Below are positions 1 to 64,000 of a stretch of DNA of 64,000 nucleotides, piece after piece. The notes beneath the pieces are model-generated. The model did no database searches. It was not told the DNA's origin and worked only from the letters and a program-made list of their open reading frames with translations. A program made the translations under genes and the position numbers. Origin of the DNA: Vulcanisaeta thermophila. GTDB lineage: Archaea > Thermoproteota > Thermoprotei > Thermoproteales > Thermocladiaceae. Each line of letters begins with the position of its first letter. Position 1 is the first letter of the stretch. The stretch spans positions 289,177 through 353,176 of the forward strand of contig NZ_BCLI01000001.1 in assembly GCF_001748385.1 (NCBI RefSeq), given 5' to 3'.

Positions 1-840
1 GGCGTGGAGAAAATGAATGAGGTTGACACTGCAACATCACTGGCCGTGGGTGGGCGTGGCGGTAGCTACCTATGGGAGTTCCACTTCTACGGAACCACAT
101 TCCCAGCATACTACGCGCTCTACGCAACGGCGCACATGGCCAGGTTCGGAACCACGGAGGAACAACTGGCCCTGGTCAGGGTGAAGAACCAGAAGTACGC
201 CGCCAGGAACCCCAAGGCCCAGTTTCAATTTGAGGTGACGGTGGACGAGGTCCTCAAGTCCAGGATGGTGGCCTATCCACTAAAGCTTTACGACTGCTCA
301 GCAATAACTGATGGCGCCGCAGCAGCCATAGTGGCCAGTGAGGACGTCATCAGGAAACTACACATAGACACCCCAGTGTGGATAGAGGCCATCGGCTACG
401 CCTCGGACACGGCAAACATAACCAGGCGCGAGGACTACGTAAGCCTAAGAGCCACTAGGATGGCAGCGGAGATGGCATATAAAAGGGCACACATTGAGCC
501 CAGGGACGTGGAGGTCGCCGAGGTACATGACTGCTTCACAATAGCCGAGGTAATGGCCTACGAGGACCTGGGCTTCACACCCAAGGGAACCGGTGGGAAA
601 TTCATCGAGGAGGGTCAAAGTGACATTGGGGGCAGGGTCGCCGTTAACCTAAGCGGCGGATTACTGGGTAAGGGACACCCGCTGGGTGCCACGGGGCTGG
701 CCATGATTTACGAGTTGGTGAAGCAGTTGCGTGAGGAGCGCGAGAGGGGTAGGCAGGCACCGCTGAGGAAGTACGTGGCACTGGCCCATAACATTGGCGG
801 GACAGGGCACTATGGCTATGTAACAATACTCAGGAGGTGA
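1..840 (+). CDS. SCP2-type thiolase (acetyl-CoA acetyltransferase family), 5' end outside window
   Basis: Partial gene: the frame is open to base 1, so the N-terminal part with the nucleophilic Cys lies upstream. Seen (residues counted from the GTG at 4): the EVHDCF motif near 173-178 supplying a catalytic His, and GKGHPLGATG near 222-231, both hallmarks of the thiolase C-terminal half. The last motif reads NIGGTGH where textbook thiolases have a Cys in CxG; non-decarboxylating archaeal SCP2-type thiolases often look like this. The family forms or cleaves acetoacetyl-CoA-type thioesters in the cytoplasm. The stop overlaps the ribosome-binding site of the DUF35 gene, so the two are surely one operon. 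In archaea such pairs serve the mevalonate route (with HMG-CoA synthase) or acyl-CoA degradation; which applies here is unknown. Confidence 0.9.
   Translation, partial: GVEKMNEVDTATSLAVGGRGGSYLWEFHFYGTTFPAYYALYATAHMARFGTTEEQLALVRVKNQKYAARNPKAQFQFEVTVDEVLKSRMVAYPLKLYDCSAITDGAAAAIVASEDVIRKLHIDTPVWIEAIGYASDTANITRREDYVSLRATRMAAEMAYKRAHIEPRDVEVAEVHDCFTIAEVMAYEDLGFTPKGTGGKFIEEGQSDIGGRVAVNLSGGLLGKGHPLGATGLAMIYELVKQLREERERGRQAPLRKYVALAHNIGGTGHYGYVTILRR
832..840 (+). promoter_or_regulatory. Shine-Dalgarno site of the DUF35 gene
   Basis: AGGAGGTGA at 832-840 is a near-perfect complement to the archaeal 16S rRNA tail. It ends 4 nt before the ATG at 845 and contains the TGA stop of the thiolase. Internal operon genes here use such sites, whereas first genes are mostly leaderless. 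Confidence 0.8.
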
Positions 841-844
841 TGGG

Positions 845-1324
845 ATGGCCGAGAAAAAAACCACTAGGAAGACCGTTAAGGTTGAGGGACCAACAATAGA
901 CTCCATACCCCTAGTGTATAGGCACAGGATACCCATAGGGAAAACAATCACCTACTGGGAGGGGCTAAGGAACGGCAGGGTATACGCCACAAGGTGCAAA
1001 GGCTGCGGCTCGGTCTTCTACCCACCACAAACAGACTGCCCATACTGCGGGTCAAACGACGTTGAGTGGTTCGAACTCCCCGGGGAGGGGGTAATAGAGA
1101 CCTTCACAAGGGTTTACTCAAAGCCGCAGGGATATGAGGATTTTGAGCCATACATAATAACAATAGTCAACGTGGGCAATGGTGTCAAGGTCATGGGGTG
1201 GCTAATGGGTGTTAAGGACGAGAGATGCGTCAAGGTAGGTGATGAGGTGATTATTGAAACCACGTACATTGAGAAACACAACAAGTACATAATAACCTTC
1301 AGGCTAAAGGATAAGAAATGCTAA
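845..1324 (+). CDS. Zn-ribbon/OB-fold protein, DUF35 family (thiolase partner)
   Basis: A 159-residue cytoplasmic protein. A rubredoxin-like zinc ribbon is visible as C51-x2-C54 and C65-x2-C68, followed by an OB-fold region (about 75-155) with the GEGVIETFTRVY-type strand typical of DUF35. In archaea DUF35 proteins bridge acetoacetyl-CoA thiolase and HMG-CoA synthase and share a CoA-binding site, channelling the intermediate. The tight coupling to the upstream thiolase fits that role. The ATG at 845 is chosen because of the strong Shine-Dalgarno at 832-840. The gene ends the operon; the next gene is convergent. No HMG-CoA synthase is seen in the window, but upstream sequence is missing. Confidence 0.88.
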   Translation: MAEKKTTRKTVKVEGPTIDSIPLVYRHRIPIGKTITYWEGLRNGRVYATRCKGCGSVFYPPQTDCPYCGSNDVEWFELPGEGVIETFTRVYSKPQGYEDFEPYIITIVNVGNGVKVMGWLMGVKDERCVKVGDEVIIETTYIEKHNKYIITFRLKDKKC

Positions 1325-1334
1325 CCCAAACGCC

Positions 1335-1814
1335 TCACTGCCTCCGTGACTGAGACAATTGAGACAATAGAGAAGCCTGAATACTAAGCATGACATTCTG
1401 AAGATCCATGAGAATCTTATTCATATCAACAAGGGTCTTCTGAATATCACCAAGCACATTATACACACCATCAATCCTCTTATTAGTCTCATCAATCCTC
1501 TTGTTCAACTCCTCAAACCTCCTACTTACCTGGTCACTCAAGGCATCAATCCTCTTATTCGTTTCATCAATCCTCCTGCTCAATTCCTCAAATCTCCTAT
1601 TCATCTGCTCACTTAATGAATCAATTCTCTTATTGGTCTCATCAATCCTCCTATTCACCTGGTCATTAAATGCATCCATCCTCCTATTTTGCTCCCTCAC
1701 CGTAGACAACACCAAAACCACCAAATCCTCAGTCCTAAGCTTCTCACCCCTCTCCAACTTCTTCAAAACAGCCTCAAGCGACCTATCAATAACAGCACCC
1801 AACAAAGATTCCAC
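1335..1814 (-). CDS. Coiled-coil protein with RIDETNKRID heptad repeats
   Basis: About 159 residues, almost wholly helical. The middle (about 45-125) holds several copies of a 14-residue block around RRIDETNKRID alternating with a SDQVSRRFEEL-type block, a long parallel coiled coil, and the DNA is repetitive accordingly. The C-terminus is a shorter hydrophobic helix. The frame opens at a GTG at 1835, but the TATA-like box on the minus strand (TTTTTATA near 1837-1845) places a leaderless start at the GTG at 1814, chosen here. It shares the RIDETN(K/R)RID block with the broken gene at 19833-20445. It lacks that protein's C-terminal helical domain, so it may be a truncated member. Function not recognised; structural or tethering role is only a guess. 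Confidence 0.7.
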   Translation of the reverse strand: MESLLGAVIDRSLEAVLKKLERGEKLRTEDLVVLVLSTVREQNRRMDAFNDQVNRRIDETNKRIDSLSEQMNRRFEELSRRIDETNKRIDALSDQVSRRFEELNKRIDETNKRIDGVYNVLGDIQKTLVDMNKILMDLQNVMLSIQASLLSQLSQSRRQ

Positions 1815-1874
1815 ACACAGGGCAATAATCAACACCTATAAAAAACTAACCACAGGAATCAACAACCATACGGC

Positions 1875-2060
1875 GTGCCTGCGGACCCACAAAGGCCAGG
1901 GGGAGGGATCATAAAACTCAGAGGAGTCCAGGGCACTGAGGATTTCATAAGAAGGATTGGAGGTGCTGATTCAGGGATTGATGTGAGGGTCATGGATCTG
2001 GAGAGGTTAATTGCACCATTGAGACCATACTTAACCCAGGTACCCAATGAGGGTGCCTAA
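1875..2060 (+). CDS. Small unidentified ORF, possible gene remnant
   Basis: A 61-codon frame starting with GTG; the frame stays open upstream to about 1842 without a better start. The composition (GGADSGIDVRVMDLERL, then APLRPYLTQ) looks protein-like rather than shadow-like and no gene lies opposite. No promoter box or Shine-Dalgarno is convincing. It may be the 3' remnant of a lost gene. I do not recognise a family. Confidence 0.2.
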   Translation: MPADPQRPGGGIIKLRGVQGTEDFIRRIGGADSGIDVRVMDLERLIAPLRPYLTQVPNEGA

Positions 2061-2064
2061 GGGG

Positions 2065-2607
2065 TTAGGGGGTGAGTTCCTTTTTGAAGGTTTCATTGAA
2101 TATTTGGTAGGCTTCGTCATTATATAGGCATATTATTATTCTTTTTATGCTTTTGAGGTTATTGGCCTCGTCCCTGATCGCCCTCGCCATTATTTTAGCG
2201 GCCTCATCATATGGGCATCCAAAGATCCCCGTGGAGATTGCAGGGAAGGCTATGCTGGTTAGCCTTAATTCCTCGGCCTTCCTAAGCGAGTTTATCACCG
2301 CATCCCTGAGCTTCTCAATGGGCTCAACACCGCATCTAGGCCCCACGGCATGGATTATGTACTTAGCCTTTAAACGCCCAGCCCTGGTCACGGCCACACC
2401 ACCCACGGGGACTGGCCCGTACTTCCTAACCCACTCCCTGGACTCCTCCTGTATCTCCCAACCACCCTTCCTCACTATGGCACCCGCCACACCCCCTCCG
2501 TGCTCTAGGTAGGAGTTGGCTGCGTTTACTATTGCGTCTGCCTCTATCTCCGTTATGTCGCCCTTCACTATCTCTATCTCAATGCCGTTGGGTAGTTTGA
2601 GGGGCAT
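2065..2607 (-). CDS. Macrodomain protein (ADP-ribose / O-acetyl-ADP-ribose hydrolase type)
   Basis: A 180-residue stand-alone macrodomain. Visible hallmarks: [19 protein letters not shown] near 14-32 (the adenosine-binding Asp and the conserved Asn pair), a glycine loop [11 protein letters not shown] near 34-43, and the phosphate loop [11 protein letters not shown] near 122-132. These match the YmdB/AF1521-like subgroup, which hydrolyses O-acetyl-ADP-ribose or removes ADP-ribose from proteins. Length is that of a single domain and nothing is missing. The ATG at 2607 has a TTTAAAA box about 24-31 nt upstream, so it is probably leaderless and monocistronic. Confidence 0.92.
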
Positions 2608-2674
2608 GTGGTTCTGGGTTGTTAGGGTTTTAAATGGGTTATGCCGTGATTTTGGGCGCCAACCCTCATTAATG

Positions 2675-3420
2675 CTAGTTGGGTGTTTCCTGCGTCATTG
2701 TCCTTAGGCAGTTGGGTAGCTTGAGTATTTCCAGCTCCGTCTCTATGGCCTCCAGCACCTCATCATCAACCCTATACCTAATACTCCTGAAGTACTCCCT
2801 GATCAACTCCCTGGAAACCCCAAGCCTACTGCCTGTGTAGTTAATGACCTCCTCCGGATCCTCCTCAAACCTCCTCAGTGACTTTTCTATTTCGTTGATT
2901 ACGTAGTTTATGAAGCCCGTGTGCGTGCCCACCCTGGCCACCATGACCGCGTACACCAGGGGTTTACCAGTCACCCTGGACCATAACTCACCCACGTCGA
3001 CGATGTATGGTACACCCCTATCCACCAGTCTCAGTGCTTCGTCCCCAATAACCAGCACTCCCTCGTACCTCCTAAGCGCCTCCTCTCCTCCACGTTATTC
3101 GTGATTTCAAGCCTCACATTCATCAGTGCCGTTAGTGCCATGGCGTTCACTGTCGTGTCAGTGACGGCTGCGTAGCCCCTCCCCGCGCCTTTGAATAGTC
3201 TCGCGGATATTACGGGCCCATTACTGTAAATCGCGAATTTGGGTACTAGCCTGAGCACGTCACAGTGCCTCGCTGCGTGTGTTATGGGTACGAAGCCCAC
3301 CTGGGCCCTCCCCTCGAGTATGTACTTTATGGATTCGTTATTGCCCGCCCACAGTGGGTTGAAGCTTACGTAGTGGAAGAGTGGGTCTGAGTGGGCGTAC
3401 CTAAGCCTGACCACGCTCAT
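2675..3420 (-). pseudogene. mqnA: MqnA-like chorismate dehydratase, frameshifted
   Basis: Two overlapping frames together give one VitK2_biosynth-family (periplasmic-binding fold) protein of about 245 residues. The N-terminal lobe (3420 to about 3090) contains the GRAQVGFVPITHAA segment. The C-terminal lobe continues one frame away with VLVIGDEAL and YAVMVAR. The break lies in a purine run near 3080-3092; joining needs a -1 shift, that is one missing base. MqnA makes 3-(1-carboxyvinyloxy)benzoate from chorismate, the first step of the futalosine menaquinone route. The ATG overlaps the stop of the radical SAM remnant at 3417-3502 (ATGA), the usual translational coupling. The neighbouring mqn pieces are also damaged, so this may be true decay, but a sequencing indel cannot be excluded. 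Confidence 0.75.
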
Positions 3421-3502
3421 GAGGCCTCGCCCAGTATGTTTACCTCACCTAGTATGTTGTGGAATGTGTCCCTGAGGAGTAGTTTTCTGCCCACCTTGTG
3501 GG
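3417..3502 (-). pseudogene. 3' remnant of a MqnC/MqnE-family radical SAM gene
   Basis: Directly upstream of mqnA on the minus strand, about 27 codons are open and end in a TGA overlapping the mqnA ATG. The peptide contains GRKLLLRDTFHNIL, which resembles the C-terminal GR-x-P-x2-RDTLY motif of aminofutalosine synthase and dehypoxanthine futalosine cyclase. An in-frame TAG and the junction hairpin at 3479-3510 cut it off. Everything 5' of this point has been replaced by plus-strand sequence. It is likely the tail of an mqnE- or mqnC-like gene that was co-transcribed with mqnA. Confidence 0.5.
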
Positions 3503-3510
3503 TAAACTAC
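3479..3510. repeat. Inverted repeat at a strand-switch junction
   Basis: GTAGTTT (3479-3485) pairs with AAACTAC (3504-3510), and CCCAC (3490-3494) pairs with GTGGG (3498-3502), leaving a 3-nt loop. The hairpin sits exactly where minus-strand mqn coding sequence gives way to plus-strand mqn coding sequence. It marks either an inversion breakpoint or a fold-back chimera created during amplification or assembly. Confidence 0.75.
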
Positions 3511-3887
3511 AGAGGAAGACCCGCGGATTCCTATCATTCATGGCCTGGAACTTTGAGCCGGGGAATAGTGAGTTGACCAGGGCGGTGCCATACCCACTAA
3601 CCTCCGCAACCCTCCTCAGGGTGGTGGCGATCTCCAGACTGGTCTTTAAGTACATGCTTCACATACAATCCAGCTGGTTAACCAACGGCCTGGAGGCGGC
3701 CCAGCTGGCCCTTAAGTTCGGAGCTGATGACTTCGGAAGGACGCTGTATGAGGAGATGGTCATACCCGCAACGGGGCTCCAAATGCCCCTAATAACCAGG
3801 GAATACCTCAGGGAATTGATCAGTAGGCTAGGCTTCAAACCCGCGGAGAGGGATAACTGGTACAGGGTGGTGGTCATGTACGACTAA
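3498..3887 (+). pseudogene. mqnC: MqnC-like (dehypoxanthine futalosine cyclase) 3' fragment
   Basis: Only the C-terminal third of a radical SAM protein is present, about 125 residues. Seen: FLSFMAWNFEPGNSEL, then LRVVAISRL, HIQSSW, LALKFGADDFG, EEMV and GFKPAERDNWY, in the order found in MqnC/MqnE. The radical SAM core with its CxxxCxxC cluster is absent, so no enzyme can be made from this copy. The frame begins at the junction hairpin. The family performs the radical cyclisation steps of the futalosine menaquinone pathway. MqnC is favoured over MqnE by the HIQSSW motif. The head-to-head arrangement with mqnA is unnatural and points to a rearrangement at about 3500. Confidence 0.8.
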
Positions 3888-4119
3888 TCCATGGAGATCC
3901 TCACTAGCCTACGCCCGTCACTCCCATCCACATGGTTTAAACCCTCGCCGTGCTGGTCCAGGGCGTTGATTACTTCATTCTATGAAACCGGGACTTAGGT
4001 TATCCTTTCAGTTTCTTTAATAATTAATAATAACCCCTAAGAATAATCATAATCTCAACAATCATTAATCCTTAAATTTTAAATAATAAATCCTTGATTA
4101 CTAATGTCCCTTGCATTCA
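3888..4119. other. Intergenic stretch with a short minus-strand coding remnant
   Basis: No intact gene is seen. On the minus strand about 31 codons (roughly 3978 down to 3884) are open and end in a TAG overlapping the mqnC stop. They read like a protein C-terminus (EVINALDQHGEG, then LVRISMD), but the frame is closed just upstream. The remainder (3980-4119) is AT-rich with no identifiable signal. Confidence 0.3.
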
Positions 4120-4677
4120 TTACTTGCTTAGTATTCCCTGCATGGCTATTTTGGCCAGGTTCATGAAGGTGGCTAAGGGCGTCCCCGTTTCCTCCACTAG
4201 GAAGTGCATCAGTATTTCTGCGGATAACGCAACCATAACAGTGGTTATCCTATCCAGGGAATCAATAACTAACCGCATCTCATTGCCATGTGCGTCCTCG
4301 CTAATCAACTCTGCCATTAATGCATTTACCTGTATTGGCAACGTGACTATGGTGGTAACACCAACTTCACTTGCGAATAGGTCCATGACGACCCTAACCA
4401 CATCCCTAATGAACTCCTCGCCGAGGTCCCCCTTAATAATGTGGGACCAAATGCTTAGGACTTGATTGCACCTGTTGCTGGGTATTTTGTTTCCTGTGCA
4501 TACATACTCGCTAACCTTAGGCATGACTTTTTGAAACTCCCCTGAGTACTTCCTGAGTATTTCTGCGTCGATTTTACTAAGCCTGTAATCCTCAGGTAGT
4601 TGGCTCATTACATGGTCAATAAATGGTTTCAAATTACCCTTCTTTATTTCCTCGATGTACAGGTCTGCGTGGCTCAC
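4120..4677 (-). CDS. Hypothetical all-helical protein (possible globin-like sensor fold)
   Basis: 185 residues, predicted helical throughout, no membrane segment. The layout (short N-terminal helices, a segment near 37-60, a polar helix LGEEFIRDVVRVVMDLF near 93-110, then a hydrophobic pair of helices to the end) faintly resembles the helix order of protoglobins and globin-coupled sensors. The proximal His expected in the F helix is not evident, so heme binding is unsupported and this is only a fold suggestion. The GTG at 4677 is chosen because a TTTTTAATTTA box lies about 25 nt upstream on the minus strand. It is a single-gene unit between a convergent remnant and the hypothetical gene at 4754-5050. 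Confidence 0.6.
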   Translation of the reverse strand: MSHADLYIEEIKKGNLKPFIDHVMSQLPEDYRLSKIDAEILRKYSGEFQKVMPKVSEYVCTGNKIPSNRCNQVLSIWSHIIKGDLGEEFIRDVVRVVMDLFASEVGVTTIVTLPIQVNALMAELISEDAHGNEMRLVIDSLDRITTVMVALSAEILMHFLVEETGTPLATFMNLAKIAMQGILSK

Positions 4678-4720
4678 GTGTAATTGAAAGCGAACTAAAT
4701 TAAAAATCCTTCTTTACGTT

Positions 4721-4749
4721 AATCTATATTAATCTATATTTAAATAGAT
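4721..4749. repeat. 10-bp tandem repeat and small palindrome in a promoter region
   Basis: AATCTATATT occurs twice back to back (4721-4740). Its second copy forms an inverted repeat with downstream sequence (ATCTAT 732-737, ATAGAT 744-749 of the 4 kb block). It lies just upstream of the promoter of the gene at 4120-4677 and just beyond the 3' end of the gene at 4754. A regulator site or a terminator are both possible. Confidence 0.4.
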
Positions 4750-4753
4750 ATTC

Positions 4754-5050
4754 CTATTCAGTTCTTATTATTCCCTGACCCCTTAAGTATTCATTCAATT
4801 TCATTATAACATCCACGGCATCCCTGAGCCTACCCACGTGCTCGGGCCTTATGGTGAAGTTCTCATCACCCAGTGCGTACTCCACATCACACTCTCCATT
4901 GCATACCACGGATACGTAGATGGAGAGGTCCTCGGCAATGCCTATTATGATCACCCTCTCACGCCCATACTCCTCAACACTCACCTCCCCAAGCCCCAGT
5001 CCCTTTATGAAGTTGATTATTTTGTTCACAACCTCGTCTGAGCTTGGCAT
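4754..5050 (-). CDS. Hypothetical 98-residue protein
   Basis: Small acidic cytoplasmic protein with no recognised family. Pattern: an N-terminal amphipathic helix (DEVVNKIINFIKGLG), three or four beta strands (VSVEEY, RVIIIGIA, LSIYVSVVC, VEYALG) and a C-terminal helix (HVGRLRDAVDVIMKLNEYL), so probably an alpha-beta sandwich. Two Cys lie close together (VCNGEC) without forming a standard zinc motif. ATG start at 5050; the gene precedes the 4120-4677 gene on the same strand but 76 nt and a promoter separate them. Confidence 0.6.
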   Translation of the reverse strand: MPSSDEVVNKIINFIKGLGLGEVSVEEYGRERVIIIGIAEDLSIYVSVVCNGECDVEYALGDENFTIRPEHVGRLRDAVDVIMKLNEYLRGQGIIRTE

Positions 5051-5090
5051 TGTTTTATTACCGGGTAGCTAGCTTAAAAGGGGGACTGCC

Positions 5091-6020
5091 TTACCTGTGC
5101 TCGTCGAAGAATCTTATTATTTTTTCGGTGAGTATCTCCGCAATCCTACGCTGGGCCTCCACGGTCTCCGCCCCAATGTGCGGAGTTACTATGACCCTTG
5201 GGTGGTTGACCAATTCCCTCTCCCAGGGTTCCCTGGGTGGTTCGTGCTCCAGGACGTCTAGGGCGGCCGCGGCCACCTTGCCCGTATTCAGTGCGTTGAG
5301 TAGTGCCTTGGTGTCTATTACCTCGCCCCTTGATGTGTTTATTATTATGACGCCGTTCTTCATAATTGAGAATTCCCTCTCACCTATCATGTGCCTCGCG
5401 CTTGGTGTTAGGGATACGTGTATCGTTATTACGTCGCTAGTCCTGAGCAGTTCCTCGAGGCTCACGGGCTTGACCCCGAGTTCCTGGGCCCTCCTGCTTA
5501 TGTCCACTATGTCGTGAGCCACCACGTTCATTCCCATGGCCCTTGCAATCTCCGCAACCCTCTGCCCAATCCTCCCAAACCCTATTATTCCCAGGGTCTT
5601 ACCGAAGAGCTCCATGCCCATGTACTTGCCCTTGGGCCACTCACCAGCCTTCACAAGCCTATCCTGGAGGGTCAGGAGCCTGGCTGCCATAACCATGAAC
5701 CCAATGACCAACTCAGCCACCGATTGTGTGGAGCCCTCGGGTGCGTTCAGAACCTCTATCCCCCTGGACCTTGCGTACTCCACGTCTATGTTGTCCAGTC
5801 CCACGCCGGCCCTGGCTATTACCCTAAGCCTCGTGGCCCTGTCTATGACTTCCCTCGTAACCTTCGTCCTACCCCTGACTATGAGTAATTCGTAATCGCC
5901 CACCACTTTCAATAGCTCCTCCTGGGTTATGCCTGGTCTATAGTCAATATTGAAGCCCCGGCTCCTGAGGGTGTTCACTATATAATCATCCACGGGGTCT
6001 GTAATCAATACCCTAACCAT
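5091..6020 (-). CDS. serA: D-3-phosphoglycerate dehydrogenase (short, no ACT domain)
   Basis: 309 residues, D-isomer-specific 2-hydroxyacid dehydrogenase family. Seen: Rossmann motif GFGRIG at 147-152 with Asp170 ending the second strand (NAD preference), and the catalytic trio R231 (NTSRGEV), E260 (LEHEPP) and H281 (TPHIGAET). The N-terminal GVGLDNID near 72-79 is the substrate-domain signature of phosphoglycerate dehydrogenases. The enzyme oxidises 3-phosphoglycerate to 3-phosphohydroxypyruvate, opening serine synthesis. The C-terminal ACT and intervening domains of long SerA are missing, usual in archaea, so allosteric serine control is unlikely. The ATG at 6020 has a CTTATAAT box about 22-32 nt upstream (leaderless). 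Other 2-hydroxyacid substrates such as glyoxylate cannot be ruled out. Confidence 0.85.
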   Translation of the reverse strand: MVRVLITDPVDDYIVNTLRSRGFNIDYRPGITQEELLKVVGDYELLIVRGRTKVTREVIDRATRLRVIARAGVGLDNIDVEYARSRGIEVLNAPEGSTQSVAELVIGFMVMAARLLTLQDRLVKAGEWPKGKYMGMELFGKTLGIIGFGRIGQRVAEIARAMGMNVVAHDIVDISRRAQELGVKPVSLEELLRTSDVITIHVSLTPSARHMIGEREFSIMKNGVIIINTSRGEVIDTKALLNALNTGKVAAAALDVLEHEPPREPWERELVNHPRVIVTPHIGAETVEAQRRIAEILTEKIIRFFDEHR

Positions 6021-6104
6021 CTTTAGTCTAAATAGACCACGGATTATAAGTATTACTGCCGGGATGCTGCGTAACCCTTAATAAGCATGGGCAGCGGGCG
6101 TTGG

Positions 6105-6875
6105 GTGTTGAGTCTGGGGATACCAGCGGTGGCCTATGTCAGGGTTAGTACCGAGGAGCAGGACCCAGGTAATCAAGTGAATTACCTAACCAGGTGGGGT
6201 GCGTCCAGGGGCTTCAACATACTCAAATTCTACATAGACGAGGCCGTGAGTGGCGCCTCACCGATACTCGAGAGGCCCGCTTTTAGGGAGTTCGTTAGGG
6301 ATGTGGAGGGTAATGCCCTAAACCCAAGGCCCCTGGTGCTCCTTGTTTACGAGACCTCGAGGCTTGTTAGGAATTTCCAGGAGTTATTTAGGTTGTTGGA
6401 CATTGTTGAGAATAAACTGGGGCTGCTAATAGTGAGTGCCAGTGAGAAGGAGTCTGTGCTCCAGAACATAGACGGCACGTACAGGCAATTCCTAAGGACT
6501 GTCCTGGCCTTCGTGGCCACCATGGAGCGTGAGTTCATAAGGCAAAGGACCAAGGCCGCCATGGAGAGGCTTAGGGCCAGTGGTAAGTTGAGGTCCCTCG
6601 CTGATGAGCTCCCCAGGGAGACCGTGGAGGAGATACTGAGGATGTACCAGGGGGGCCTTAGTCAAAGGGCCATTGCCGAGAGGTTGGGCTTGTCGCTTTA
6701 CCTGGTCAGGAGGGTCCTGGGTAGTAATGGCTTTAGGGGGTTGCTCACGTGCCCACGTTGCCTCCATAGGATGGTCATTGTGGATAGGTCCCTGGTGCAG
6801 GTTGATGGTAAGTACGGCATTAAGTACCTGCTTCACTGTAATAATTGTGGTTATGATGAGGTTGTCATTACCTAA
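6105..6875 (+). CDS. Serine recombinase (resolvase family) with HTH and zinc ribbon
   Basis: About 256 residues. The catalytic domain starts AYVRVSTEEQDPGNQ, with the active-site Ser in VRVST and Arg residues in ETSRLVRNF and ERLRASGK. An HTH of resolvase type follows (GLSQRAIAERLGLSLYLVRRVLGSNG). The C-terminus has a CPRC...CNNC zinc ribbon instead of the long zinc-ribbon/coiled-coil domain of large serine integrases. The frame opens at ATG 6087. The CCCTTAATAAG box at about 6074-6084 would place a leaderless transcript start at the GTG at 6105, chosen here. Such stand-alone archaeal resolvases may resolve chromosome dimers or belong to mobile elements. No transposase or att-like repeat is seen next to it. 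It is divergent from serA. Confidence 0.85.
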   Translation: MLSLGIPAVAYVRVSTEEQDPGNQVNYLTRWGASRGFNILKFYIDEAVSGASPILERPAFREFVRDVEGNALNPRPLVLLVYETSRLVRNFQELFRLLDIVENKLGLLIVSASEKESVLQNIDGTYRQFLRTVLAFVATMEREFIRQRTKAAMERLRASGKLRSLADELPRETVEEILRMYQGGLSQRAIAERLGLSLYLVRRVLGSNGFRGLLTCPRCLHRMVIVDRSLVQVDGKYGIKYLLHCNNCGYDEVVIT

Positions 6876-6876
6876 T

Positions 6877-7137
6877 TCAACCAATATCACCCTTTATGTA
6901 CTCCCTATACCTACCCAGTGCGTTTAATACCCTGGCTATGGTTAATTCATCACCAAACTCAACATAGTAAACCCTCCACTTATCAAGTTCAAGCCTATCA
7001 TTATGCCCCAGGTAACCATGCCACCACTGCAGTGACTCCTCAATTAACCTGGCCAACTGCGCCTTGTCCTCCTCATGGGCTTTGATGCCGTCCATGTCCA
7101 GGATTATTACTGCGAACCTCCTCATTACACTAACCAT
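6877..7137 (-). CDS. Hypothetical 86-residue protein
   Basis: No recognised family. The N-terminus is one hydrophobic strand (MRRFAVIILDMDG), followed by a charged helix with a WWHGY motif, a strand (WRVYYVEFGDE) and a helix (TIARVLNALGRYREYI). It looks like a small alpha-beta protein. Two starts are possible: ATG at 7137 and ATG at 7125. A TTAATTAA box near 7148-7155 favours 7125 as leaderless. The 3' end abuts the recombinase stop (convergent). Divergent from cinA. Confidence 0.6.
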   Translation of the reverse strand: MVSVMRRFAVIILDMDGIKAHEEDKAQLARLIEESLQWWHGYLGHNDRLELDKWRVYYVEFGDELTIARVLNALGRYREYIKGDIG

Positions 7138-7173
7138 AAAGTTAGTTAATTAAGTCCCTTTCTCAGCATTAGC

Positions 7174-7974
7174 ATGATGGGTGAATACACAGCCTGGATA
7201 ATATCCATAGGCAATGAACTACTCATTGGAAAGACAGTAAATACAAACGCCACATGGCTCGCCAGGAAATTAACCCTACTGGGCTATGAGGTTAGGAGGA
7301 TAATAGCGATCCCGGATTATGAGGAGGATGAGGTGGAAACCTTTAGGGAAGCCATTAGGAGGGGTGTGAGGGTTGTGGTATCCACGGGGGGCCTCGGGCC
7401 CACCTTCGACGATAGAACCAGTGAGTACCTCTCAAGGGCCCTCAATAGGCCCTACGTGCTCAATGACGACGCCCTCAGGCTCGTGGTGGAGAAGTTCAAG
7501 TCAAGGGGTATAGAGCTCACGGAACCAAGGCTTAAACAGGCCAAGATGCCCCTTGGCGCCAAGCCACTACCTAACCCCGTGGGTACAGCCCCTGGGATTT
7601 GGGTTAAGGAGGGTAATACAATCATAGTGGCATTGCCAGGCGTTCCCTCGGAAATGATGGCTATTTTCGAGAACTACGTGGAGCCCAAACTAAGGGAGTT
7701 GGGTCCCAAGCTCCATTTTGTGGAGAGGTCCATTGAGGTTAAGGGTGTGCCCGAGGCCGACCTGGCACCGATCATTGAGAGGGGTATGAAGATGAGCAGT
7801 AGGATTTACATAAAAAGTCATCCCAAGGGTCATGAAATTGGTGCTCCATACATAGAGCTCCATGTCTATGCCAGTGCTGAGCGTAGGGAGGATGCGGAGA
7901 GGGATGTGGATAATGTGGTTCAATTCCTAATAAACACCATAAGGGAGAAAGGCGGTGTGGTTTTAAGTGGTTAA
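7174..7974 (+). CDS. CinA-type nucleotide-processing protein (molybdopterin-binding fold, COG1058)
   Basis: 266 residues covering the CinA N-terminal domain without the C-terminal NMN-deamidase domain. Seen: SIGNELLIGKTVNTNATWLA at the N-terminus, VVSTGGLGPTFDD near 66-78 (the MoCF/MogA-like loop), NPVGTAPG near 132-139 and ALPGVPSEM near 152-160. These are the diagnostic blocks of COG1058. Bacterial members hydrolyse ADP-ribose or related pyrophosphates in NAD recycling; archaeal stand-alone copies are usually annotated as molybdopterin-binding, without proof. The ATG at 7174 lies about 24 nt after a TTAATTAAG box. Confidence 0.88.
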   Translation: MMGEYTAWIISIGNELLIGKTVNTNATWLARKLTLLGYEVRRIIAIPDYEEDEVETFREAIRRGVRVVVSTGGLGPTFDDRTSEYLSRALNRPYVLNDDALRLVVEKFKSRGIELTEPRLKQAKMPLGAKPLPNPVGTAPGIWVKEGNTIIVALPGVPSEMMAIFENYVEPKLRELGPKLHFVERSIEVKGVPEADLAPIIERGMKMSSRIYIKSHPKGHEIGAPYIELHVYASAERREDAERDVDNVVQFLINTIREKGGVVLSG

Positions 7975-7992
7975 TGGGTGGGCATTAAGGGC

Positions 7993-8838
7993 TTATGTAT
8001 ACTTAATAATCGAGTACTTAAGGCAATCACCGGCACTAACCCTGTGTGGGTGCCCAATGACCAGTATCCTCTCGGCATCGTCGTAGGAAAACACCAGGTC
8101 TGGTGGTGAACCACAGAGTAGACCAACGCCCATGAGCTCCGGTACCTGGTTTGGTATCACATTCTCGAATATCTTCTGTATGTACTCCTTCATGGCCTTG
8201 GATATGCCTAGGTCAAAGACGGTACTCAGCATGACCTCGCTCCCAGTTAACGTTATGTCCCCAGGCTCGAAGCCATAAGTCTCCAGAAAGCCCTCCCTAA
8301 TGCTTGAGTACTTACTCCTCACGGTGCTTATCACGTTGAGTGCTATGTTGAATAACTCATTGGAGTCCAGGCTTAGGTTACTTGGTACCTCACCCGAGAA
8401 CCTAACACTGACCCTCCTGGCGCAGTTCACATGGCCCAGGTTTTCATCATCCACAGAGCTTCCCTCACCGTAGGCGGTCACCATGTAATTACTAACCTCA
8501 GGGGTTTTGGGCGCCTCTGACCCAACGAAGCACTCAATACCACTCATTAGGTACGTGGGGTAGAAATCCTCATCAATACTCACCAACCCCTTTAAGGCGC
8601 TAACTAGGTAATTATTCTCGTTGTAATTGGGCTCCGTTATTGATGATTGTATTATGAAGGAGCCATTACCCCTGGAACTAAAGCTAACCTGCTCGGTCTC
8701 AAAGCCCAGCGCGTTCCTGGAAATCTCCAAATACCTGGAGAAGGCGCCCTTGACCTCATTGACCATGTAGCGTGCGGAGCTCGTTAGGGCATTCATCACA
8801 TCCCTAATCACGCGTTCCTCATCCCCAACCTGAGACAC
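7993..8838 (-). CDS. Hypothetical 281-residue protein
   Basis: I do not recognise this protein. It is soluble (no membrane or signal segment), with a helical N-terminus (about 1-50), a beta-rich middle containing a Ser/Asn-rich stretch, and a mixed C-terminal half ending in strands around DDAERILVIGHPHRVSAGDC. The single Cys residues do not form a cluster motif. Codon use matches neighbours, so there is no sign of recent transfer. ATG start at 8838. The promoter region (8839-8898) contains an inverted repeat, ACGCCA/TGGCGT, about 15 nt before the start. It is transcribed in the same direction as the radical SAM/NreA pair but separately. Confidence 0.6.
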   Translation of the reverse strand: MSQVGDEERVIRDVMNALTSSARYMVNEVKGAFSRYLEISRNALGFETEQVSFSSRGNGSFIIQSSITEPNYNENNYLVSALKGLVSIDEDFYPTYLMSGIECFVGSEAPKTPEVSNYMVTAYGEGSSVDDENLGHVNCARRVSVRFSGEVPSNLSLDSNELFNIALNVISTVRSKYSSIREGFLETYGFEPGDITLTGSEVMLSTVFDLGISKAMKEYIQKIFENVIPNQVPELMGVGLLCGSPPDLVFSYDDAERILVIGHPHRVSAGDCLKYSIIKYT

Positions 8839-8898
8839 TACTAACGCCAGGGTTAGTTGGCGTGATTATTTAAAAAGGTTTTTCTTATAACGAGGGGA

Positions 8899-9729
8899 CT
8901 AGAGGAAGCTCAGGAGGCCTTTGTTAGCCCCCTTGCTCCTCCACTCCTCATCAGACGTTATACAATTAACGCCCAACTCCCTGCAGTAACCCTTAATCTC
9001 ATGAACCTTCCTAACCCACCACCCATTATCAACGCTCACGCTAATTCCATGGGCACCCAACCTACCCGCAATTGAACCCTTAACCCTAAGCCTATCAATG
9101 ACAACCTCACTGTGGGTCTCGTGGGCAAGCTTGATTATGGGCTTGTAATGGCCTGGGTCGTCGTTTAACATGGGTATTATGGGGCCCAGGAAAATCCACG
9201 TCCTAATCCCATGACTAGCCAACCTCCTGAGGGCAGCGGCCCTGGCCATGGGATGCGCCGCCATGGGCTCTATGACCCTGTAGTCATCGCCCAACGTGGT
9301 TATTGTGAAGCCCACATCCACCTGGCCCTCGCACTTCAGCAGTAGGTCCAGGTCCCTGATCACCAATGCTGACTTTGTCTGTATGCTTACGTGGAAGCCC
9401 GCGTTGCATAGTATGTCTATTGAGCCCCTAGTGAGTCTGTACCTGGACTCCACTGGTTGGTACGGGTCGGTTATTGTGGATACACCCACAATGCCAGGCC
9501 TGAACCTCCTAACCTCCCTGCTCAGGACCTCCAGTAGGTTCACCTTAACATAAACCACATAGCCCCAGCGCTTACCTGGTTCACCCTTTGTGAACTCCGG
9601 GGCGTAGCAGTAGGTGCAGCCATGTTGGCAGCCTAGGTATGGGTTTAGGGAGTAGTCATACTCAGGAAGTCCTGAGCGGTTCAGGGCGTTCCTAACCCTA
9701 ATCTCCCTAACAATGGGCTTGAAGCTCAA
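8899..9729 (-). CDS. Radical SAM protein, SplB-like (COG1533)
   Basis: 276 residues. The cluster motif is CQHGCTYCYAP near 34-44 (CxxxCxxC) preceded by NPYLG, exactly the COG1533 pattern related to spore photoproduct lyase. Downstream blocks STITDPYQPVE and QTKSALVIRDLDLL fit the same family. The ATG overlaps the nreA stop by 4 nt (ATGA), so it is translated from the same message. Linkage to NreA suggests a role in DNA repair or maintenance, inferred from context only; the substrate is unknown. A C-terminal Cys pair (YCRELGVNC) might bind a second cofactor but is not a standard motif. Confidence 0.85.
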   Translation of the reverse strand: MSFKPIVREIRVRNALNRSGLPEYDYSLNPYLGCQHGCTYCYAPEFTKGEPGKRWGYVVYVKVNLLEVLSREVRRFRPGIVGVSTITDPYQPVESRYRLTRGSIDILCNAGFHVSIQTKSALVIRDLDLLLKCEGQVDVGFTITTLGDDYRVIEPMAAHPMARAAALRRLASHGIRTWIFLGPIIPMLNDDPGHYKPIIKLAHETHSEVVIDRLRVKGSIAGRLGAHGISVSVDNGWWVRKVHEIKGYCRELGVNCITSDEEWRSKGANKGLLSFL

Positions 9730-10946
9730 GTTAACCCACCAACCCTCAATCTCCTAAGCACGAAGGACCTGGAGACCCACCTCTCTATGGGTAGCCTGAG
9801 GAATTTACCGGCGTACCTAAGCGCCTCATCAACGGTGTCGAACCTCATGTACGGCCCCTTGAACATGGCCCTAACATTCTCCCTAACGAACCAAACACCC
9901 ACCGGTAGGTTGAAGCCAGGGTACACCTCACGCCATAGTATCACCGCCGCCTGCCTACGCATGGCATTCAACGCCTCCGCCACCGCGATCCTGGCCGCGT
10001 AGTAGCAGCCACCGATTTCTGGGTACTCATCACGGCCCCGGTAACCCTCACCATCAAGCTCAAGCCCCACATCACCACCCCACAGGTTCCACGTACTACC
10101 AGGCCACCAAGCCTCACCCCACTCGTAGAGCCACGTATGCGGTACCAGGATTCCCAGGAATAGGTTATTCCTGAACTCCCTGACGTAAACCCTAACCTCA
10201 TCAATCAACGGGTACCCCCTAATCCTCCTAACAAGCACGTCAGAGACCTGCTTATCCACGGCGGTTATGGACCACCTAGTGGGTACGAGTCTCCTCCTAC
10301 GCCCAACACCCAGGGCCCCAATGCTTAGGAGCCTCGCTATGTGGTTCACGTCAATACCATGCTCATAAAGCATCACCACAGCCTCAGATGCCCTCAGGTC
10401 CGTATCTCCGTGGACCTTATCCACAATCCTCGGTGGTGGCGGTAGCGTGGATATCCTGAGCTCCTTAAGGGGTGCAGAGGGGCCGAAGGGCGGCGACTGC
10501 TCAGTGAGTAGTGGGTTCCCGCGCAGTGGCTTGCTGAGGATTAGTTCGGAGTCCACGGGCCCGCTGGAGAGGGCCATTACCTGAACCTCATGGAGACTCC
10601 TCGGCGGATTCCTGGCATCATCAACCCTGAACTCCATGGATCCCCTGACCATGCTCAATCGTGAACTTATGAACTCATTTAGGTCCATGCACAACCAGGT
10701 GCTTGGTTCCTCCAGGTACCTGGTATCCCCATGCACCGGTGGTGTGGCTGGGTAAACCCTCACCCTGGGGTAGCCCATGCGCCCCACGAAGACGCTGGGC
10801 GGTGATGAACCATCGACCTCGCTCAATCCCTTAACCCTACTAATCACCTGCCTCGCCCTGAGCTCCGACAATACTGGGCAGTAGGCTAACCCGCATAGGT
10901 TGTACTCCCCACGGCACTTAATGCATAGTGATGGGTTAATGCGCAT
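9726..10946 (-). CDS. nreA: NreA-family DNA repair protein (DUF650/DUF651)
   Basis: 406 residues. The N-terminal zinc motif is C8-x2-C11-x6-C18-x4-C23 (CIKCRGEYNLCGLAYC). The conserved block following it (PSVFVGRMGYPRVRVYPATPP is part of 50-70) and the C-terminal block with LFLGILVPHTWLYEW and YYAARIAVAEAL match archaeal NreA. NreA contributes to recovery from DNA damage, and in several archaea ends in a PCNA-binding PIP box. Here the C-terminus (RRLRVGGLT) shows no PIP motif, which is notable. The ATG at 10946 has a TTTAAATT box 26-34 nt upstream. It is the first gene of a two-gene operon with the radical SAM protein. Confidence 0.85.
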   Translation of the reverse strand: MRINPSLCIKCRGEYNLCGLAYCPVLSELRARQVISRVKGLSEVDGSSPPSVFVGRMGYPRVRVYPATPPVHGDTRYLEEPSTWLCMDLNEFISSRLSMVRGSMEFRVDDARNPPRSLHEVQVMALSSGPVDSELILSKPLRGNPLLTEQSPPFGPSAPLKELRISTLPPPPRIVDKVHGDTDLRASEAVVMLYEHGIDVNHIARLLSIGALGVGRRRRLVPTRWSITAVDKQVSDVLVRRIRGYPLIDEVRVYVREFRNNLFLGILVPHTWLYEWGEAWWPGSTWNLWGGDVGLELDGEGYRGRDEYPEIGGCYYAARIAVAEALNAMRRQAAVILWREVYPGFNLPVGVWFVRENVRAMFKGPYMRFDTVDEALRYAGKFLRLPIERWVSRSFVLRRLRVGGLT

Positions 10947-11006
10947 TAATCACCAATGAAGGGGCTCTGTGGAATTTAAACCAGACACTGTTTTTAACGT
11001 GAATTA

Positions 11007-11339
11007 TCAAAAAACCAGTACCTGATAACCATTATTAATGTAATAAGCCACCCTCTCACCAGTTGGTTGGAGCTTAAGCCCTATCTTTGTTAATTGCTGA
11101 TCAATACCCTTATTCCTAGCGTAACTAATGCAGGCACTATCCACGGCGCCAGCCCTCAACAACTTCTCAAAATTATCCTTAGCAGCCCCCTCAAGCCTGA
11201 GCAACCTCTCCTGCGCCGGGCCCCAGAATATTACCTTGAAGTCCTCGTAGCGGTTCGTGCCCACGGTGTTGGCGGCCATGGTTAGCGCCAGGTCCATCTT
11301 AACATCATCACTCATTATTAAGAACACAACCTTCGCCAT
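11007..11339 (-). CDS. DsrE/DsrF-like protein
   Basis: 110 residues. N-terminal strand AKVVFLIMSDD, a middle segment FKVIFWGPAQERLL and a C-terminal YYINNGYQVLVF are the usual features of the DsrE/TusD-like fold. Members hand persulfide sulfur between proteins or act as small redox-sensing subunits. The single Cys (SACISYA near 92) sits where DsrE-type proteins carry the sulfur-bearing Cys. ATG at 11339 is preferred over GTG at 11342 because a box (AATAAATAC on minus) lies 26 nt upstream. It is one of three DsrE-like genes in the first 23 kb, with those at 15050 and 22638. Confidence 0.75.
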   Translation of the reverse strand: MAKVVFLIMSDDVKMDLALTMAANTVGTNRYEDFKVIFWGPAQERLLRLEGAAKDNFEKLLRAGAVDSACISYARNKGIDQQLTKIGLKLQPTGERVAYYINNGYQVLVF

Positions 11340-11442
11340 CACGGCGCGAAGAATCAGTGAGTATTTATTGCTTTCCCGGCAGTGCCTCTTCCTGGGTTTG
11401 GAGAAAGGTTTTTTAGGGTTACCCTAACAAACGAGCGTGCTT

Positions 11443-12684
11443 ATGGGCAGGAGGGGCGAGAATACCGTGATACTTGGGTTAACATCAATAGGGCATTTTA
11501 TAAATGATGGGAACATGTGGTTAATACCAGGCATAATACTTCCGGTGCTAAGTGCCATGGGCGTTAACTACGCAGTGATTGGACTACTATCGGCATTGTA
11601 CGCAGCCCTCTCAGCCCTGGCAAGCCCCCTGGTGCCACTGAGTGTGAGGTGGCTTGGTGGTTATATGAGGGCCATGGCCCTTGGGATGTTCCTCTGGGCG
11701 TTCTCCATAGGGTTGGCGGCCATGGGCTTCCTAACCCGCAATCCATACATGGTGTATGCAGGCGTTATAACGGCCGGTATTGGAGCCGCGTATTACCACC
11801 CCATTGGCAGCGCCCTGTTATCCATGACCTACGGAGGAAGCGCCGGGGCTGCCCTAGGGATTAATGGAGCCTTCGGTAGCCTTGGCAGGACCCTATACCC
11901 ACTCATTGGCTCATTACTCGTATTCGTGGGTGCGGTGACCACGGTATACAACATATGGATACTCTCCCTAGTAACGACGCTGGTGGGAATTGCCGTGCTA
12001 TTCTACGGTATTTATAAATTCGACATAAAGCCAGGCATTAAGGGGGCTGGTAAGGGCGATCCTTCAGTGGTTAACACCTCATTGAAGGTCTCCGCAGCGC
12101 TCATAACCCTACTCTTCGTAATAACACTACTGAGAAACACCGTGGGTCAGGGAATACAGACATTCCTGGGCATATACATAAACAAGGTGCTTGGCATAAG
12201 GTTTGGTGTTAATTACGGCGTGGTACTGGCCATACTCTTGGCGTCCGCAATACCAGGCCAGCCATTACTGGGTTGGTTAAGTGATAAGGTGGGTAGGAGG
12301 ACCATAGCCTCCTTATCCACCTTCGCCTTCGCCCTACTCTTCATAGCCTTCATATACACAGGCAACCTGGTCCTAGCCTTCTTCTCATTAATGTTCTTAC
12401 TGAGCAACTTCCCACTGATAATGGCAGTAATAGGCGATTTATTCCCAAGGGAGCAGGTGAGCTGGGCCACATCCATTGTCTGGAATGGCGCCGTGACCGG
12501 CGGTAATGTACTGGGCTCATTAATAACGGGATTACTGGCCCAGTACTACGTACCAATTTACGGTGAGGTGGGGGCGCTAGAGCACGCGCTCCTCATAATG
12601 TCCGCGCTGGCCTTCGTATCAGGGGCCCTGTGGCTAGCCGTGCCCAAGCCACCGAGGAGATCAAAGGTACCACTATTCGGGTAA
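11443..12684 (+). CDS. MFS transporter (12 TM)
   Basis: About 413 residues, integral membrane. Hydrophobic segments alternate in a 6+6 pattern with a central polar linker (FDIKPGIKGAGKGDPSVVN near 195-212). The second half carries the classical loop motif GWLSDKVGRRTI. The early HFINDGNMWLIPGIILPVL is like the fosmidomycin-resistance/FSR subgroup (HxxxDxxxxxxP). Substrate unknown; FSR relatives export small hydrophobic drugs or anions. ATG at 11443 is preferred over GTG 11437 because the TTTTTTAG box at 11409-11416 is then about 29 nt upstream. Flanked by unrelated genes, so monocistronic. Confidence 0.85.
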   Translation: MGRRGENTVILGLTSIGHFINDGNMWLIPGIILPVLSAMGVNYAVIGLLSALYAALSALASPLVPLSVRWLGGYMRAMALGMFLWAFSIGLAAMGFLTRNPYMVYAGVITAGIGAAYYHPIGSALLSMTYGGSAGAALGINGAFGSLGRTLYPLIGSLLVFVGAVTTVYNIWILSLVTTLVGIAVLFYGIYKFDIKPGIKGAGKGDPSVVNTSLKVSAALITLLFVITLLRNTVGQGIQTFLGIYINKVLGIRFGVNYGVVLAILLASAIPGQPLLGWLSDKVGRRTIASLSTFAFALLFIAFIYTGNLVLAFFSLMFLLSNFPLIMAVIGDLFPREQVSWATSIVWNGAVTGGNVLGSLITGLLAQYYVPIYGEVGALEHALLIMSALAFVSGALWLAVPKPPRRSKVPLFG

Positions 12685-12830
12685 GCATACGGACTTGAGT
12701 GGGCACCGTAAAGGGTAAAACCACAATGGCCCAGCGGGCATTGAAAGCTGTGGTTACAGGTTTCGTTTCATATAGAATAACAGCCACTTATATTATTTTT
12801 TAATTAATTGATAATTAATGTAGTGACGAT

Positions 12831-14247
12831 ATGGGATCACAACCCCTGTTAAGTAAGAGGTGGTTCATGGCGACTCTAGTAGCGGTTGTGATGGTGACCG
12901 CGCTGGTCATGGCTGTTGGCGGCACCATGCACCCCAAACCACTCAATCCCACACAACCATTCACACTACTCAGTGGTGTTCCCAAGCCACGTGTATGCTT
13001 CATCAACTACCCCAACAATCAGCTCATTAGCACCGCAATGTCCCAGTTGGGTGAATTGGGCTTGGTCTACACCGTGGTTCAAATACCAAACCAGGCACTG
13101 ACCATGAACTGCTCCCTGCTCGTAATCCCATCACAATGGTTGGGCGAGTACGGTGGTCAGTACAGGGATGAACTCATTAACGCACTGGAGAGGGGCTTGG
13201 TACTGGAGTCCATGGGCCCCAACGCAGGTAATGCATTACTTGGCATAGTTGGCAATTACCTTGAGGAGCACGCATCCATAGTAATTGGCGAGCCCCTGAA
13301 GGGCCCTGTGAAGGTTGTGAAGCCCATGCTACCCAGTAATGTGGAGCCCTGTCCCTAGCCCTGATACCCACGGGCGGCCCCAGGTACGTGACCGAATACT
13401 ACATCTACCAAGACATACCGCCAAGCAGCATGGCAAGCACCGTACTAATAACATGGGTAAACCACGTGGAGGCTACTAGCCACGTTGGTGGCCAGTTAAT
13501 GAACCCACTAACACTAAGCCCACCAAGGCCCCTATGGTATCATTTCCAAGTGGTCCAGGAACCCACGGTCTTCCTCCAGGGCTTCACCTACGTGGGTACC
13601 CTGGGTTGGTACGTGTCCAATGTTTCTGGCTGGTTTGGTAATCCAGTGGGTACGCAATACGTTAAGGTTAACCTCTACTACGCCTACCAGCAATCACCAG
13701 GTCCTTATTACTGGTTCCTGGATTACATGGAGCAAGGTACTGAGGGGAGCACCAGCGATGGTGGCTACTACCCATTAGGTGGCACAATCATAGTCAATGG
13801 CTACACGTACAAGTGGCCAGGGCAATCACTCTGGGGGGGGTACAGCCCTGGGGCTTATCTAACCAGGGTGAAATCACATATTCTATAGGCATATCCAATG
13901 GTATTGATTTTGGGTTATCATACACCGAGCCCGCCGGGGCCACGGTAACCGCCGAGTTAACCGGGGAGACAAATCTAACGGCGGGTATTGTTCAATGGGA
14001 TTGGCAACTTAGTAATCAAGAGCCTGGCGTGACGTACCTATTCCCACCAATCGCCGTTTATGAGTTAACACCCAGCGAGCCTGGTGGTGAACCGCCATTT
14101 TATGAGAGCATGGCATTCCAGGCATCGTACCAGTGGGTTTATTGGAGTGGCCCATTACCACCCTACGCCAGTACCCCCACGATTAACATAACGGTGCTTG
14201 TCTACCCAACCTCCATGCAAGTCTTAAACGTGACCGGGGCCTCCTGA
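12831..14247 (+). pseudogene. Secreted or membrane-anchored hypothetical protein, two frameshifts
   Basis: Three consecutive frames read as one extracytoplasmic protein of about 470 residues. Part one (12831-13345) begins with a positively charged N-terminus and one membrane helix (WFMATLVAVVMVTALVMAVGG), a signal anchor. Part two (about 13345-13840) is Tyr/Trp/Gly-rich (YYIYQDIPPSS, LWYHFQVV). Part three (about 13840-14247) is beta-rich (GEITYSIGISNGIDFGLSY). The first break follows NV near 13345; restoring one G gives NVGALSLALIPTGGP. The second is at or near a run of eight G (13833-13840). N-glycosylation sequons occur. No family recognised; surface adhesin or pseudo-pilus component is a guess. 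Homopolymer positions make assembly error a serious alternative. Confidence 0.65.
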
Positions 14248-14265
14248 TAACCGTGGGTATGATTT

Positions 14266-15000
14266 TTACGGAGCAACCCACCTAAAGCCGTACTTCTCGT
14301 AAATCGCCCTGACCTCCGGGTCCCTTAAATGCCTGAAGAGTTCCCTGGCCTCCCCCGAGGCCCAGGGCATTAGTGCGAAGGCTAGTTTACCTACCCTGTT
14401 CCTGGTGGGCACCACGTGCTTAAAGCCCCAGTAGGTTGCCTCGGTCCTCCAAACCACGCCTGCGTCTATTAACCCACCCTGGAGTAGGGCCGGTATCTCC
14501 CTATGGTGTATCCTGGTTAGGTATGCATTACCGCTAATCAGCCCCTCATAATCCCCGCAGTACTCCATGTACAACTCACGGAATAGCTGGCCAATACCCT
14601 CAGTCACAGGGTTTGGTATGGCAACCCTCACACCCCTTAACTCGCACCAGTCCCTGACCTCCCTACTGCCGTAAACAATGGCTAGGTCATTCTCCACATA
14701 CTCAAAGTACTCGGTGACGTTGAGCCCCTTGAGCATACCCGTGGGTAGTGATACAATATCGGGCCTAACATCAATAACGAGGTTACCAACCCTCAACGCC
14801 CTTCCCAGGGCCCTCTCCCTAACAAGGCCTGGTGGTATGGTCTCCACATAAACCCTAAAGCCCAACCTACCCAGGTAATCCATGAGCTCATTAACCACAA
14901 ACCACTGATTACCCGCGAGGCTCATCCTAACACCGCTCAGGGTACCCCTCACGTCACTCAACATGTTGAAGCCCGGTAGGGATATGTCCACGTAATCCAC
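14266..15000 (-). CDS. Periplasmic-binding-protein-like protein without signal peptide (ModA/WtpA-like fold)
   Basis: 244 residues of type II solute-binding fold. Seen: GVRVAIPNPVTEGIGQLFRELY (the ADP-x-T-P-type strand-helix), LLQGGLIDAGVVWRTEA and the C-terminal DPEVRAIYEKYGFRWV typical of molybdate/tungstate-binding proteins. There is no signal peptide, lipobox or transmembrane helix and no ABC transporter gene nearby, so it acts in the cytoplasm. It might be an anion sensor or a relative of the one-component molybdate-binding regulators that lost its HTH. GTG start at 15000. Its TATA-like box (about 15020-15030) is shared with the divergent DsrE-like gene at 15050. Confidence 0.7.
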   Translation of the reverse strand: MDYVDISLPGFNMLSDVRGTLSGVRMSLAGNQWFVVNELMDYLGRLGFRVYVETIPPGLVRERALGRALRVGNLVIDVRPDIVSLPTGMLKGLNVTEYFEYVENDLAIVYGSREVRDWCELRGVRVAIPNPVTEGIGQLFRELYMEYCGDYEGLISGNAYLTRIHHREIPALLQGGLIDAGVVWRTEATYWGFKHVVPTRNRVGKLAFALMPWASGEARELFRHLRDPEVRAIYEKYGFRWVAP

Positions 15001-15019
15001 AGGTACCTAGGGAACAGAC

Positions 15020-15031
15020 TTAAAATAAGCC
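15020..15031. promoter_or_regulatory. Shared box serving two divergent leaderless genes
   Basis: CTTAAAATAAG is nearly symmetric and lies about 25 nt from the start codons of both the minus gene (GTG 15000) and the plus gene (GTG 15050). A single TATA-like element may therefore be read in both directions, coupling a solute-binding protein to a DsrE-like protein. Confidence 0.5.
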
Positions 15032-15049
15032 TTTCACCCCCATGCAACC

Positions 15050-15382
15050 GTGGGCCTAAAGGTCGTGGTTCAGGTGTCGGATATAGAGAATGTGCAGAGG
15101 GCGTTGACGTCATGTAAGAACCTAATAAATGAAATACCAGACGCACAGGTGGAGGTGGTGTTCCATCAAACGGCCATAAGGGCGGTTGTTAGGGGTGGTG
15201 GGTTTGATGATGCGATTAGGGAGTTAATGAGTAGGGGGGTTACCATAGTTGCCTGTAGAAACTCCATGAGGAGCAGCGGGATTAGGGATGATGAGTTGAT
15301 AGAGAATGTGAAGATAGTGAATGCGGGCGTGGCCGAGATAGTGCGTAGGCAGGCCGAGGGATGGACTTACCTAAGGCTGTGA
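15050..15382 (+). CDS. DsrE family protein (COG1416)
   Basis: 110 residues. The block VEVVFHQTAIRAVV, then GVTIVACRNSMRSSGI (Cys near residue 74), then NAGVAEIVRRQAEGWTYLRL at the C-terminus is the signature of COG1416, a DsrE/DsrF-like subfamily of small intracellular sulfur-relay or redox proteins. The central Cys is conserved here. GTG start at 15050 is set by the box at 15020-15031 (leaderless). Divergent from the ModA-like protein, convergent with mqnD. Confidence 0.8.
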   Translation: MGLKVVVQVSDIENVQRALTSCKNLINEIPDAQVEVVFHQTAIRAVVRGGGFDDAIRELMSRGVTIVACRNSMRSSGIRDDELIENVKIVNAGVAEIVRRQAEGWTYLRL

Positions 15383-15445
15383 CAAAACAACACACGTGGG
15401 ATTCCACAACCGAAACCACGCATGGGCGCTTATGGGCGTCACCAC

Positions 15446-16245
15446 TCACACAAAGGCCAAGTCCACCCTGGGCGTTAAGCCCCTCTCAGAGGCCCACTCC
15501 AGTAGTGTCCTTATGGCTCTCTCACTCTCAACCCCCATGTCCAGGGTGTACTCATTAACGTACATCCTCACGAACCTGTCCGTGTCATTGATGTCCGAGC
15601 CCCTGGAGAACTCCATGGCGTGCCTCAGGGCCTCATCCCTATGCTCCATGGCGTACCTAAGGGACTGGTCAATGCCTCCTTAACCTCCAGGGCCACGTCC
15701 ATTCCCAGGGATGCCTTGACCACATCCAAACCCAGTGGTGTGGGTAGCCGTGTCTGCTCATACCACCACTCACCAAGGTCCATTATCCTCCTTAAGCCAT
15801 ACCTCTCATAGGTTATTTGCCCCTCGTGTATCAACACACCCGCATCAACAACCCCACCCCTGACAGCATCCATTATCCTATCAAACGGCACCTCCACGGT
15901 CTTCACATTGGGCATGGCAAGCTTAAGCAGTAGTGTTGCTGTGGTGTAGGTCCCTGGCACTGCAACGAGTTCCGGGTTTCCCGTATTACCCACGACCACG
16001 GGCCCGTAGCGAAGGCCCATGGACGCCCCAACCCTGAGGATATAGTACTTACTGCCTATGTAAGCCATTGCGTGCGTACTAACGGCACTCACGTCAACCC
16101 TACCGTGCATGGCCAGTTTATTCAGTGTCTCAATATCCGCCAGGAACTCCCTAACGCCAAAACCCACCCTCACCAAGCCCCTCTTTAGGGCATAGAACAT
16201 GAACGCATCATCCGGATCCGGGCTGTGGCCCACCACCAACTCCAT
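15446..16245 (-). pseudogene. mqnD: MqnD-like (1,4-dihydroxy-6-naphthoate synthase), frameshifted
   Basis: Seen: HSPDPDDAFMFYAL at the N-terminus, the MqnD fingerprint; VSAVSTHAMAYIG; PGTYTTATLLLKL; DAGVLIHEGQ; and, one frame away, SLRYAMEHRDEALRHAMEF leading to the C-terminus. The two frames meet near 15660. Restoring one G in AAGGAGGCATT gives KEGIDQSLRYA, the expected sequence, so a single base is missing. The enzyme cleaves cyclic dehypoxanthine futalosine to the naphthoate precursor of menaquinone. ATG at 16245 is chosen over TTG 16248; a TTTTTAACC box lies 27 nt upstream. With mqnA and mqnC also broken, either the whole pathway has decayed or the sequence has indel errors. Confidence 0.82.
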
Positions 16246-16299
16246 CAATGAGGTACGTGCACAAATGAATTTTTAACCTTCTCCCACCCACAGCCCCTA

Positions 16300-17649
16300 C
16301 TACACATCCTCGTAAATAACACCAAGGCCCAGCAACTGAGCAAACTCAGCCAACTCCTCCCTGTGGTCACCGTAAAGGACGACCCTGTGCCACCCCCCAC
16401 GCCAACGCCAATTACCCACCACAGCCCTGGCATTACCACTGGCCACGAGCTTCGTGGCACAAGCCTCCTGCCTAAATTCATTACCCACGGCCCTGGACAC
16501 GTGTATCGAGAGAACTCTCTCCTCAGGGTTGAAGCCCACCACGGTAACGTCCTCATTCACGGGAAGCCTCACGTGTATTGAGGCGTGCTTCGTGCCTAGG
16601 TGGGCCTTGGTTATTACGTAGGGTACCTCGGGCTTTGGGGAGCCATGGGGGTTAGTGGGTGCGTAGCAGTGGTGGTATATGAACTCACCGGTCAATTCAT
16701 CAACGCCCACGTTTACCGTGAAGCCATTCACATTGAACAAGTACTTACCAATGAGTATGGGTATTGCAGCGTATGGGTCAGCCTCACAAACGGGCATTAT
16801 GCCATCATACCAAAGCTGCATGTATCCCAGGCAGGGCCACGCCTTGAGGAGCCCCGTGTTGTAGAGGACTATGCAGTCCACGGCAATGGCATCCGCATTT
16901 AACTCCTTGGCCGCCCTCCTCATGGCCACGTAGAGCCTAGCCGCATTGAGTAGTTCCTCCATGGAGTCGTCATTAACGGCCTCGGCACCCCTAACCCACC
17001 TCTCAACCCACTCCCTAGCCTCATCCTGGCTCACCGAGTCATAGTACCTGGCCCTGAACTCATTGGCATCCATTATTATTGGCGTGATCCCTGTTATGGA
17101 TTGAATGAGTCTGAGCACGCTGTATAGATCCGTGTTCATACCAAACTGCCAATAGGCGTGGGACTTAAGCGAGGGTGATACCACGAAGAGCACTCTGGCG
17201 CCCCTGAGTCTGGCGAGGGCTATTAAGTACCTAACCTTAGACAGGACCTTTGGGTTCGTTATGTCCCTGGTGGCCACGCCAATGACTGGGTAACCCTCAT
17301 CCCTGGCCTTGGCGATACTCATCATGTACTCCCCAGCCCCTGCGTAGGACTCGGCAATCACTAGGACTGGCTTACCACTCATCACTATCGGGTCCATGAG
17401 GCCCGTTATTGAGTTTAGGGAGACCACGAGGAAGCCCACGGAGCCACCCTCCAACCTCAGGAAATCACTCACATCGCCCAGGTCCCTAATCACGTACTCC
17501 ACAAACTCCACATCCGGGTAGAGGGACCTAACGGCGCTCATGAATGCACGCCTCCTCTCACCAAGCCACTCCTCACTGACTGGTGGGCCGCCCAGGTCAC
17601 CGATGACCGGGCTTATGAAGGCTATGGGTATCCTGGGAACACCCGGCAT
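16300..17649 (-). CDS. L-fucose/L-arabinose isomerase-family protein (COG2407)
   Basis: 449 residues. N-terminal Rossmann-like domain (PIAFISPVIGDLGGPP, FLVVSLNSITGLMDP), middle domain with ADAIAVDCI, and a C-terminal beta domain (HLGTKHASIHVRLP). Conserved acidic and His residues for the Mn site are plausible in DAIAVDC and YHHCY. The family isomerises aldoses and ketoses (fucose, arabinose); several archaeal members have unknown substrates. The substrate cannot be set from sequence. ATG at 17649; the 3' end precedes mqnD's start by about 54 nt with its own mqnD promoter, so they are separate units. Confidence 0.75.
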   Translation of the reverse strand: MPGVPRIPIAFISPVIGDLGGPPVSEEWLGERRRAFMSAVRSLYPDVEFVEYVIRDLGDVSDFLRLEGGSVGFLVVSLNSITGLMDPIVMSGKPVLVIAESYAGAGEYMMSIAKARDEGYPVIGVATRDITNPKVLSKVRYLIALARLRGARVLFVVSPSLKSHAYWQFGMNTDLYSVLRLIQSITGITPIIMDANEFRARYYDSVSQDEAREWVERWVRGAEAVNDDSMEELLNAARLYVAMRRAAKELNADAIAVDCIVLYNTGLLKAWPCLGYMQLWYDGIMPVCEADPYAAIPILIGKYLFNVNGFTVNVGVDELTGEFIYHHCYAPTNPHGSPKPEVPYVITKAHLGTKHASIHVRLPVNEDVTVVGFNPEERVLSIHVSRAVGNEFRQEACATKLVASGNARAVVGNWRWRGGWHRVVLYGDHREELAEFAQLLGLGVIYEDV

Positions 17650-17788
17650 GGGTATGGGATTACCCTGGACTTATAGGTATTAACCCTGTAACCAACCACA
17701 GCAACACCACGTACATGGTTAATTTCAACGGTGACCACGGGCCAGTTCACTAACCCTTTTTAACCGAGTACGTGGTTAATTACTGGTA

Positions 17789-18880
17789 ATGAGGGCCATT
17801 TACTCATGGCCCACCCGGACCTATGAAGTAGGCCCTGAACTATTGGTTCTACCTAACGTCAGGGAGAGCCCCCTGGGCAGGGCATTAGGCGGAGGTAGGG
17901 TCCAGTGCGCACTGTGCCATAGGCGCTGCACCCTAAGCCCTGGGCAGGCGGGGCTTTGCGGCATGAGGTTCAACATTAACAGTAGGCTTTACACGGCGGC
18001 TTACGGCCTATTAACGGCGGTGGAGTCCAGGCCCATGGAAATAAAGCCCCTCTACCACTACTACCCACGCACATCAGCCCTAACCATCAGCACCTGGGGA
18101 TGCACATTCCCCTGCGCCTGGTGCCAAAACTGGCACCTCTCCAAGATATCCTCACTAACCGGTGAGTACGTACAGCCCGAGAAACTCATTGAGTGGGCCC
18201 TTGAGAATGGGGACTCTGGGATTAACATAAGCTTCAACGAACCAACCCTACTAACCGAGTACGCACTAGACGTATTCAAGCTAGCCAGGGAAAGGGGGCT
18301 CCACGCATCAATAAACACCAACGGCTACCTAACACCGGAAGCCCTGGAGGCGCTCCACAGGGCTGGCATGGATGGTATGAACTCGGACATAAAGGGTGGA
18401 CGTGAAACCTACAGGTACTGGTTGGCGGCGGACTTCGATAAGTTAATGCAGACGCTTAGGAGGGCAGTTCAATTGGGCATACACCTGGAGGTCACCTACC
18501 TAGTGATACCCGGGGTTAATGATCAGGAGGCTGATGAGGTAATAAACGCAGTGGCCAGCCTAGGGAGGGACGTACCACTACACATAACGGCATACTACCC
18601 AGCGCACAAGCTCAACAACCCACCAACACCCACGGAGTTAATCGAGGAGATATGGAGGAGGGCTAAGAAGGAGCTTGATTACGTCTACGTGGGTAACGTA
18701 CCGGGGCACCCTGGGCAGCACACGTACTGCCCGAGGTGCGGTGCACCACTCATTAAGAGGTTTGAGGATAGGGTTGTTGATGTTAAATTGAATGGTTACA
18801 AATGCCCCAGGTGCGGTTACGAGATAAAGATTAGGGGCTACGTGGGGAGGTACGGCAATATACACAGGAGGTTCATCTAG
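17789..18880 (+). CDS. amrS: AmmeMemoRadiSam-system radical SAM enzyme (AmrS-like)
   Basis: 363 residues. The N-terminal region has C40-x2-C43-x3-C47-x9-C57 (CALCHRRC, then GLCG), the zinc or auxiliary-cluster motif of this family. The radical SAM cluster is C105-x3-C109-x2-C112 (WGCTFPCAWCQNW). Blocks GINISFNEPTLLTEYALDVF, NTNGYLTPEAL and PLHITAYYPAHK follow. The C-terminus has two CPRCG zinc ribbons. The length matches AmrS (TIGR04337). The partner proteins AmmeMemo (AmrB) and AMMECR1 (AmrA) are not nearby. The reaction is unknown; homology to pyruvate-formate-lyase activases suggests radical installation or methyl-type chemistry. A TTTTTAACC box at about 17757-17765 supports a leaderless ATG at 17789. 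Confidence 0.88.
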   Translation: MRAIYSWPTRTYEVGPELLVLPNVRESPLGRALGGGRVQCALCHRRCTLSPGQAGLCGMRFNINSRLYTAAYGLLTAVESRPMEIKPLYHYYPRTSALTISTWGCTFPCAWCQNWHLSKISSLTGEYVQPEKLIEWALENGDSGINISFNEPTLLTEYALDVFKLARERGLHASINTNGYLTPEALEALHRAGMDGMNSDIKGGRETYRYWLAADFDKLMQTLRRAVQLGIHLEVTYLVIPGVNDQEADEVINAVASLGRDVPLHITAYYPAHKLNNPPTPTELIEEIWRRAKKELDYVYVGNVPGHPGQHTYCPRCGAPLIKRFEDRVVDVKLNGYKCPRCGYEIKIRGYVGRYGNIHRRFI

Positions 18881-18938
18881 TAATAGGAGTCCCTGGTTGG
18901 TAAAAAGGGATTTTAAAGTTGCAGTGGTTCATTAATTA

Positions 18939-19319
18939 ATGTCGAAGAGGCAGGGGAGGAGGAAGAAGGAGGCTGAGGAGGGGCAGGAAAGCGCGTCAAT
19001 AACGGCATTCCTCTACGGAACCACCGAAACCAAACCAGAGACCAAGCCCCAGTCACAGGAGCGGGTTGGCACGACCACGGAGGCAAAACCAATTGAGAAA
19101 CCCACTGGGGCCACCCAGGCAGTGCCTGGGGAGGATGCAGTGCTCAACTTCATCAAGGCCAGGGGTAACGTTACGAAGAACGAGTTAATGGCCTGGGCCA
19201 AGACCAAGGGCTTGAGGACCTCGGACGTACTAAGGGCCATTGAGGAGTTAACGAGCAGGGGTAGGATAACCAGGAGGCTTAATGATAAGGGGGATTTAGT
19301 GTACGTGTTTATTAAGTGA
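18939..19319 (+). CDS. Small winged-helix protein with disordered basic N-terminus
   Basis: 126 residues. Residues 1-65 are low-complexity, Lys/Arg-rich at first and then Thr/Pro/Glu-rich, so disordered. Residues 66-126 form a compact winged helix: DAVLNFIKARGNVTKNELMAWA as helices 1-2, RTSDVLRAIEELTSRGRITRR as the recognition helix, and a wing with YVFIK. It may be a chromatin-associated or transcription protein; no enzymatic domain is present. The ATG at 18939 is about 27 nt from a TTTTAAAG box. The 19367 membrane protein follows after 47 nt with its own TTAAAG box. Confidence 0.65.
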   Translation: MSKRQGRRKKEAEEGQESASITAFLYGTTETKPETKPQSQERVGTTTEAKPIEKPTGATQAVPGEDAVLNFIKARGNVTKNELMAWAKTKGLRTSDVLRAIEELTSRGRITRRLNDKGDLVYVFIK

Positions 19320-19366
19320 GGGTTATGAGGGGTAAAAACTATTAAAGCCACACACATCATTAGCCA

Positions 19367-19717
19367 GTGTCCAGCATCAGCGAGAGCAAGATCTGGGCCG
19401 CAATAGCATGGGCACTACTAATCATAGGGGCTGTGATAGCCCTACTCGTGAGGCCAAGGGATGATTACGTGAGGTACTGGGCCCTGGAATCCATAGGCTT
19501 CACAGTGGTTGTGGTACTAGCCTACATAGCGGTCCTAATAGTTAGTTTCATCTTCGCATTCACTATAGTAATACCAATAATCCTAAAGATCCTCTACGGA
19601 CTAGGGGTACTCCTAGCCTGGCTAATAGGCATATTCAAGGCCCTAACGGGCGACAGGTGGAGACCGCCAGTGATACATGAGGTCGCTGATTACATAAGGA
19701 GGGCACTATCCCTATGA
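19367..19717 (+). CDS. DUF4870-like (Tic20-type) small membrane protein
   Basis: 116 residues with three hydrophobic segments (about 8-27, 42-70 and 72-90) joined by short polar loops. The motif RPRDDYVRYWALESIGF is like DUF4870, where RxxxxFVRFHALQS-type motifs recur. The C-terminus is amphipathic and cytoplasmic. Function unknown. The start codon is a non-ATG at 19367, chosen for the box ACTATTAAAG about 25 nt upstream. Confidence 0.7.
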   Translation: MSSISESKIWAAIAWALLIIGAVIALLVRPRDDYVRYWALESIGFTVVVVLAYIAVLIVSFIFAFTIVIPIILKILYGLGVLLAWLIGIFKALTGDRWRPPVIHEVADYIRRALSL

Positions 19718-19770
19718 TCGGGGGCCACGGGTAAATGGGCTTAAAGACCCACAACCCACACAATAAGCCG

Positions 19771-19819
19771 GTGATGATGTTCAAGGGCACCGAGAAGTGA
19801 GGAAATGGCGGAACACTGA
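19771..19819 (+). ncRNA. Candidate C/D-box sRNA
   Basis: In a 115-nt gene-free gap the order is: box C GTGATGA (19771-19777), a 12-nt guide, D' CCGA (19790-19793), a 3-nt spacer, C' GTGAGGA (19797-19803), a 12-nt guide, and box D CTGA (19816-19819). The spacing is that of archaeal dual-guide 2'-O-methylation RNAs bound by L7Ae, Nop5 and fibrillarin. A GCTTAAAG box sits about 27 nt upstream. D' and C' each carry one mismatch. The guides presumably pair with rRNA or tRNA; target search not possible here. Confidence 0.65.
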
Positions 19820-19832
19820 GCATCAACAAGGC

Positions 19833-20445
19833 TCAGCGCTGGCTCCCCTCCCTCTTCTCAGCCTCCCTCCTAAGCGCAAGCCCAACCATCACACTCGCGT
19901 ATGCATGGAGCTTCCAAGCCTCCGGGTACTTACCATACTCCCTAACCACCTTACGGGCAATCTCCCTAAGCTCCAACGCCTCCTCAAGGGTTAACTCATC
20001 CTTCATGAGCAACTCCTCAAGCCTCTTAACCTCCTCCCTACTCAACGGGTTCGGTCCAACAAGCTTAATAATCCTAATCAACTCACCCCTAGCCAACAAA
20101 GCCCTCTCAGCCTTCAATATACCCTCACTGGTCAGGAGCTCAATGAAGAACTCCTGATACGCAGTGAAGCCCTCGGTTAACCTGTCTATCCTCCTATTGG
20201 TCTCATCAATCCTACCACTGACCTCGTTAATCCTCGCGTCAAGCCTATTCCCCAACTCCTCCAACTTCCCAAATCGATTCTCCAATTCCTTAAACCTGTA
20301 ATCCAATTCCTTAAAATCTATAATCTATTTCCCTAAACCTATAATCAATCTCTATGAATCTCCTACCAAGCCAGTAGGCTAGTGTGGCTATGGAGGCAAC
20401 AACGGTGACTACAGTCACCAGTAGACCAATAAGAACCTCATCCAC
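19833..20445 (-). pseudogene. Membrane-anchored coiled-coil protein, one frameshift
   Basis: Reading from the GTG at 20445 gives a membrane helix (VLIGLLVTVVTVVASIATLAYWL), then heptads of the form DYRF(R/K)E(I/L). A shift within a run of four A (plus strand 20313-20316) is needed to continue into RFKELENRFGKLEEL, RIDETNRRIDRL and a C-terminal helical domain (ALELREIARKVVREYGKYPEAWKLHAYASVMVGLAL). The downstream part alone (start 20306) would be 157 residues. A CTTAATGG box 26 nt before 20445 supports the long start. It shares the RIDETN block with the 1335 gene, and the N-terminal helix plus C-terminal domain with the broken gene at 63322. Function unknown. Confidence 0.7.
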
Positions 20446-20473
20446 CAACCAAGAACCAGGCAACCATTAAGTA

Positions 20474-20773
20474 TCAACCAGGCTTCGCACTGGCCTCCCT
20501 GGGCCTCCTCCTACCCCTCTTCTCCTCAATCCTCTTCCTCAGCAGTCCAATGTGGAATAGGAGCTCATTAATACCCAACTTCCTACCCACATCCTCACCG
20601 TAATTAAGCAGATTCTCAGCCTCAACCAAGTCCCTGGTCCTACCCCTGGCAATGAGCTCCTGCGCAGTGTAGACAATGCACTCCACAAACTTCTCCCTAA
20701 ACTCCAACGCCTTCTCCCTATTACCACTCCTCTCAGCCTCATTAATCAACCTCTCCCAATCACTGCACCTCAT
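20474..20773 (-). CDS. Small helical hypothetical protein
   Basis: 99 residues starting MRCSDWERLINEAERSG. It is all helical, with TPR-like spacing, and ends in a basic tail (KRIEEKRGRRRPREASAKPG). The longer open frame to 20965 is not coding: it would run through the promoter of this gene and the overlapping upstream gene. The ATG at 20773 is about 25 nt downstream of a TTAAAAACC box on the minus strand. It resembles the adjacent 80-residue gene in size and helical character, so the two may be partners. No family recognised. Confidence 0.6.
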   Translation of the reverse strand: MRCSDWERLINEAERSGNREKALEFREKFVECIVYTAQELIARGRTRDLVEAENLLNYGEDVGRKLGINELLFHIGLLRKRIEEKRGRRRPREASAKPG

Positions 20774-20798
20774 CGCCCAACCCAAAACCCATTGGTTT

Positions 20799-21041
20799 TT
20801 AAGGCTTGCCCCCAGCCCCGGACTCCCTAGCCGCCCGTGCACGCCTAACCTCAATGAGCCTCCTAATCCTGTTAATAATGGGCTTGTAACTACTGTATAG
20901 GTTGGCCTCCCTGGCCTCCTTAACAGCCTCCCTAAACGCCTTAATACCCTCATCCAACTTACCACTAAGTATCAACGACTCAGCACCCCTCAACTTAACC
21001 ACCAAATCCCTAGCCCTACCAACAATGTCCTGGCTCGACAC
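20799..21041 (-). CDS. Small helical hypothetical protein
   Basis: 80 residues: DIVGRARDLVVKLRGAESL, LSGKLDEGIKAFREAVKEAREA, and SYKPIINRIRRLIEVRRARAAR form three amphipathic helices like one and a half TPR units. The C-terminus is basic. It lies 25 nt upstream of the 20474 gene, on the same strand. It is divergent from mobA. Binding to nucleic acid or to a larger helical scaffold is possible but unproven. Confidence 0.55.
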   Translation of the reverse strand: MSSQDIVGRARDLVVKLRGAESLILSGKLDEGIKAFREAVKEAREANLYSSYKPIINRIRRLIEVRRARAARESGAGGKP

Positions 21042-21090
21042 AACACGGTCTAGACCAAGCCCTTATAAGCGTTACCACAACAAAAACCCA

Positions 21091-21903
21091 GTGGGTGAGG
21101 TACACCTGGTAATACTGGCGGGTGGGGAGTCAAGGAGGTTCCAGGTGGTGGGTGAGGGGCACGTGGACAAGTGCTGGTACCCCATTAACGGGACGCCCAT
21201 GTTCATGCACATACTAAGGCACGGGGACCTATTCAACGACGTCCACATAGCCGCCGGGAGGAACTACGAAAAATACGTGAACAAGGGCTTCAAAGCCCTC
21301 AGGGACAGCGACAGGTTCCAGGGACCCCTGGCGGGCATAGACAGCGCGGCGCAGGTGCTAGACGGCACGTTAGTATTCACACCCTGCGACACACCCTTCA
21401 TAACGAGGGAAGCCCTGGAACTACTAATAAAGAACGACCCAGTATCAACCCTAGTCCTCCCAAATGGGCTCGTGGAAAGCCACATCTTAAGGATCGAGGC
21501 GGAGCAACTAAGGGAGGTACTCAACACCATGGCCAGGTTCAACAGGGACAGGATAGACGACATACTCAGGCTATCAAACACCGTGAAGTACGTAAGCACG
21601 AAACAACACGGAATAGACCCAAACACCCTAAGAAACATAAACACAAGAAACGACATAAACAACAACACAACGATCAAATGGGAAGTATTCAACAAAGACG
21701 TGGAAATAACCTGGGAACCACCACTAAAGAAGGCCCTAGAAAACAGGGAAAAATGGACAGAGGAACTAAGCAAGGAAGCCCTAGAATACGCAAAAAACGG
21801 CCTACTATCCCTACTAGCCCACGTACTGGAGGACATGGCAGAGGAAAACCCAACAATGAAAACAATAGCAAAAATAATAATGAAGGAACTAAAGGGATTT
21901 TAG
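21091..21903 (+). CDS. MobA-like nucleotidyltransferase with C-terminal helical extension
   Basis: About 270 residues. N-terminal LVILAGGESRRF is the NTP-binding loop of MobA/GlmU-type nucleotidyltransferases; DKCWYPINGTPMF and FTPCDTPFITREALELL (metal-binding Asp) complete the MobA-like core to about residue 175. The best guess is GTP:molybdopterin guanylyltransferase, which would mature cofactors of molybdenum enzymes. The C-terminal 90 residues (from about 185) are an Asn-rich linker and a charged helical extension not found in bacterial MobA. GTG at 21091 is chosen because CCCTTATAAG at 21059-21068 lies 23-31 nt upstream and the glycine-rich loop starts 8 residues in. Confidence 0.75.
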   Translation: MGEVHLVILAGGESRRFQVVGEGHVDKCWYPINGTPMFMHILRHGDLFNDVHIAAGRNYEKYVNKGFKALRDSDRFQGPLAGIDSAAQVLDGTLVFTPCDTPFITREALELLIKNDPVSTLVLPNGLVESHILRIEAEQLREVLNTMARFNRDRIDDILRLSNTVKYVSTKQHGIDPNTLRNINTRNDINNNTTIKWEVFNKDVEITWEPPLKKALENREKWTEELSKEALEYAKNGLLSLLAHVLEDMAEENPTMKTIAKIIMKELKGF

Positions 21904-21928
21904 GTTGTAAGGCTTAGGTGACACTGCG

Positions 21929-21978
21929 TGATGACCCCGACCACTACGGACCCATGATGAGAATACCGGGCCGAACTG
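21929..21978 (+). ncRNA. Candidate C/D-box sRNA
   Basis: In the gap between mobA and the NicO gene: box C GTGATGA (21929-21935), a 12-nt guide, D' CGGA (imperfect), a 3-nt spacer, C' ATGATGA (21954-21960), a 15-nt guide segment, and box D CTGA (about 21976-21979). C and C' are exact. The second guide is slightly long, and D' is degenerate, so confidence is lower than for the candidate at 19771. A GGATTTTAGG box lies about 29 nt before box C. Confidence 0.5.
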
Positions 21979-21999
21979 ACACATCACAATCACAACCAT

Positions 22000-22574
22000 T
22001 CACGCGAATACCAACCCAATTAATTGCTGCACAAGCACCACCAGGGCCACTAAGGCGATTACAATGTTCATGATGCGGGGGATGTCATGACCACCAAGGA
22101 CCTTATCAACGCGCTTTAGGGACATCCCCACGAAGACCATGAAAGATGTGGAAACGAGTATGAAGAGCAACACGTAAATAACCCCCATGACCAAACCAGC
22201 CCTGGCAGCCAAAACAGCCACCAACACCTTACTGGGGGTTAGGGCAAGGGCACCCTGTAAAACCCCAGAGACCCCGGAGCCCCACCTCCCAATCTCAACC
22301 TCCCTACCCAATAACTCACTCACCAATAACGTTAGGGCGAAGGCAATCCCCACGGCAACGCCCACGGCCTCGAGGTACCATTAATGGATAAAGCCAGGAC
22401 CAGGGGTATGGATATGAGGGCGAAACCAAGCCCATGGGCCAACCCAAAGACAACCACATCCCTAGACTTGCCGAGCAACCTCATAGTAACCACGTGGTCA
22501 GGCTCCACAGCGTGGGAAACACCCAAACCCACTATCAAGGCCAGAGCCAATGCATCACCACCCAGTAGGCCCAC
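22000..22574 (-). pseudogene. NicO/UreH-type nickel-cobalt transporter-like protein, frameshifted
   Basis: Reading from GTG 22574: GLGVSHAVEPDHVVTMRLLG in the first membrane helix carries the H-x4-DH metal motif of the NicO/HoxN/UreH families. One frame later the protein continues with AVGVAVGIAFALTLLVSELLG and at least three more membrane helices to 22000. The break is at about 22345; adding one G within CGAGGCC restores INGTSEAVGVAVG. About 191 residues in all, the usual size of short NicO-like transporters. The likely role is nickel or cobalt movement across the cytoplasmic membrane. A CCCTTATTA box 24 nt upstream supports the leaderless GTG. Confidence 0.72.
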
Positions 22575-22637
22575 GGCAGCAGTTTATTCCTGGGGTAATA
22601 AGGGTTTTGACCACTCCAAGTGAATACTGAGGGTGCC

Positions 22638-23009
22638 CTAGAACACCAGTACCTCGTAGCCCCTCTCAATGAACATGGAGAGGTCCTCATGATGCTCCTC
22701 ATCACCCAAAAGCCTAATGTTCAACTTAGCAATGGCATCACGAATGTTCAGGTGGGGTGGTGATGCGCAGTAACCGCAAACACCGTATATTATGCCCTCC
22801 CCATAAGCCTCATCATAGGCAGCCCTCAACCCCCTGTAGGGGCTATTACCACTCTCTATGGGTATCTTGGAGCCAAGCCCATCGAAGTAGACCAGCACAT
22901 CATGACCCTTACGCTTAAGCTGAACCGCGTAGTGCAGTGCGTGGGCGGCCTTAATGGATTCCGAGAGGTCCGCTGGGTTGCACAGTATGACGAAGGCGTA
23001 CTTACCCAT
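22638..23009 (-). CDS. DsrE-like protein
   Basis: About 123 residues from MGKYAFVILCNPADLSESIKA. The fold signals are the first strand AFVILCN, GHDVLVYFDGLGSKIP and the C-terminal FIERGYEVLVF, which closely matches YYINNGYQVLVF at the end of the 11007 gene. Cys residues in YGVCGYCASPP could carry persulfide. The open frame extends to 23039, but a CTTATAAGG box at 23040-23048 fits a start at GTG 23018 or ATG 23009; the ATG matches family N-termini. A sulfur-relay role is inferred. Monocistronic, divergent from the YyaL-like gene. Confidence 0.75.
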   Translation of the reverse strand: MGKYAFVILCNPADLSESIKAAHALHYAVQLKRKGHDVLVYFDGLGSKIPIESGNSPYRGLRAAYDEAYGEGIIYGVCGYCASPPHLNIRDAIAKLNIRLLGDEEHHEDLSMFIERGYEVLVF

Positions 23010-23158
23010 GCCTACCCACAACCATGGGCCCCTACGCATCTTATAAGGTGTTAATTCCTAATTAGTAATTTATTAACAAGCCATGGGTAGTGCAGGGCCC
23101 ACCCACCTGTGATTAACTTAGGCGGCTAATTTTTAATAAGGAGAAACCCACATACACA

Positions 23159-25219
23159 ATGGAGCCAGACGAGAGATTAAGGTGCCTCATGAGGAGTAAA
23201 TCACCATACATACTAGAGGCCATGAAAAGCCCAGTGAAGTGGTGGGGTTGGTGCCAGGAAGCCCTGGAGAGGGCTAGGGTTGAGGACAAGCCCATACTAA
23301 TTGACGTGGGCGCCGGGTGGTGTCACTGGTGCCATGTGATGGATGAGGAGACGTATGGGGACCCTGAGGTTGCCGATTTAATCAATAATTACTTCATACC
23401 CATAAAGATAGACAGGGACGAGAGGCCAGACCTGGACAGGAGATTCCAGGAAATAGCCATGCTAATATCAGGACAGGGCGGGTGGCCACTCACAATCATA
23501 CTAACACCCAACGGGGAACCAATGTACGCAGCCACCTACCTACCACCAAGGGATAAGATGGGAATCCCAGGGATGATAAGGGTCTTAAGGGCGGCACTGG
23601 ATGCGTATAGGAACAATAGGGAGCAGATAAGCGAGTTATCCAGGCAAATACGGGAGGCACTAAGGCCCGAGGCACCGCGGGAGGGCGAGCTGGACCCTGG
23701 CATTGTTGATGATGTGGTGACGAGCATTGCGGAGCTCTATGATGAGGACAACGGCGGTTTCGGCACAATGCCCAAATTCCCACAACCCACATTCCACGCA
23801 CTACTCCTATACAGGGGGTACTACGTGGGCAACGTACTAATCAAGATGGTAACCCACACACTAAAGAAAATGGCGCGCGGGGGCATTTATGACCAATTAT
23901 GCGGCGGATTCCACAGGTACTCCGTGGATAGGGAATGGTTGATACCACACTTCGAAAAACTACTAATAGACAACGCAGAACTACTAATAAACTACGCAGA
24001 AACCCACGCAGCCACCGGCGACGAGGAACTAAGGGAGACGGCACAGGGAATAATAAACTACATAAACAACACACTAACAAACCCAGAGGGTGGATTCTAC
24101 GCAAGCCAGGACGCAGACGTGGACCCAAATGACGAGGGAGGATACTACAAATGGAGCGTGGGCGAATTAAAGAATCTACTGACCAGGGATGAGTACGAAG
24201 TGATTTACTGGTACTACGGAGTGTACAGGTTTGGCAATAATGAGAAGGCAGTACTAAACAGGGCCATGGAACTCACCGACGTGGCAGCCAAACTGGGCAT
24301 GACCCTGGGCGAGGCCAGGAAACTCCTGGAATCAGCAAGAACCAAGCTAATAAACGCCAGGAAAGCAAGGAAAACACCCAGGGTGGACACAACCATATAC
24401 ACAGGCTGGTCAGCAGCGGCAGCCATAGCATACATGAGGGCCGCGGATTACCTGGGAACCAACACCATGGACCAGGCATTGAAAACCCTGGAATTCATAA
24501 TGAATAAACTATACATAAACGGAGAACTACACAGGTACCACACCTCGGAAACACCGGGACTACTTGAGGACTACGCATACACAGCGTTACTAGCCATGGA
24601 AGCCTACAGCCACACGGGACTGAGGAGGTACCTGGAATTCGCCATAAAACTAAGCAACGACATAATCAACAAGTTCCAGGCAGAGGATGGGGGATTCTAC
24701 GACACACAAACAAACGACGTAATGAACATAAAAATAAAACCAATAACAGACACACCCAACTGGAGCCCCAACTCCCTAGCACTAATGGCACTAATGAACG
24801 TGGGCAGGGCAGTGGGAAACAACAGGTTCATGGAAACCGTGGAAAGGGGCATAAAGGCACTATACCAAGCAGCCACGGGGTACGGGGCAGGAGCCGCATC
24901 ATACTTCATAGCCCTAGACCAAAGCCTAAGGGAACCACCAAAAATCATAGTAATAGGTGATCCAGGGGACGTGGAATTCAAGCAATTACTAAACACGGCA
25001 CTAACAACCTTCAGACCAGGAAAACTCGTAATACCCATAACAGAGGAAGTAACAGACCTAATAACAGACGAAACCACAAAAACCATAATAAGCCAGTACA
25101 GGAAGGACCACAAACCAAAAGCCCACATATGCGCATACACCGCATGCACCACACCCATAACAAACCCAGACAAACTAAGGGAGGCAACACAACAATTCAT
25201 GAAGGAAAAATACAAATAA
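23159..25219 (+). CDS. Thioredoxin-domain/glycosidase-like protein, YyaL (DUF255, COG1331)
   Basis: 686 residues, full length for COG1331. The N-terminal DUF255 domain (about 1-165) has a thioredoxin-like active site GWCHWCHVM (C55, C58) preceded by KPILIDVGAG. The rest forms an (alpha/alpha)6 barrel like N-acylglucosamine 2-epimerase: GIYDQLCGGFHRYSVDREWLIPHFEK and GLLEDYAYTALLAMEAY are characteristic. Function is not established in microbes; relatives bind cellobiose or act in redox folding. The TTTTTAAT box at about 23129-23137 supports the leaderless ATG at 23159. Codons shift toward A-rich spellings over the second half without any frame break. Confidence 0.9.
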   Translation: MEPDERLRCLMRSKSPYILEAMKSPVKWWGWCQEALERARVEDKPILIDVGAGWCHWCHVMDEETYGDPEVADLINNYFIPIKIDRDERPDLDRRFQEIAMLISGQGGWPLTIILTPNGEPMYAATYLPPRDKMGIPGMIRVLRAALDAYRNNREQISELSRQIREALRPEAPREGELDPGIVDDVVTSIAELYDEDNGGFGTMPKFPQPTFHALLLYRGYYVGNVLIKMVTHTLKKMARGGIYDQLCGGFHRYSVDREWLIPHFEKLLIDNAELLINYAETHAATGDEELRETAQGIINYINNTLTNPEGGFYASQDADVDPNDEGGYYKWSVGELKNLLTRDEYEVIYWYYGVYRFGNNEKAVLNRAMELTDVAAKLGMTLGEARKLLESARTKLINARKARKTPRVDTTIYTGWSAAAAIAYMRAADYLGTNTMDQALKTLEFIMNKLYINGELHRYHTSETPGLLEDYAYTALLAMEAYSHTGLRRYLEFAIKLSNDIINKFQAEDGGFYDTQTNDVMNIKIKPITDTPNWSPNSLALMALMNVGRAVGNNRFMETVERGIKALYQAATGYGAGAASYFIALDQSLREPPKIIVIGDPGDVEFKQLLNTALTTFRPGKLVIPITEEVTDLITDETTKTIISQYRKDHKPKAHICAYTACTTPITNPDKLREATQQFMKEKYK

Positions 25220-25241
25220 CCAAAACAGGAAAACCACAACA

Positions 25242-25290
25242 ATGAGGAATACCGCGCGCCTGAACAATGATGAACTTGTCCCACGCCCGA
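25242..25290 (+). ncRNA. Candidate C/D-box sRNA upstream of tRNA-Phe
   Basis: Box C-like ATGAGGA (25242-25248), an 11-nt guide, D' CTGA (25260-25263), a 3-nt spacer, C' ATGATGA (25267-25273), a 13-nt guide, and D-like CCGA (25287-25290). The inner pair D'/C' is exact; the outer pair is degenerate by one base each. It ends about 61 nt before tRNA-Phe and follows the YyaL-like stop by 22 nt, so it may use a read-through transcript. Confidence 0.5.
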
Positions 25291-25351
25291 AACCCAAAAA
25301 CTTAAAACCCCAGGTAAAAAGACAACACATACGCACCGCGCTCACCCAGAA

Positions 25352-25466
25352 GCCCCGGTAGCTCAGCCTGGGAGAGCGACCGGCTGAAGATCCACGGGCA
25401 ACAGAGAAAAAGCCCGTGGAGACAGGAACCGGTAGGTCCCGGGTTCAAGTCCCGGCCGGGGCACCA
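25352..25466 (+). tRNA. tRNA-Phe (GAA) with 38-nt intron
   Basis: Acceptor GCCCCGG pairs with CCGGGGC, the D-arm contains TAGCTCAGCCTGG, and the T-arm is CCGGG-TTCAAGT-CCCGG. Anticodon GAA is at 25386-25388. The canonical 37/38 intron runs from about 25390 to 25427; its CCACGGGC/GCCCGTGG helix supports a bulge-helix-bulge splice site. After splicing the anticodon stem is ACCGG/CCGGT. CCA is encoded at 25464-25466. The TnpB-bearing element begins within 20 nt of its 3' end. Confidence 0.93.
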
Positions 25467-25475
25467 AAACAATCC

Positions 25476-26579
25476 TCAATCATAAAACCCCACGTGGGGT
25501 TTGTGGGCGTGGGTTTTCGACGTAAAGATTATTAGGTAGCTTGTTGTCGTTAACCCAGCCCGGAGTTCTGGGATGGCCCTGGGCGTTTCAGATACTAAAT
25601 ATGCAAAGCCCCGGTACCACCGGCTGAAGCCGGTTTCCGTTGCGCAGCTGGTGCCACGCAACGGAGCCCGTGTCATGTCTTTTCGGTCTTCTACATCTGG
25701 GGCATCCGCAATCCAACTCTTCATCATACTTCTCCCCAGCCCGGGGTGGGTGGGCCCCGGGCTGGGTGCCCAGGGCCTTTCCCCACCCCGAGCTGGGTTG
25801 GTGATGAATCTTTTGAGTGCCATGTACGCGATGTACGCTAAACGCATTATATTCAGTGATGCGTTGAAGTCTCTATCGATGATGCCGTGTCTTGGGCATT
25901 TCACTTTCCTGTTTTTTAATTCCACAACTGGTTGGAACCTTGCTTCCTTTATAGCACAGAGGCCGCATATGCTGCTCGTGCCTTTTGGATCAATCGCAAT
26001 TATGTAGTAGTGGTTGCCGTGGCCCCTAAGCATTGATGCCTCGTATTCGTAATTCACATCCATCAATGAGGGTATCCTACGGGTCATTAATGGCCTCTTG
26101 CTGACCACTAGTAGGTTGAATACTCGGCTGTACCTGAGTATGTTTAGTTTTCTCTTGAGTGCTAAGCCCCTTAGGTCCTCAATGCCAATTACGCCCTGTA
26201 TGCCGTGAATGTTGCGTAGTCTCCTGAACAGCTTAATCAGCTTAGTGGCTGCCCATAGCGTCACCCACACCCTTACTTGGTTGTGTGGGTTGTCCTCTTC
26301 CTCACTTGGTATTGGAATCCTCATGTAGATGATGTCACCATCCACAATCATCAACGCATCATAAACATCAACCCCACGCCACTCCCTATAAATCACATTT
26401 ACGAAGTATTGCTCAAACTCACTAACCACGGCATTTACATCCACGTCTTTGGGTAGTAGGCATGATATGTCTATTGATGCCTTGTTTTGGTCTATGCCGC
26501 AGACTAGTACTGGGCTTGAAGCACTGGGGGCGCCTTGCCCTGGGTTCCCTGCGTTCCCCTTATTGCGACTTTGCGTCAT
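25476..26579 (-). CDS. TnpB-like RuvC nuclease (IS605 OrfB family), short N-terminus
   Basis: 367 residues. RuvC-I CGIDQNK (Asp30), RuvC-II GIEDLRG (Glu134) and RuvC-III DRDFNASLNIMRLAY (Asp235/Asp237) are all present. A zinc finger CGLC...CPRH (205, 208, 228, 231) sits between the last two, with His in place of the usual fourth Cys. TnpB proteins normally have about 150-200 residues of wedge/REC domains before RuvC-I; here only about 28, Ser/Gly/Pro-rich. No missing N-terminus is found in other frames upstream. The C-terminal tail after about 262 is Pro/Gly-rich (WAPSPGPTHPGLGRS) and overlaps strong hairpins. If active, it is an RNA-guided DNA nuclease; if not, a decayed copy. Confidence 0.8.
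   Translation of the reverse strand: MTQSRNKGNAGNPGQGAPSASSPVLVCGIDQNKASIDISCLLPKDVDVNAVVSEFEQYFVNVIYREWRGVDVYDALMIVDGDIIYMRIPIPSEEEDNPHNQVRVWVTLWAATKLIKLFRRLRNIHGIQGVIGIEDLRGLALKRKLNILRYSRVFNLLVVSKRPLMTRRIPSLMDVNYEYEASMLRGHGNHYYIIAIDPKGTSSICGLCAIKEARFQPVVELKNRKVKCPRHGIIDRDFNASLNIMRLAYIAYMALKRFITNPARGGERPWAPSPGPTHPGLGRSMMKSWIADAPDVEDRKDMTRAPLRGTSCATETGFSRWYRGFAYLVSETPRAIPELRAGLTTTSYLIIFTSKTHAHKPHVGFYD
25485..25502. repeat. 18-bp perfect palindrome, element end next to tRNA-Phe
   Basis: AAACCCCACGTGGGGTTT reads the same on both strands and lies 19 nt from the tRNA-Phe 3' end. It contains the last codons of the TnpB frame. Its core CCCCACGTGGGG recurs at 27050-27061, and a weaker version (CCCACGTGGAG) at about 28820-28830. 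Confidence 0.85.
25554..25766 (-). ncRNA. Hairpin-rich 3' part of tnpB, candidate omegaRNA scaffold
   Basis: Within the C-terminal tail of the tnpB frame four hairpins are packed: CCCAGCCCGGGG/CCCCGGGCTGGG (25735-25746 and 25755-25766, 12 bp), TCCGTTGCG/CGCAACGGA (25636-25644 and 25657-25665), ACCGGC/GCCGGT (25619-25624 and 25629-25634) and CCCAG/CTGGG (25554-25558 and 25568-25572). In IS605-type systems the guide RNA is made from the 3' end of tnpB up to the right end, so position and structure fit. The guide would then start just beyond the end palindrome, inside the tRNA-Phe flank. RNA evidence is needed to prove transcription. Confidence 0.5.
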
Positions 26580-26580
26580 G

Positions 26581-26709
26581 ACCTCACCTGTGCTGGTTCC
26601 CCTGGCCCTCTAGCGTGGCTTGCCCGAATCTTCTCGGGCGAGCCACACCGGGCCCTATTGAGGGAAGGATTGGTGGGCCCGGAGGGCCAGGGACCAGCAC
26701 AGGTGAGGT
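26581..26709. repeat. Large nested inverted repeat upstream of tnpB
   Basis: ACCTCACCTGTGCTGGT (26581-26597) is the exact reverse complement of 26693-26709. Inside, CCTGGCCCTC (26601-26610) pairs with GAGGGCCAGG (26682-26691). The 71-nt loop folds again: GTGGCT/AGCCAC with CCCGA/TCGGG (26615-26646), and CCGGGCCC/GGGCCCGG (26648-26655 and 26675-26682). The arms begin 1 nt upstream of the tnpB ATG, so the 5' leader of any tnpB transcript would be fully folded. No coding sense on either strand. Confidence 0.85.
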
Positions 26710-27061
26710 GTGGTTGGGTATTGTGCGGTTTTGTTCCTGGGTTCCTTCTGCCTTCATTGTCTCTGAGCATTGTGGTTGTTGGGTTCCCTGCCCCGTCCCC
26801 CTCTCCCTTGGTCCGTGGGCTCGCGTCCTCCCCTACCTCATCCGTGAGTCCACGGACCAGCCCGTGGGGTTGACCAGCTCCTCCCCTACCTCATCACTGG
26901 CACCACCACGGGCCCAGGCCCCCCTCACGAGGGACCCCATTCTTTCCACGGGCAATCCCCGTGAGGGGTTAAGCATAGGAGAGTGGGAGGGAGGAGGGGT
27001 TTGAGGCAGGGAACCCAGGGCACAGCCAAGCACAACCCACGCTACCCACCCCCACGTGGGG
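26710..27061. repeat. GC-rich non-coding stretch with direct and inverted repeats
   Basis: No gene is supported here; long open frames exist only because the DNA is GC-rich. TCCTCCCCTACCTCATC occurs at 26826-26842 and again at 26879-26895 (53-bp period). Inverted pairs: GGTCCGTGG 26810-26818 with CCACGGACC 26850-26858, and CCCCTCACG 26921-26929 with CGTGAGGGG 26960-26968. The run of structured blocks ends at the palindrome CCCCACGTGGGG (27050-27061). It may encode a structured RNA or be the remains of repeated insertion ends. Confidence 0.6.
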
Positions 27062-27071
27062 CATTAAATCA

Positions 27072-27118
27072 ACCCCGAGTAAGACGCCCCGGCAAACCCA
27101 GGGAGCCGACCTCGGGGT
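27072..27118. other. Stem-loop just outside the element
   Basis: ACCCCGAG (27072-27079) pairs with CTCGGGGT (27111-27118), with an inner CGGC/GCCG pair (27090-27093 and 27105-27108). It follows the CCCCACGTGGGG end by about 10 nt. It could be a terminator, a structured RNA, or flanking target structure. Confidence 0.5.
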
Positions 27119-27277
27119 CTCATCATGTGATTACTCACTTCCCTCTATCTACCTAAACTCAGGATGGTTTAAAATGAACTCACGCAGTCTCACCATTACC
27201 ATACACATCATGAAAAATAATACTAATATATCGGTCGAGCAATTGCACGTACGGAGTCGAGGGTATGTTCGTGACAT

Positions 27278-27306
27278 CGCGGAAACTTCTCCGTGAAGTT
27301 TCCGCG
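27278..27306. other. Perfect 11-bp hairpin
   Basis: CGCGGAAACTT (27278-27288) and AAGTTTCCGCG (27296-27306) pair perfectly around a 7-nt loop (CTCCGTG). It stands alone in an AT-rich spacer between the TnpB element and the CRISPR leader. Bidirectional terminator or protein-binding site are possible. Between 27119 and 27480 I see no gene. Confidence 0.6.
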
Positions 27307-27783
27307 TTATTTAGAAATTATGTGTAAAATCAACGTGAATTAACCCGTAGGTTCAAAATAATGTTCATGATAACAATTCAATTCCAAATAGACTATACGC
27401 ACGGAGCCGGCCCCTTTTTAAATCCTTTTAAACCCTTATAAGGCATAAATGATCCCCTAACCACACCACTAAGTATTGGCACCGTGCAATATGGAGGTTT
27501 ACCTCCCACGAAAACGTGCAACTCAATGCGTGGGGCGGTCGCGCTCAATTCTCATTTAGGTTGTATTGCTTCGTGCATTTTCTACGCCGGACTTTTGTCT
27601 GCACTTCGTGGGAACGGTCATGTTTTTGGAGAATTGAAGTACCGTGGGAACATTAATTCAATTTCTAAAGATTACCATGAGAACAGGCACGAATCAATGA
27701 AAAAGGAAGTTGAAATGCGCACCAACGAGGGAAAGGCAGGAAAGAGGAAAAGCTTATAAAACCCTAGAAAAACCCACAAACCG
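27307..27783 (+). promoter_or_regulatory. CRISPR leader region with promoter
   Basis: The stretch before the first repeat has no supported gene; a 91-codon frame at 27484-27759 lacks a promoter and ends at the array, so I treat it as chance. AGCTTATAAAACC at about 27751-27763 is a good TATA-like box and would start transcription close to the first repeat (27784). The upstream side is identified as the leader because repeats end in ATTGAAA, the crRNA 5' handle of crenarchaeal arrays, so the array is read rightward. Confidence 0.65.
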
Positions 27784-28435
27784 GAAGATTTCACAAGAAG
27801 ATTGAAAAGAGTACTCTATCATTCAACGCCCATTGAGGCACCTTGAGCATTGAAGATTTCACAAGAAGATTGAAAACTTTATTGCCCGTGGTGATTAGGA
27901 CATCATTCCTCTCAAGGGAAGATTTCACAAGAAGATTGAAAACCCGTACGTGAACCTCTACACCGTAGGCACTGGCTCGTTCAGTGTCACTGGAAGATTT
28001 CACAAGAAGATTGAAAACCAGGATGTACTTGATACGGTACGACCAGTCCCTGTAAGAAGATTTCATATGAAGATTGAAAATCTTCTAAGCCCATCACAAC
28101 TAGTGTTGGGGCTGTTCCTTCCTTAAGAAGATTTCATATGAAGATTGAAAAACTGTGATGCCCATTATGTTAAGGGTTTGCGGTATGCATGGTGTTAGAA
28201 GATTTCATATGAAGATTGAAAGTAGCCGAAGTACTCAAACCACGTGTGGACGTAATCGTAGAATATGAAGATTTCATATGAAGATTGAAAACGTTCTCAT
28301 AGTGTTTATTATTATCTCTGAGGAACACGCTATGTGGAAGATTTCATATGAAGATTGAAAAGCAACGTTATTTTCTTTGTTCACGGCATTTCCAGGTTCT
28401 AAATCAATCAAGAAGATTTCATATGAAGATTGAAA
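27784..28435 (+). CRISPR. CRISPR array, 10 repeats of 24 nt, 9 spacers
   Basis: Repeats start at 27784, 27852, 27918, 27993, 28056, 28127, 28198, 28267, 28337 and 28412. Spacers are 44, 42, 51, 39, 47, 47, 45, 46 and 51 nt. The repeat is GAAGATTTCAyAwGAAGATTGAAA; repeats 1-4 have CACAAG in the middle, and repeats 5-10 have CATATG. An A usually follows. The repeat itself contains GAAGATT twice. The 3' ATTGAAA is the type I/III handle of Thermoproteales and Sulfolobales. No cas gene is in the window, so processing must rely on Cas6 made elsewhere. The array is short and its far end is not visibly degenerate. Confidence 0.97.
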
Positions 28436-28679
28436 GTTGGTGCATGACGTTGGTTATTGTGAGGACTATTTCATAAATGGGGGTTTCGTGAAGGGGTTGG
28501 GGTGTGTTGGTGTGGTTTTATTTGTTTGTTACTTAGCAATTTGTTGCTACCAACCTCGCCATTTGATCCAGGTGGTGGGGGTGGTTTAGGCTGATTGTTC
28601 CTGGGTAGGTTCCTCATCCTATTCCTCAATACGGAATACCCCTCATTATGTCGTGATGATTTACATTAGATCTATTACG
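28436..28679. other. Non-coding stretch after the CRISPR array
   Basis: G/T-rich sequence follows the last repeat (TGGGGGTTTCGTGAAGGGG and similar). No open frame with a promoter, no RNA gene and no repeat beyond a GCAATTTGTTGC dyad (about 28536-28547) can be supported. Confidence 0.4.
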
Positions 28680-28832
28680 TGGTGGGAGCCGCGTAACGAA
28701 AACCGAACCCGTCGCTTTCCAAGCAGTCTGAAAAGCCCGGAGCCACCTAAAGCCCCAGGCTGGAATGGGCAGCAAACCACTTACTAAACTTTAAGCCCAG
28801 GAATCCCATGCCCACAAATCCCACGTGGAGTT
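28680..28832 (+). mobile_element. Orphan right end related to the TnpB element (no nuclease gene)
   Basis: Read on the plus strand this matches, block by block, the 3' end of the tnpB region on the minus strand: GCGTAACGAAAACCG here against GCGCAACGGAAACCGG; AGTCTGAAAAGCCC against TATCTGAAACGCCC; GGCTGG against GGCTGG; and ATGCCCACAAATCCCACG then TGGAGTTT against ACGCCCACAAACCCCACG then TGGGGTTT. The distance between blocks is conserved to within about 35 nt. So it is a diverged, solitary right-end (guide-RNA scaffold) copy. Like the full copy it lies next to a tRNA gene: tRNA-Trp ends about 25 nt away. Confidence 0.65.
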
Positions 28833-28856
28833 TCATGAAGAATGAGAGGAGGTTTT

Positions 28857-28950
28857 TGGTGGGCCCGGTGGGATTTGAACCCACGACCTGCGGGTCTGGA
28901 GCTTCGGCGATTTACCTCCGCCGCTCTGGGCCTTGCTGAGCTACGGGCCC
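28857..28950 (-). tRNA. tRNA-Trp (CCA) with non-canonical 15-nt intron at 30/31
   Basis: Acceptor GGGCCCG/CGGGCCC, D-arm TAGCTCAG, T-arm GTGGG-TTCAAAT-CCCAC, encoded CCA at 28857-28859. The anticodon loop is CTCCAGA, anticodon CCA. The 3' half of the stem, CCCGC, finds its 5' partner GCGG-G only if 15 nt (about 28903-28917 on the plus strand) are removed between positions 30 and 31. Introns inside the anticodon stem are typical of Thermoproteales. A CTTAAAACC box lies about 25-30 nt upstream. Confidence 0.9.
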
Positions 28951-29009
28951 TAGTGTATAGGGTGTGTTTTGTGGTTTTAAGTTTTTCTTCGTTGGGTTTT
29001 GGTGCCTCA

Positions 29010-29462
29010 TTATTGTTGTAGGTTTAGGTTTTCGTAGGTTATTACCTGGCCGTTGGTTAGTGCTATGATTGCGTTGTTGATTCCGTATTCCCTGACCGTG
29101 CCTTGGTATATCGCGGTGCAGTTGTTTGTGGTTAGTTTGGCGCCTAGGTAGTATGTGCCGTTGCTTATTAGTGTTAGTGTTGCTGTTTGTCCTGGTTTTA
29201 GTGGGCATTTTGTGTTCGTGCTGAATACCTCATTGTTGATCTCTATGTAGCTGATCTCCACGTACTCGCTACCGGCGTTCACTAGTAGGAATTCCTCACT
29301 GCCCTGGGTGGTGGTTGGTCCTTCGATGAGTACCCTGATGCCGAAGTATCCTGAGGTGTTTCCGGCTATGTGGAATGCCCAGAGGGCTATTGCTACGGCT
29401 AGTGCTATGGCTGTGGTTGTAAGGATTATTGTGGCCACCGTGCTGCTTAGTCCCTTGCTCAT
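29010..29462 (-). CDS. Type IV pilin-like/archaellin-like secreted protein
   Basis: About 150 residues from MSKGLSSTVATIILTTTAIA. A short polar N-terminus followed by one long hydrophobic helix (AIALAVAIALWAF) is the class III signal/pilin core; cleavage would fall near KGLSS. The rest is beta-rich with NxS/T sequons, two Cys that may bridge, and EFLLVNAGSEYVEISYI. The protein probably assembles in a surface filament or pseudopilus. ATG at 29462 is chosen over the upstream frame start at 29504 because a TTTTTTAAG box lies about 25 nt before it. No pilus ATPase or TadC-like gene is close. Confidence 0.7.
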   Translation of the reverse strand: MSKGLSSTVATIILTTTAIALAVAIALWAFHIAGNTSGYFGIRVLIEGPTTTQGSEEFLLVNAGSEYVEISYIEINNEVFSTNTKCPLKPGQTATLTLISNGTYYLGAKLTTNNCTAIYQGTVREYGINNAIIALTNGQVITYENLNLQQ

Positions 29463-29532
29463 TGTTTTATTTAGGTTCAATTTCTTAAAAAATCTTTCCC
29501 CCACGCTGTATTTCCCAGTGGGTCTTTTTGAA

Positions 29533-30288
29533 TTACTTAATCCTTGTCATGGGTAGTTTACCGCTTCTTAGGTCATTTATTAATTGCACTAATTCATTAA
29601 TGGCGGCTTCGAGTATTGCCCTGCCCTTTTCCTGGCTCGCCCTTGATGGGTATCCCTGCACTGCCTTCGTGTACTCCTGCCTATAGACCTCCTTCCCGTA
29701 AACCCTGAACCTTAGCTCGACCCATTCATCGGCGCTTCCGTCCCTCGGTACCTGCTTTACCAGGTTGGGGTATGCGGCCCATACCTCGCTGGTTTCGTCT
29801 TCCGCGGCGTGTCCCTCTGGGGTTTCTAGGACTTTTTTCCTGGTTTCCTTGGCTAGGTCTATCCACCAGTTTATGATTATTATTGTGAGGTCGGTCTCTC
29901 TAGCCACGTCCTTGGCGGCCATGTTCAACGCGTCCACGTTGCCCCCATGCCCATTGACCACCACTAGGTATTTCACCCCGTTCCTGGCTACCTCCCTGAA
30001 TATGTCCCTGTAGAGCATGTAGAGGGTTTGGTTGCTTATGGATATGGTTCCTGGGAATTTATCCAGCACGTAGGTGTTGCCGTACCATACGGTGGGCAGT
30101 AGTAGTGCGTTTGTTCTTTTGGCTGCTTCCTCGGCTATGTAAGTTGCCATGAGGGCGTCCGTGCCCAGTGGTAGGTGGGGTCCGTGGGCCTCCACTATGC
30201 CTGTTGGTAGTATTGCCACGGTTTTATCCACCTTCTCGAATTCGGGCCATGTTAACTCCCACCACCTCATTAACTCTGGTTCGCCCAC
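29533..30288 (-). CDS. Creatininase-family amidohydrolase (ArfB-like deformylase candidate)
   Basis: 251 residues. Metal ligands are in GIVEAHGPHLPLGTD near 30-44 (Glu, His, Asp), VVVNGHGGNVDAL near 107-119 and EGHAAEDETSEV near 156-167, the complete creatininase set. In archaea this family includes ArfB, which removes the formyl group from FAPy in riboflavin and F420 synthesis, and mycofactocin- or creatinine-type amidohydrolases. ArfB is plausible, though none of the other riboflavin genes is near. Followed on the same strand (12-nt gap) after the 5-FCL-like gene, so likely one operon with it. Confidence 0.82.
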   Translation of the reverse strand: MGEPELMRWWELTWPEFEKVDKTVAILPTGIVEAHGPHLPLGTDALMATYIAEEAAKRTNALLLPTVWYGNTYVLDKFPGTISISNQTLYMLYRDIFREVARNGVKYLVVVNGHGGNVDALNMAAKDVARETDLTIIIINWWIDLAKETRKKVLETPEGHAAEDETSEVWAAYPNLVKQVPRDGSADEWVELRFRVYGKEVYRQEYTKAVQGYPSRASQEKGRAILEAAINELVQLINDLRSGKLPMTRIK

Positions 30289-30300
30289 GCCCCTTTTATG

Positions 30301-31029
30301 TTAAACCCCTTCGTTACGTAATTCCCTGAGTATTGGTATTTCCTTCATCATTTCCTCGGTTACGTAATCCCAGTATATGCCCCTGGGCTTCCCATCAATG
30401 CGCCTGACCCTTATTACCCTGTGGGGTGTCACCACTATGTCCACGGGTAGGTCGAAGGGCTCCCTGGGTATTTCATCACTGACCAGTTGTAGTTCATGCA
30501 CTGTGGTTACCACAGGGGTTTCCTCATTGACCTTGCCCAGGGCACTCATTATCCCCCACTCAATCTCCGCATAACCGTGTGACTTGCCCAGTCTCCTGCC
30601 CGTGATTGGGTTCACGGCGACGGAGCCTATTATGACCAGGTCTATGTTCGGTGCCTCCCTGGGGTTCAGGGTCCTCCCCCACCTGAAGGCTCCGCCTATT
30701 GTGGATGCCTCCCTGTGGTGTTCCCTTGGTATTGAGTTGGGGTTGAGTATTAGGAAGCCGTTTTTGATCCTGGGTGTGGGCATTATTAGGATTTTACCCA
30801 TGTTAAGCACCAACTCCCTACAGCGCCTCTGGGGTGCGTCTGGGTTTACCTTAACCACCCTGGCCCTGACGAACTCGGGTAGTGTTGCAACCAACCCGCA
30901 AGCCCTGTCGGAACCCACGAAGTTGGGTATCCTATTGTAAACGGGCCTTGGGAATGTTGCCACGTTCCTCTCCTCAAGCAGTCTCCATATCCTCTCCCTA
31001 ATGCTCTGCTTCACATCCTTAACATCCAT
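30301..31029 (-). CDS. 5-formyltetrahydrofolate cyclo-ligase-like protein
   Basis: About 242 residues starting MDVKDVKQSIRERIWRLLEE, the usual helical N-terminus of the 5-FCL/MTHFSD fold. The phosphate-binding and folate blocks appear as LIMPTPRIKNGFLILNP, IGGAFRWGR, IDLVIIGSVAVNP and RLGKSHGYAEIEWGIM (glycine-rich GKG-GYAD-like motif). Archaeal members act on folate-like or tetrahydromethanopterin-type C1 carriers, or have unknown substrates. ATG at 31029 is supported by a TGTATTTAG box about 26 nt upstream; the frame start at 31062 lies inside that promoter. Upstream partner of the creatininase-family gene. Confidence 0.8.
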   Translation of the reverse strand: MDVKDVKQSIRERIWRLLEERNVATFPRPVYNRIPNFVGSDRACGLVATLPEFVRARVVKVNPDAPQRRCRELVLNMGKILIMPTPRIKNGFLILNPNSIPREHHREASTIGGAFRWGRTLNPREAPNIDLVIIGSVAVNPITGRRLGKSHGYAEIEWGIMSALGKVNEETPVVTTVHELQLVSDEIPREPFDLPVDIVVTPHRVIRVRRIDGKPRGIYWDYVTEEMMKEIPILRELRNEGV

Positions 31030-31082
31030 GGCGCGCCTGCCCTGGAAAAGCACTAAATACACCTAAATAATTAATTGCGCGT

Positions 31083-32441
31083 ATGGACTTCGGGGACATT
31101 GAGGAATTCGTACTTACTAGGATGAGGGAGACCAAACTCCCAAGCGTGGCCCTGGGCATTGTCAGGAATGATGAGTTGGTCTACGCCAGGGGGTTTGGGT
31201 TTAGGGATTTGGAGAGGGGTTTACCCGCAACGCCGGGTACTGTCTACGGTATTGGGTCAATAACCAAGAGCTTCACCGCACTCGCGATCCTTAAGCTGGC
31301 CCAGGAGGGTAGGTTGGGGCTTGATGATCCCGTGGAGAATTACGTGCCACTGAGGCTGAGGGCCATGGGCGAGCCCATCAGGATACACCACCTACTAACG
31401 CACACCAGCGGAATACCAGCACTGGGCTACGCTGAGGCCTTCATAAACGGTGCACTGGGGCTTGAGGGGACCTGGCTTCCGCTGTCATCACCCAGTGACG
31501 TGTTGGCTTTCATGAGGGGCTATGGGGATTGGGTTGTTTCAAGGCCTGGTGAGAGGTTCTTCTACCTCAATGAGGGGTACGTGCTGCTTGGCTACGTAAT
31601 AAGCAGGGTCAGTGGAATCCCCTATGAGGACTACGTAACACAGCACATACTAAAGCCGCTGGGCATGGGTAGGACCTACATCAGGGCTGAGGATGTGTTT
31701 AGGGATCCGGAGGTGGCGGTGCCATACATCGTGGACAGGAACGGCACGCACATACCCAGTAGGTTCCCGTTCGGCATAACGTCTGACGGTGGGTTACTGA
31801 GCAATGTGATTGACATGTCCAGGTACGTGAGGATGCTAATAAACAGGGGTGAGTTGGGTGGCGCCAGGATCATTGGTAGGGATTACCTGGAGCTCGCCGA
31901 GAGGAGGTACGTAGACGTGCCCTGGAGGATAATTGGTGATGAGGGCTACGGCTACGGATTAATAATCAGTGAGAACTTCTTCGGGAGGAAGCTGGTGCAG
32001 CATAGTGGTAATGTCCTGGTGTACACGGCATACATGGCCTACATACCCAGCGATAAACTGGGCATTGTAATAATGAGCAACGCCCAGGGCTACCCACTGA
32101 CCAAAATGGGCATTTACATACTAACCAAACTACTGGGTCACGAACCCACGGAACTATGGACATTCAAACTTGAGGAGGCGCTTAAGAGGCTCGAGGGGGT
32201 TTACGAAGCGTACAGCGGCACAGTCAGGGTTACAGTCACCGCACAGGGCGACTACCTAGTGATGAAAAGCTCGACCAAGTACACCGAGGAATCCGTGGTA
32301 TTAATACCCGAGGAGGTAGGTGATGACTATGCCAGGTTCTACACATTAATGTACGGCTCCAGGATCCCCGTGGAATTCACAGTAAAGGATGGGCAGGTCT
32401 ACATGCTCTACGAGAGGTATAGGTTCATAAGGAGGAGGTAA
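31083..32441 (+). CDS. Serine hydrolase of the class C beta-lactamase/esterase family
   Basis: 452 residues. S59-x2-K62 (GIGSITKSF) is the nucleophile motif, YLNEG near 162-166 the Tyr-x-Asn, and QHSGN near 304-308 the third motif (HxG). The beta-lactamase domain ends at about 360. A C-terminal beta domain of about 90 residues (LEGVYEAYSGTVRVTVTAQ) follows, as in archaeal Pab87-like or DUF3471-bearing proteins. No signal peptide is evident, so it acts in the cytoplasm on D-amino peptides or esters; antibiotic resistance is not implied. Promoter overlaps that of the divergent 5-FCL-like gene. Confidence 0.85.
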   Translation: MDFGDIEEFVLTRMRETKLPSVALGIVRNDELVYARGFGFRDLERGLPATPGTVYGIGSITKSFTALAILKLAQEGRLGLDDPVENYVPLRLRAMGEPIRIHHLLTHTSGIPALGYAEAFINGALGLEGTWLPLSSPSDVLAFMRGYGDWVVSRPGERFFYLNEGYVLLGYVISRVSGIPYEDYVTQHILKPLGMGRTYIRAEDVFRDPEVAVPYIVDRNGTHIPSRFPFGITSDGGLLSNVIDMSRYVRMLINRGELGGARIIGRDYLELAERRYVDVPWRIIGDEGYGYGLIISENFFGRKLVQHSGNVLVYTAYMAYIPSDKLGIVIMSNAQGYPLTKMGIYILTKLLGHEPTELWTFKLEEALKRLEGVYEAYSGTVRVTVTAQGDYLVMKSSTKYTEESVVLIPEEVGDDYARFYTLMYGSRIPVEFTVKDGQVYMLYERYRFIRRR

Positions 32442-32513
32442 AAAGGCAGCAGTAACCAATTAAGGTGCACTTCGAAGAAAGTTTTTTAAAGAGGACCCAT
32501 ACACGGTACCCGT

Positions 32514-32648
32514 ATGTCAAGAAAAATCTTCAATAATATCAGAATAAGCAGGAAGTTCTCGGACATAAAATCCGATAGTAATATGTATATAAATAATATT
32601 CAAGAGACCGTGATATACTATACCTTCATAAAGCGGACACTAATGTAA
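32514..32648 (+). CDS. Putative 44-residue basic small protein
   Basis: ATG at 32514 lies 24-32 nt after TTTTTTAAA (32482-32490), the same leaderless layout as known genes here. The peptide is basic and Ile/Asn-rich (MSRKIFNNIRISRKFSDIK at its start). Its AT-rich codons differ from neighbours. The rest of the gap (32442-32481 and 32649-32795) has no supported gene. It may be a chance frame; transcription is likely, protein unproven. Confidence 0.35.
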   Translation: MSRKIFNNIRISRKFSDIKSDSNMYINNIQETVIYYTFIKRTLM

Positions 32649-32795
32649 TACCAAGAGGCGCCTAAGCCCATTCCTGTGTGCTCAATGGTTTTATTACCCT
32701 CAATTGCTTAAGTTAAAAACGGCGAGGTTTCGTGAATGGTCAATGAGCCTTTTATTAAAATCATGGCATTATGATGAGTGTGATTGCGGAGTTTG

Positions 32796-32891
32796 TGGAG
32801 CCCCGGCCGGGATTCGAACTCCCGGGGTTTAACCCCTCCCGGGACCTCTCGCTTACCAAGCGAGCGCTCTACCAGGCTGAGCTACCGGGGC
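32796..32891 (-). tRNA. tRNA-Thr (GGT) with 19-nt intron in the T-arm
   Basis: Acceptor GCCCCGG/CCGGGGC, discriminator T then encoded CCA (32796-32798). Anticodon stem CTCGC/GCGAG with loop TTGGTAA gives GGT. The T-stem CCGGG and the loop TTCGAAT-CCCGG are separated by 19 nt (about 32819-32837, CTCCCGGGGTTTAACCCCT on the plus strand), whose own hairpin suits a bulge-helix-bulge. The site is 53/54 or one base earlier. The plus-strand flank has a GGTTTTAAG box about 30 nt upstream. Confidence 0.9.
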
Positions 32892-32929
32892 TTGTCGTTG
32901 CTTTGTGTGTATGTGGGGGTTTTAAGTTT

Positions 32930-33613
32930 TTATGTTAGTTCTTTCTCGTAGAGTATGTAGGTTCCGTGTTCCCTGGTGTATTGTCCTGGTTGTGTGGATA
33001 GTATTTCCTGTTCCTTGTTTGTTGTGGGTGGTCCCGCTGTGAATTGGTCTAGGGCTATCCCGGGCCCCACGTAGATCTCTCTAACTGTACTCAGTGCGTA
33101 CTCTGGGGTTGCCCTGGTGCACCTCCAGCCAATGCATAAATAACCATTAGTTATTCTCAGGGCTTGCTGGATGAGTTCTGGGTATTCCCTGGGCTCCGCC
33201 TTCCTTGGGTTTGTGGGCTTGGCTACGCCAGCCCATAGTGTGAGTACTGGTTTGAAGCCCAGGGTTCTCACTAGGTTGTGGCTTGGTTCATTCCACTGGG
33301 CCACCATGAGCATCGCGTACCTCATGCCAATCCTCCTCCCCTGCTCCATAGCGTACTCCGTGAGCGTCCTACCAAGCCCTCTGCGCCTATATTCGGGCCT
33401 TATTCTTATTCCCTCAAGCCAGAGTACGCCTGTGGGTAGTGGCACTGCATTGAGTATCCCAAGTACCCTGCCCCCATCCTCAATCACGTAGGTTGTTCCC
33501 TCGTTAATCCACTGGCTTATAACGTTGGGTATGTAATCGCCCCAGGGGAATGTGCTCCTCGTAAATTCCACGATCTGCGGCACATCATCTGGTAATGCCC
33601 TGCGAATCCTCAC
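32930..33613 (-). CDS. GNAT-family N-acetyltransferase
   Basis: 227 residues. The N-terminal GNAT domain (about 1-130) shows the acetyl-CoA motif A as LEGIRIRPEYRRRGLGRTL (R-x-x-G-x-G/A) and motif B as NEPSHNLVRTLGFKPV. A second half of about 95 residues is poorly defined and may be a degenerate second GNAT lobe or substrate cap. Substrate unknown; protein N-terminus, tRNA or small amines are all possible. GTG start at 33613. Divergent from the parA-like gene, which has its own TATA box. Confidence 0.85.
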   Translation of the reverse strand: MRIRRALPDDVPQIVEFTRSTFPWGDYIPNVISQWINEGTTYVIEDGGRVLGILNAVPLPTGVLWLEGIRIRPEYRRRGLGRTLTEYAMEQGRRIGMRYAMLMVAQWNEPSHNLVRTLGFKPVLTLWAGVAKPTNPRKAEPREYPELIQQALRITNGYLCIGWRCTRATPEYALSTVREIYVGPGIALDQFTAGPPTTNKEQEILSTQPGQYTREHGTYILYEKELT

Positions 33614-33686
33614 GGGTTAACTCATCATGGGCAGCCTTTAAGTGTTTAGCGTTAAGTTTATAAAAAATAGAATTAAGCCTTATTTA

Positions 33687-34622
33687 ATGAATGTTTTAAC
33701 GTTTATTTCCGCCAGTGGCGGTACAGGTAAGACCACACTGGCCATAAACACGGCAGCCACGTTGGCCCTTGAGGGTCACAAGGTCTTGTTCATAGATTTT
33801 GATAATGCGGCCACGGCAACCAGGGTATTACTTGGTGATGCCTATGGCAGGAATTATTCATTACCTGCGTTAATGAAGAAATTCATTGATGTGAGGAATG
33901 GGGAGGCCCAGGTGGATTCCATAGACCTTGATAAGTATGTGTATAAGCACAACATACCCGGTACCCCAAACACCTCGTTCTACGTGATCCCAGGTGGTAA
34001 TATTTCTAGTATATCCACGGCAATAAAGAACCTACCCAACTGGGGTACGTTGCTCAAGGACATTGTTGACCGCATAATGGAGTATTACAATTATAAGCCA
34101 ACGATAATCATTGACTCGCCCAATTGGGTTTATGAGTTCTTTGAGATGACGCTCTATATGAACAGCCAATATGTGGCCATTACCAGGCCTGAGGATCATG
34201 AGGTGAGCAAGTTCATTGACTTCCTAAAGACCATCTCCGCTAGGATTAAGGAGTATTCTGGGAGGAGTCCTGGTGACTTGATATACTATGTTGTTAATCA
34301 GTACAGGTCTAATATGAGGACTAGTGATGTGCTTAAAAAGTGGGATGAGGTTCATGAAAGAATTAGTAAGAATATTCCCAATGTAATACCCCTTATCAAC
34401 GATAGGGAGGACACTTACTACGGTAAGGAAAGAACCAGATTCGTTGGCTTTAAGTATAGGGATTACTTCTCGCTTGATTATTACATTGAGGAGGGTCCAT
34501 TCCCAGTTAGGAAGCGTGCTAAGGGTGATGAGGAAACTGTTATTAAGCAGTTTGAGGCTTATTATGAAAAATTGAAAAAATTACTGTATGTGGAGGTTCA
34601 GGATGAAGTGTATCGAATCTGA
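33687..34622 (+). CDS. ParA/MinD-type P-loop ATPase
   Basis: 311 residues from MNVLTFISASGGTGKTTLAINTA: the deviant Walker A (GGTGKTT) with signature Lys in SASGGTGK. LFIDFDNAATAT is the Walker A' and TIIIDSPNWV near 152 the Walker B of ParA/MinD. ParA proteins bind DNA or membranes as ATP dimers and move cargo. There is no HTH and no clear ParB here. ATG 33687 is selected over 33642, since GTTTATAAAAAATAG is about 26 nt upstream. It overlaps the next gene by about 20 nt. Confidence 0.88.
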   Translation: MNVLTFISASGGTGKTTLAINTAATLALEGHKVLFIDFDNAATATRVLLGDAYGRNYSLPALMKKFIDVRNGEAQVDSIDLDKYVYKHNIPGTPNTSFYVIPGGNISSISTAIKNLPNWGTLLKDIVDRIMEYYNYKPTIIIDSPNWVYEFFEMTLYMNSQYVAITRPEDHEVSKFIDFLKTISARIKEYSGRSPGDLIYYVVNQYRSNMRTSDVLKKWDEVHERISKNIPNVIPLINDREDTYYGKERTRFVGFKYRDYFSLDYYIEEGPFPVRKRAKGDEETVIKQFEAYYEKLKKLLYVEVQDEVYRI

Positions 34623-34941
34623 ATACCTACCCATCATAAGGTTCAGAATGAAGTGTGGTGAGGCGGATCCCATAAACGTGGGCTTCGGCTCAGTAAAGCC
34701 GGACCTGAAATGTGGTGATGTGGTTTATGAGGTGGAGTGTGAGGACAGGGCTCACTATGGGCTTGGGCAGGCCCTGGCATACCTATACGGTGGCTCTAAA
34801 TCGGGGCTTATTATAATCGTAACCTCGCGTGAGAGGTATGATGCCATTAGGCAATTCCTTAAGTGGGTTCGTTCCTTTGGTATTGTTACTAAGATGTTTG
34901 TGTGCCTGGGTGGTGATTGTGTGTTGGAGGATGTTTCTTGA
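34603..34941 (+). CDS. Small PD-(D/E)xK-nuclease-like protein coupled to ParA
   Basis: 112 residues, overlapping the ParA gene by 20 nt. The core KPDLKCGDVVYEVECEDRA then HYGLGQALAYLYGG resembles restriction-endonuclease-like folds: acidic D, then E-x-E, then a helix with G-Q. The catalytic Lys is not clearly in place. There are four Cys (MKC, KCG, VEC, CLGGDC), possibly metal-binding. An 18-bp near-identical direct duplication (AGGTTCAGGATGAAGTGT at 34594 and again at 34640 with one change) marks its N-terminus. It may be an accessory to ParA in segregation or in a mobile or defence role; this is inference. Confidence 0.5.
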   Translation: MKCIESEYLPIIRFRMKCGEADPINVGFGSVKPDLKCGDVVYEVECEDRAHYGLGQALAYLYGGSKSGLIIIVTSRERYDAIRQFLKWVRSFGIVTKMFVCLGGDCVLEDVS

Positions 34942-35121
34942 TGAATTCTTAATTATTCATTTCTATTCAAATATAAATTATTAACTATATTTAAAAACCA
35001 AACCCCCATTACTAGGTAATTAATCGGTTGTTGCCATGATTATTTAATGAATTATTTATAGTGATTACCCACTTTATCCAACTTACGAGTTGGTTCTTTA
35101 TAATTCCAATGCCCGTTTCAC

Positions 35122-36786
35122 GTGGTGGCGGGTATGGATAGTGCCCTTCAAGCCCTCTACGTGCACTCTGCTAATACTTCCCTGGCCATGGACATGACAA
35201 TACTGGGTATTTACCTGCACGCAACGTTTGTTTCATTCACGCTGGGCTTTCTCCTAGCCATACTGGCCTGGTTAATCCAATGGGGCAGGACTGGCGATGA
35301 GTTGTTCCTTAGGTATTCCAAGACCCTCAGTGTGGTTTGGCTCATTAACTTTGGTCTTGGTGCTGTCACTGGTACCATTGTGGAGTTTGGCTTGCTTGAT
35401 ATATGGCCCACGTCCATTCTTTTATTCTCATCATCAGCATTCATACCCCTGTTTTGGGAGGCAACCATAGCATTCATAGGTGAGGCTGCCCTGGCTGGTT
35501 TGTTTGTCCTTGGTATTGGTAGGTGGAGGCTTAGGTACGTGATACCGCTGTTGATAGCCACTTGGTTCCTGGGCTCGCTCTCTGGCTACTTCATACTTGA
35601 CGCTAATTCCTGGATGAACGTGCCCTGGGGCATGGGCAACATACCCCATGTACTATACCCATTCCTACCCACCTACGGACCGAGTGTTGCTAATCTCACG
35701 GCAACACTGACACTGGCCGCACTGCTCTACCACTACACGCTTAGTGGTGCTGGTTCGGCTGCCCTGGCCAACCCATCGTTCACGGGCATGGTTGGTACGT
35801 ACCTAACTAATCCATGGGTTGTTCTTTTCAATCCAGATGCTGTGGTGACTACATTCCATACGTTACTCGCAGCCTATGCGGTGGGTCTTGGTGCTGTGGC
35901 CTTGGCCCTGAGCGTTAGGTACCTTAGGACCCGCGATGGTAGGTACATGAGGTTATTAAGGCCTGTGCTTTGGGCGCTGGTTGTTGTGCTCATTGTGCAG
36001 CCAACCATTGTGGGGCACTTCATGGGTGATACTGTGGTTGAGTACCAGCCCACGAAGTTCACGGCCTTGGTAACCCTCACGGGCGGCCCTGGGGTTTATG
36101 GTTATGAGTTCTACGACCCAATAGAGGCGTTGTTTGCCTATGGTAACCCATTCCACCCAATACATGGTTTTGGGTATTACCTGGACCAGTGTAATTACCT
36201 GGGCAACATGACCTTCGCCCAACTATACAGCGAGGTGGATCCAGACCCAGGGATAACCCAGCTCCTCGGCCCATTAATGAACACCACCCTGGCCAGTAAT
36301 TGCAGGGCTGCCGTGCTCTCCCTCGAGCCCCTTGCCCCGTTGGTCAGCGCCTTTTACTACACCATGATTGGTTCTGGCATTGTCATATTCGCAGCGGCGC
36401 TGCTCGTATTATTTACGTACCTGCTTAGGGTTCCGGTCATTAGTTCCATAACCGACGCCATAAACAATAAACTACTGGCTAAGCTGCTGAGGGGTAATGA
36501 CAATGTTTTGCCTGCCCTCTCGGTGGTCATGGCCCTGGGCTCCGCAGTGGCCTCAGTGGCTGGTTGGGCCGCTAGGGAGGTTGGTAGGCAGCCCTGGACC
36601 GTGTATGGGTTGATAACTACCAACGAGGTCGTCACCAGCGTCCCCCTGACCCCAGTGTTTGTGGTGTTTGTCATGGTTGTGCTCATAGCAATAGCCGTGG
36701 CGGGTACCCTGGGCATGTACTACGCAGCCACTAGGCCCGAGTTGCTGGATAGGGTTAGGAGGGTCGTGCTGGGTGGTGGGGCATGA
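35122..36786 (+). CDS. cydA: Cytochrome bd-type quinol oxidase subunit I
   Basis: 554 residues, about nine membrane helices. H33 (IYLHATFVSF) and H246 (TTFHTLLAAY) fit the heme b595 and b558 ligands of CydA. The GRQPW motif near 498-502 is exact, NSWMNVPWG near 162 and EYQPTKFTAL near 325 belong to the quinol/proton region. An inserted soluble segment (about 340-420: LAYG-type text with GNPFHPIHGFGYYL and CNYLG) is longer than in bacteria. The complex oxidises menaquinol-type quinols and reduces oxygen at high affinity in the membrane. GTG 35122 is about 23 nt after TTTATAATT. The stop overlaps cydB's ATG (ATGA). Confidence 0.85.
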   Translation: MVAGMDSALQALYVHSANTSLAMDMTILGIYLHATFVSFTLGFLLAILAWLIQWGRTGDELFLRYSKTLSVVWLINFGLGAVTGTIVEFGLLDIWPTSILLFSSSAFIPLFWEATIAFIGEAALAGLFVLGIGRWRLRYVIPLLIATWFLGSLSGYFILDANSWMNVPWGMGNIPHVLYPFLPTYGPSVANLTATLTLAALLYHYTLSGAGSAALANPSFTGMVGTYLTNPWVVLFNPDAVVTTFHTLLAAYAVGLGAVALALSVRYLRTRDGRYMRLLRPVLWALVVVLIVQPTIVGHFMGDTVVEYQPTKFTALVTLTGGPGVYGYEFYDPIEALFAYGNPFHPIHGFGYYLDQCNYLGNMTFAQLYSEVDPDPGITQLLGPLMNTTLASNCRAAVLSLEPLAPLVSAFYYTMIGSGIVIFAAALLVLFTYLLRVPVISSITDAINNKLLAKLLRGNDNVLPALSVVMALGSAVASVAGWAAREVGRQPWTVYGLITTNEVVTSVPLTPVFVVFVMVVLIAIAVAGTLGMYYAATRPELLDRVRRVVLGGGA

Positions 36787-37913
36787 GCGGTTATGGGCTT
36801 CTGGCCTTCTCCCTACTGGGCTTTGTGTTGATTATGCACTTGATATTCGTTAATGCGCTCATTGGCGCTGTGGTGCTTGCGGTGATCATGAGGTTCCTAG
36901 CCTATAGGCGTGGTGACCCATCCCTTGAGTACCTGGCCAGGAACTCCTTCATGATAGCAGTTGTGTCGGACCTATTCGGTGGTGTCTGGGGCACAGTACT
37001 CACGGTGACCCTGGCCGGCCTATTCCCGAGTATGACGGCGATATTCATGAGGGTTGACTTCTACCCAGTGGCCATTGCCCTCGCAGGCATATTGGTGAGC
37101 ATACCGCTGATAATAATGTACTGGCACCTGTGGTACAGGGTCAGCCCAAGGACTCACGCACTAATGGGGATACCACTACTGGTCTCGGTGCTGCTGGTGC
37201 CCATTGGCTTTAGGTACCTCTTCGCCGAGCTTGATTACCCCATGGGTCTCAATGGCCAGGTCAACCCAGTGGCTGTGTTTTCGAACCCACTCTACCCACC
37301 GCTGATCCTGCACACGCTGCTGGGCGCCACGGATATAGGCGTGTTCATGGTGGCCGCGGTACTCTCCACAAGGAGGAACCTAAACATCAATGCCGTGAAG
37401 TACGCCTTGGGCATTGGCGTAATGCTACTCATACCCCAGGCCATCGCCGGGGCTTATTACTACGTGACCCTGGGGAGGTACGACCCATATATAGTGAGTG
37501 CCATATCAGGTCCATTGCTGGGTTACAAACCATCCACGGTACTCTTCTACCCAGCCTTCTACGCAGCCATTGCGTTGACAGTGGCCCTGGCTGTGGTGGC
37601 CACGTACGCATTCTACCTAACAATGCAGGGCAGGGTTAATAGGGCCCTAAACATTGGCGCCGGCGTAATTGCAGAGTTGGTATTGGTGCTTATGGAGTAT
37701 GTGAATGATGGCTCCAGGTACCCATACATGTTCCCTGGAATACCAGTGGATAGGCTCCTCAATACGTTAATCCCAATACCAATAACGGGCATTGTGGTTG
37801 CCATAGCCTCAGTCCTGGTCTTTACAGCGATCTTCAGCATATACATCTACGAGGCGGTGCTCAGGAGATTACTGCCTGAGGAGGAAACGCACTTAACCAT
37901 GCAGGGCCATTAA
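36783..37913 (+). CDS. cydB: Cytochrome bd-type oxidase subunit II
   Basis: 376 residues, 8-9 predicted membrane helices. Position, 4-nt overlap with cydA and a polytopic pattern identify it as the second subunit, although CydB is poorly conserved in archaea. It starts MSGYGLLAFSLLGFVLIMHL; the early His in IMHLIFVNA may be of functional interest. Most of the family's motifs are absent, so the call rests mainly on operon context. It lacks the GTD-CxxG-type N-terminal block. Some archaeal bd-like operons contain two CydA-like proteins, and this gene could be such a divergent CydA paralogue. Confidence 0.72.
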   Translation: MSGYGLLAFSLLGFVLIMHLIFVNALIGAVVLAVIMRFLAYRRGDPSLEYLARNSFMIAVVSDLFGGVWGTVLTVTLAGLFPSMTAIFMRVDFYPVAIALAGILVSIPLIIMYWHLWYRVSPRTHALMGIPLLVSVLLVPIGFRYLFAELDYPMGLNGQVNPVAVFSNPLYPPLILHTLLGATDIGVFMVAAVLSTRRNLNINAVKYALGIGVMLLIPQAIAGAYYYVTLGRYDPYIVSAISGPLLGYKPSTVLFYPAFYAAIALTVALAVVATYAFYLTMQGRVNRALNIGAGVIAELVLVLMEYVNDGSRYPYMFPGIPVDRLLNTLIPIPITGIVVAIASVLVFTAIFSIYIYEAVLRRLLPEEETHLTMQGH

Positions 37914-37986
37914 ACACTAACCCAAGCCCTCACATCATTAAAATCACTTACCCACACTGGTCATTTTATGAGGGGAGGCGCCCGAC

Positions 37987-38036
37987 GGGCCCAGCATCAC
38001 GGACCCTGGATTCAGGGACTCCGCTGGGCTAGGGCC
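37987..38036. other. Nested hairpin after cydAB
   Basis: GCCCAGC (37989-37995) pairs with GCTGGGC (38023-38029), with inner CCCTG/CAGGG (38004-38008 and 38013-38017). It lies 75 nt after the cydB stop and about 100 nt before the next start. Terminator-like structure or riboregulator; no poly-T follows directly. Confidence 0.45.
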
Positions 38037-38139
38037 TTAATTAACTCGTGGTGCTCCTTAAAAACCATTGCCCCCAACCCACTGGTTCAGAGTTGGTGTT
38101 GAATTGCTTTTAAGGGCCTGTGCCAGGGGCTTCCGTGGT

Positions 38140-38874
38140 ATGAGGGAGGTCGATACATCACTAACACACTACGTACTTTACCCGGCCACGGTCCCCATAA
38201 TAGCCGCCAAGCTTGGTGATGAGGTTGGTGCAATGCCCGCGGTCTGGACGACCACAGTCTCATCAAGCCCACCCCTGGTAATGACCGCGATATCGCCGGA
38301 GAGGAGGACGTACAGGTTGATTAGGGAGAGTGGGTACTTCACAGTGAACCTCCTGGACTTTAGTAGGGTTGATGCCCTGGCCTTCATTGGGGATGTATCG
38401 GCTAGGTTCGTTGAGAATAAACTGGAACTCGCAGGCATTAGGTTGGTCCCGGCCCGTAAGGTACCCAGTGTGGTTGTTGATGGAGCCTCCGCAGTGATTG
38501 AGTGTAGGGTGAGCAGGGTTATCGATGTTGGTGGGGATCACGACATGTTCATAGGTAGGGTGGTGAGTGTAATGGTCAGTGAGGACTTTACAGACGGTGG
38601 TTGGAGGCTCGAGAGCTACAAACCCATACTCTACGTGGGCAGGACACACAGACCGGGCCCTGTGATGAGGAGGTTCGCAACCACTGGGCAGGTGGTTGCT
38701 GTGGAGTATGCCAGGGGCTTGTGGAGTGCGGTTGAGGAGAGGAGGAGGGCTCAGGAATTGGCTGAGGAGGTCATTAAGGAATACGCCAGTAAGTTGGGTA
38801 GGGACCCGAGGGACGTGGCCTACATACTCCTTGATGCTGTGAGGAACATGCTCTCGGGTAGGTGGGAGGTATGA
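38140..38874 (+). CDS. Flavin reductase-like domain protein (flavoredoxin type)
   Basis: 244 residues starting MREVDTSLTHYVLYPATVPI. The FMN-binding split-barrel core (about 1-170) has the pattern T-x-x-P-x-V-x-V-S followed by an S-P-P (TTTVSSSPPLVMTAISPER) and a central GYFTVNLL. A charged helical extension (about 180-244) follows, with RRRAQELAEEVIKEYASKLG. Roles include electron transfer to oxidases or reductases. The GCTTTTAAGG box around 38106-38115 selects the ATG at 38140; the frame upstream to 38068 is not used. Partner enzyme unknown. Confidence 0.8.
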   Translation: MREVDTSLTHYVLYPATVPIIAAKLGDEVGAMPAVWTTTVSSSPPLVMTAISPERRTYRLIRESGYFTVNLLDFSRVDALAFIGDVSARFVENKLELAGIRLVPARKVPSVVVDGASAVIECRVSRVIDVGGDHDMFIGRVVSVMVSEDFTDGGWRLESYKPILYVGRTHRPGPVMRRFATTGQVVAVEYARGLWSAVEERRRAQELAEEVIKEYASKLGRDPRDVAYILLDAVRNMLSGRWEV

Positions 38875-38928
38875 AGCGTTGATGAGGGATAGGCATTTTT
38901 AATGGTGGTTGGTAATCCCATTTGGGTA

Positions 38929-39309
38929 ATGGCTGAGCATCGGATTGAAAGGGCGAGGAGGTTTAGGGACTATGCTAGGGAGGACCTTGTGAACAATAGG
39001 TTCGACTCAGCCGCATTCTTCGCTCAACAATCCGCGGAATTACTACTTAAGGGTGAACTGATAAGGTTCACGGGGTCAAGGCCAATAACGCTCTCACTCT
39101 CAGAACTACTCAACTATTTAAGTAGGGTTTTGGGTAGGGAGGTGCCCAGTGAGGTTATAAGGTGCGCAGAATCCCTGGAGCAGCACTACGTACAGGCCAA
39201 GTACCCAGACGCTAGGATCAATAATTACAGGAGGTGGGAGGCTGAGGAGGCCGTTAAATGCATAGAGGTGATTTGGGATTATGTTCAGCAGGTGGTTGGA
39301 GGCACTTAA
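38929..39309 (+). CDS. HEPN-domain protein (toxin of HEPN/MNT pair)
   Basis: 126 residues, all helical: RARRFRDYAREDLVNNRFDSAAFFAQQSAELLLKG is the first HEPN helix pair (split here for length), and YVQAKYPDARINNYRR the family's conserved C-terminal loop with YPD. HEPN ribonucleases use R-x4-6-H; here R-x7-H (RCAESLEQH) is the nearest candidate, so catalysis is uncertain. MNT partners AMPylate or neutralise HEPN toxins. It overlaps the MNT gene by 29 nt. The ATG at 38929 follows a GCATTTTTAATGG box by about 30 nt. Confidence 0.88.
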   Translation: MAEHRIERARRFRDYAREDLVNNRFDSAAFFAQQSAELLLKGELIRFTGSRPITLSLSELLNYLSRVLGREVPSEVIRCAESLEQHYVQAKYPDARINNYRRWEAEEAVKCIEVIWDYVQQVVGGT

Positions 39310-39712
39310 GGAGGTTAGTGCCGAGAGGGAGGGGAGGTTTAGGGAGGTTCTAAGGGAGTTATGCAGTGAATCCCTCGCCGTAGCCCTCTTTGGATCCAGG
39401 GCCAGGGGAGACCACACACCACTAAGTGACTGGGACCTACTAGCCATAGTGGCCAGTGGTGAGTACAGGGTTGAGGCCAGGGACATAGGCCAAGTGGTCT
39501 GGTTACCCCTAGATAAGGTTGATAATGTACTGGGCACATCCATGATAATACTGGACGCGGTAATGGATGGTAAGTTACTATGCGGAGACCCCAGGGTATT
39601 AGATGAAGTTAAGACTAAGGTTAGGGAGTACATTGAGAGGATGAACCTTATTAGAACGAGGAGTGGGTGGTTCCCAAGAAGTGCGCTTGAGGACAGTAAG
39701 TCACGAAGTTAA
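39281..39712 (+). CDS. MNT-type nucleotidyltransferase (antitoxin of HEPN/MNT pair)
   Basis: 143 residues. The pol-beta-like active site is ALFGSRARGDHTPLSDWDLL: G38-S39, then D50 and D52 as the metal-binding pair. This minimal nucleotidyltransferase probably adds AMP to the HEPN partner's conserved Tyr to silence it. Length is typical. The overlapping start makes translation dependent on the upstream gene. The C-terminal tail (WFPRSALEDSKSRS) is basic. Confidence 0.9.
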   Translation: MFSRWLEALKEVSAEREGRFREVLRELCSESLAVALFGSRARGDHTPLSDWDLLAIVASGEYRVEARDIGQVVWLPLDKVDNVLGTSMIILDAVMDGKLLCGDPRVLDEVKTKVREYIERMNLIRTRSGWFPRSALEDSKSRS

Positions 39713-39897
39713 AATAACTTTCTAGGAATTTATAACAATAACACTCTATACTTAACTATTAACTTCGCGGTTAATGATAGAGCTAAATTAATACTTGGTG
39801 GGTTAAATATATTAACATGCTACTAAATTATTTTTCTCACTTAACGTACTATATCGTGAAATAATGTTTATATATCGTAAAGTCAGGTTTTTGACTT

Positions 39898-41313
39898 GTG
39901 ATCCCCATAATATTTGATTTTATTAAGATGCTAGAATTCGTAATTTCGGGTATTGTGGCTGGTTTGCTTGGCGCCCTAGCTGGGCTCGGTGGTGGTGTTG
40001 TTTTAACTCCAATTTTAACGTTGTTCCTGGGTGTACCGATAATATACGCAACGGGCTCCGCATTAATATCGACGATCTCCACATCAGCCGGTTCAGCCAG
40101 TGTGTATATTAGGAGGAGATTGGCCAATGATAGGATAGGCATTAGCTTAGTAACGGCGACAACCACAGGCGCAATAATGGGTTCCTTGGTCGCGAATTAC
40201 ATATATACGCACCACCTCACCTGGATTATATACATAATATTCGGCTTAATACTCCTAGTGTCAATAGTCCCCACAGTACAGAGGAGCACTTGTGAGTTAC
40301 CACCACCAAAGAATCCCGACTGGACCACTAGGTTCTTCAGGCTTTACGGTGTCTGTTATGACCCTGCCCTTAAGATATGGTACAAGTATTGGGGTGTTCG
40401 TTGGTGGCTTGGTTGGTTAATAATGCTCTTTGCTGGCTTTATTGGTGGGCTCCTTGGTATTGGTTCAGGCGCTTTGAATGTCCTCGCAATGGACTGGGCC
40501 ATGAACCTACCCATGAAGGTGAGCACAACCACAAGCAACTTCATGATAGGAGTAACAGCAGCCACCAGTGGTTCGTTGTATTGGTACTTTGGTTATATAA
40601 GCCCGTTCATAGCCGTGTGCACGGCAATCGGTGTTTTGCTTGGTTCTAGGATTGGTACTAGGATACTCATGTACGTAACTAACAGGCAGATTAGGTGGGT
40701 CTTCATAGCAATAATGGCATTCCTGGGCTTTAGGATGATACTCAGGGGGCTTGGTAGGGAGGGCATATTGCCCATATCCTCCTTAGAAAAGACCATAATA
40801 AGTGCCGTTCTCGCCTCCGTGATTATTGTGGCACTTTACTTTGTATTCATTTATAAGTATGAGGAAACTCAGGACATAACGTTGAGTATATACCAGGTAC
40901 AGCCTGTAAATCCAGGTAAGATAGAGATCAAGTTCATAAATGCAACAAGTAATTTACTCAGGTACGGTGTGCTCTTAAGCATAACATTTATGGTTCTGGG
41001 CCTAATAATGCTTTTCATACACGGTGGAGGCTTAGGTATACCTCTTAAGAGTATCATTGACCCTAATGGTCATGTGGATACATCATCGATAACAATACTC
41101 AAGGTAGTCACTGGGGTCATTAGGCTTGATGGATTAAGCCTAATGCTAATGGGTCTGCTTGTTCTCATAGCAATACCAGTGATAATGGTTTCATTAAACC
41201 TCGTGAGGTTCGCCCTTGAGAAGGACCTACTATACACGGTGTTAGCATTAATAACCCTCACAAACCTCCTACTGGCATTATTCGTGCTACCCATATTCAT
41301 ACTACACGGGTAA
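39898..41313 (+). CDS. TauE/SafE (TSUP) sulfite-exporter family protein fused to DUF1634-like membrane domain
   Basis: 471 residues. Two TSUP halves: GLLGALAGLGGGVVLTPILTL near 25-45, and GFIGGLLGIGSGALNVLAMDW near 180-200 with TSNFMIGVTAATSGSLYWYFGY. After about residue 300 comes a third part with four membrane helices (YGVLLSITFMVLGLIMLFIHGGG, and so on) that looks like DUF1634, usually a separate gene beside TSUP in crenarchaea. Likely substrate: sulfite, sulfoacetate or other organosulfur anions. The GTG at 39898 is 25 nt after TTATATATCG; ATG 39928 is an alternative. Confidence 0.82.
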   Translation: MIPIIFDFIKMLEFVISGIVAGLLGALAGLGGGVVLTPILTLFLGVPIIYATGSALISTISTSAGSASVYIRRRLANDRIGISLVTATTTGAIMGSLVANYIYTHHLTWIIYIIFGLILLVSIVPTVQRSTCELPPPKNPDWTTRFFRLYGVCYDPALKIWYKYWGVRWWLGWLIMLFAGFIGGLLGIGSGALNVLAMDWAMNLPMKVSTTTSNFMIGVTAATSGSLYWYFGYISPFIAVCTAIGVLLGSRIGTRILMYVTNRQIRWVFIAIMAFLGFRMILRGLGREGILPISSLEKTIISAVLASVIIVALYFVFIYKYEETQDITLSIYQVQPVNPGKIEIKFINATSNLLRYGVLLSITFMVLGLIMLFIHGGGLGIPLKSIIDPNGHVDTSSITILKVVTGVIRLDGLSLMLMGLLVLIAIPVIMVSLNLVRFALEKDLLYTVLALITLTNLLLALFVLPIFILHG

Positions 41314-41352
41314 TATGAAATAAGCATTGTTATTGAGTAATTATTGGGGCTC

Positions 41353-42121
41353 GGTGATGACAATATGCAGCTTGGTATCAAGAATACTCAGTGGATTGCT
41401 TGGTTTAGGCTGTGATACTCACACTGTTATTAACAATCCTGGTAAATCTACCGATACTGTACGTTATTAATGACCTACCACATAATCACATAATATTCAG
41501 CGGTGTTATATGCCTTGCCATGGCGTTAATGAGTAAGCTTAGGTGTTACGTAATGACTGCGCTGCCCGTGAACATTAAGGACCTATTCGTAATAACGGAC
41601 TCATACTTTGACTAAGCACTCAGGGTTTATGTGAATTATGGAGTGCTTAGGGAGGGTATTGTGAGGGTGTGGTTTGTGATGTTGTTTGGCGGTTTAATAT
41701 CGGGGTTGCTGGGTATTGGTGGTGGGCCAATAAACAGCTGGCGCTGTACTGGGCCGCTGAATTGCCCATAAAGGTTGCCTCCGCAACCAGTAACTTATTA
41801 GTGGGTGTCACGGCAGCAACCAGCGGTTCACTGTATTGGTACTTCGGTTACATACAGCCATTCCTGGCAATGTCATCCGTCATGGGTATAATAATTGGGG
41901 CAAACCTAGCCACACACCTGATGCAAAGGGTTCGTGGGACCACAATCAAAGTCCTACTACTCTCAATATTCTCATACCTAGCATTTAGAATGCTCCTCTC
42001 TGGACTTAGGAGGGGTGGCATCCTCGTACTACCAACTAATGTTGAGTACGTAACGTCATTCATGGTCCTAATAACAACACTGGGTATACTACTCGCACTG
42101 CGTAAGCACTTAAGCGAGTGA
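41353..42121 (+). pseudogene. Decaying TauE/SafE paralogue
   Basis: A second TSUP gene in pieces. SRILSGLLGLG (from 41353) shifts one frame to VILTLLLTILVNLPILYVI (41412-41615). Then LFGGLISGLLGIGGGPIN shifts again near 41735 to QLALYWAAELPIKV and SNLLVGVTAATSGSLYWYFGY. The last 150-codon frame reaches 42121. Half of the protein is missing. It resembles the second half of the intact upstream gene closely (SLYWYFGY blocks), so it is a tandem duplicate undergoing loss. The DUF1634 part is absent. Confidence 0.75.
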
Positions 42122-42451
42122 AGCACCATTCACGGTATCACTAGAGGCTACTACCTAAAATTAATTCAAGGAGTAATTATTCAATAACATGCCTAATGAT
42201 AAGTACCGTGGTTGAGGGGGTCCCAGCGCGCGCATTGTTTTCGTTTGTGTTCTATTTCTAATTAATGTTCTATTTCCCAATAAAATAAACTATATAGCAA
42301 TCCCGTAAATAGTAAGTAATGAATATACTAATATGTTGATATCAATACTCCAGGTAACTGGTTACCCCAGTGAGTGTCGGGTAGTGATGCCTCGTTGCAT
42401 TATGAGGTTCCTTTGGTAATGTTGAAAAATCCCAGGTTGAGTATGGATTAA
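42122..42451. other. AT-rich intergenic stretch with a 14-bp palindrome
   Basis: No gene seen in 330 nt. GGTAACTGGTTACC (42353-42366) is a perfect palindrome; a near copy, GGTAACTGGTGTTACC, lies at 49106-49121 in another gene-poor gap. The section upstream of 42452 has only a weak A-rich box, so the promoter of the next gene is not clear. Confidence 0.4.
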
Positions 42452-43018
42452 ATGCAGGTCTTTAGGCCATACATAGACCATGCAAGGTCCGCCTGGTTCC
42501 TCGATAACCTGAGGCTCGGTAGGCAGAGGGTTGAGGCTAAGCAGGTGATGCTTGCCATACTAAGGAGGATGGGTTTGATAAATGATGGGAAGAGGGGCTG
42601 GCTAAATCACCCCATAGTCCTACTTTACTACAATAATGGTGAGCCATACATCAATGACTTAATCCAGTACTTCAATGCTGTGGTTAGGGAGTGGGTTTCG
42701 AGGGGCTTCACAAATAATATAGGCCTCAGGGACATAGAGCACCTATTGACTAGGGTGAAGGGTGCCGATGGGACGCCAGTGAATGGGGTCATGGCCAGGG
42801 AGTACAGGAGGGTCCTACTCCTAAAGGACCCATGCCATTACCTGGGCAGGTTTAGTGATGATGAGGTTAATGAGTTAATAAATACGGAGCCCGTGTACTT
42901 CAAGGGAATCAACACGTGGATAAGGGACGTATATGATGATTACCTGAAGTTCATGGACCTACTCTCGAGAGGGATACCCTGCAGTGAGTTACCGCGCATA
43001 TTCCCGAAGCGTAAGTAA
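42452..43018 (+). CDS. Pyrimidine-dimer DNA glycosylase-like protein (Pyr_excise type)
   Basis: 188 residues. MQVFRPYIDHARSAWFLDNLRLGRQRVEAKQ (quoted in part) and GWLNHPIVLLY are the family blocks of proteins annotated as pyrimidine dimer glycosylase/endonuclease V. Several Arg and the NH-x3-L motif are conserved. The C-terminus (LPRIFPKRK) is basic. The family cleaves UV-damaged DNA in phage and bacteria; the archaeal copies are not proven. Start ATG at 42452; a TTGAAAAATCC box near 42425 is weak. Other repair genes in the window are nreA and nfo, but they are not linked. Confidence 0.55.
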   Translation: MQVFRPYIDHARSAWFLDNLRLGRQRVEAKQVMLAILRRMGLINDGKRGWLNHPIVLLYYNNGEPYINDLIQYFNAVVREWVSRGFTNNIGLRDIEHLLTRVKGADGTPVNGVMAREYRRVLLLKDPCHYLGRFSDDEVNELINTEPVYFKGINTWIRDVYDDYLKFMDLLSRGIPCSELPRIFPKRK

Positions 43019-43070
43019 TCAGGGGTTAAGGAAAGGTTTTTAAGTAAGCGATATCACAATCAATATCGGT

Positions 43071-43376
43071 ATGTGCGGACCAAGAACAATAACCTGGTGG
43101 GGAGCCTGGGCAATACTCAATGAGGTAAATGATAGAATGAAGATCAGCGAATTAAAGAATAAGGTACCACTATACGGATCAGCCTTCGACTACACAATAA
43201 CGGCGCTACAAATGGCGGGGCTTATTAGGATTGTTAGGGAGGGTAATGAGGAATACGTGGAACTAACCGAGTTGGGGAAGAACATAAAGAGCATGAGGTA
43301 CCCACCACCCTGGGGATTCCCTGGCTGGTTTGGCTGGGCATGGCGCGGCTGGCATAGGCATTGGTGGGACTGGTAA
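43071..43376 (+). CDS. Winged-helix protein with Trp/Gly/His-rich tail
   Basis: 101 residues. Residues 10-75 are a PadR/MarR-like winged helix (WAILNEVNDRMKISELKNK, FDYTITALQMAGLIRIVREG, YVELTELGKNI). Residues 78-101 are extraordinary: PPPWGFPGWFGWAWRGWHRH then WWDW, with eight Trp, two His. Tails like this could bind membrane, metal or another protein. The GGTTTTTAAG box about 30 nt upstream fits the ATG at 43071. Two CxxC-like residues are absent (one Cys, MCGPRT). Confidence 0.65.
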   Translation: MCGPRTITWWGAWAILNEVNDRMKISELKNKVPLYGSAFDYTITALQMAGLIRIVREGNEEYVELTELGKNIKSMRYPPPWGFPGWFGWAWRGWHRHWWDW

Positions 43377-43407
43377 ATTACCACGGCTTAATTTTGCGTT
43401 TTAAAAA

Positions 43408-43911
43408 TTACTTTATTATTTCCATGGGCATCCTCATTATCACCCTAGCCATTGGCGAAAGCACATTGGCAGCAAGCCTAACTAGGGTTATCATGGTACC
43501 CCTAACCTCCAGGTCCTTGAGGGACTTAACCATGGTGGATATTGGGTCGTTGAGGCCGTTTATTATTGCCAGCCAGGTCTCATAGCGTGCCTTGACCACG
43601 TACTTGAACTCGTCCTCTTTCGGGTTCACGATAAACCTTGCATCATCACACTTATCCCTGAGCCTTATCCAAACCCCAACTTCATTGATACTATCCACGC
43701 CATACCTGGACCTCAGGAAGTTCACAAGGTTTGTGGGTAGGTCCTTGGCCACGAAGAGCACATCAATATTCCAACCCCTGACACCCTCCAGGAATCCCAC
43801 ATCATTGTTAAGCCATTGGCACAGTGCCTTAACCCAATCCTCGCTGGGGAATAGGTACTTGGTGCTGAGCACTAATGTGTTGTTGTGCTTAGGTTTAAAA
43901 GAATTATTCAA
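43408..43911 (-). CDS. SCP2 sterol-carrier-like domain protein
   Basis: 167 residues. The SCP2-like region (about 85-155) has FKYVVKARYETWLAIINGLNDPI then VRGTMITLVRLAANVLSPM, the usual beta/helix ending of the lipid-binding pocket. N-terminal helix W-x-x-A-L-C-Q-W suits the same fold. SCP2 proteins bind acyl-CoA or other lipids; several sit next to acyl-CoA enzymes, but no such genes are adjacent. Start ATG at 43911. Convergent with the winged-helix gene. Confidence 0.6.
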   Translation of the reverse strand: MNNSFKPKHNNTLVLSTKYLFPSEDWVKALCQWLNNDVGFLEGVRGWNIDVLFVAKDLPTNLVNFLRSRYGVDSINEVGVWIRLRDKCDDARFIVNPKEDEFKYVVKARYETWLAIINGLNDPISTMVKSLKDLEVRGTMITLVRLAANVLSPMARVIMRMPMEIIK

Positions 43912-43923
43912 CTAAATAGCTAA

Positions 43924-45240
43924 CTAGGTCTCGCCAGACGCAATGACTATGCTTGTGCCCTTCCCCGTCTCAATGCCCCTTAGGTACCAGGCAATGGCTG
44001 CGATGAGGCCCGCGGTCCAAACCCCAGAGTTGAGTACTAGGTATTGGCTTAGTGGTGCTGTTACTGACCATATGGTGGTGGGTATTAGGGAGCCTATTGA
44101 TATGAGCCTCACTAGGCTTACGAACGTGCCCCTACGCTCGGTGGGCCAGAGCTCACCCTTGAATGTGTCCATGGCTAGGTACTGAATGCCTATGAAGAAG
44201 TTGAGTATGAAGTCCATGGCCATGAAGATCGCGAAGCTGGACACTATGGGCTTCATCAGGGCAACCACGATGTAGGTCACGACCGCGGAGCCGCCAGTGG
44301 AGAAGAGAAGCACAAGCTTCCTACTGAGCCTGTCTGCGAAGGGTGCTATTACGAGGCCCGCCACGAACTCCGCAACCGAGGTCAGTAGTATTATCAGGGC
44401 GGTGGCGTTTGGGTAGTAAATGGGGCCTAACTCGTAGGCTGTTAATCCAAAGCCCACGTCGTTGGCGGTCATCATTACCACGGCAACCACAAACCTAAAC
44501 CAAAGCGGTGGTTGTGCCTGTGACTGCGTGGTGATTGGTGCCGTGCCCCTGGGCTTGTCGTTTGGGTTTACGTCCACCCCATAGTACCTCCTAACCTCAT
44601 TTATCGCTCTATCTATCATACCTTTCCTCTCAAGCCACCTTATGGACTCGGGCATCTTAGCCCTACTTATGACAAGCACCACCAGGATGACAATGCCTAT
44701 GATGCCTATGGCCAGCCTCTGGTAGAATATGCCTATGAGTTGTGTGTTTAGGCTTATCAGGGAGACGGTCATGAGCCCCAGGTTTATGAAGTTTATTAGG
44801 AAGAATGCGGCCTTACTCCTGTGCCTTCTGGGCATGACCTCGTGCATGTCCGTCAATATCACGTTCATCTCTGCACCGGCGGCTGCGAGCATTATGGCGA
44901 GGGTTATGAGGAGGGTTAGGTAGTTGGGTATGAGGAATGTGGATAGTATGAAGAGGGCTATGCCCACGGCGTACATGGACATGGTGATTATGAAGGTCCT
45001 CTTCCTACCCACCCTGTCGGAGATGGGTCCGGCAATCATTAAACCCACGATAAGCCATAGGAAGGGCCATATCAAGACCAGGGTCTCCAGGTAGGTGGGC
45101 AGGCTAAACCAACCAGTGGCTATGGGCGCAATACCCACCAGGTAAGCCTCAAAGAGCAAGCCGAAGGCGAAGGCCACGAAGGACCAGGTATGAACGCGGG
45201 ACCATTTAAGATCCTCCACATACCTAAATACCGAACTCAC
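43924..45240 (-). CDS. MFS transporter (sugar-porter type)
   Basis: 438 residues, 12 predicted membrane helices. Loop motif GPISDRVGRKRTF near 71-83 and its repeat APFADRLSRKLVL in the second half; RxxPES-type motif at MPESIRWLERKG (after helix 6), typical of sugar/aromatic acid:proton symporters. Substrate unknown. GTG/ATG at 45240. It is not operonic; the 3' neighbour (SCP2) is on the same strand but the gap is only 12 nt, so read-through to it is possible. Confidence 0.88.
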   Translation of the reverse strand: MSSVFRYVEDLKWSRVHTWSFVAFAFGLLFEAYLVGIAPIATGWFSLPTYLETLVLIWPFLWLIVGLMIAGPISDRVGRKRTFIITMSMYAVGIALFILSTFLIPNYLTLLITLAIMLAAAGAEMNVILTDMHEVMPRRHRSKAAFFLINFINLGLMTVSLISLNTQLIGIFYQRLAIGIIGIVILVVLVISRAKMPESIRWLERKGMIDRAINEVRRYYGVDVNPNDKPRGTAPITTQSQAQPPLWFRFVVAVVMMTANDVGFGLTAYELGPIYYPNATALIILLTSVAEFVAGLVIAPFADRLSRKLVLLFSTGGSAVVTYIVVALMKPIVSSFAIFMAMDFILNFFIGIQYLAMDTFKGELWPTERRGTFVSLVRLISIGSLIPTTIWSVTAPLSQYLVLNSGVWTAGLIAAIAWYLRGIETGKGTSIVIASGET

Positions 45241-45438
45241 AAGGCACCGCTCAAGTGACTCTTTAAAGCATTATCCAACCTTGACTTTGTATTACCTAAT
45301 AATAAATCATTATAATAAGTTATTTATTGGATGTTTTAGATGTTTAGGAATCAGTAATCGTAGGCTTGGGTTTAATGAATATGATGATTGAATGAAGCCA
45401 TTAACAAAGCAATATGGCGTATAAGTACATAGAGGGTA

Positions 45439-45615
45439 AGGAAATCATTAATCAATTATTCACCAGGTGCTGGTGTGCGGGTGAAGCAACCGTGGTCTTT
45501 ATGCATTGGCTTTACAGAACACGGTGGTTTATACACGGAGTACGGGGAGCTCCTAGAAACTGAACGAAACAATATATACAACGACGTATTAACCTGGCTG
45601 AGAAAGGTAATATGA
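45439..45615 (+). pseudogene. Alpha/beta-hydrolase-like C-terminal remnant
   Basis: In the gap 45241-45655 one plus-strand frame is open for about 59 codons and ends at 45615. It contains GFTEHGGLYTEYGE and RNNIYNDVLTWLRKVI, like the final helix of prolyl-oligopeptidase or acylaminoacyl-peptidase enzymes (H-G... and WL at the end). No start or promoter exists. The rest of the gap is AT-rich with no gene. Confidence 0.35.
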
Positions 45616-45655
45616 TGGGGAACCCTTTATTTACTGGCTAGCATAACCCATGGTA

Positions 45656-46531
45656 ATGGCCAGGGTTTTCATAGGCCCCGCGGGCGTTCCCATTGGGGCC
45701 AGGGAGAGGAAGAAAAGCGCGGGTACCCTGGATGGTATTAGGTACACGGCTGAGGTGGGGCTTAGCGCCATGGAGGTGGAGTTCGTACAGGGTGTTAGGA
45801 TGAGTAGGGACGCGGCGGCGGAGGCTGGGGAGTTGGCTAGGGGGTTGGGTGTTAGGCTCTCTGTGCATGCGCCCTACTTCATAAACCTGTGCAGTGAGGA
45901 TAGTGGTAAGGTGGAGGCTAGTATCACAAGGCTCCAGGAGTCCCTGGATAGGGGCGAGGCCATGGGCGCCACGGTGGTGGTCTTCCACCCAGCTTACTAC
46001 GGTAAACTGGGCCCAGAGGGTTGCTACAACGCCGTTAAAGACGCGGTGCTCAGGGTACTGGATTGGATGAGGGAGAGCGGCATTAGGAATGTGAAGCTGG
46101 GCCTAGAGGTCATGGCGAGGAAGGGCCAGTTTGGGGGTCTTGAGGAGGTCTTCAGGCTGGTTAAGGAGATTAACCACCCACAGGTGGTTGCCGTGGTTGA
46201 CTGGGGCCATGTATACGCAAGGAATGGGGGCTCCATAGACTACGCCCAAGTCCTAAACCTATGGAGGGAGTACTTCGGAGACCAACCCATGCACACCCAC
46301 TTCACATGCGTAAAGTACAAAAACGGTGAGTGGATTGATGAGCACGAGCCGCTGGACACCAACAACCCACCCTTCGAACCACTGGCCCAGGAGTTGGGTA
46401 GGAGGGATATCGAGATAACAATAATTAGTGAAACGCCATTGCTCGAGAAGGACGCACTAAAGATGAAGGAGATGCTCAAGAAGAATGGAAACAACGTAAT
46501 AGAACCAACAAAGCCAAGCGAGGAGGAGTGA
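45656..46531 (+). CDS. nfo: Endonuclease IV (AP endonuclease)
   Basis: 291 residues, TIM-barrel. Seen: VRLSVHAPYFINLCSED (zinc His), VVVFHPAYYGK (His), KLGLEVMARKGQFG (Glu), VAVVDWGHVYARN (Asp, His), MHTHFTCV (His) and IISETPLLEKDAL (Glu), the complete three-zinc ligand set of endonuclease IV. It cuts 5' of abasic sites in base excision repair. ATG 45656 is about 27 nt from a CCCTTTATTTA box (ATG 45650 is an alternative). The C-terminal acidic tail is typical. Confidence 0.9.
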   Translation: MARVFIGPAGVPIGARERKKSAGTLDGIRYTAEVGLSAMEVEFVQGVRMSRDAAAEAGELARGLGVRLSVHAPYFINLCSEDSGKVEASITRLQESLDRGEAMGATVVVFHPAYYGKLGPEGCYNAVKDAVLRVLDWMRESGIRNVKLGLEVMARKGQFGGLEEVFRLVKEINHPQVVAVVDWGHVYARNGGSIDYAQVLNLWREYFGDQPMHTHFTCVKYKNGEWIDEHEPLDTNNPPFEPLAQELGRRDIEITIISETPLLEKDALKMKEMLKKNGNNVIEPTKPSEEE

Positions 46532-46545
46532 CTATCCAGCAATAC

Positions 46546-46584
46546 CTTAAGGAAACAGATTTATGGGCAAACTGTTTCCTTAAG
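46546..46584. promoter_or_regulatory. 13-bp inverted repeat around the ATPase promoter
   Basis: CTTAAGGAAACAG (46546-46558) is the exact reverse complement of 46572-46584. The 13-nt spacer holds ATTTATGGG, a TATA-like box 26 nt before the ATG at 46589. An operator flanking the box would allow repression, for instance by the product or a nearby regulator. Confidence 0.6.
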
Positions 46585-46588
46585 AATA

Positions 46589-47877
46589 ATGCTTAGTATT
46601 GAGAGGGCGTTTAGGGAGGTTATTGAGGAGTGGTTCTCATTCGAATTACCAAGCATCATAACCAGGGACTTAGACTACACATTCAGTGACAATGCCCTAG
46701 CAATCCTCGGCCCCAGGAGGGCTGGTAAGACGTACTTCCTATTCCAAATAACGAGGGACCTAATGGGCAGTGGATGACCCAGGGAAAGCATAGTGTATGT
46801 GAACTTCGAGGACATCAGACTAATGGGCATAAAACCCAACCACTTCTCCACATTCCTAAAGGTCATCAACGAACTAGCCAGGGAGTTCAAGGGCAGGATA
46901 GCAATAATGATGGATAAGACCCAAAACATACCACAATGGGGGCGCTGGGTACGCTCCCTACTGGATAGGAGGCGCTACCACGTGGTCATCACCGGGTCCT
47001 CATCGAAGCTGGGCATTGCCGAAATACCCACGGAATTAAGGGGTAGGTACATACAACGCCTACTCCTACCATTCTCCTTCAGAGAGTACCTAAGGGCCAG
47101 AGGCTTCGAAGCAAGGCACCTAGGGGCCCCCGAGCAATTAGGTAAATTACTTGGCCTGTTGAGGGACTACGTAACGCATGGGGGATTCCCGGAGATAGTG
47201 CTGAGGCCTGACCTGGCCAGGGACTTGGTGAGGGTTTATAGGGACACCGTCTTCTACAGGGATGTGGTTGAGAGGCACGGCATTAGGGATACGCACTCCT
47301 TCGAGGTGTTCATGAGGATTGTTGAGGATAGCTTTGGGAAGTACCTATCCATATCCTCAATACATAACTACTTCAGGAGCCTTGGGATTAGGAAGAGCAA
47401 GAAAACCCTGGCCAACTACCTGAGGTACCTCGAGGAAGCCCTCTACATAGTGACCGTTAGGAGGTACGGAACAAGCACCAAAGCCCAACTCCAACAACCC
47501 CGTAAAGTCTACCCAATAGACCCAGCATACTTCAGACGCGAGTCCCTAGGGCCGATGATGGAGTCCATCGTAGCTGTGGAACTGCTCAGGAGGGGCATTG
47601 AGCACTTTTACTACAGGGCTAATAATTACGAGGTGGATTTCGTAATAACCCAGCGGGGAACACCACAGCAGTTGTTGCAGGTCACTACGCATCATCAATA
47701 GACGAGGTGGACAGGCGTGAATTCAGGAGCTTGGTAAGGGCATCCGAGAGCCTCGGCGTTAGGGATTTAATGGTGATAACGTGGGACCTGGAGGACGAGC
47801 TCACGTACGACAAACATAAGATAAAACTAACACCACTCCACACATGGCTACTAACCACCCAAACCCAGGGACCTTAA
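46589..47877 (+). pseudogene. DUF4143-type archaeal ATPase, broken
   Basis: About 430 codons. Walker A GPRRAGKTY is at residues 40-48. An in-frame TGA (46775-46777) interrupts after LMGSG. Then come VNFEDIRL and a Walker B reading IAIMMDKTQNIPQW, where the family has Asp-Glu, here Asp-Lys. ITGSSSKL (sensor 1), RGRYIQ and LPFSFREYL follow. Near 47690 the frame shifts to YASSIDEVDRREFRSLVRASES, the DUF4143 nuclease-like C-terminus. With three lesions, two of them typical of decay, this is a pseudogene. Such ATPases are multi-copy in archaea. Confidence 0.85.
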
Positions 47878-47990
47878 TGCGGGACCCATTGATACGTGAG
47901 GCACGGGTAAGTAATGAGTTAAGGTTAAGCATAGCGGTGACGGACCGTTATTCATGACGCTCCCTTTTAATAATGGAGTGTTAATACGGT

Positions 47991-48983
47991 TCACTTCCTC
48001 CTGCCCAATGCCCTGTAGAGCTTGTCCTCATCCCTCCAAACATCACTTTTCATAACCTCATCCCAAAGCCTATTGAAAACTGGGTAACCAAGCATCCTCT
48101 CCAAAGCCCACTCCCTGGCGAAGGTTCCATCCTTAATCTCCTTAACGGCCTGCCTCATGAGCCTCCTAACCTCGTCAGTAATGTACCTAGGACCCCACGT
48201 CAAGTGCCCGTACTGGCTCGTTGTGGAGTGACCCCTTAATTGTGCAAACAATCCCTTCTCCATAATGGCCTTCGCAATCGCAATCAACTCACCTGAGGCC
48301 CATAACTCAAGTATTGCAGCTTCGGGTGACACCCCATTCTCAACAAGGATCCTGTAACCCTCAGCGAGCATGAATAGGAATGCCCCAGCCCAGGTGTGCT
48401 CGCTGAAGAGGTCTGTCACGGTCTCCTCCTCGAAACTAGACTCCACAGCAACACCACCAGGCCTGCCAATGGCACCAATAGCCTTTGAGTAAGCCAATGC
48501 GTAGTCCCAGGCCCTGCCACTGTAGTTATTGGCCACGCCAATGAGCACAGGGAAGCCCCTACCATTAACGAAGTTATCCCTAACACCCTCACCAATCATC
48601 CTGGGGGCAACCATGATAACGTCACAATTGGTGGGTGGTTTAATGAAGCCATAGTAAACATTGTAACCACTGAGGAAAACCACCACATCACCATCCCTTA
48701 AATTGGGCTGGATATCCCTAACCCAAACCTCAGGCTGAACCTCATCAGGAATAGCCATAACCACCACATCACCCCTCCTAACAGCCTCCGGGATGGGAAC
48801 AACCTCAAAACCAGCATCCTTAGCCCTCCTCGCATACTCATCCTCAATATTCCCCACAACAACCCTAAAACCACCATCCCTAAGATTCATCGCCTGGGCA
48901 CTACCCTGATTACCAAAACCAATCATCGCAATAACCCTATCCTTAATCAGGGAGGCATCCCCATCAAAAAATAACCTAGCCAT
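47991..48983 (-). CDS. Ketol-acid reductoisomerase-like protein with altered active site
   Basis: 330 residues, class I KARI length. Rossmann GFGNQGSAQAMNL near 22-34 and C-terminal knotted domain TVTDLFSEHTWAGAF near 188-202 (Mg ligands D191, E195), LELWASGELI and GHSTTSQYGHLTWGPRY are clear. The KARI catalytic motif FSHGFNIHF is FLSGYNVYY here (103-111), and the P-K-G-P-G-H motif is PRMIGEG (127-133), so the canonical His and Lys are lost. NADP-binding loop GNIEDEY has acids, suggesting NADH. It may act on a different hydroxyketo acid in the sugar-acid island. ATG 48983 has a TTTAATAAG box 26 nt upstream. Confidence 0.75.
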   Translation of the reverse strand: MARLFFDGDASLIKDRVIAMIGFGNQGSAQAMNLRDGGFRVVVGNIEDEYARRAKDAGFEVVPIPEAVRRGDVVVMAIPDEVQPEVWVRDIQPNLRDGDVVVFLSGYNVYYGFIKPPTNCDVIMVAPRMIGEGVRDNFVNGRGFPVLIGVANNYSGRAWDYALAYSKAIGAIGRPGGVAVESSFEEETVTDLFSEHTWAGAFLFMLAEGYRILVENGVSPEAAILELWASGELIAIAKAIMEKGLFAQLRGHSTTSQYGHLTWGPRYITDEVRRLMRQAVKEIKDGTFAREWALERMLGYPVFNRLWDEVMKSDVWRDEDKLYRALGRRK

Positions 48984-49105
48984 ACAAATAAGCAAATAAA
49001 GAATGCTTATTAAATTTTCCCTAAAGATTTTAAAAAACGATCAAAATATTTTTAAGATTTTTAATTAATAATGTACATTTATGACTCACCCCTCCTAATC
49101 TTAGC

Positions 49106-49121
49106 GGTAACTGGTGTTACC
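49106..49121. repeat. 16-bp interrupted palindrome
   Basis: GGTAAC (49106-49111) and GTTACC (49116-49121) around a 4-nt loop, close to the palindrome at 42353-42366. Gap region; no function visible. Confidence 0.4.
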
Positions 49122-49236
49122 TGCTTAAACAACCTTAGGGAGTACACAGGGGTATCTCCAATTATATTATAAAGAATAGGCCAGTATTAGGTATGCAAGT
49201 ACGAAACTACCCATTGCCGTCTTCATACATCCAAAT

Positions 49237-49527
49237 ATGTACGGGTCCACGAAAGCAGCTGTTGAGCGAACTAAGTACAATGTTAGGGTTAATGTAATAG
49301 CACCCGATGTTGAGACCGCGTTAACTCAGCAGATAAAGAGTGACCCTGCATGGTACGAGGCATACAGAACAAAGCCTGCATTGAAGAGATGGGCGACTGT
49401 GCGTGAAATAGCTGGCCCAGCTATATTCCTGGCCACACCGGCGGCTTCCTACATAACTGGCGCTGTTATTTACGTTGACGGTGGTTGGACGGCCGTGGAT
49501 GGTAGGTACGACCCAAACATTCCATGA
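49237..49527 (+). pseudogene. Short-chain dehydrogenase C-terminal remnant
   Basis: About 96 codons: MYGSTKAAVE holds the SDR Y-x3-K catalytic pair. RVNVIAPDVETAL (normally RVN-x-I-x-PG), AIFLATPAASYITGAVIYVDGGW follow. The Rossmann N-terminal half with TGxxxGIG is missing, and about eight residues are lost after AAVE where SDRs have L-T-R-x-L-A-x-E. So it is a remnant, likely of a gluconate- or sugar-type dehydrogenase. No promoter. Upstream 49000-49236 holds no gene. Confidence 0.75.
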
Positions 49528-49530
49528 GTA

Positions 49531-50889
49531 CTAATCGGCGTATTTTAAAGATAATTCCACATATTTATTGGGGTTCATTATACCGTTTGGGTCCATTAAC
49601 TCCTTGATCCTCTTCATAATTAGTAATGCCTTTAGGTTGTTACGTGACTTAAATTGCTCATAGAGTAATGGGGCCTTTTGAAGCCCAACGCCATGCTCTC
49701 CAGTTATACTACCACCAAGTCTAATTGCTACTCTACAAAGCTCCTCATACACCCTGCCCGCTTCTTCCTCCTTACCTGGCTCAATAAGTATGTGTGGGTG
49801 TATATTACCATCACCAATATGTGCCAATATTGGTATTGGCTTCCCCATTTCCCGCTCTATCCTCCTCACCTCCCTAATGGCATCGGACACCCTTGAGATG
49901 GGCAGTGATAAATCCTCCGAGAAGAAATCACCGTAGAATGCCTTTATAGCCTCACCAGCCCTTGACCTAAGCATTAAAACCCCCTTGGCCTCTTCCTCAC
50001 TTACCATTACCTTAACACTCTCTACCCCAACCTTCCTCACCACGTTCATTAAGTCGTCAACATACTCACCCTCTATTCGAATAATCAACAACCCACCAGG
50101 TGCCTCGGGTAAATTTCCATTGAATACTTTATTGACCGCGATTATTGAGTGGTGATCCATGTACTCCATTAACTCAGGCAGCAAGCCATTCTCCCTAATC
50201 TCCGTAACCAATTTGCTGAGCTCATCCTCATTCTCAATACCTATTAGCAACGTGGTGAACGGCTTCTTCGGTATTGGTATTATTCTAAGCCATGCCTCAG
50301 TTATAATTCCAAGGGTACCCTCACTGCCAATGAATAAGTGAACCAAGTCATAACCCGCCCTATCCTTCCTCAACGGTTCACCGAATTGGGCAACCTCACC
50401 CGTGGGTAAAACAACCCTAAGTGCCAGAACCCAGTCCCTCATGGTTCCATACCTCAGAGCCCTCATTCCACCCGCACCAGTTGCAATCATACCCCCCACG
50501 GTGCACATGTAATGGCTCGCTGGATCCACTGGGAAGAAGAAGCCGTACCTTGCAAGTTCCTCGTTAAGCCTGTCAAGTATTATTCCTGGTTGAACCCTAA
50601 CATACCAATCAACGGTATTAACCTCGAGAACCCTATCCATCATCCTCATATCAATTAAGACACAACCATCGCATGACAACGCGCCAGTGAGGCTTGTCCC
50701 AGCACCCCACGGTATTACAGGCACCTTATACTCATTAGCGAGTTTCACCAGGGCAATGACGTCCTGCTCATTACGAGGATAAACTATCACCAGGGGCTTT
50801 ACGGGGAATCCTATGAAATCCCTCCTCTCGCCAAACTCATACGTCATGCCGAGCCTCCTTAACTCGTTGATTAATTGCTCCTTAACCAT
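49531..50889 (-). CDS. FAD-linked oxidase, GlcD/D-lactate dehydrogenase type
   Basis: 452 residues. FAD-binding PP-loop domain: VPVIPWGAGTSLTGALS and CTVGGMIATGAGGMRALRYG (about 120-160). C-terminal cap with HIGDGNIHPHIL (His pair) and ITGEHGVGLQKAPLL. It oxidises glycolate, D-lactate or another 2-hydroxyacid, with electrons to quinone or a partner Fe-S protein; no GlcF-like gene is adjacent. Start ATG at 50889. Probably the downstream partner of the UxuA-like gene (48-nt gap). Confidence 0.85.
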   Translation of the reverse strand: MVKEQLINELRRLGMTYEFGERRDFIGFPVKPLVIVYPRNEQDVIALVKLANEYKVPVIPWGAGTSLTGALSCDGCVLIDMRMMDRVLEVNTVDWYVRVQPGIILDRLNEELARYGFFFPVDPASHYMCTVGGMIATGAGGMRALRYGTMRDWVLALRVVLPTGEVAQFGEPLRKDRAGYDLVHLFIGSEGTLGIITEAWLRIIPIPKKPFTTLLIGIENEDELSKLVTEIRENGLLPELMEYMDHHSIIAVNKVFNGNLPEAPGGLLIIRIEGEYVDDLMNVVRKVGVESVKVMVSEEEAKGVLMLRSRAGEAIKAFYGDFFSEDLSLPISRVSDAIREVRRIEREMGKPIPILAHIGDGNIHPHILIEPGKEEEAGRVYEELCRVAIRLGGSITGEHGVGLQKAPLLYEQFKSRNNLKALLIMKRIKELMDPNGIMNPNKYVELSLKYAD

Positions 50890-50937
50890 TAACTCAACAA
50901 ATGACCCTTAGTAATTTAAGGGCGCTATCTTATGCAT

Positions 50938-51945
50938 TTAATACCCCTTACTAAATTCCCTCTTAACTGCCTCATAAAGGCCCTTAATGTAGCCTATTGT
51001 GTAGATTCTACCCAGGTAGTTATAGCCAGGCGCGCCTAATTCTGTGTCATTCTCAAGGGTTGGTGTATGATCAACCCTAACGTAACCATTATAGCCAATC
51101 TCCACGTACGCCCTCATTACCCCCACCAGGTCCGTCTTACCCTCACCTATCAATGTCTCTACGAAATTATACCTATCACCCTTAACATCCCTGAAATGCA
51201 CAAAGAATATCCTATCCCTAAACCTCCTAATGACGCTTGGTAGGTCGTCGGTCATTAATGTGAAGTTTCCTTGACATAGAGTTATACCATTATAATCACT
51301 CCTAACTAGGGTCAGTAGTTTCTCAAAGGACTCAATGGAATTCATGATCCTCGGTATGCCCCTAAACTCAGGTATTGGTGGATCATCGGGGTGCATTGCT
51401 ATCTTAACATTACTTTGCTCCGCAATTGGCACTATATACTCAAGGAACTCCCTAAGGTTATTCCAAAGCTTCTCATGGGTAACACCGTACTCCTTAACCA
51501 ACCTATGCGGCGGCGCCTTCTCAATATCGCCATAGTTAAATCCACTTACGTACATCCCATCCCTACCAACAATGTGCGTATGAGTCCTGGACCAACCAAT
51601 ACCAGCCATCCAATTATAGACCCAAATCTCAATCCCCAACTTACCCATATTCTCAATGAGCCTAGCCACATTATCAAGCTCCTCCTCCTTAACCCTCGGT
51701 ATCCCAAGCCTTATACCATCCATTGGTGGGTTATCCTCAATAATAACGAGCTTAAGCCCATTATCCTCAAGCATATTCTTATACCTCATCAACGGCCCGT
51801 AGTCCCAGGGCTTCTCCTCCTCAATCATACGCCAATCACTAAACCACCTGGGTAGAATACCCGTGACATGGTAAACACCCAACTGCCTAAGAACCCTCCA
51901 GAACCAAGACGGCCTATTCTCAAGTATTATCTCCGCAAACCTCAC
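50938..51945 (-). CDS. Mannonate dehydratase-like (UxuA) enzyme
   Basis: 335 residues, xylose-isomerase-like TIM barrel. [20 protein letters not shown] (about 200-219), ITLCQGNF (metal Cys), [11 protein letters not shown] (His) and [13 protein letters not shown] are the UxuA blocks. It dehydrates D-mannonate to 2-keto-3-deoxygluconate in hexuronate catabolism, using Fe/Mn. It is shorter than bacterial UxuA (about 390), the loop between the first strands being reduced. A TAAAAATGC box lies 26 nt upstream on the minus strand. Divergent from the AOR gene. Confidence 0.8.
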
Positions 51946-52035
51946 ATTAACATACCAAGGGAATGCATTTTTAAGGACTCTTTATTACATGTAAGATATA
52001 ACATATTAATCCCATGAATGCCTACACATCACCCA

Positions 52036-53862
52036 ATGCCCAGGCTATTTGGTTGGGTGGGTAAGGTTGTCGAGGTTAATCTAAGCAGTGGCGGTATTAA
52101 GACGTTAACCCCCGATGCCGAGGTTTACGATAAAGTCCTCGGCGGTGAAGGACTGGCCGCCTACTTCATCTATAAGAATTTCCACGAGATAAGGGGCCCC
52201 CTGGATCCAAGCAACATTATCGTATTCGCCAGCGGCCCATTAACCAGCGACATAATACCCCAAAGCGGTAGGTTATCCGCGGGCTTCATCTCACCATTAA
52301 CTGGCATCTTCGGCGCCACGCACATAGGTACTAGGTTTGCCTACGAGCTTAAGAGGGCGGGTTATGACGCGGTGATCGTTAAGGGGGCATCGGAGAAGCC
52401 CGTTTACATATACATTGAGGGTGACCACGTGGAGATTAGGAGTGCGGAGAAGTATTGGGGTCTTGATATAATGGAGACCGTGAACTCCATCAGGAAGGAC
52501 CTGGGCGACCAATCGATTAAGGCAATAGCGATAGGACCAGCTGGTGAGCACCTGGTGAAGTTCTCAACAATAGCAAATGAGGAGGGAATTGGTGGAAGGA
52601 CCGGTGGTGGTGCGGTCATGGGTAGTAAGAAGTTGAAGGCCATCGTTGTTAAGGGCATTGGGGATATACCCATGGCGGACCCTGAAGGATTAAGGAGGTA
52701 CGTGAGGGACCTAAACGTAAAGCTCGCCAACTCAACAAGGGGCACGTCATTGAGGAGGTACGGTAGTGCGGGTAGCGTTAACGTATTCCATCAAATAGGC
52801 AACTTACCCATTAAGAACTTCGCATGGGGTAGGTGGAATGATGATGAGGTATCCAAGATAAGTGGTGAGAAGCTCACGGAAACATTCCTAAAGAGACCAT
52901 TCCCCTGCACCACATGCCCAGTGGCGTGTAAGAGGTACGTCGAGGTTAAACCAGGCAGTAAGTACTTCCCAGGGGGCTTCAGGGGGCTTGGCCCTGAGTA
53001 CGAAACCCTAGCAATGCTGGGCTCAAACCTACTAAATAGTGACCTTGAGGCCATGATCAAGATAAATGAACTATGCGATAAACTGGGCCTTGACACCATA
53101 TCCACGGGCAACGTCATAGGTTTCATATTTGAGGCGGCGGAGAAGGGATTGATTGATAAGGAAGTTGAGGGGTTAAGGCTTGAATGGGGTAACGCGGACA
53201 CGATAATCAAACTTATACAAAAAATCGCCTACAGGGACGGCATTGGGGACCTACTGGCCGAGGGCGTCAGGAGGGTCTCTGAGAGGATTGGCGGTAGGGA
53301 GTTTGCAATGCACATTAAGGGTCTAGAGGTGCCAGCACATGATGGTAGGGCATTCTTTGCACATGCACTAAGCTTCATGACAATGAATAGGGGCGCGGAT
53401 CACCTTGGCTATACCCATACACCATGGAGAGGTATACCAATACCTGAACTGGGCATTAATGCGCGCACGGATCGTTACAATGAGGGTGATGAAATGGTGG
53501 ATATAGTAATAAATATACAAAACCTAATGGTGGTGTACGACTCACTGACGATGTGCAAATACGCACACTTCGCAGGACTAACAATAACGGACATAATAAA
53601 CCTACTAAAGCTAACAACAGGTAAGGAATACACAGTGGAGAAAATACTAGAGATTGGGGGTAGAATTTGGAAAATAGAAAGATGGATAAACAACCAATTA
53701 GGGATCACAAGAAAAGACGATGTATTACCACCAAGAATGCTAACACCCCACGAAAATAGAGATGATACAAAAGTACCCAGGATAGTTGAAAAATGGCTAC
53801 CACTTTACTATAGAAAGAGGGGGCTAACGGAGGATGGTATCGTAAAGGAACTAGATATTTAA
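52036..53862 (+). CDS. Aldehyde:ferredoxin oxidoreductase family (tungsten) enzyme
   Basis: About 608 residues, full length. N-terminal GWVGKVVEVNLSSGGI, bis-pterin-binding GGRTGGGAVMGSKKLKAI (residues near 185-202), cluster ligands CTTCPVAC (about 300) and the last Cys in SLTMCKYA (about 500). AORs oxidise aldehydes to acids with ferredoxin in the cytoplasm. In this setting a glyceraldehyde- or sugar-aldehyde-type substrate is plausible. The frame opens at ATG 52018; ATG 52036 gives the family N-terminus, so it is chosen. Divergent promoter with the UxuA-like gene. Confidence 0.9.
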   Translation: MPRLFGWVGKVVEVNLSSGGIKTLTPDAEVYDKVLGGEGLAAYFIYKNFHEIRGPLDPSNIIVFASGPLTSDIIPQSGRLSAGFISPLTGIFGATHIGTRFAYELKRAGYDAVIVKGASEKPVYIYIEGDHVEIRSAEKYWGLDIMETVNSIRKDLGDQSIKAIAIGPAGEHLVKFSTIANEEGIGGRTGGGAVMGSKKLKAIVVKGIGDIPMADPEGLRRYVRDLNVKLANSTRGTSLRRYGSAGSVNVFHQIGNLPIKNFAWGRWNDDEVSKISGEKLTETFLKRPFPCTTCPVACKRYVEVKPGSKYFPGGFRGLGPEYETLAMLGSNLLNSDLEAMIKINELCDKLGLDTISTGNVIGFIFEAAEKGLIDKEVEGLRLEWGNADTIIKLIQKIAYRDGIGDLLAEGVRRVSERIGGREFAMHIKGLEVPAHDGRAFFAHALSFMTMNRGADHLGYTHTPWRGIPIPELGINARTDRYNEGDEMVDIVINIQNLMVVYDSLTMCKYAHFAGLTITDIINLLKLTTGKEYTVEKILEIGGRIWKIERWINNQLGITRKDDVLPPRMLTPHENRDDTKVPRIVEKWLPLYYRKRGLTEDGIVKELDI

Positions 53863-53911
53863 TTCAACCCTATTCATTACGACACAAAGCACCGAAGGCC
53901 CCCTTTCACCA

Positions 53912-55579
53912 TTATAAACTATGCATCTCATACAATCTTTGATATGGTATGGGCACCGACTTTGGGTCAATACGCACATCAACAACCACAGCCCTGTCTA
54001 TTGCAAGCATTTCATTAATTGCCTTCATTAATTCACTTCTATCCTCAACGGTTATGCCCTCAGCACCAAGTGAGCGGCTTAATTCCGCGAAGTTTACCGT
54101 GGGTAATTTAATGAGATCTTCAGTTATACCACCAAACCTGACTTTCTCATATACACCTAACACTCTGTATGATGAGTCGTTAAAGATTATGATCTTTGGC
54201 TTTGCATGGTACTGTACGGCGGTGGATAATTCAAGCCCTGTCATTAGGAACCCCCCATCACCCACGAGGGCTATTACGGTCTTATCAGGGTTCACAATTG
54301 ATGCCGCCACGGCTCCCGGTACAGCAAGCCCCATTGATACGTAACTTGTGGTTGTTATGTACCTCTCATTCTCGTAGATGGGCATTAGGAAGCTTTCAAT
54401 CCTATGAGCACCCACATCCCCTAGGAATACCACATTACCCCTAACGGAATCCCTAACGGCCTTAATAACCTCCCAGGGCTTTATAAGCCCCGAGACTGAA
54501 CTATAATACCTAGTTAATTCCCTATACTCCCTCTCCCAAAGCTCCCTGAGCTCATTAATGACATACCCCCTACCTCTACACTTACCCCTTAAGCTTAGTT
54601 CCTGGAGGATTTTCGTAAGGAAATCCTTAGCATCGGCGAGAACGGCCAGGCGGGGTTTATACGCCCTGCCAAGGTCGTATGGATCAACATTAACGTGTAT
54701 TAACTCACCATTAATCTCAAGTGAGTACCTACCAGTACCAATCTCACTAAACCTATTACCCACAGATAAGATTACATCCGCCTTTCGTAGAACTTCATAA
54801 GCAACAATATTGCCTGCCCTGCCAATGGCCACCCCCGCATAGAGGGGATGATTACTGGGTATGGCGTCCTTAGCCATTACCGTGGTTACAATGGGCGCGT
54901 TAATTGTTTCGGCGACCTTAATCACCTCATTAATTGCATGAGATACCCTAACACCCCTACCCACCAGAATAACGGGATACTCAGCCTCACATAATAAATC
55001 AGCTGTAACTCTCACATCATTGGGGGATGCCAATGGCTTACTCACACTATAATAAACCTTATACTTAACCTCACCAACATCCTCACTTAACATGGAACTG
55101 GGTATTTCCACGTAGACAGGGCCTGGTTTATCGCTCATGGAAATACTAAACGCCTTAGTTAAGACGCTTGGTATGTCCCTCGGATCATTTATACTAAATG
55201 CTGCCTTAGTTATTGATTTGAAAATGGAAATTTGAGCATCGCTACGGGGTAATTGATGCATGTGAGTACCTCTAATACCATCAACATTCAGTGAAACCAC
55301 AATTAATGGGTCACCCTCAACAAAGGCCTCAGCAGTTGGTGAGACAACCCCCAGTGCGCCAGGCCCCGGTGTAACCACGATAAGCCCTGGCTTATCAACT
55401 AGGCGTGAATAGGTAATGCCCATAAAGCCCAGGGATGGCTCGAATTTAGCATTCACGACATTAATACCCTGCTTAATGAATGACCTCAAAATGGGCATTA
55501 TACCCTCAGCAGCCACTGTAAATGATAAGTCAGCCCCCAATTCTCTAAGAACATCAGTTAGCAGGGTGGGTACATCCAT
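53912..55579 (-). CDS. Acetolactate synthase-like thiamine diphosphate enzyme
   Basis: 555 residues with all three TPP-family domains. PYR domain: catalytic Glu47 (NAKFEPSLGFMG) and PGPGALG. Central domain: PVILVGRGV. PP domain: VALVGDGGFLMTGLELSTAVQY with N (IIFNDSSYRV) forming the TPP/Mg site (about 430-460). Glyoxylate carboligase would lack this Glu, so an acetolactate synthase-, benzoylformate- or 2-oxoacid-decarboxylase-like activity is more likely. There is no small ACT subunit near. ATG 55579. Divergent from the MFS transporter at 55670. Confidence 0.85.
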   Translation of the reverse strand: MDVPTLLTDVLRELGADLSFTVAAEGIMPILRSFIKQGINVVNAKFEPSLGFMGITYSRLVDKPGLIVVTPGPGALGVVSPTAEAFVEGDPLIVVSLNVDGIRGTHMHQLPRSDAQISIFKSITKAAFSINDPRDIPSVLTKAFSISMSDKPGPVYVEIPSSMLSEDVGEVKYKVYYSVSKPLASPNDVRVTADLLCEAEYPVILVGRGVRVSHAINEVIKVAETINAPIVTTVMAKDAIPSNHPLYAGVAIGRAGNIVAYEVLRKADVILSVGNRFSEIGTGRYSLEINGELIHVNVDPYDLGRAYKPRLAVLADAKDFLTKILQELSLRGKCRGRGYVINELRELWEREYRELTRYYSSVSGLIKPWEVIKAVRDSVRGNVVFLGDVGAHRIESFLMPIYENERYITTTSYVSMGLAVPGAVAASIVNPDKTVIALVGDGGFLMTGLELSTAVQYHAKPKIIIFNDSSYRVLGVYEKVRFGGITEDLIKLPTVNFAELSRSLGAEGITVEDRSELMKAINEMLAIDRAVVVDVRIDPKSVPIPYQRLYEMHSL

Positions 55580-55669
55580 TAATGTGACTATTACCTTTAA
55601 ACTATTTAATCTTTATTCAAACAGGTCAGATTTAGTATTTAAATAACACTAAAATTTTATGTTTTATTA

Positions 55670-56995
55670 ATGGCGACGAAGGACTTTGAATATAGGTGGA
55701 CAAGGCAAGGGGCAATGGCGCTTCTTGGTCAAACAATCGGATTTTTCCTAGATGCCTACGACCTCATGTTCGTTACCGCAATGACCCCAATACTGGCGAA
55801 GGTTTTGCTACCGCCTAAATTACCGGCATGGCTTGCGTACTTCATAACGCTGTATGGATATGTATTCACATTGATTGCGAGGCCTCTGGGTAGTGCATTA
55901 TTCGGTAACTATGCCGATATAATTGGTAGGAGAAATGTTCTGATGATTACGTTACTCGGTGCTGGGGTTCTTAGTGCATTAACGGCCGCAATACCCACTT
56001 ATGCCCAGGTTGGCATAATGGCCTATATAATATTCTCAATACTAAGGTTTATAGAGGGTATATTCATTGGCGGTGAGTACGCAGCTGGGCATCCATTTGT
56101 ATTGGAGCAGGTACCGATTAAATGGAGGGGGTTTGCCGGTGGTGTTGATCAATCAGGCTTTGCATTCGGCGTCGCCATGGGCGGCGCCGTAGTAACATGG
56201 TTTACGCTGTGGCTAGGCCCAGAGAAGATGTTACTATATGGATGGAGGTACGTGTTCTTAACGGGGCTCGCACCAGCAATTGTGGGGCTCATCATTAGGT
56301 ATACACTACCTGAATCACCCATATTCCAGGAGGTTAAGGAGCAAGGGAAATTAGAGAGGGTGCCTTTCTTTTCATTATTCAATACCAAGGAGAGAGTCCT
56401 CACGTTTCTACAGGTAATGCTCGTTATGACTGGGATGTTTTACTGCTCCTGGTCAATGTTTAATTATTTCGTGGGTATCCTAACAGAAACCGGGCTTCCA
56501 GGCGCCACGGCATCATTCTTCTACGCAATAGCTGGCCTGGTTGACGCCATTTCATTATGGTTTGCAGGTTTAATGAGTGACTTTATAGGGAGGAGACTTG
56601 CAATAATAGTAGCAGGTATTGGCTCCGCAATAATGGCATTACCATCATTCTACATACTTCATCTTGGGGCTAGCCTCAGAAGCTCATTACTTCTCTGGCT
56701 AGGTACATTCCTAGTTGGTTGGTTCACCAATTGGATTTGGGGTGTGGAACCAGCGTACCTCGCAGAGAGGTTTGCAACCGTGAGGAGGGGCTCGGGTGTT
56801 GGTTTTGGTTATAGCTCGGGGATTTTCCTCTCAACAACATTAATGCCGTATTGGTCAATACTACTATACCCAGTATTCCACAGCATGTGGCCCATAGCGG
56901 CTATAATGCTAATTATAGGCGGAACTCTTGGAGCCATAGGAGCAGCCATAGGCCCAGAAACAAAAGGAGTAAGTTTAAGGATTGCGAGGGAGTAA
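55670..56995 (+). CDS. MFS transporter (organic/sugar acid:proton symporter type)
   Basis: 441 residues, 12 membrane helices. Motif GNYADIIGRRNVLMI near 83-97 in loop 2-3, GGEYAAGHPFVLEQVPIKWRG near 145-165 (metabolite:H+ symporter family block), and MSDFIGRRLAIIV in the second half. It likely takes up a carboxylic sugar acid used by the neighbouring enzymes. The TATA-like box ATTTAAATAAC about 28 nt upstream of 55670 fits. Confidence 0.88.
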   Translation: MATKDFEYRWTRQGAMALLGQTIGFFLDAYDLMFVTAMTPILAKVLLPPKLPAWLAYFITLYGYVFTLIARPLGSALFGNYADIIGRRNVLMITLLGAGVLSALTAAIPTYAQVGIMAYIIFSILRFIEGIFIGGEYAAGHPFVLEQVPIKWRGFAGGVDQSGFAFGVAMGGAVVTWFTLWLGPEKMLLYGWRYVFLTGLAPAIVGLIIRYTLPESPIFQEVKEQGKLERVPFFSLFNTKERVLTFLQVMLVMTGMFYCSWSMFNYFVGILTETGLPGATASFFYAIAGLVDAISLWFAGLMSDFIGRRLAIIVAGIGSAIMALPSFYILHLGASLRSSLLLWLGTFLVGWFTNWIWGVEPAYLAERFATVRRGSGVGFGYSSGIFLSTTLMPYWSILLYPVFHSMWPIAAIMLIIGGTLGAIGAAIGPETKGVSLRIARE

Positions 56996-57035
56996 GATTT
57001 ATTTTATTAATACTGTGCATTTATTTAAAAATAAA

Positions 57036-57917
57036 TCATTTCTTGCAGGACTCCCTCAGTAATTTTATTAATGCTATACCATCCTCACCCCCATAACCCA
57101 TACCCTTAGCCGCCACGTAGTACTGAAGGGCCAATGCAGTAGCTGGTAAAGGACACCCAAGTTCCTTCGCCTCCTCGAGTGTGTACATTAAATCCTTAAT
57201 TATGTAGTCAATTGGGAAATAGGCACTATAGTCCTCCTTGAGTATTTTCTCACGCCTGGCATCAAACCAGTAATTATACGCTGCAGTATCCCTAGCCGCC
57301 TCTAGAAACTCCTCAATGCTTATACCGAACTTCTGAATGAAGAGTAGGCCTTCTAGGAATGCCAGTAATTGTGCAAAGCCCATGGAGTTCGTGATTAATT
57401 TAAAGGCTACGGCAGCCTCAATAGTCCTCATATAATAAACCCTACCGGAGGATATTGCCTGAAAAACCTCCTGAACCCTCCTATCCCTAAAAACCTCCTC
57501 AGGACCACCAACAAACAATGGGGTCTCACCCCTCTCAGCCTGAGGCACCGTCTTACCCAGCATTGCAACTATGAACCCCACATTCCTCCTCCTACACTCC
57601 TCCGCAACCCTGAGTTTGGTCTTAATGTCCGTTGTGCTCGTCTCCACAGCTATAAGGCCCGGCTTAGCACCGCTGAGAATGCCATTACTACCAAGGTAAA
57701 CATCCAGTACATCCTCAGACCTAGGAACATTAGTAAGCACTATATCGACCCTAGAGGCTAGGTCCGCGGGTGATGAGGCACCAGTTGCGCCGAGTTTTAT
57801 GAACTCATTAACCTTATCCCTAACCACGTCATAGACGACCAGGTTGAAGCCCTTACTAAGCAGAACCCTACCATAGGCACTACCCATCCTACCCAAACCC
57901 ACTAAACCCACAATCAC
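57036..57917 (-). CDS. Beta-hydroxyacid dehydrogenase (3-hydroxyisobutyrate/tartronate semialdehyde reductase family)
   Basis: 293 residues. N-terminal VGLVGLGRMGSAYGRVLLSKG is the GxGxxG NAD-binding motif; TNVPRSEDVLDVYLG and ISVGRVYYMR-like region precede the catalytic Lys in AVAFKLITNSMGFAQLLAF (about 170-190). Members reduce tartronate semialdehyde, methylmalonate semialdehyde or related compounds. With a GlcD-type oxidase and the TPP enzyme near, a glycerate-type route can be imagined. ATG 57917; promoter shared with the divergent dehydratase. Confidence 0.85.
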   Translation of the reverse strand: MIVGLVGLGRMGSAYGRVLLSKGFNLVVYDVVRDKVNEFIKLGATGASSPADLASRVDIVLTNVPRSEDVLDVYLGSNGILSGAKPGLIAVETSTTDIKTKLRVAEECRRRNVGFIVAMLGKTVPQAERGETPLFVGGPEEVFRDRRVQEVFQAISSGRVYYMRTIEAAVAFKLITNSMGFAQLLAFLEGLLFIQKFGISIEEFLEAARDTAAYNYWFDARREKILKEDYSAYFPIDYIIKDLMYTLEEAKELGCPLPATALALQYYVAAKGMGYGGEDGIALIKLLRESCKK

Positions 57918-58008
57918 GGTATCACTTTCATATTTCAGATATTAAATACCTTAATTCTTACTTGTACAATGCAAAATATTTAACCCCATATACTTATTTG
58001 TCATTGGT

Positions 58009-59157
58009 ATGAAAATAACGGATGTAAAGACATACGTACTAAGAGCCGAGGTGGGGAAACCAGTAACGGGGTTTAGGGGTCATTATGAGACCGTGGCGTC
58101 GCGCATAAGCCACGGCTTCACGGCCGTCTACGTAAAAATAGAGACTGACGAGGGAATAGTGGGCTGGGGTGAATCCATAGCGAGGGAAGCCCCCTCAGCA
58201 GCTGCCTCCGTGATTAATGAATTATTTAAGCCCATGCTCCTGGGCAGGGATCCACTGGATAATGAGGTTCTCTGGGAGGAATTATTCACAGCAATGAGGA
58301 TCAGAGGACACTTCGCGGGTTACTACGTGGAGGCCCTATCAGGGGTTGACCTAGCCCTGTGGGATATCAAGGGTAAGTACTTTGGGAAGCCCGTGCATAA
58401 GCTCCTGGGCGGCGCCTTCAGGGATAGGGCCACTGCGTACGCCTCATCAGTCCTCTTTATGAGCCCTGAGGATACGGTTAAGGAGGTTAGTAGATTGGTG
58501 GAGCAGGGGTTTAGGTACGTTAAGGTTAAGATTGGCAGGGGGTACGATGTTGATAAGGCCGTGATAAAGGCCATAAGGGACTCCCTGGGCGATGAGGTTG
58601 AGATAATGGTTGATGCTAACACGGCATACAACGTGGCCACCGCGATAAAGGTGGGCAGGATGCTCGAGAAATACGACGTACTCTGGTTTGAGGAGCCTGT
58701 GCCACCTGATAACCTTGAGGCCTACGTTAGGGTTTCAAGGGCCCTGGACATACCCATAGCCGCTGCGGAGACATTATTCACAAAGTACCAGTGGCTTGAG
58801 TTTATGCGTAGGGGTGCCATGGACATTGCCATGCCCGACATAGCCAGGGTTGGCGGGATAACAGAGGCTATGAAAATAGCCTCATTAGCCGACTCCTTCG
58901 GCATACCCATGACATTCCACGTTGGATTATCAGGGGCTGGTTGTAGGGCAGCAACACTCCAAGTAATAGCTTCACTACCAAGTCACATAATCTTCACACC
59001 AACATACGAATATTACTACATCGAGAAAAACCCACTGGCATATGACATACCCAAGGAGCCCATAGAGGTATTTAAGAAGGACGAAGTGATCATACCAGAT
59101 AAACCAGGTTTGGGGCTTAATATAGATGAAGAAAAACTGAAACAATACACCACGTAG
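58009..59157 (+). CDS. Enolase-superfamily sugar-acid dehydratase (mandelate racemase group)
   Basis: 382 residues. Barrel residues: K172-V-K174 (VKVKIGRG), D202 (VDANTAYN), E228 (FEEPVPP), E254 (AAETLF), D277 and H304 (FHVGLSGAG). The KxK plus Asp-His dyad is the mandelate racemase subgroup, including gluconate/galactonate/rhamnonate dehydratases. The capping domain (1-130) has the mobile 20s loop (VGKPVTGFRGHYETVASR). The product would be a 2-keto-3-deoxy acid. A TTTAACCCC box about 29 nt upstream of the ATG fits. Followed by an MFS gene 82 nt later. Confidence 0.88.
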   Translation: MKITDVKTYVLRAEVGKPVTGFRGHYETVASRISHGFTAVYVKIETDEGIVGWGESIAREAPSAAASVINELFKPMLLGRDPLDNEVLWEELFTAMRIRGHFAGYYVEALSGVDLALWDIKGKYFGKPVHKLLGGAFRDRATAYASSVLFMSPEDTVKEVSRLVEQGFRYVKVKIGRGYDVDKAVIKAIRDSLGDEVEIMVDANTAYNVATAIKVGRMLEKYDVLWFEEPVPPDNLEAYVRVSRALDIPIAAAETLFTKYQWLEFMRRGAMDIAMPDIARVGGITEAMKIASLADSFGIPMTFHVGLSGAGCRAATLQVIASLPSHIIFTPTYEYYYIEKNPLAYDIPKEPIEVFKKDEVIIPDKPGLGLNIDEEKLKQYTT

Positions 59158-59239
59158 CATTTCAGAGGAAAGAGTTATTTACATAATTAAATCTAATTAG
59201 TAAGATTTAATGAATTAATACGCCTAGATATAGCGATGA

Positions 59240-60667
59240 ATGATCATGTCCCAGGGCAACTACAGTAGGGAGGAGATCGAGAGGGGTATTGCTAGGATCT
59301 ATGAGGTTGTGTTAAACACTAAGAATATAACAGCCAGGTATATAGTAATTATTGCACTGGCCTCACTATGGGTTGATGCCTATGACTTCGCAGCCTTCAC
59401 ATTCGCAACAGCAGCATTTAAGAATACGTTTCCCTGGATGTCCACGTGGCTCTTTGGACTAGCAGTAGCTTCTGTTCAACTAGGAGCTACGATAGGCTCC
59501 ATAGTTGGTGGTTGGTTAACTGATAGAATTGGTAGAAGAAACATGTTCATCCTAAATATGATATTCTTTACGGTGATGGCGGCTGGAGCAGGTCTCGCAC
59601 CGGATCCATACACATTCACAGTCTTCAGAACATTACTTGGTTTCGCATTGGGTGCGGATACGGCAACAGGCTTTGCGTACATATTTGAGTACCTAGAGAA
59701 GCAGCAGAGATTGTTCTGGTCTAACCTATGGCAGTTGCAGTGGTATATAATGTATGAGGTTGTCATACTTATCTTCGTATTACCATTCTACTTCATAACA
59801 CACTCATTAACTAACCCATGGTTCTGGAGAATTATTATGTTTGGAGGGGCCGTATTCGCATTTATCATATTAATGCTACGAGCAAGGATACCAGAGTCCG
59901 TACTATGGGAGGCATATAGGGGGCGTCTTGCCACCGCTAAGAGGATCCTTAAGCGTACATACGGTATTGATTTACCTGACGTACCTGATGTTGACGTAGA
60001 ATTAAGAAGACCTGCGAGGGGATTAAGGTCCGCATTTAAGATATTCAGGAGGAACAAATGGAAGGAACTTGTTTATTGCTTTAATGGAAACTTTGAACAA
60101 GCCTTCGAATTTTACACCTTTGGTTTCTACATGCCGTACATATTACTGACCATGCACCTAGCCGGTCCATTAGCCACTATAGAGGCATCCGCGATATTCT
60201 ATGGTGTGGGCGTAATTGCCGGAGTCCTTACGGCATATCTTACGCCTAGGATAGGTACTAAGTCTCAGTACGTGATTGGCGCTACAATATCTGGCATATC
60301 ACTATTTGGTCTTGCATTTACATTCATATATCACTGGCCCCTCTGGCTATTTGTATTGTTTGCTTCTACATTCTACTTTGGGCATGTTATTGGACCCGCA
60401 AGCCAGGGCATGACATCCATAAATGCGGCCTTTGGCGCCAGTGAGAGGGGCACTGCAGCTGGTTGGGGTTATTTCTGGGTTAAGCTTGCCGCCGTTGTTG
60501 GCTCCTTCATAGCACCCACATGGCTAGTGGTTCTTGGTGCCCCTAGGATGACGGAAATCCTGGGCATCTACGCCTTGGCAACCGCAATCCTAGGCTTAAT
60601 AATAGGTTTTGATGCAAGGAAGTATAAACCACCCGAAGAAGAGGAGGTTACCGTCAAGCCAAGCTAA
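59240..60667 (+). CDS. MFS transporter
   Basis: 475 residues, 12 helices. A cytosolic N-terminus precedes helix 1. GWLTDRIGRRNMF (loop 2-3), DTATGFAYIFEYLEKQQR and RIPESVLWEAYRGR are the metabolite:H+ symporter motifs; the second half ends with SERGTAAGWGYF. It resembles the transporter at 55670 in type but not closely in sequence. Likely imports a sugar acid for the dehydratase encoded just upstream. Start ATG at 59240 or 59246. Confidence 0.87.
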   Translation: MIMSQGNYSREEIERGIARIYEVVLNTKNITARYIVIIALASLWVDAYDFAAFTFATAAFKNTFPWMSTWLFGLAVASVQLGATIGSIVGGWLTDRIGRRNMFILNMIFFTVMAAGAGLAPDPYTFTVFRTLLGFALGADTATGFAYIFEYLEKQQRLFWSNLWQLQWYIMYEVVILIFVLPFYFITHSLTNPWFWRIIMFGGAVFAFIILMLRARIPESVLWEAYRGRLATAKRILKRTYGIDLPDVPDVDVELRRPARGLRSAFKIFRRNKWKELVYCFNGNFEQAFEFYTFGFYMPYILLTMHLAGPLATIEASAIFYGVGVIAGVLTAYLTPRIGTKSQYVIGATISGISLFGLAFTFIYHWPLWLFVLFASTFYFGHVIGPASQGMTSINAAFGASERGTAAGWGYFWVKLAAVVGSFIAPTWLVVLGAPRMTEILGIYALATAILGLIIGFDARKYKPPEEEEVTVKPS

Positions 60668-60815
60668 TTCGTTAACCAAATGCTTTTTAATAATTTAAAA
60701 GTTAAAAACAATAATCTTTCTATATTCAATAAATGCATCCTAGTCTTATCATAATCTTTACTGCGTATCAGGGTTATTAATCTCTTAATCATTACCAACA
60801 TTACCCTTTAAGTAT

Positions 60816-61526
60816 TCACTTTTCCAGGTCAGTACTCCCCACGAGATCCCTCACAAGGTATACATTAAGGATCTTCTTCACGGCTTTTCTCAAATGTGCA
60901 TTAGCCGTCGATTTACTTACGCCAAATTTCATAGCAATATCACTAAGATTCACATTTCTTGGTGAATCGAAATACCCATTTAAATATGCATACACTAGTA
61001 TTCTTCTTTCAATATTTGTTAAATGAGGTGTGGTGCCATGGTTAAAAAGTGGGATGCTTCTAGGTATTTTATTAACTGTAAAATCCAATAATTTACCATA
61101 ATTATTAAGCTTCTCATACAATGATGATATTCTCTCCTTATTATCATTTATTAAATATACTGTAAAATCCTTGGTCCCCTCCTTAACCTTTGAACTTACC
61201 ACAATACCCCCTTCATTTAATATTGCATACTTCACCATACCCCTAATGTCACCTAGAAAGAGCACCTCGTATAGATGATTATTAATCTTATTTATATGCA
61301 CCACATCCACTATATTACCTAAGTGAGGTAATCTTCTAAGGAATGTCTTTAATTCATCATGCTTCATACTCCGTACTACTATGCCCTCAATACTATAACC
61401 CTTATCGAAAAATGGGTAGTAATATATCATGTTAGTTTCAATACTTGGGTAATCGGCCGTGGCTTCGGTCCAGTCATTATAATGATGAAGTCTCACGTAT
61501 AATCTGACAACGTTACCTTTCATCAT
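60816..61526 (-). CDS. HTH_10 (bacterio-opsin-activator type) transcriptional regulator
   Basis: 236 residues. The N-terminal 150 residues are a mixed alpha-beta sensor domain with no known motif. The C-terminal HTH_10 domain (about 168-230) is clear: LTNIERRILVYAYLNGYFDSPR, then LSDIAMKFGVSKSTANAHLRKA. It binds DNA and likely controls the island: its gene lies between the MFS transporter and the altronate dehydratase genes. More AT-rich than its neighbours. It is divergent from uxaA with 71 nt between, an obvious site for autoregulation. Confidence 0.85.
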   Translation of the reverse strand: MMKGNVVRLYVRLHHYNDWTEATADYPSIETNMIYYYPFFDKGYSIEGIVVRSMKHDELKTFLRRLPHLGNIVDVVHINKINNHLYEVLFLGDIRGMVKYAILNEGGIVVSSKVKEGTKDFTVYLINDNKERISSLYEKLNNYGKLLDFTVNKIPRSIPLFNHGTTPHLTNIERRILVYAYLNGYFDSPRNVNLSDIAMKFGVSKSTANAHLRKAVKKILNVYLVRDLVGSTDLEK

Positions 61527-61615
61527 TAGAGTATACTATTTAGTTGTATTTAAGCTTTTCCGTATTTAAATAATTATGGGATAATGCTTTTAAGAATATG
61601 CATTTAGTTCCATTA

Positions 61616-61897
61616 ATGCCTCGGGCACTTAAAATTAATGCAAAGGATAATGTGGCTGTGGCTCTTGATGATGTTAGGGTTGGGGATTTGGTGGAGGTGG
61701 TGGGACAGGAGGTGAGGGTTTTTGTTAAGGCTCTGAATAGTGTTCCTAGGGGTCATAAGATTGCCCTTGTGGATATTCCCAGGGGTGGTTTTGTTATTAA
61801 GTATGGTGAGGTCATTGGCGTGGCCACTAGGGATATTAGGGCTGGGGAGCACGTTCATGTGCATAACCTTGACAGTGTTAGGGGGAAGGCCCCATGA
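61616..61897 (+). CDS. Altronate dehydratase small subunit (UxaA N-terminal SAF domain)
   Basis: 93 residues from MPRALKINAKDNVAVALDDV. The SAF beta-clip has VRVGDLVEVVG, VPRGHKIALVDIPRGGFVIKY (split motif GHKIAL), GVATRDIRAGEHVHVHNL; this matches UxaA N-terminal domains, separate in archaea. ATG 61616 is 25 nt after GCTTTTAAG. It overlaps the large-subunit gene by 4 nt. Confidence 0.92.
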   Translation: MPRALKINAKDNVAVALDDVRVGDLVEVVGQEVRVFVKALNSVPRGHKIALVDIPRGGFVIKYGEVIGVATRDIRAGEHVHVHNLDSVRGKAP

Positions 61898-63075
61898 GGC
61901 GTGAATTCCTGGGTTTTGACAGGGGTAGTGGTAGGCCTGGTGTTAGGAATTACGTGCTCATCGTGCCCACGGTTGTTTGCAGTCTGGGCGCCTCCATGGC
62001 CGCTAGGAAGGCCTTGGAGAGGTTGAGTGGTTTCGGGGGTGTGGTTAGGCTTTTGCTTAATATGCATGGTTGTGGCCAGGTGGGTGAGGACCTGGAGCAA
62101 ACCACAAGAACCCTCATTAACACAGCCCTAAACCCCAATGTCTACGGCGCCGTCGTGGTGAGCCTTGGTTGTGAGAGTGTGGATGCCGAGAGGGTTGCTG
62201 ACTCCATTGCCAGGGAGAAGCCTGTGGAGTTCGTTAGGATCCAGGACCATGGCTATGCAAAATCCGTGGACCTAATAGTGGAGAAGGCCAGGAGACTGGC
62301 CGAGGAGGCCGTTAAACTCCAGAGGAGGTCCTTCGACGCCTCACAGTTGGTGGTGGGCCTTGAGTGCGGTGGTAGTGATTGGACCAGCGGCTTGGCATCA
62401 AACCCAGTGGTGGGCGAGGTCTCGGACATGATCGTGAACGCTGGCGGAACCACAATAATCAGCGAGGTCCCAGAATTCATAGGCGCCGAACACCTATACG
62501 CAGCCAGGGCCGTAAATGATGATGTTAGGAAGGCCATTCTAGACGCGGTCAGGTGGTACGAGGAGTGGGTTAAGCGTGAGGCCAGGGTTGACTTTAGGGG
62601 TGCCCAACCAAGCCCTGGAAACATAGCCGGGGGCATAACGACAATCGAGGAAAAATCCCTAGGCGCCATTAAGAAATCAGGCTCAGCACCAGTCAAGGGA
62701 GTCCTCAAATTCGCCGAGAGGGTCCCAGGGCCCGGGCACTACCTAATGATAACGCCAGGCTTTGACACGGAATCGGTCACGGGCATGGTAGCCGGCGGCG
62801 CCCAACTGGTCCTATTCACCACAGGGCGTGGCACACCCACAGGGCACGCAGTAGCCCCCGTAATCAAGATAACCGCTAATAAAGAGACCTACGAAAAACT
62901 CAATGACATGATTGACATCTACGTGGGCACGGTACTCGAAGGCACAGAAACCATTCAACAAGCCGCCAAAAGACTCTACGAATTCATGCTTGAAATAGCC
63001 AGCGGCAAACCCACAAAAGCCGAACTACTGGGCCAGGAAGACTTCGGCATATTCAGAATAGCACCCACACTATAA
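61894..63075 (+). CDS. Altronate dehydratase large subunit (UxaA C-terminal domain)
   Basis: 393 residues. GFDRGSGRPGVRNYVLIVPTV, HGCGQ, SLGCE, LECGGSDWTSGLASNPVVG and the C-terminal GRGTPTGHAVAPVIKITAN are the characteristic blocks. UxaA-type enzymes dehydrate D-altronate to 2-keto-3-deoxygluconate (or galactarate in GarD) with iron/manganese, cytoplasmic. Overlap with the small subunit makes a two-gene operon. With the UxuA-like gene the island covers both branches of hexuronate breakdown. Confidence 0.92.
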   Translation: MRREFLGFDRGSGRPGVRNYVLIVPTVVCSLGASMAARKALERLSGFGGVVRLLLNMHGCGQVGEDLEQTTRTLINTALNPNVYGAVVVSLGCESVDAERVADSIAREKPVEFVRIQDHGYAKSVDLIVEKARRLAEEAVKLQRRSFDASQLVVGLECGGSDWTSGLASNPVVGEVSDMIVNAGGTTIISEVPEFIGAEHLYAARAVNDDVRKAILDAVRWYEEWVKREARVDFRGAQPSPGNIAGGITTIEEKSLGAIKKSGSAPVKGVLKFAERVPGPGHYLMITPGFDTESVTGMVAGGAQLVLFTTGRGTPTGHAVAPVIKITANKETYEKLNDMIDIYVGTVLEGTETIQQAAKRLYEFMLEIASGKPTKAELLGQEDFGIFRIAPTL

Positions 63076-63321
63076 CCCTCAAAAACCACTAAAGCCTCCA
63101 TCCTCAAACACCATAAAAACCACCATAAACCAATAATGAACAAAACCACGTAAATAATCCCAATCATAAACCCAAGACTTCATTAACATAAACACCTCAA
63201 GGCTAACACAAACCACGAAATCGCAATACAAGCATCCAAGGCTTAGAACCACAGGAATGGGGTCATGGAAGCACCAAAGGGCATTACTAAGGCTTATTAG
63301 GCAGCGGATTATACCTTAATT

Positions 63322-63827
63322 GTGGACCTTACCTCATTCATTACATTGATGCTTAGCCAAGCCCCACTGGTTGCAGTTGCCATAGCGGTTATTATCCTCT
63401 ACATTGAGAGGAGGATTAATCGTTTAGGGTCCGAGGTTCGTGATTTAAGGGACTCCATTAACTCCCTGACGGGGCTTGGCGAAGCCCTCCTCTCCATACT
63501 AGTGAATAAGGGACACCTGAGCCGGAACGAAGCCCTGGCACTCAAGGCATCCAGCATTATACCCCACACCAGGCACTACACCATGGAGGACTATAAGAAG
63601 TTAATGGAGATCCTGGACAAGGATTTAGACGCCATCACCTGAGATGACATCTTCGAGCTCGAGAGGATAGCAAGGGCAATTTACAGGGACGGGTGGAACT
63701 CAATAGGGATGATTACATTGATTACTACGCCAAGCTCAGGGTCTACATAGGCATACTCAAGGGCCTCCTCATGAAAAAGGGAATACTACCCACGAGAAAG
63801 CAGGAAAACACGCCACACTACCAATAA
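63322..63827 (+). pseudogene. Membrane-anchored helical protein, TGA stop and frameshift
   Basis: From GTG 63322: a membrane helix (APLVAVAIAVIILYIERRI), a coiled-coil (RLGSEVRDLRDSINSLTG), and LLSILVNKGHLSRNEALALK. An in-frame TGA (63640-63642) interrupts, then DDIFELERIARAIYRDG continues in the same frame. Near 63700 the frame shifts to IDYYAKLRVYIGILKGLLMKKG. The order (TM, coiled coil, helical domain with ELERIAR and a hydrophobic last helix) mirrors the gene at 19833-20445 (ELREIARKV). Function unknown. TATA-like ATTA box about 26 nt upstream. Confidence 0.65.
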
Positions 63828-63955
63828 ACCACCGCACACCTGAACTAAACATCACCTCAGAAACACACCACATAATCCTCCACCGAAAAAATACTGAATA
63901 CTGGGAATTTATCCATTACCTGTATAAATTCACACACCCTTTTTAACGAGTACTA

Positions 63956-64000
63956 ATGGCCAATAAGAACATAAAGAATAGAAATAGGAGGAAACACCCA
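63956..64000 (+). CDS. Start of an unidentified gene cut by the window end
   Basis: ATG at 63956 with TGTATAAATTC about 30 nt upstream. Fifteen codons are visible (MANKNIKNRNRRKHP), basic. Too short to identify. Confidence 0.35.
   Translation, partial: MANKNIKNRNRRKHP

Follow-up and report, generated by a model that had tools for sequence, protein, structure and literature searches.

A tRNA-linked element with a RuvC-only, TnpB-like nuclease lies beside an ordinary CRISPR array in Vulcanisaeta thermophila

Introduction

TnpB is the ancestor of Cas12. We examined a TnpB-like nuclease gene, a CRISPR array and a solitary element end lying between two tRNA genes of the heat-loving archaeon Vulcanisaeta thermophila, in a window of 64,000 nt (the whole stretch of DNA analysed; GCF_001748385.1, NZ_BCLI01000001.1, 289,177-353,176). 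The find is a tRNA-linked, RuvC-only element, and the neighbouring CRISPR array is ordinary. The locus has an intact copy of it and, in addition, a solitary end. We give an even chance to the reading that this element belongs to a TnpB-type lineage targeted to tRNA 3' flanks.

Organisation of the locus

The first-pass annotation had described, from tRNA-Phe to tRNA-Trp, a TnpB-like RuvC gene facing left, then hairpin-dense DNA, a CRISPR array and a lone element end, without cas genes. This order was borne out, and no cas gene was found between the two tRNAs. The features are as follows.

25352-25466, + strand: tRNA-Phe with a 38-nt intron, encoded CCA included (Rfam RF00005, 54.9 bits, match 25352-25463)
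25467-25487, - strand: predicted guide region, antisense to the tRNA-Phe trailer (flank position past the right end, by analogy with TnpB)
25488-25799, - strand: right end and predicted omegaRNA-like structured RNA (8-copy alignment, covariation)
25476-26579, - strand: ORF of the compact TnpB-like nuclease, 367 aa (PF07282, E=3e-8)
about 26580-27140, - strand: left-end block, putative long structured leader RNA or 5' UTR (15 matches in the same genome, consensus fold)
27166-27178, - strand: TATA-like box directly outside the left end (comparison of six left ends)
27205-27450, + strand: separate 245-bp repeat (recurrences in the same genome)
27507-27783, + strand: CRISPR leader (93% identity to the leader of an array on contig C6)
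27784-28435, + strand: CRISPR array, 10 repeats of 24 nt and 9 spacers of 39-51 nt
28727-28838, - strand (drawn on the tRNA strand): solitary right end of the same element family (right-end HMM, E=8e-20)
28857-28950, - strand: tRNA-Trp, anticodon CCA, with a 15-nt intron (Rfam RF00005, match 28860-28950)

The right end of the intact element begins 21 nt beyond the CCA of tRNA-Phe, whose orthologue in genome G017 has no intron. The solitary right end begins 26 nt beyond the CCA of tRNA-Trp and is 72% identical to the stretch 25487-25592 of the first one. The assignment to tRNA-Trp is correct, since removing the 15-nt intron yields the stem-loop GCGGG-CUCCAGA-CCCGC with anticodon CCA; on this reading of our own we rejected the tRNA-Tyr call made by ARAGORN at 28860-28950. 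At 18.8 kb of the window, a candidate for a second TnpB was likewise rejected, as the 24-nt match there falls inside an unrelated ORF.

The palindrome CCCCACGTGGGG terminates the predicted omegaRNA-like RNA of the right end, the left-end block terminates in a hairpin CCCCGAG...CTCGGGG, and these subterminal hairpins are found in every copy reaching that far. The TATA-like box is present in all six left ends compared, 38-45 nt before CCCCGAG.

A multicopy element downstream of tRNA genes

The right-end pattern has 18 matches genome-wide, well above what chance would give, its reversed control has 0, and none was found among the 11 other genomes of the genus. Half of these right ends (9/18) follow nine distinct tRNA genes, on the same strand and in a single orientation, and one more is located behind the 5S rRNA; identical-type ends also occur at intergenic places without a tRNA. 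The linkage gives P values from 5e-10, assuming that merely 12% of the genome is permissive, to 3e-18. With the right-end HMM, 11 of the 46 tRNAs have a match downstream, versus 0 of 46 upstream. The multicopy element prefers sites just downstream of tRNA genes. The integration hotspot proposed by the first-pass annotation is thus upheld, and the chance clustering that it had favoured is not, because the element lineage is found specifically behind tRNA genes.

Element copies span 0.9-1.7 kb and contain no recombinase or integrase gene; four carry an intact nuclease, several copies are decayed, and some lie at contig ends. The family includes solitary ends and ORF-less derivatives. No clean empty site was found in genus mates, where the tRNA-Phe neighbourhood differs and the noncoding DNA does not align, and a comparison of left-end flanks for a TAM gave no clear motif, the element boundary being inexact.

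The tRNAs could be the target of a separate site-specific recombinase, with integrative elements, whose attachment sites are tRNA 3' ends, carrying the ends into 3' flanks and the nuclease as a passenger. Three of the tRNA-linked right ends carry an extra spacer module, which would fit such an origin, as would a 20-nt fragment of a tRNA-Ser 3' end with trailer and spacer module at C6:90448 and a tRNA-free copy of CCA, trailer, spacer and right end at C5:224k. However, seven right ends start 22-32 nt beyond the tRNA body without this module, and the copies, besides having no recombinase gene, are small for integrative elements. We regard this explanation as rather unlikely.

The preference could also be a matter of survival, if an older IS200/IS605-type transposon had since lost its own TnpA and its copies had lasted in tRNA flanks, where they do no harm. 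The same genome does retain canonical TnpBs that have related ends, and the decayed copies and the right ends at other intergenic places are in keeping with this view. Yet survival alone fails to explain the fixed orientation and the 22-32 nt spacing, nine tRNA-linked ends are unexpected even with the permissive fraction assumed above, and no Y1 transposase is left: PF01797 has no match in the whole genome, and control genomes were positive. We find this explanation quite improbable.

A compact nuclease that begins at RuvC-I

The PF07282 match exceeds the curated cut-off, and a PDB profile search gave matches to Cas12m, Cas12f and TnpB. The nuclease begins at RuvC-I and the whole WED/REC lobe is absent: at most 75 open-frame residues precede RuvC-I in any of nine proteins, versus about 185 in ISDra2 TnpB. 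The catalytic triad (D30, E134, D237) is invariant in these nine proteins of seven genomes, as are the zinc-ribbon residues C205 and C228; most copies have CxxH as their last ligand pair. Outside this genome, RuvC-first proteins are found in six other genomes of three genera, with 19-27% identity and all catalytic residues kept. Searches with the compact protein in genome contigs, viral contigs, plasmids and phages gave no match; with a broader profile, viral contigs gave matches confined to the C-terminal portion of the nuclease.

The constrained core covers residues 24-262 (about 25794-26510) and is under purifying selection, with a dN/dS of 0.12 between two of the four intact copies. This bears on whether the protein is simply a decayed canonical TnpB, without its N-terminal half and no longer functional. 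Canonical TnpBs of the genome (L043, L113) have a similar N-terminal leader peptide, and the AlphaFold model of the nuclease is poor (pLDDT 43). That of the LAGLIDADG-like ORF is also too poor for use (pLDDT 39), and Foldseek gave no significant match. Against decay stand the four intact copies with their low dN/dS, and the RuvC-first layout retained in the six other genomes; the selection test and the phyletic spread largely refute it, and we consider it very improbable. In known TnpBs the TAM is read by WED and REC; as both are missing here, the nuclease may not act like TnpB.

Structured RNAs and predicted guides

The alignment of eight copies of the right-end RNA has 95% of its cells paired, and 7 pairs are changed on both sides, versus 3.1 in shuffles. 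The tail of the nuclease gene shows a low dS, with dN/dS near 1. These patterns indicate that gene tail and right end are conserved together as a covarying RNA, predicted to be omegaRNA-like. The earlier suggestion of a RuvC protein using its own scaffold RNA gains support from this covariation and from the way substitutions are distributed in the gene's 3' part.

The right end is directed toward the tRNA, so that an RNA running past it would be antisense to the trailer and then to the tRNA 3' end. Five tRNA trailers fit the guides predicted for the Met and Trp copies (12 nt, at most 1 mismatch), and the upstream and antisense controls gave 0 fits. The predicted guide of the window copy, at tRNA-Phe, has no match beyond its own locus. 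The likeness between trailers could be either a cause or a consequence of insertion.

The neighbouring CRISPR array

The repeat and leader of the window array recur at a type III locus on C6, which carries Cas10, Cas6 and Csx1. The leader family is present in at least five genus mates that do not have the compact nuclease, and most nuclease copies have no array beside them. The 245-bp repeat precedes the CRISPR leader both here and at C10, and it also precedes an ORF at C1:659433. Three spacer cores had no exact match in IMG/VR, and the spacers had none in the fetched loci.

A functional link between nuclease and array had been raised by the first-pass annotation, and in its full form the two would be one system, with array transcripts guiding the RuvC protein. 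They do adjoin, and at three other places (C10, tRNA-Arg of L052 and C6:90.7k) fragments of CRISPR leaders or repeats are no more than about 0.5 kb away from element-derived DNA, so that some co-location of the two is real. But the array is matched in repeat and leader by a type III locus with Cas6 and Cas10, and arrays are absent beside most nuclease copies. The genus mates with the leader family and without the nuclease are the outcome named beforehand as speaking against an obligate link, which is refuted. We find a single system extremely improbable.

The array would rather be served in trans by the type III cas genes of C6. In the reading that we favour, it is a satellite of the host type III system sharing the same hotspot. 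We dropped the idea that it is part of the element, because the C6 arrays match it in leader as well as distal flank.

A possible route of spread and its significance

By its sequence anatomy, the element comprises a promoter, a predicted long structured leader RNA, the compact RuvC-only nuclease and a predicted omegaRNA-like RNA up to the right end. By analogy with TnpB, the stretch past this end may serve as a guide. The nuclease and its RNA would then cut guide-matching tRNA 3' flanks that do not carry the element, and repair from an occupied copy would re-install or spread it, in an RNA-guided homing. A trailer sequence common to several tRNAs would let a single guide address multiple tRNA loci. 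The complete proposal, a RuvC-only TnpB lineage in which large flanking RNAs replace the WED/REC lobe and tRNA-trailer guides direct transposase-free homing into many tRNA 3' flanks, is in our view unlikely as a whole.

PMC10097598 describes TnpB as the smallest domain arrangement that all Cas12 enzymes share. A family under constraint whose proteins begin at RuvC-I would go below even this minimum. It would make testable, on the Cas12 side, whether RNA can replace the target-reading lobe, as in IscB. Moreover, the tRNA-flank link offers a natural case where a single guide could address several genomic sites and makes transposase-free, RNA-guided homing directly testable.

Comparison with known systems

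Among the closest known systems is TnpB, the OMEGA nuclease of IS200/IS605 and IS607 elements such as ISDra2. The compact nuclease shares its RuvC D-E-D residues and TNB zinc ribbon, and the element is predicted to share the structured RNA over the gene 3' end up to the right end, with a flank in the guide position. Unlike TnpB, whose RuvC starts at residue 185 in ISDra2 (PMC10097598), the compact nuclease has no WED/REC and reaches RuvC-I at residue 30; in addition, the element has a putative long structured RNA at its left end too, and its copies are concentrated at tRNA 3' flanks in a genome without TnpA. With the IS200/IS605 family, including its TnpB-only (IS1341-type) members, the element has in common its small size, hairpin ends and a TnpB-type gene directed toward the right end, as well as the occurrence of ORF-less derivatives and solitary ends. 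The element differs from them by its tRNA-flank preference, the absence of a Y1 transposase, and ends that carry a LAGLIDADG-like ORF and a nuclease of non-canonical type as well.

IscB and IsrB combine a nuclease without a REC domain with a bulky RNA (PMC10097598), a pairing also predicted here; however, they stand on the Cas9 side, whereas the compact nuclease matches the TnpB/Cas12 side. Cas12f and Cas12m gave the best PDB profile matches, in the RuvC-III/TNB region (1.8e-6 and 7e-6), but they are full bilobed effectors with CRISPR arrays, and the nuclease described here is multicopy, carried in elements and mostly array-free. A type V system, with its effector beside the array, is not consistent with repeats common to a type III locus; the window array shares its repeat and 93% identical leader with that Cas10/Cas6/Csx1 locus, and differs from it in having no cas genes of its own. 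Finally, integrase-borne islands and viruses also use the tRNA 3' region as a landing site, but the ends described here lie 22-32 nt past the tRNA body and not within it, and belong to copies without an integrase gene.

Anatomy of the locus

The first-pass annotation had described a cassette bounded by two tRNA genes, and we located all of its components:

Features of the locus (window positions)
25352-25463, plus strand: tRNA-Phe
25476-26579, minus strand: TnpB-like ORF
Between tRNA-Phe and the second tRNA: hairpin-dense block
27784-28435: CRISPR array, 10 repeats
28727-28838: lone element end
28860-28950, minus strand: second tRNA, tRNA-Trp

Removal of the intron AGGTAAATCGCCGAA from the second tRNA gives the stem-loop GCGGG-CUCCAGA-CCCGC, and we read this gene as tRNA-Trp; the tRNA-Tyr called by ARAGORN was rejected since it would place a G at position 33. 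A 38-nt intron (25389-25426) interrupts tRNA-Phe and is absent from its orthologues in three other genomes of the genus (G017, G018 and G019). The window's two right ends repeat one sequence in inverted orientation (37 nt at 86% identity; 105 nt at 72%).

The compact nuclease

We aligned nine proteins drawn from seven genomes: the genome itself contributes three, a single genus of a second family another three (L183, L185, L186), and two more genera of the archaeon's own family the remaining three (L117-L119). None of the nine departs from D30, E134 and D237 or from the zinc-ribbon cysteines C205 and C228. Counted from the starts used here, the aspartate of RuvC-I falls between residues 8 and 42, and the open frame ahead of the motif never exceeds 75 residues; in ISDra2 TnpB, WED and REC occupy residues 1-176 and RuvC begins at 185 (PMC10097598). 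Against the PDB, the nine-protein profile matched the RuvC-III/TNB end of Cas12m4 (1.8e-6), Cas12f (7e-6) and ISDra2 TnpB (3.8e-4). Between the window and contig C7 copies, the core (residues 24-262) shows a dN of 0.18 and a dS of 1.46 (ratio 0.12), and hence the protein is used; in the tail (residues 263-300), dS falls to 0.22 with a ratio of 0.86, so that this part is conserved as nucleic acid. The ORFs of L183 and L185 terminate at a similar palindrome (CCCCATGTGGGCG, CCACCATGTGGGG).

A multicopy family with differing ORFs

The genome holds nine matches to the compact nuclease, 15 to the left-end block and 18 to the right-end pattern CCCCACGTGGGGTTTGTGGG (up to 3 mismatches; reversed control, 0). 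As expected, because repeats break draft assemblies, contigs C3, C4, C6, C7 and C9 terminate within element copies; C10 terminates in the associated 27205-27450 repeat. The compact nuclease is found in the window, at C7:79.5k, C1:645k, C6:95k and, partly, C5:69k. Other copies carry a canonical TnpB, frameshifted at C4:170k (L043) and of 439 aa at C5:222.5k (L113); the copy behind tRNA-Met (L041) has no ORF, and some copies are solitary right ends. An NPARRAP-like leader peptide is common to several ORFs among these differing copies, which suggests that different nucleases became joined to related ends.

At C1:181.5k, a 403-aa ORF contains two LAGLIDADG-like motifs (Pfam LAGLIDADG_3, E=0.042, below cut-off; fold model uninformative). 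This ORF, with its NPARRAP leader, directly abuts a family right end (L110:2044-3289, C1:181543), and one homing nuclease may possibly have been swapped for another. At C5:222.5-224.5k (L113/L178), the 439-aa TnpB adjoins a copy made of CCA, trailer, spacer module and right end, whose homology to the tRNA-Cys locus begins at the CCA; no tRNA stands in front of it. At C1:557.4-557.9k (L052:4468-4940), tRNA-Arg precedes a solitary right end, part of the 27205-27450 repeat and what remains of a leader-repeat stretch; this locus is a decayed version of the window arrangement.

Half of the right ends follow tRNA genes

Nine of the 18 right ends are found downstream of a tRNA gene and share its strand (Phe, Trp, Met, Gln, Leu, Leu, Cys, Asn and Arg, Asn being an anticodon reading from sequence); one more sits 103 nt behind 5S rRNA. 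Treating insertions as independent, the tRNA linkage has P=3e-18 under uniform placement and P=5e-10 if only 12% of the genome is insertable. A right-end HMM adds two decayed cases, giving 11/46 tRNAs with a right end downstream, 0/46 upstream, and always the same orientation; because most of its training copies were tRNA-linked, the unbiased figure is the pattern count over the whole genome. In these 11 cases, the distance to the tRNA body is 22-32 nt in seven, 53 in one and 237-264 in three, the latter containing an extra spacer module. A 250-bp module stands between trailer and right end at Leu, Cys and Leu tRNAs (L044:8216-8415, L045:6901-7150, L048:358-493). Around TnpB loci in ten other genomes of the family, and around five loci of another family, no tRNA was found; the tRNA preference is thus a trait of this lineage within this species.

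Predicted structured RNAs and guides, and proposed homing

Eight copies of the right end share a common fold in which 95% of cells are paired and both partners have changed in 7 pairs (3.1 in shuffles, 0/500; 0-2 in slid versions). The left-end block also has a common fold (77 pairs, 4 changed on both sides), and in the hairpin immediately before the ORF both stem sides differ between the window and C6 copies. Since a TATA-like box lies 38-45 nt ahead of a conserved CCCCGAG in 6/6 left ends, a single transcript probably runs from the left-end RNA via the ORF to the right end.

The scaffold of a TnpB system has its 3' end at the right end of the element, and the adjoining flank serves as guide; of this guide, only the 12 proximal nt are used by ISDra2 TnpB (PMC10278001). 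In the present element, the flank in guide position is antisense to the tRNA trailer. The guides predicted for the Met and Trp copies (TTCATGAAGAATGARAGG) match the trailers of five tRNAs over 12 nt (up to 1 mismatch) and, over 16 nt, those of six to eight tRNA loci (up to 3 mismatches), with 0 matches in upstream and antisense controls. Within 317 kb of partly redundant locus DNA, nearly every occurrence of the motif TTCATTCTTCATGAA (up to 2 mismatches) is at a tRNA 3' flank or an element end. From these guide matches and this confinement, we propose that the nuclease would cleave unoccupied tRNA flanks in an RNA-guided way, and that the element would then be copied from an occupied locus. 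The sequence comparisons show the anatomy, the constraint, the RNA structure, the tRNA link and the complementarity of guides and trailers, from which transcription, guide use, cleavage and homing are inferred. We found neither a Y1 transposase in the genome nor a clean empty site.

The main rival to RNA-guided homing is that a site-specific recombinase acting at tRNA ends places the elements. It is kept alive by a tRNA-Ser 3'-end fragment at C6:90448, which has the appearance of an attachment-site duplicate whose intact counterpart is the tRNA-Ser at C6:94858. A trailer and the 250-bp spacer module accompany this 20-nt fragment, and a single CRISPR repeat lies nearby (C6:90.2-90.5k, L046:13180-13480).

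Affiliation of the CRISPR array

The array repeat recurs on C6 and C10. C6 encodes Cas10 (Csm1_B, palm2), a RAMP protein, Cas6, Csx1 and Cas_APE2256; the window leader (27507-27783) and the leader of one C6 array share 93% identity, and the array-distal flank (28412-28527) is 87% identical to another C6 array. The window array is best read as a type III array served in trans. Among the 11 other genomes of the genus, the leader-repeat stretch was found in five (G014, G016, G017, G019, G020; 68-81% identity), the element right end in none, and the compact nuclease gave at most weak matches. The functional link between nuclease and array, which the earlier annotation had raised, is therefore not supported: repeat and leader match the C6 type III locus, and five genomes carry the leader-repeat without the right end.

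After the fourth repeat, the repeat variant changes in its middle from CACAA to CATAT, both being seen in other arrays of the genome. Upstream of the CRISPR leaders in the window and on C10, but also of an unrelated ORF (C1:659k), stands a 245-bp repeat with a strong hairpin (window 27205-27450; L171:1934-2178; L043:5890-6126; L180:13063-13238).

Comparison with known systems

In the open-access literature searched, where absence is not proof, we found no report of tRNA-tied TnpB elements or of TnpBs without WED/REC. Unlike canonical TnpB, the compact nuclease is devoid of WED and REC, and, unlike for IS200/IS605, no TnpA was found in the genome; the element's layout is that of a TnpB element.
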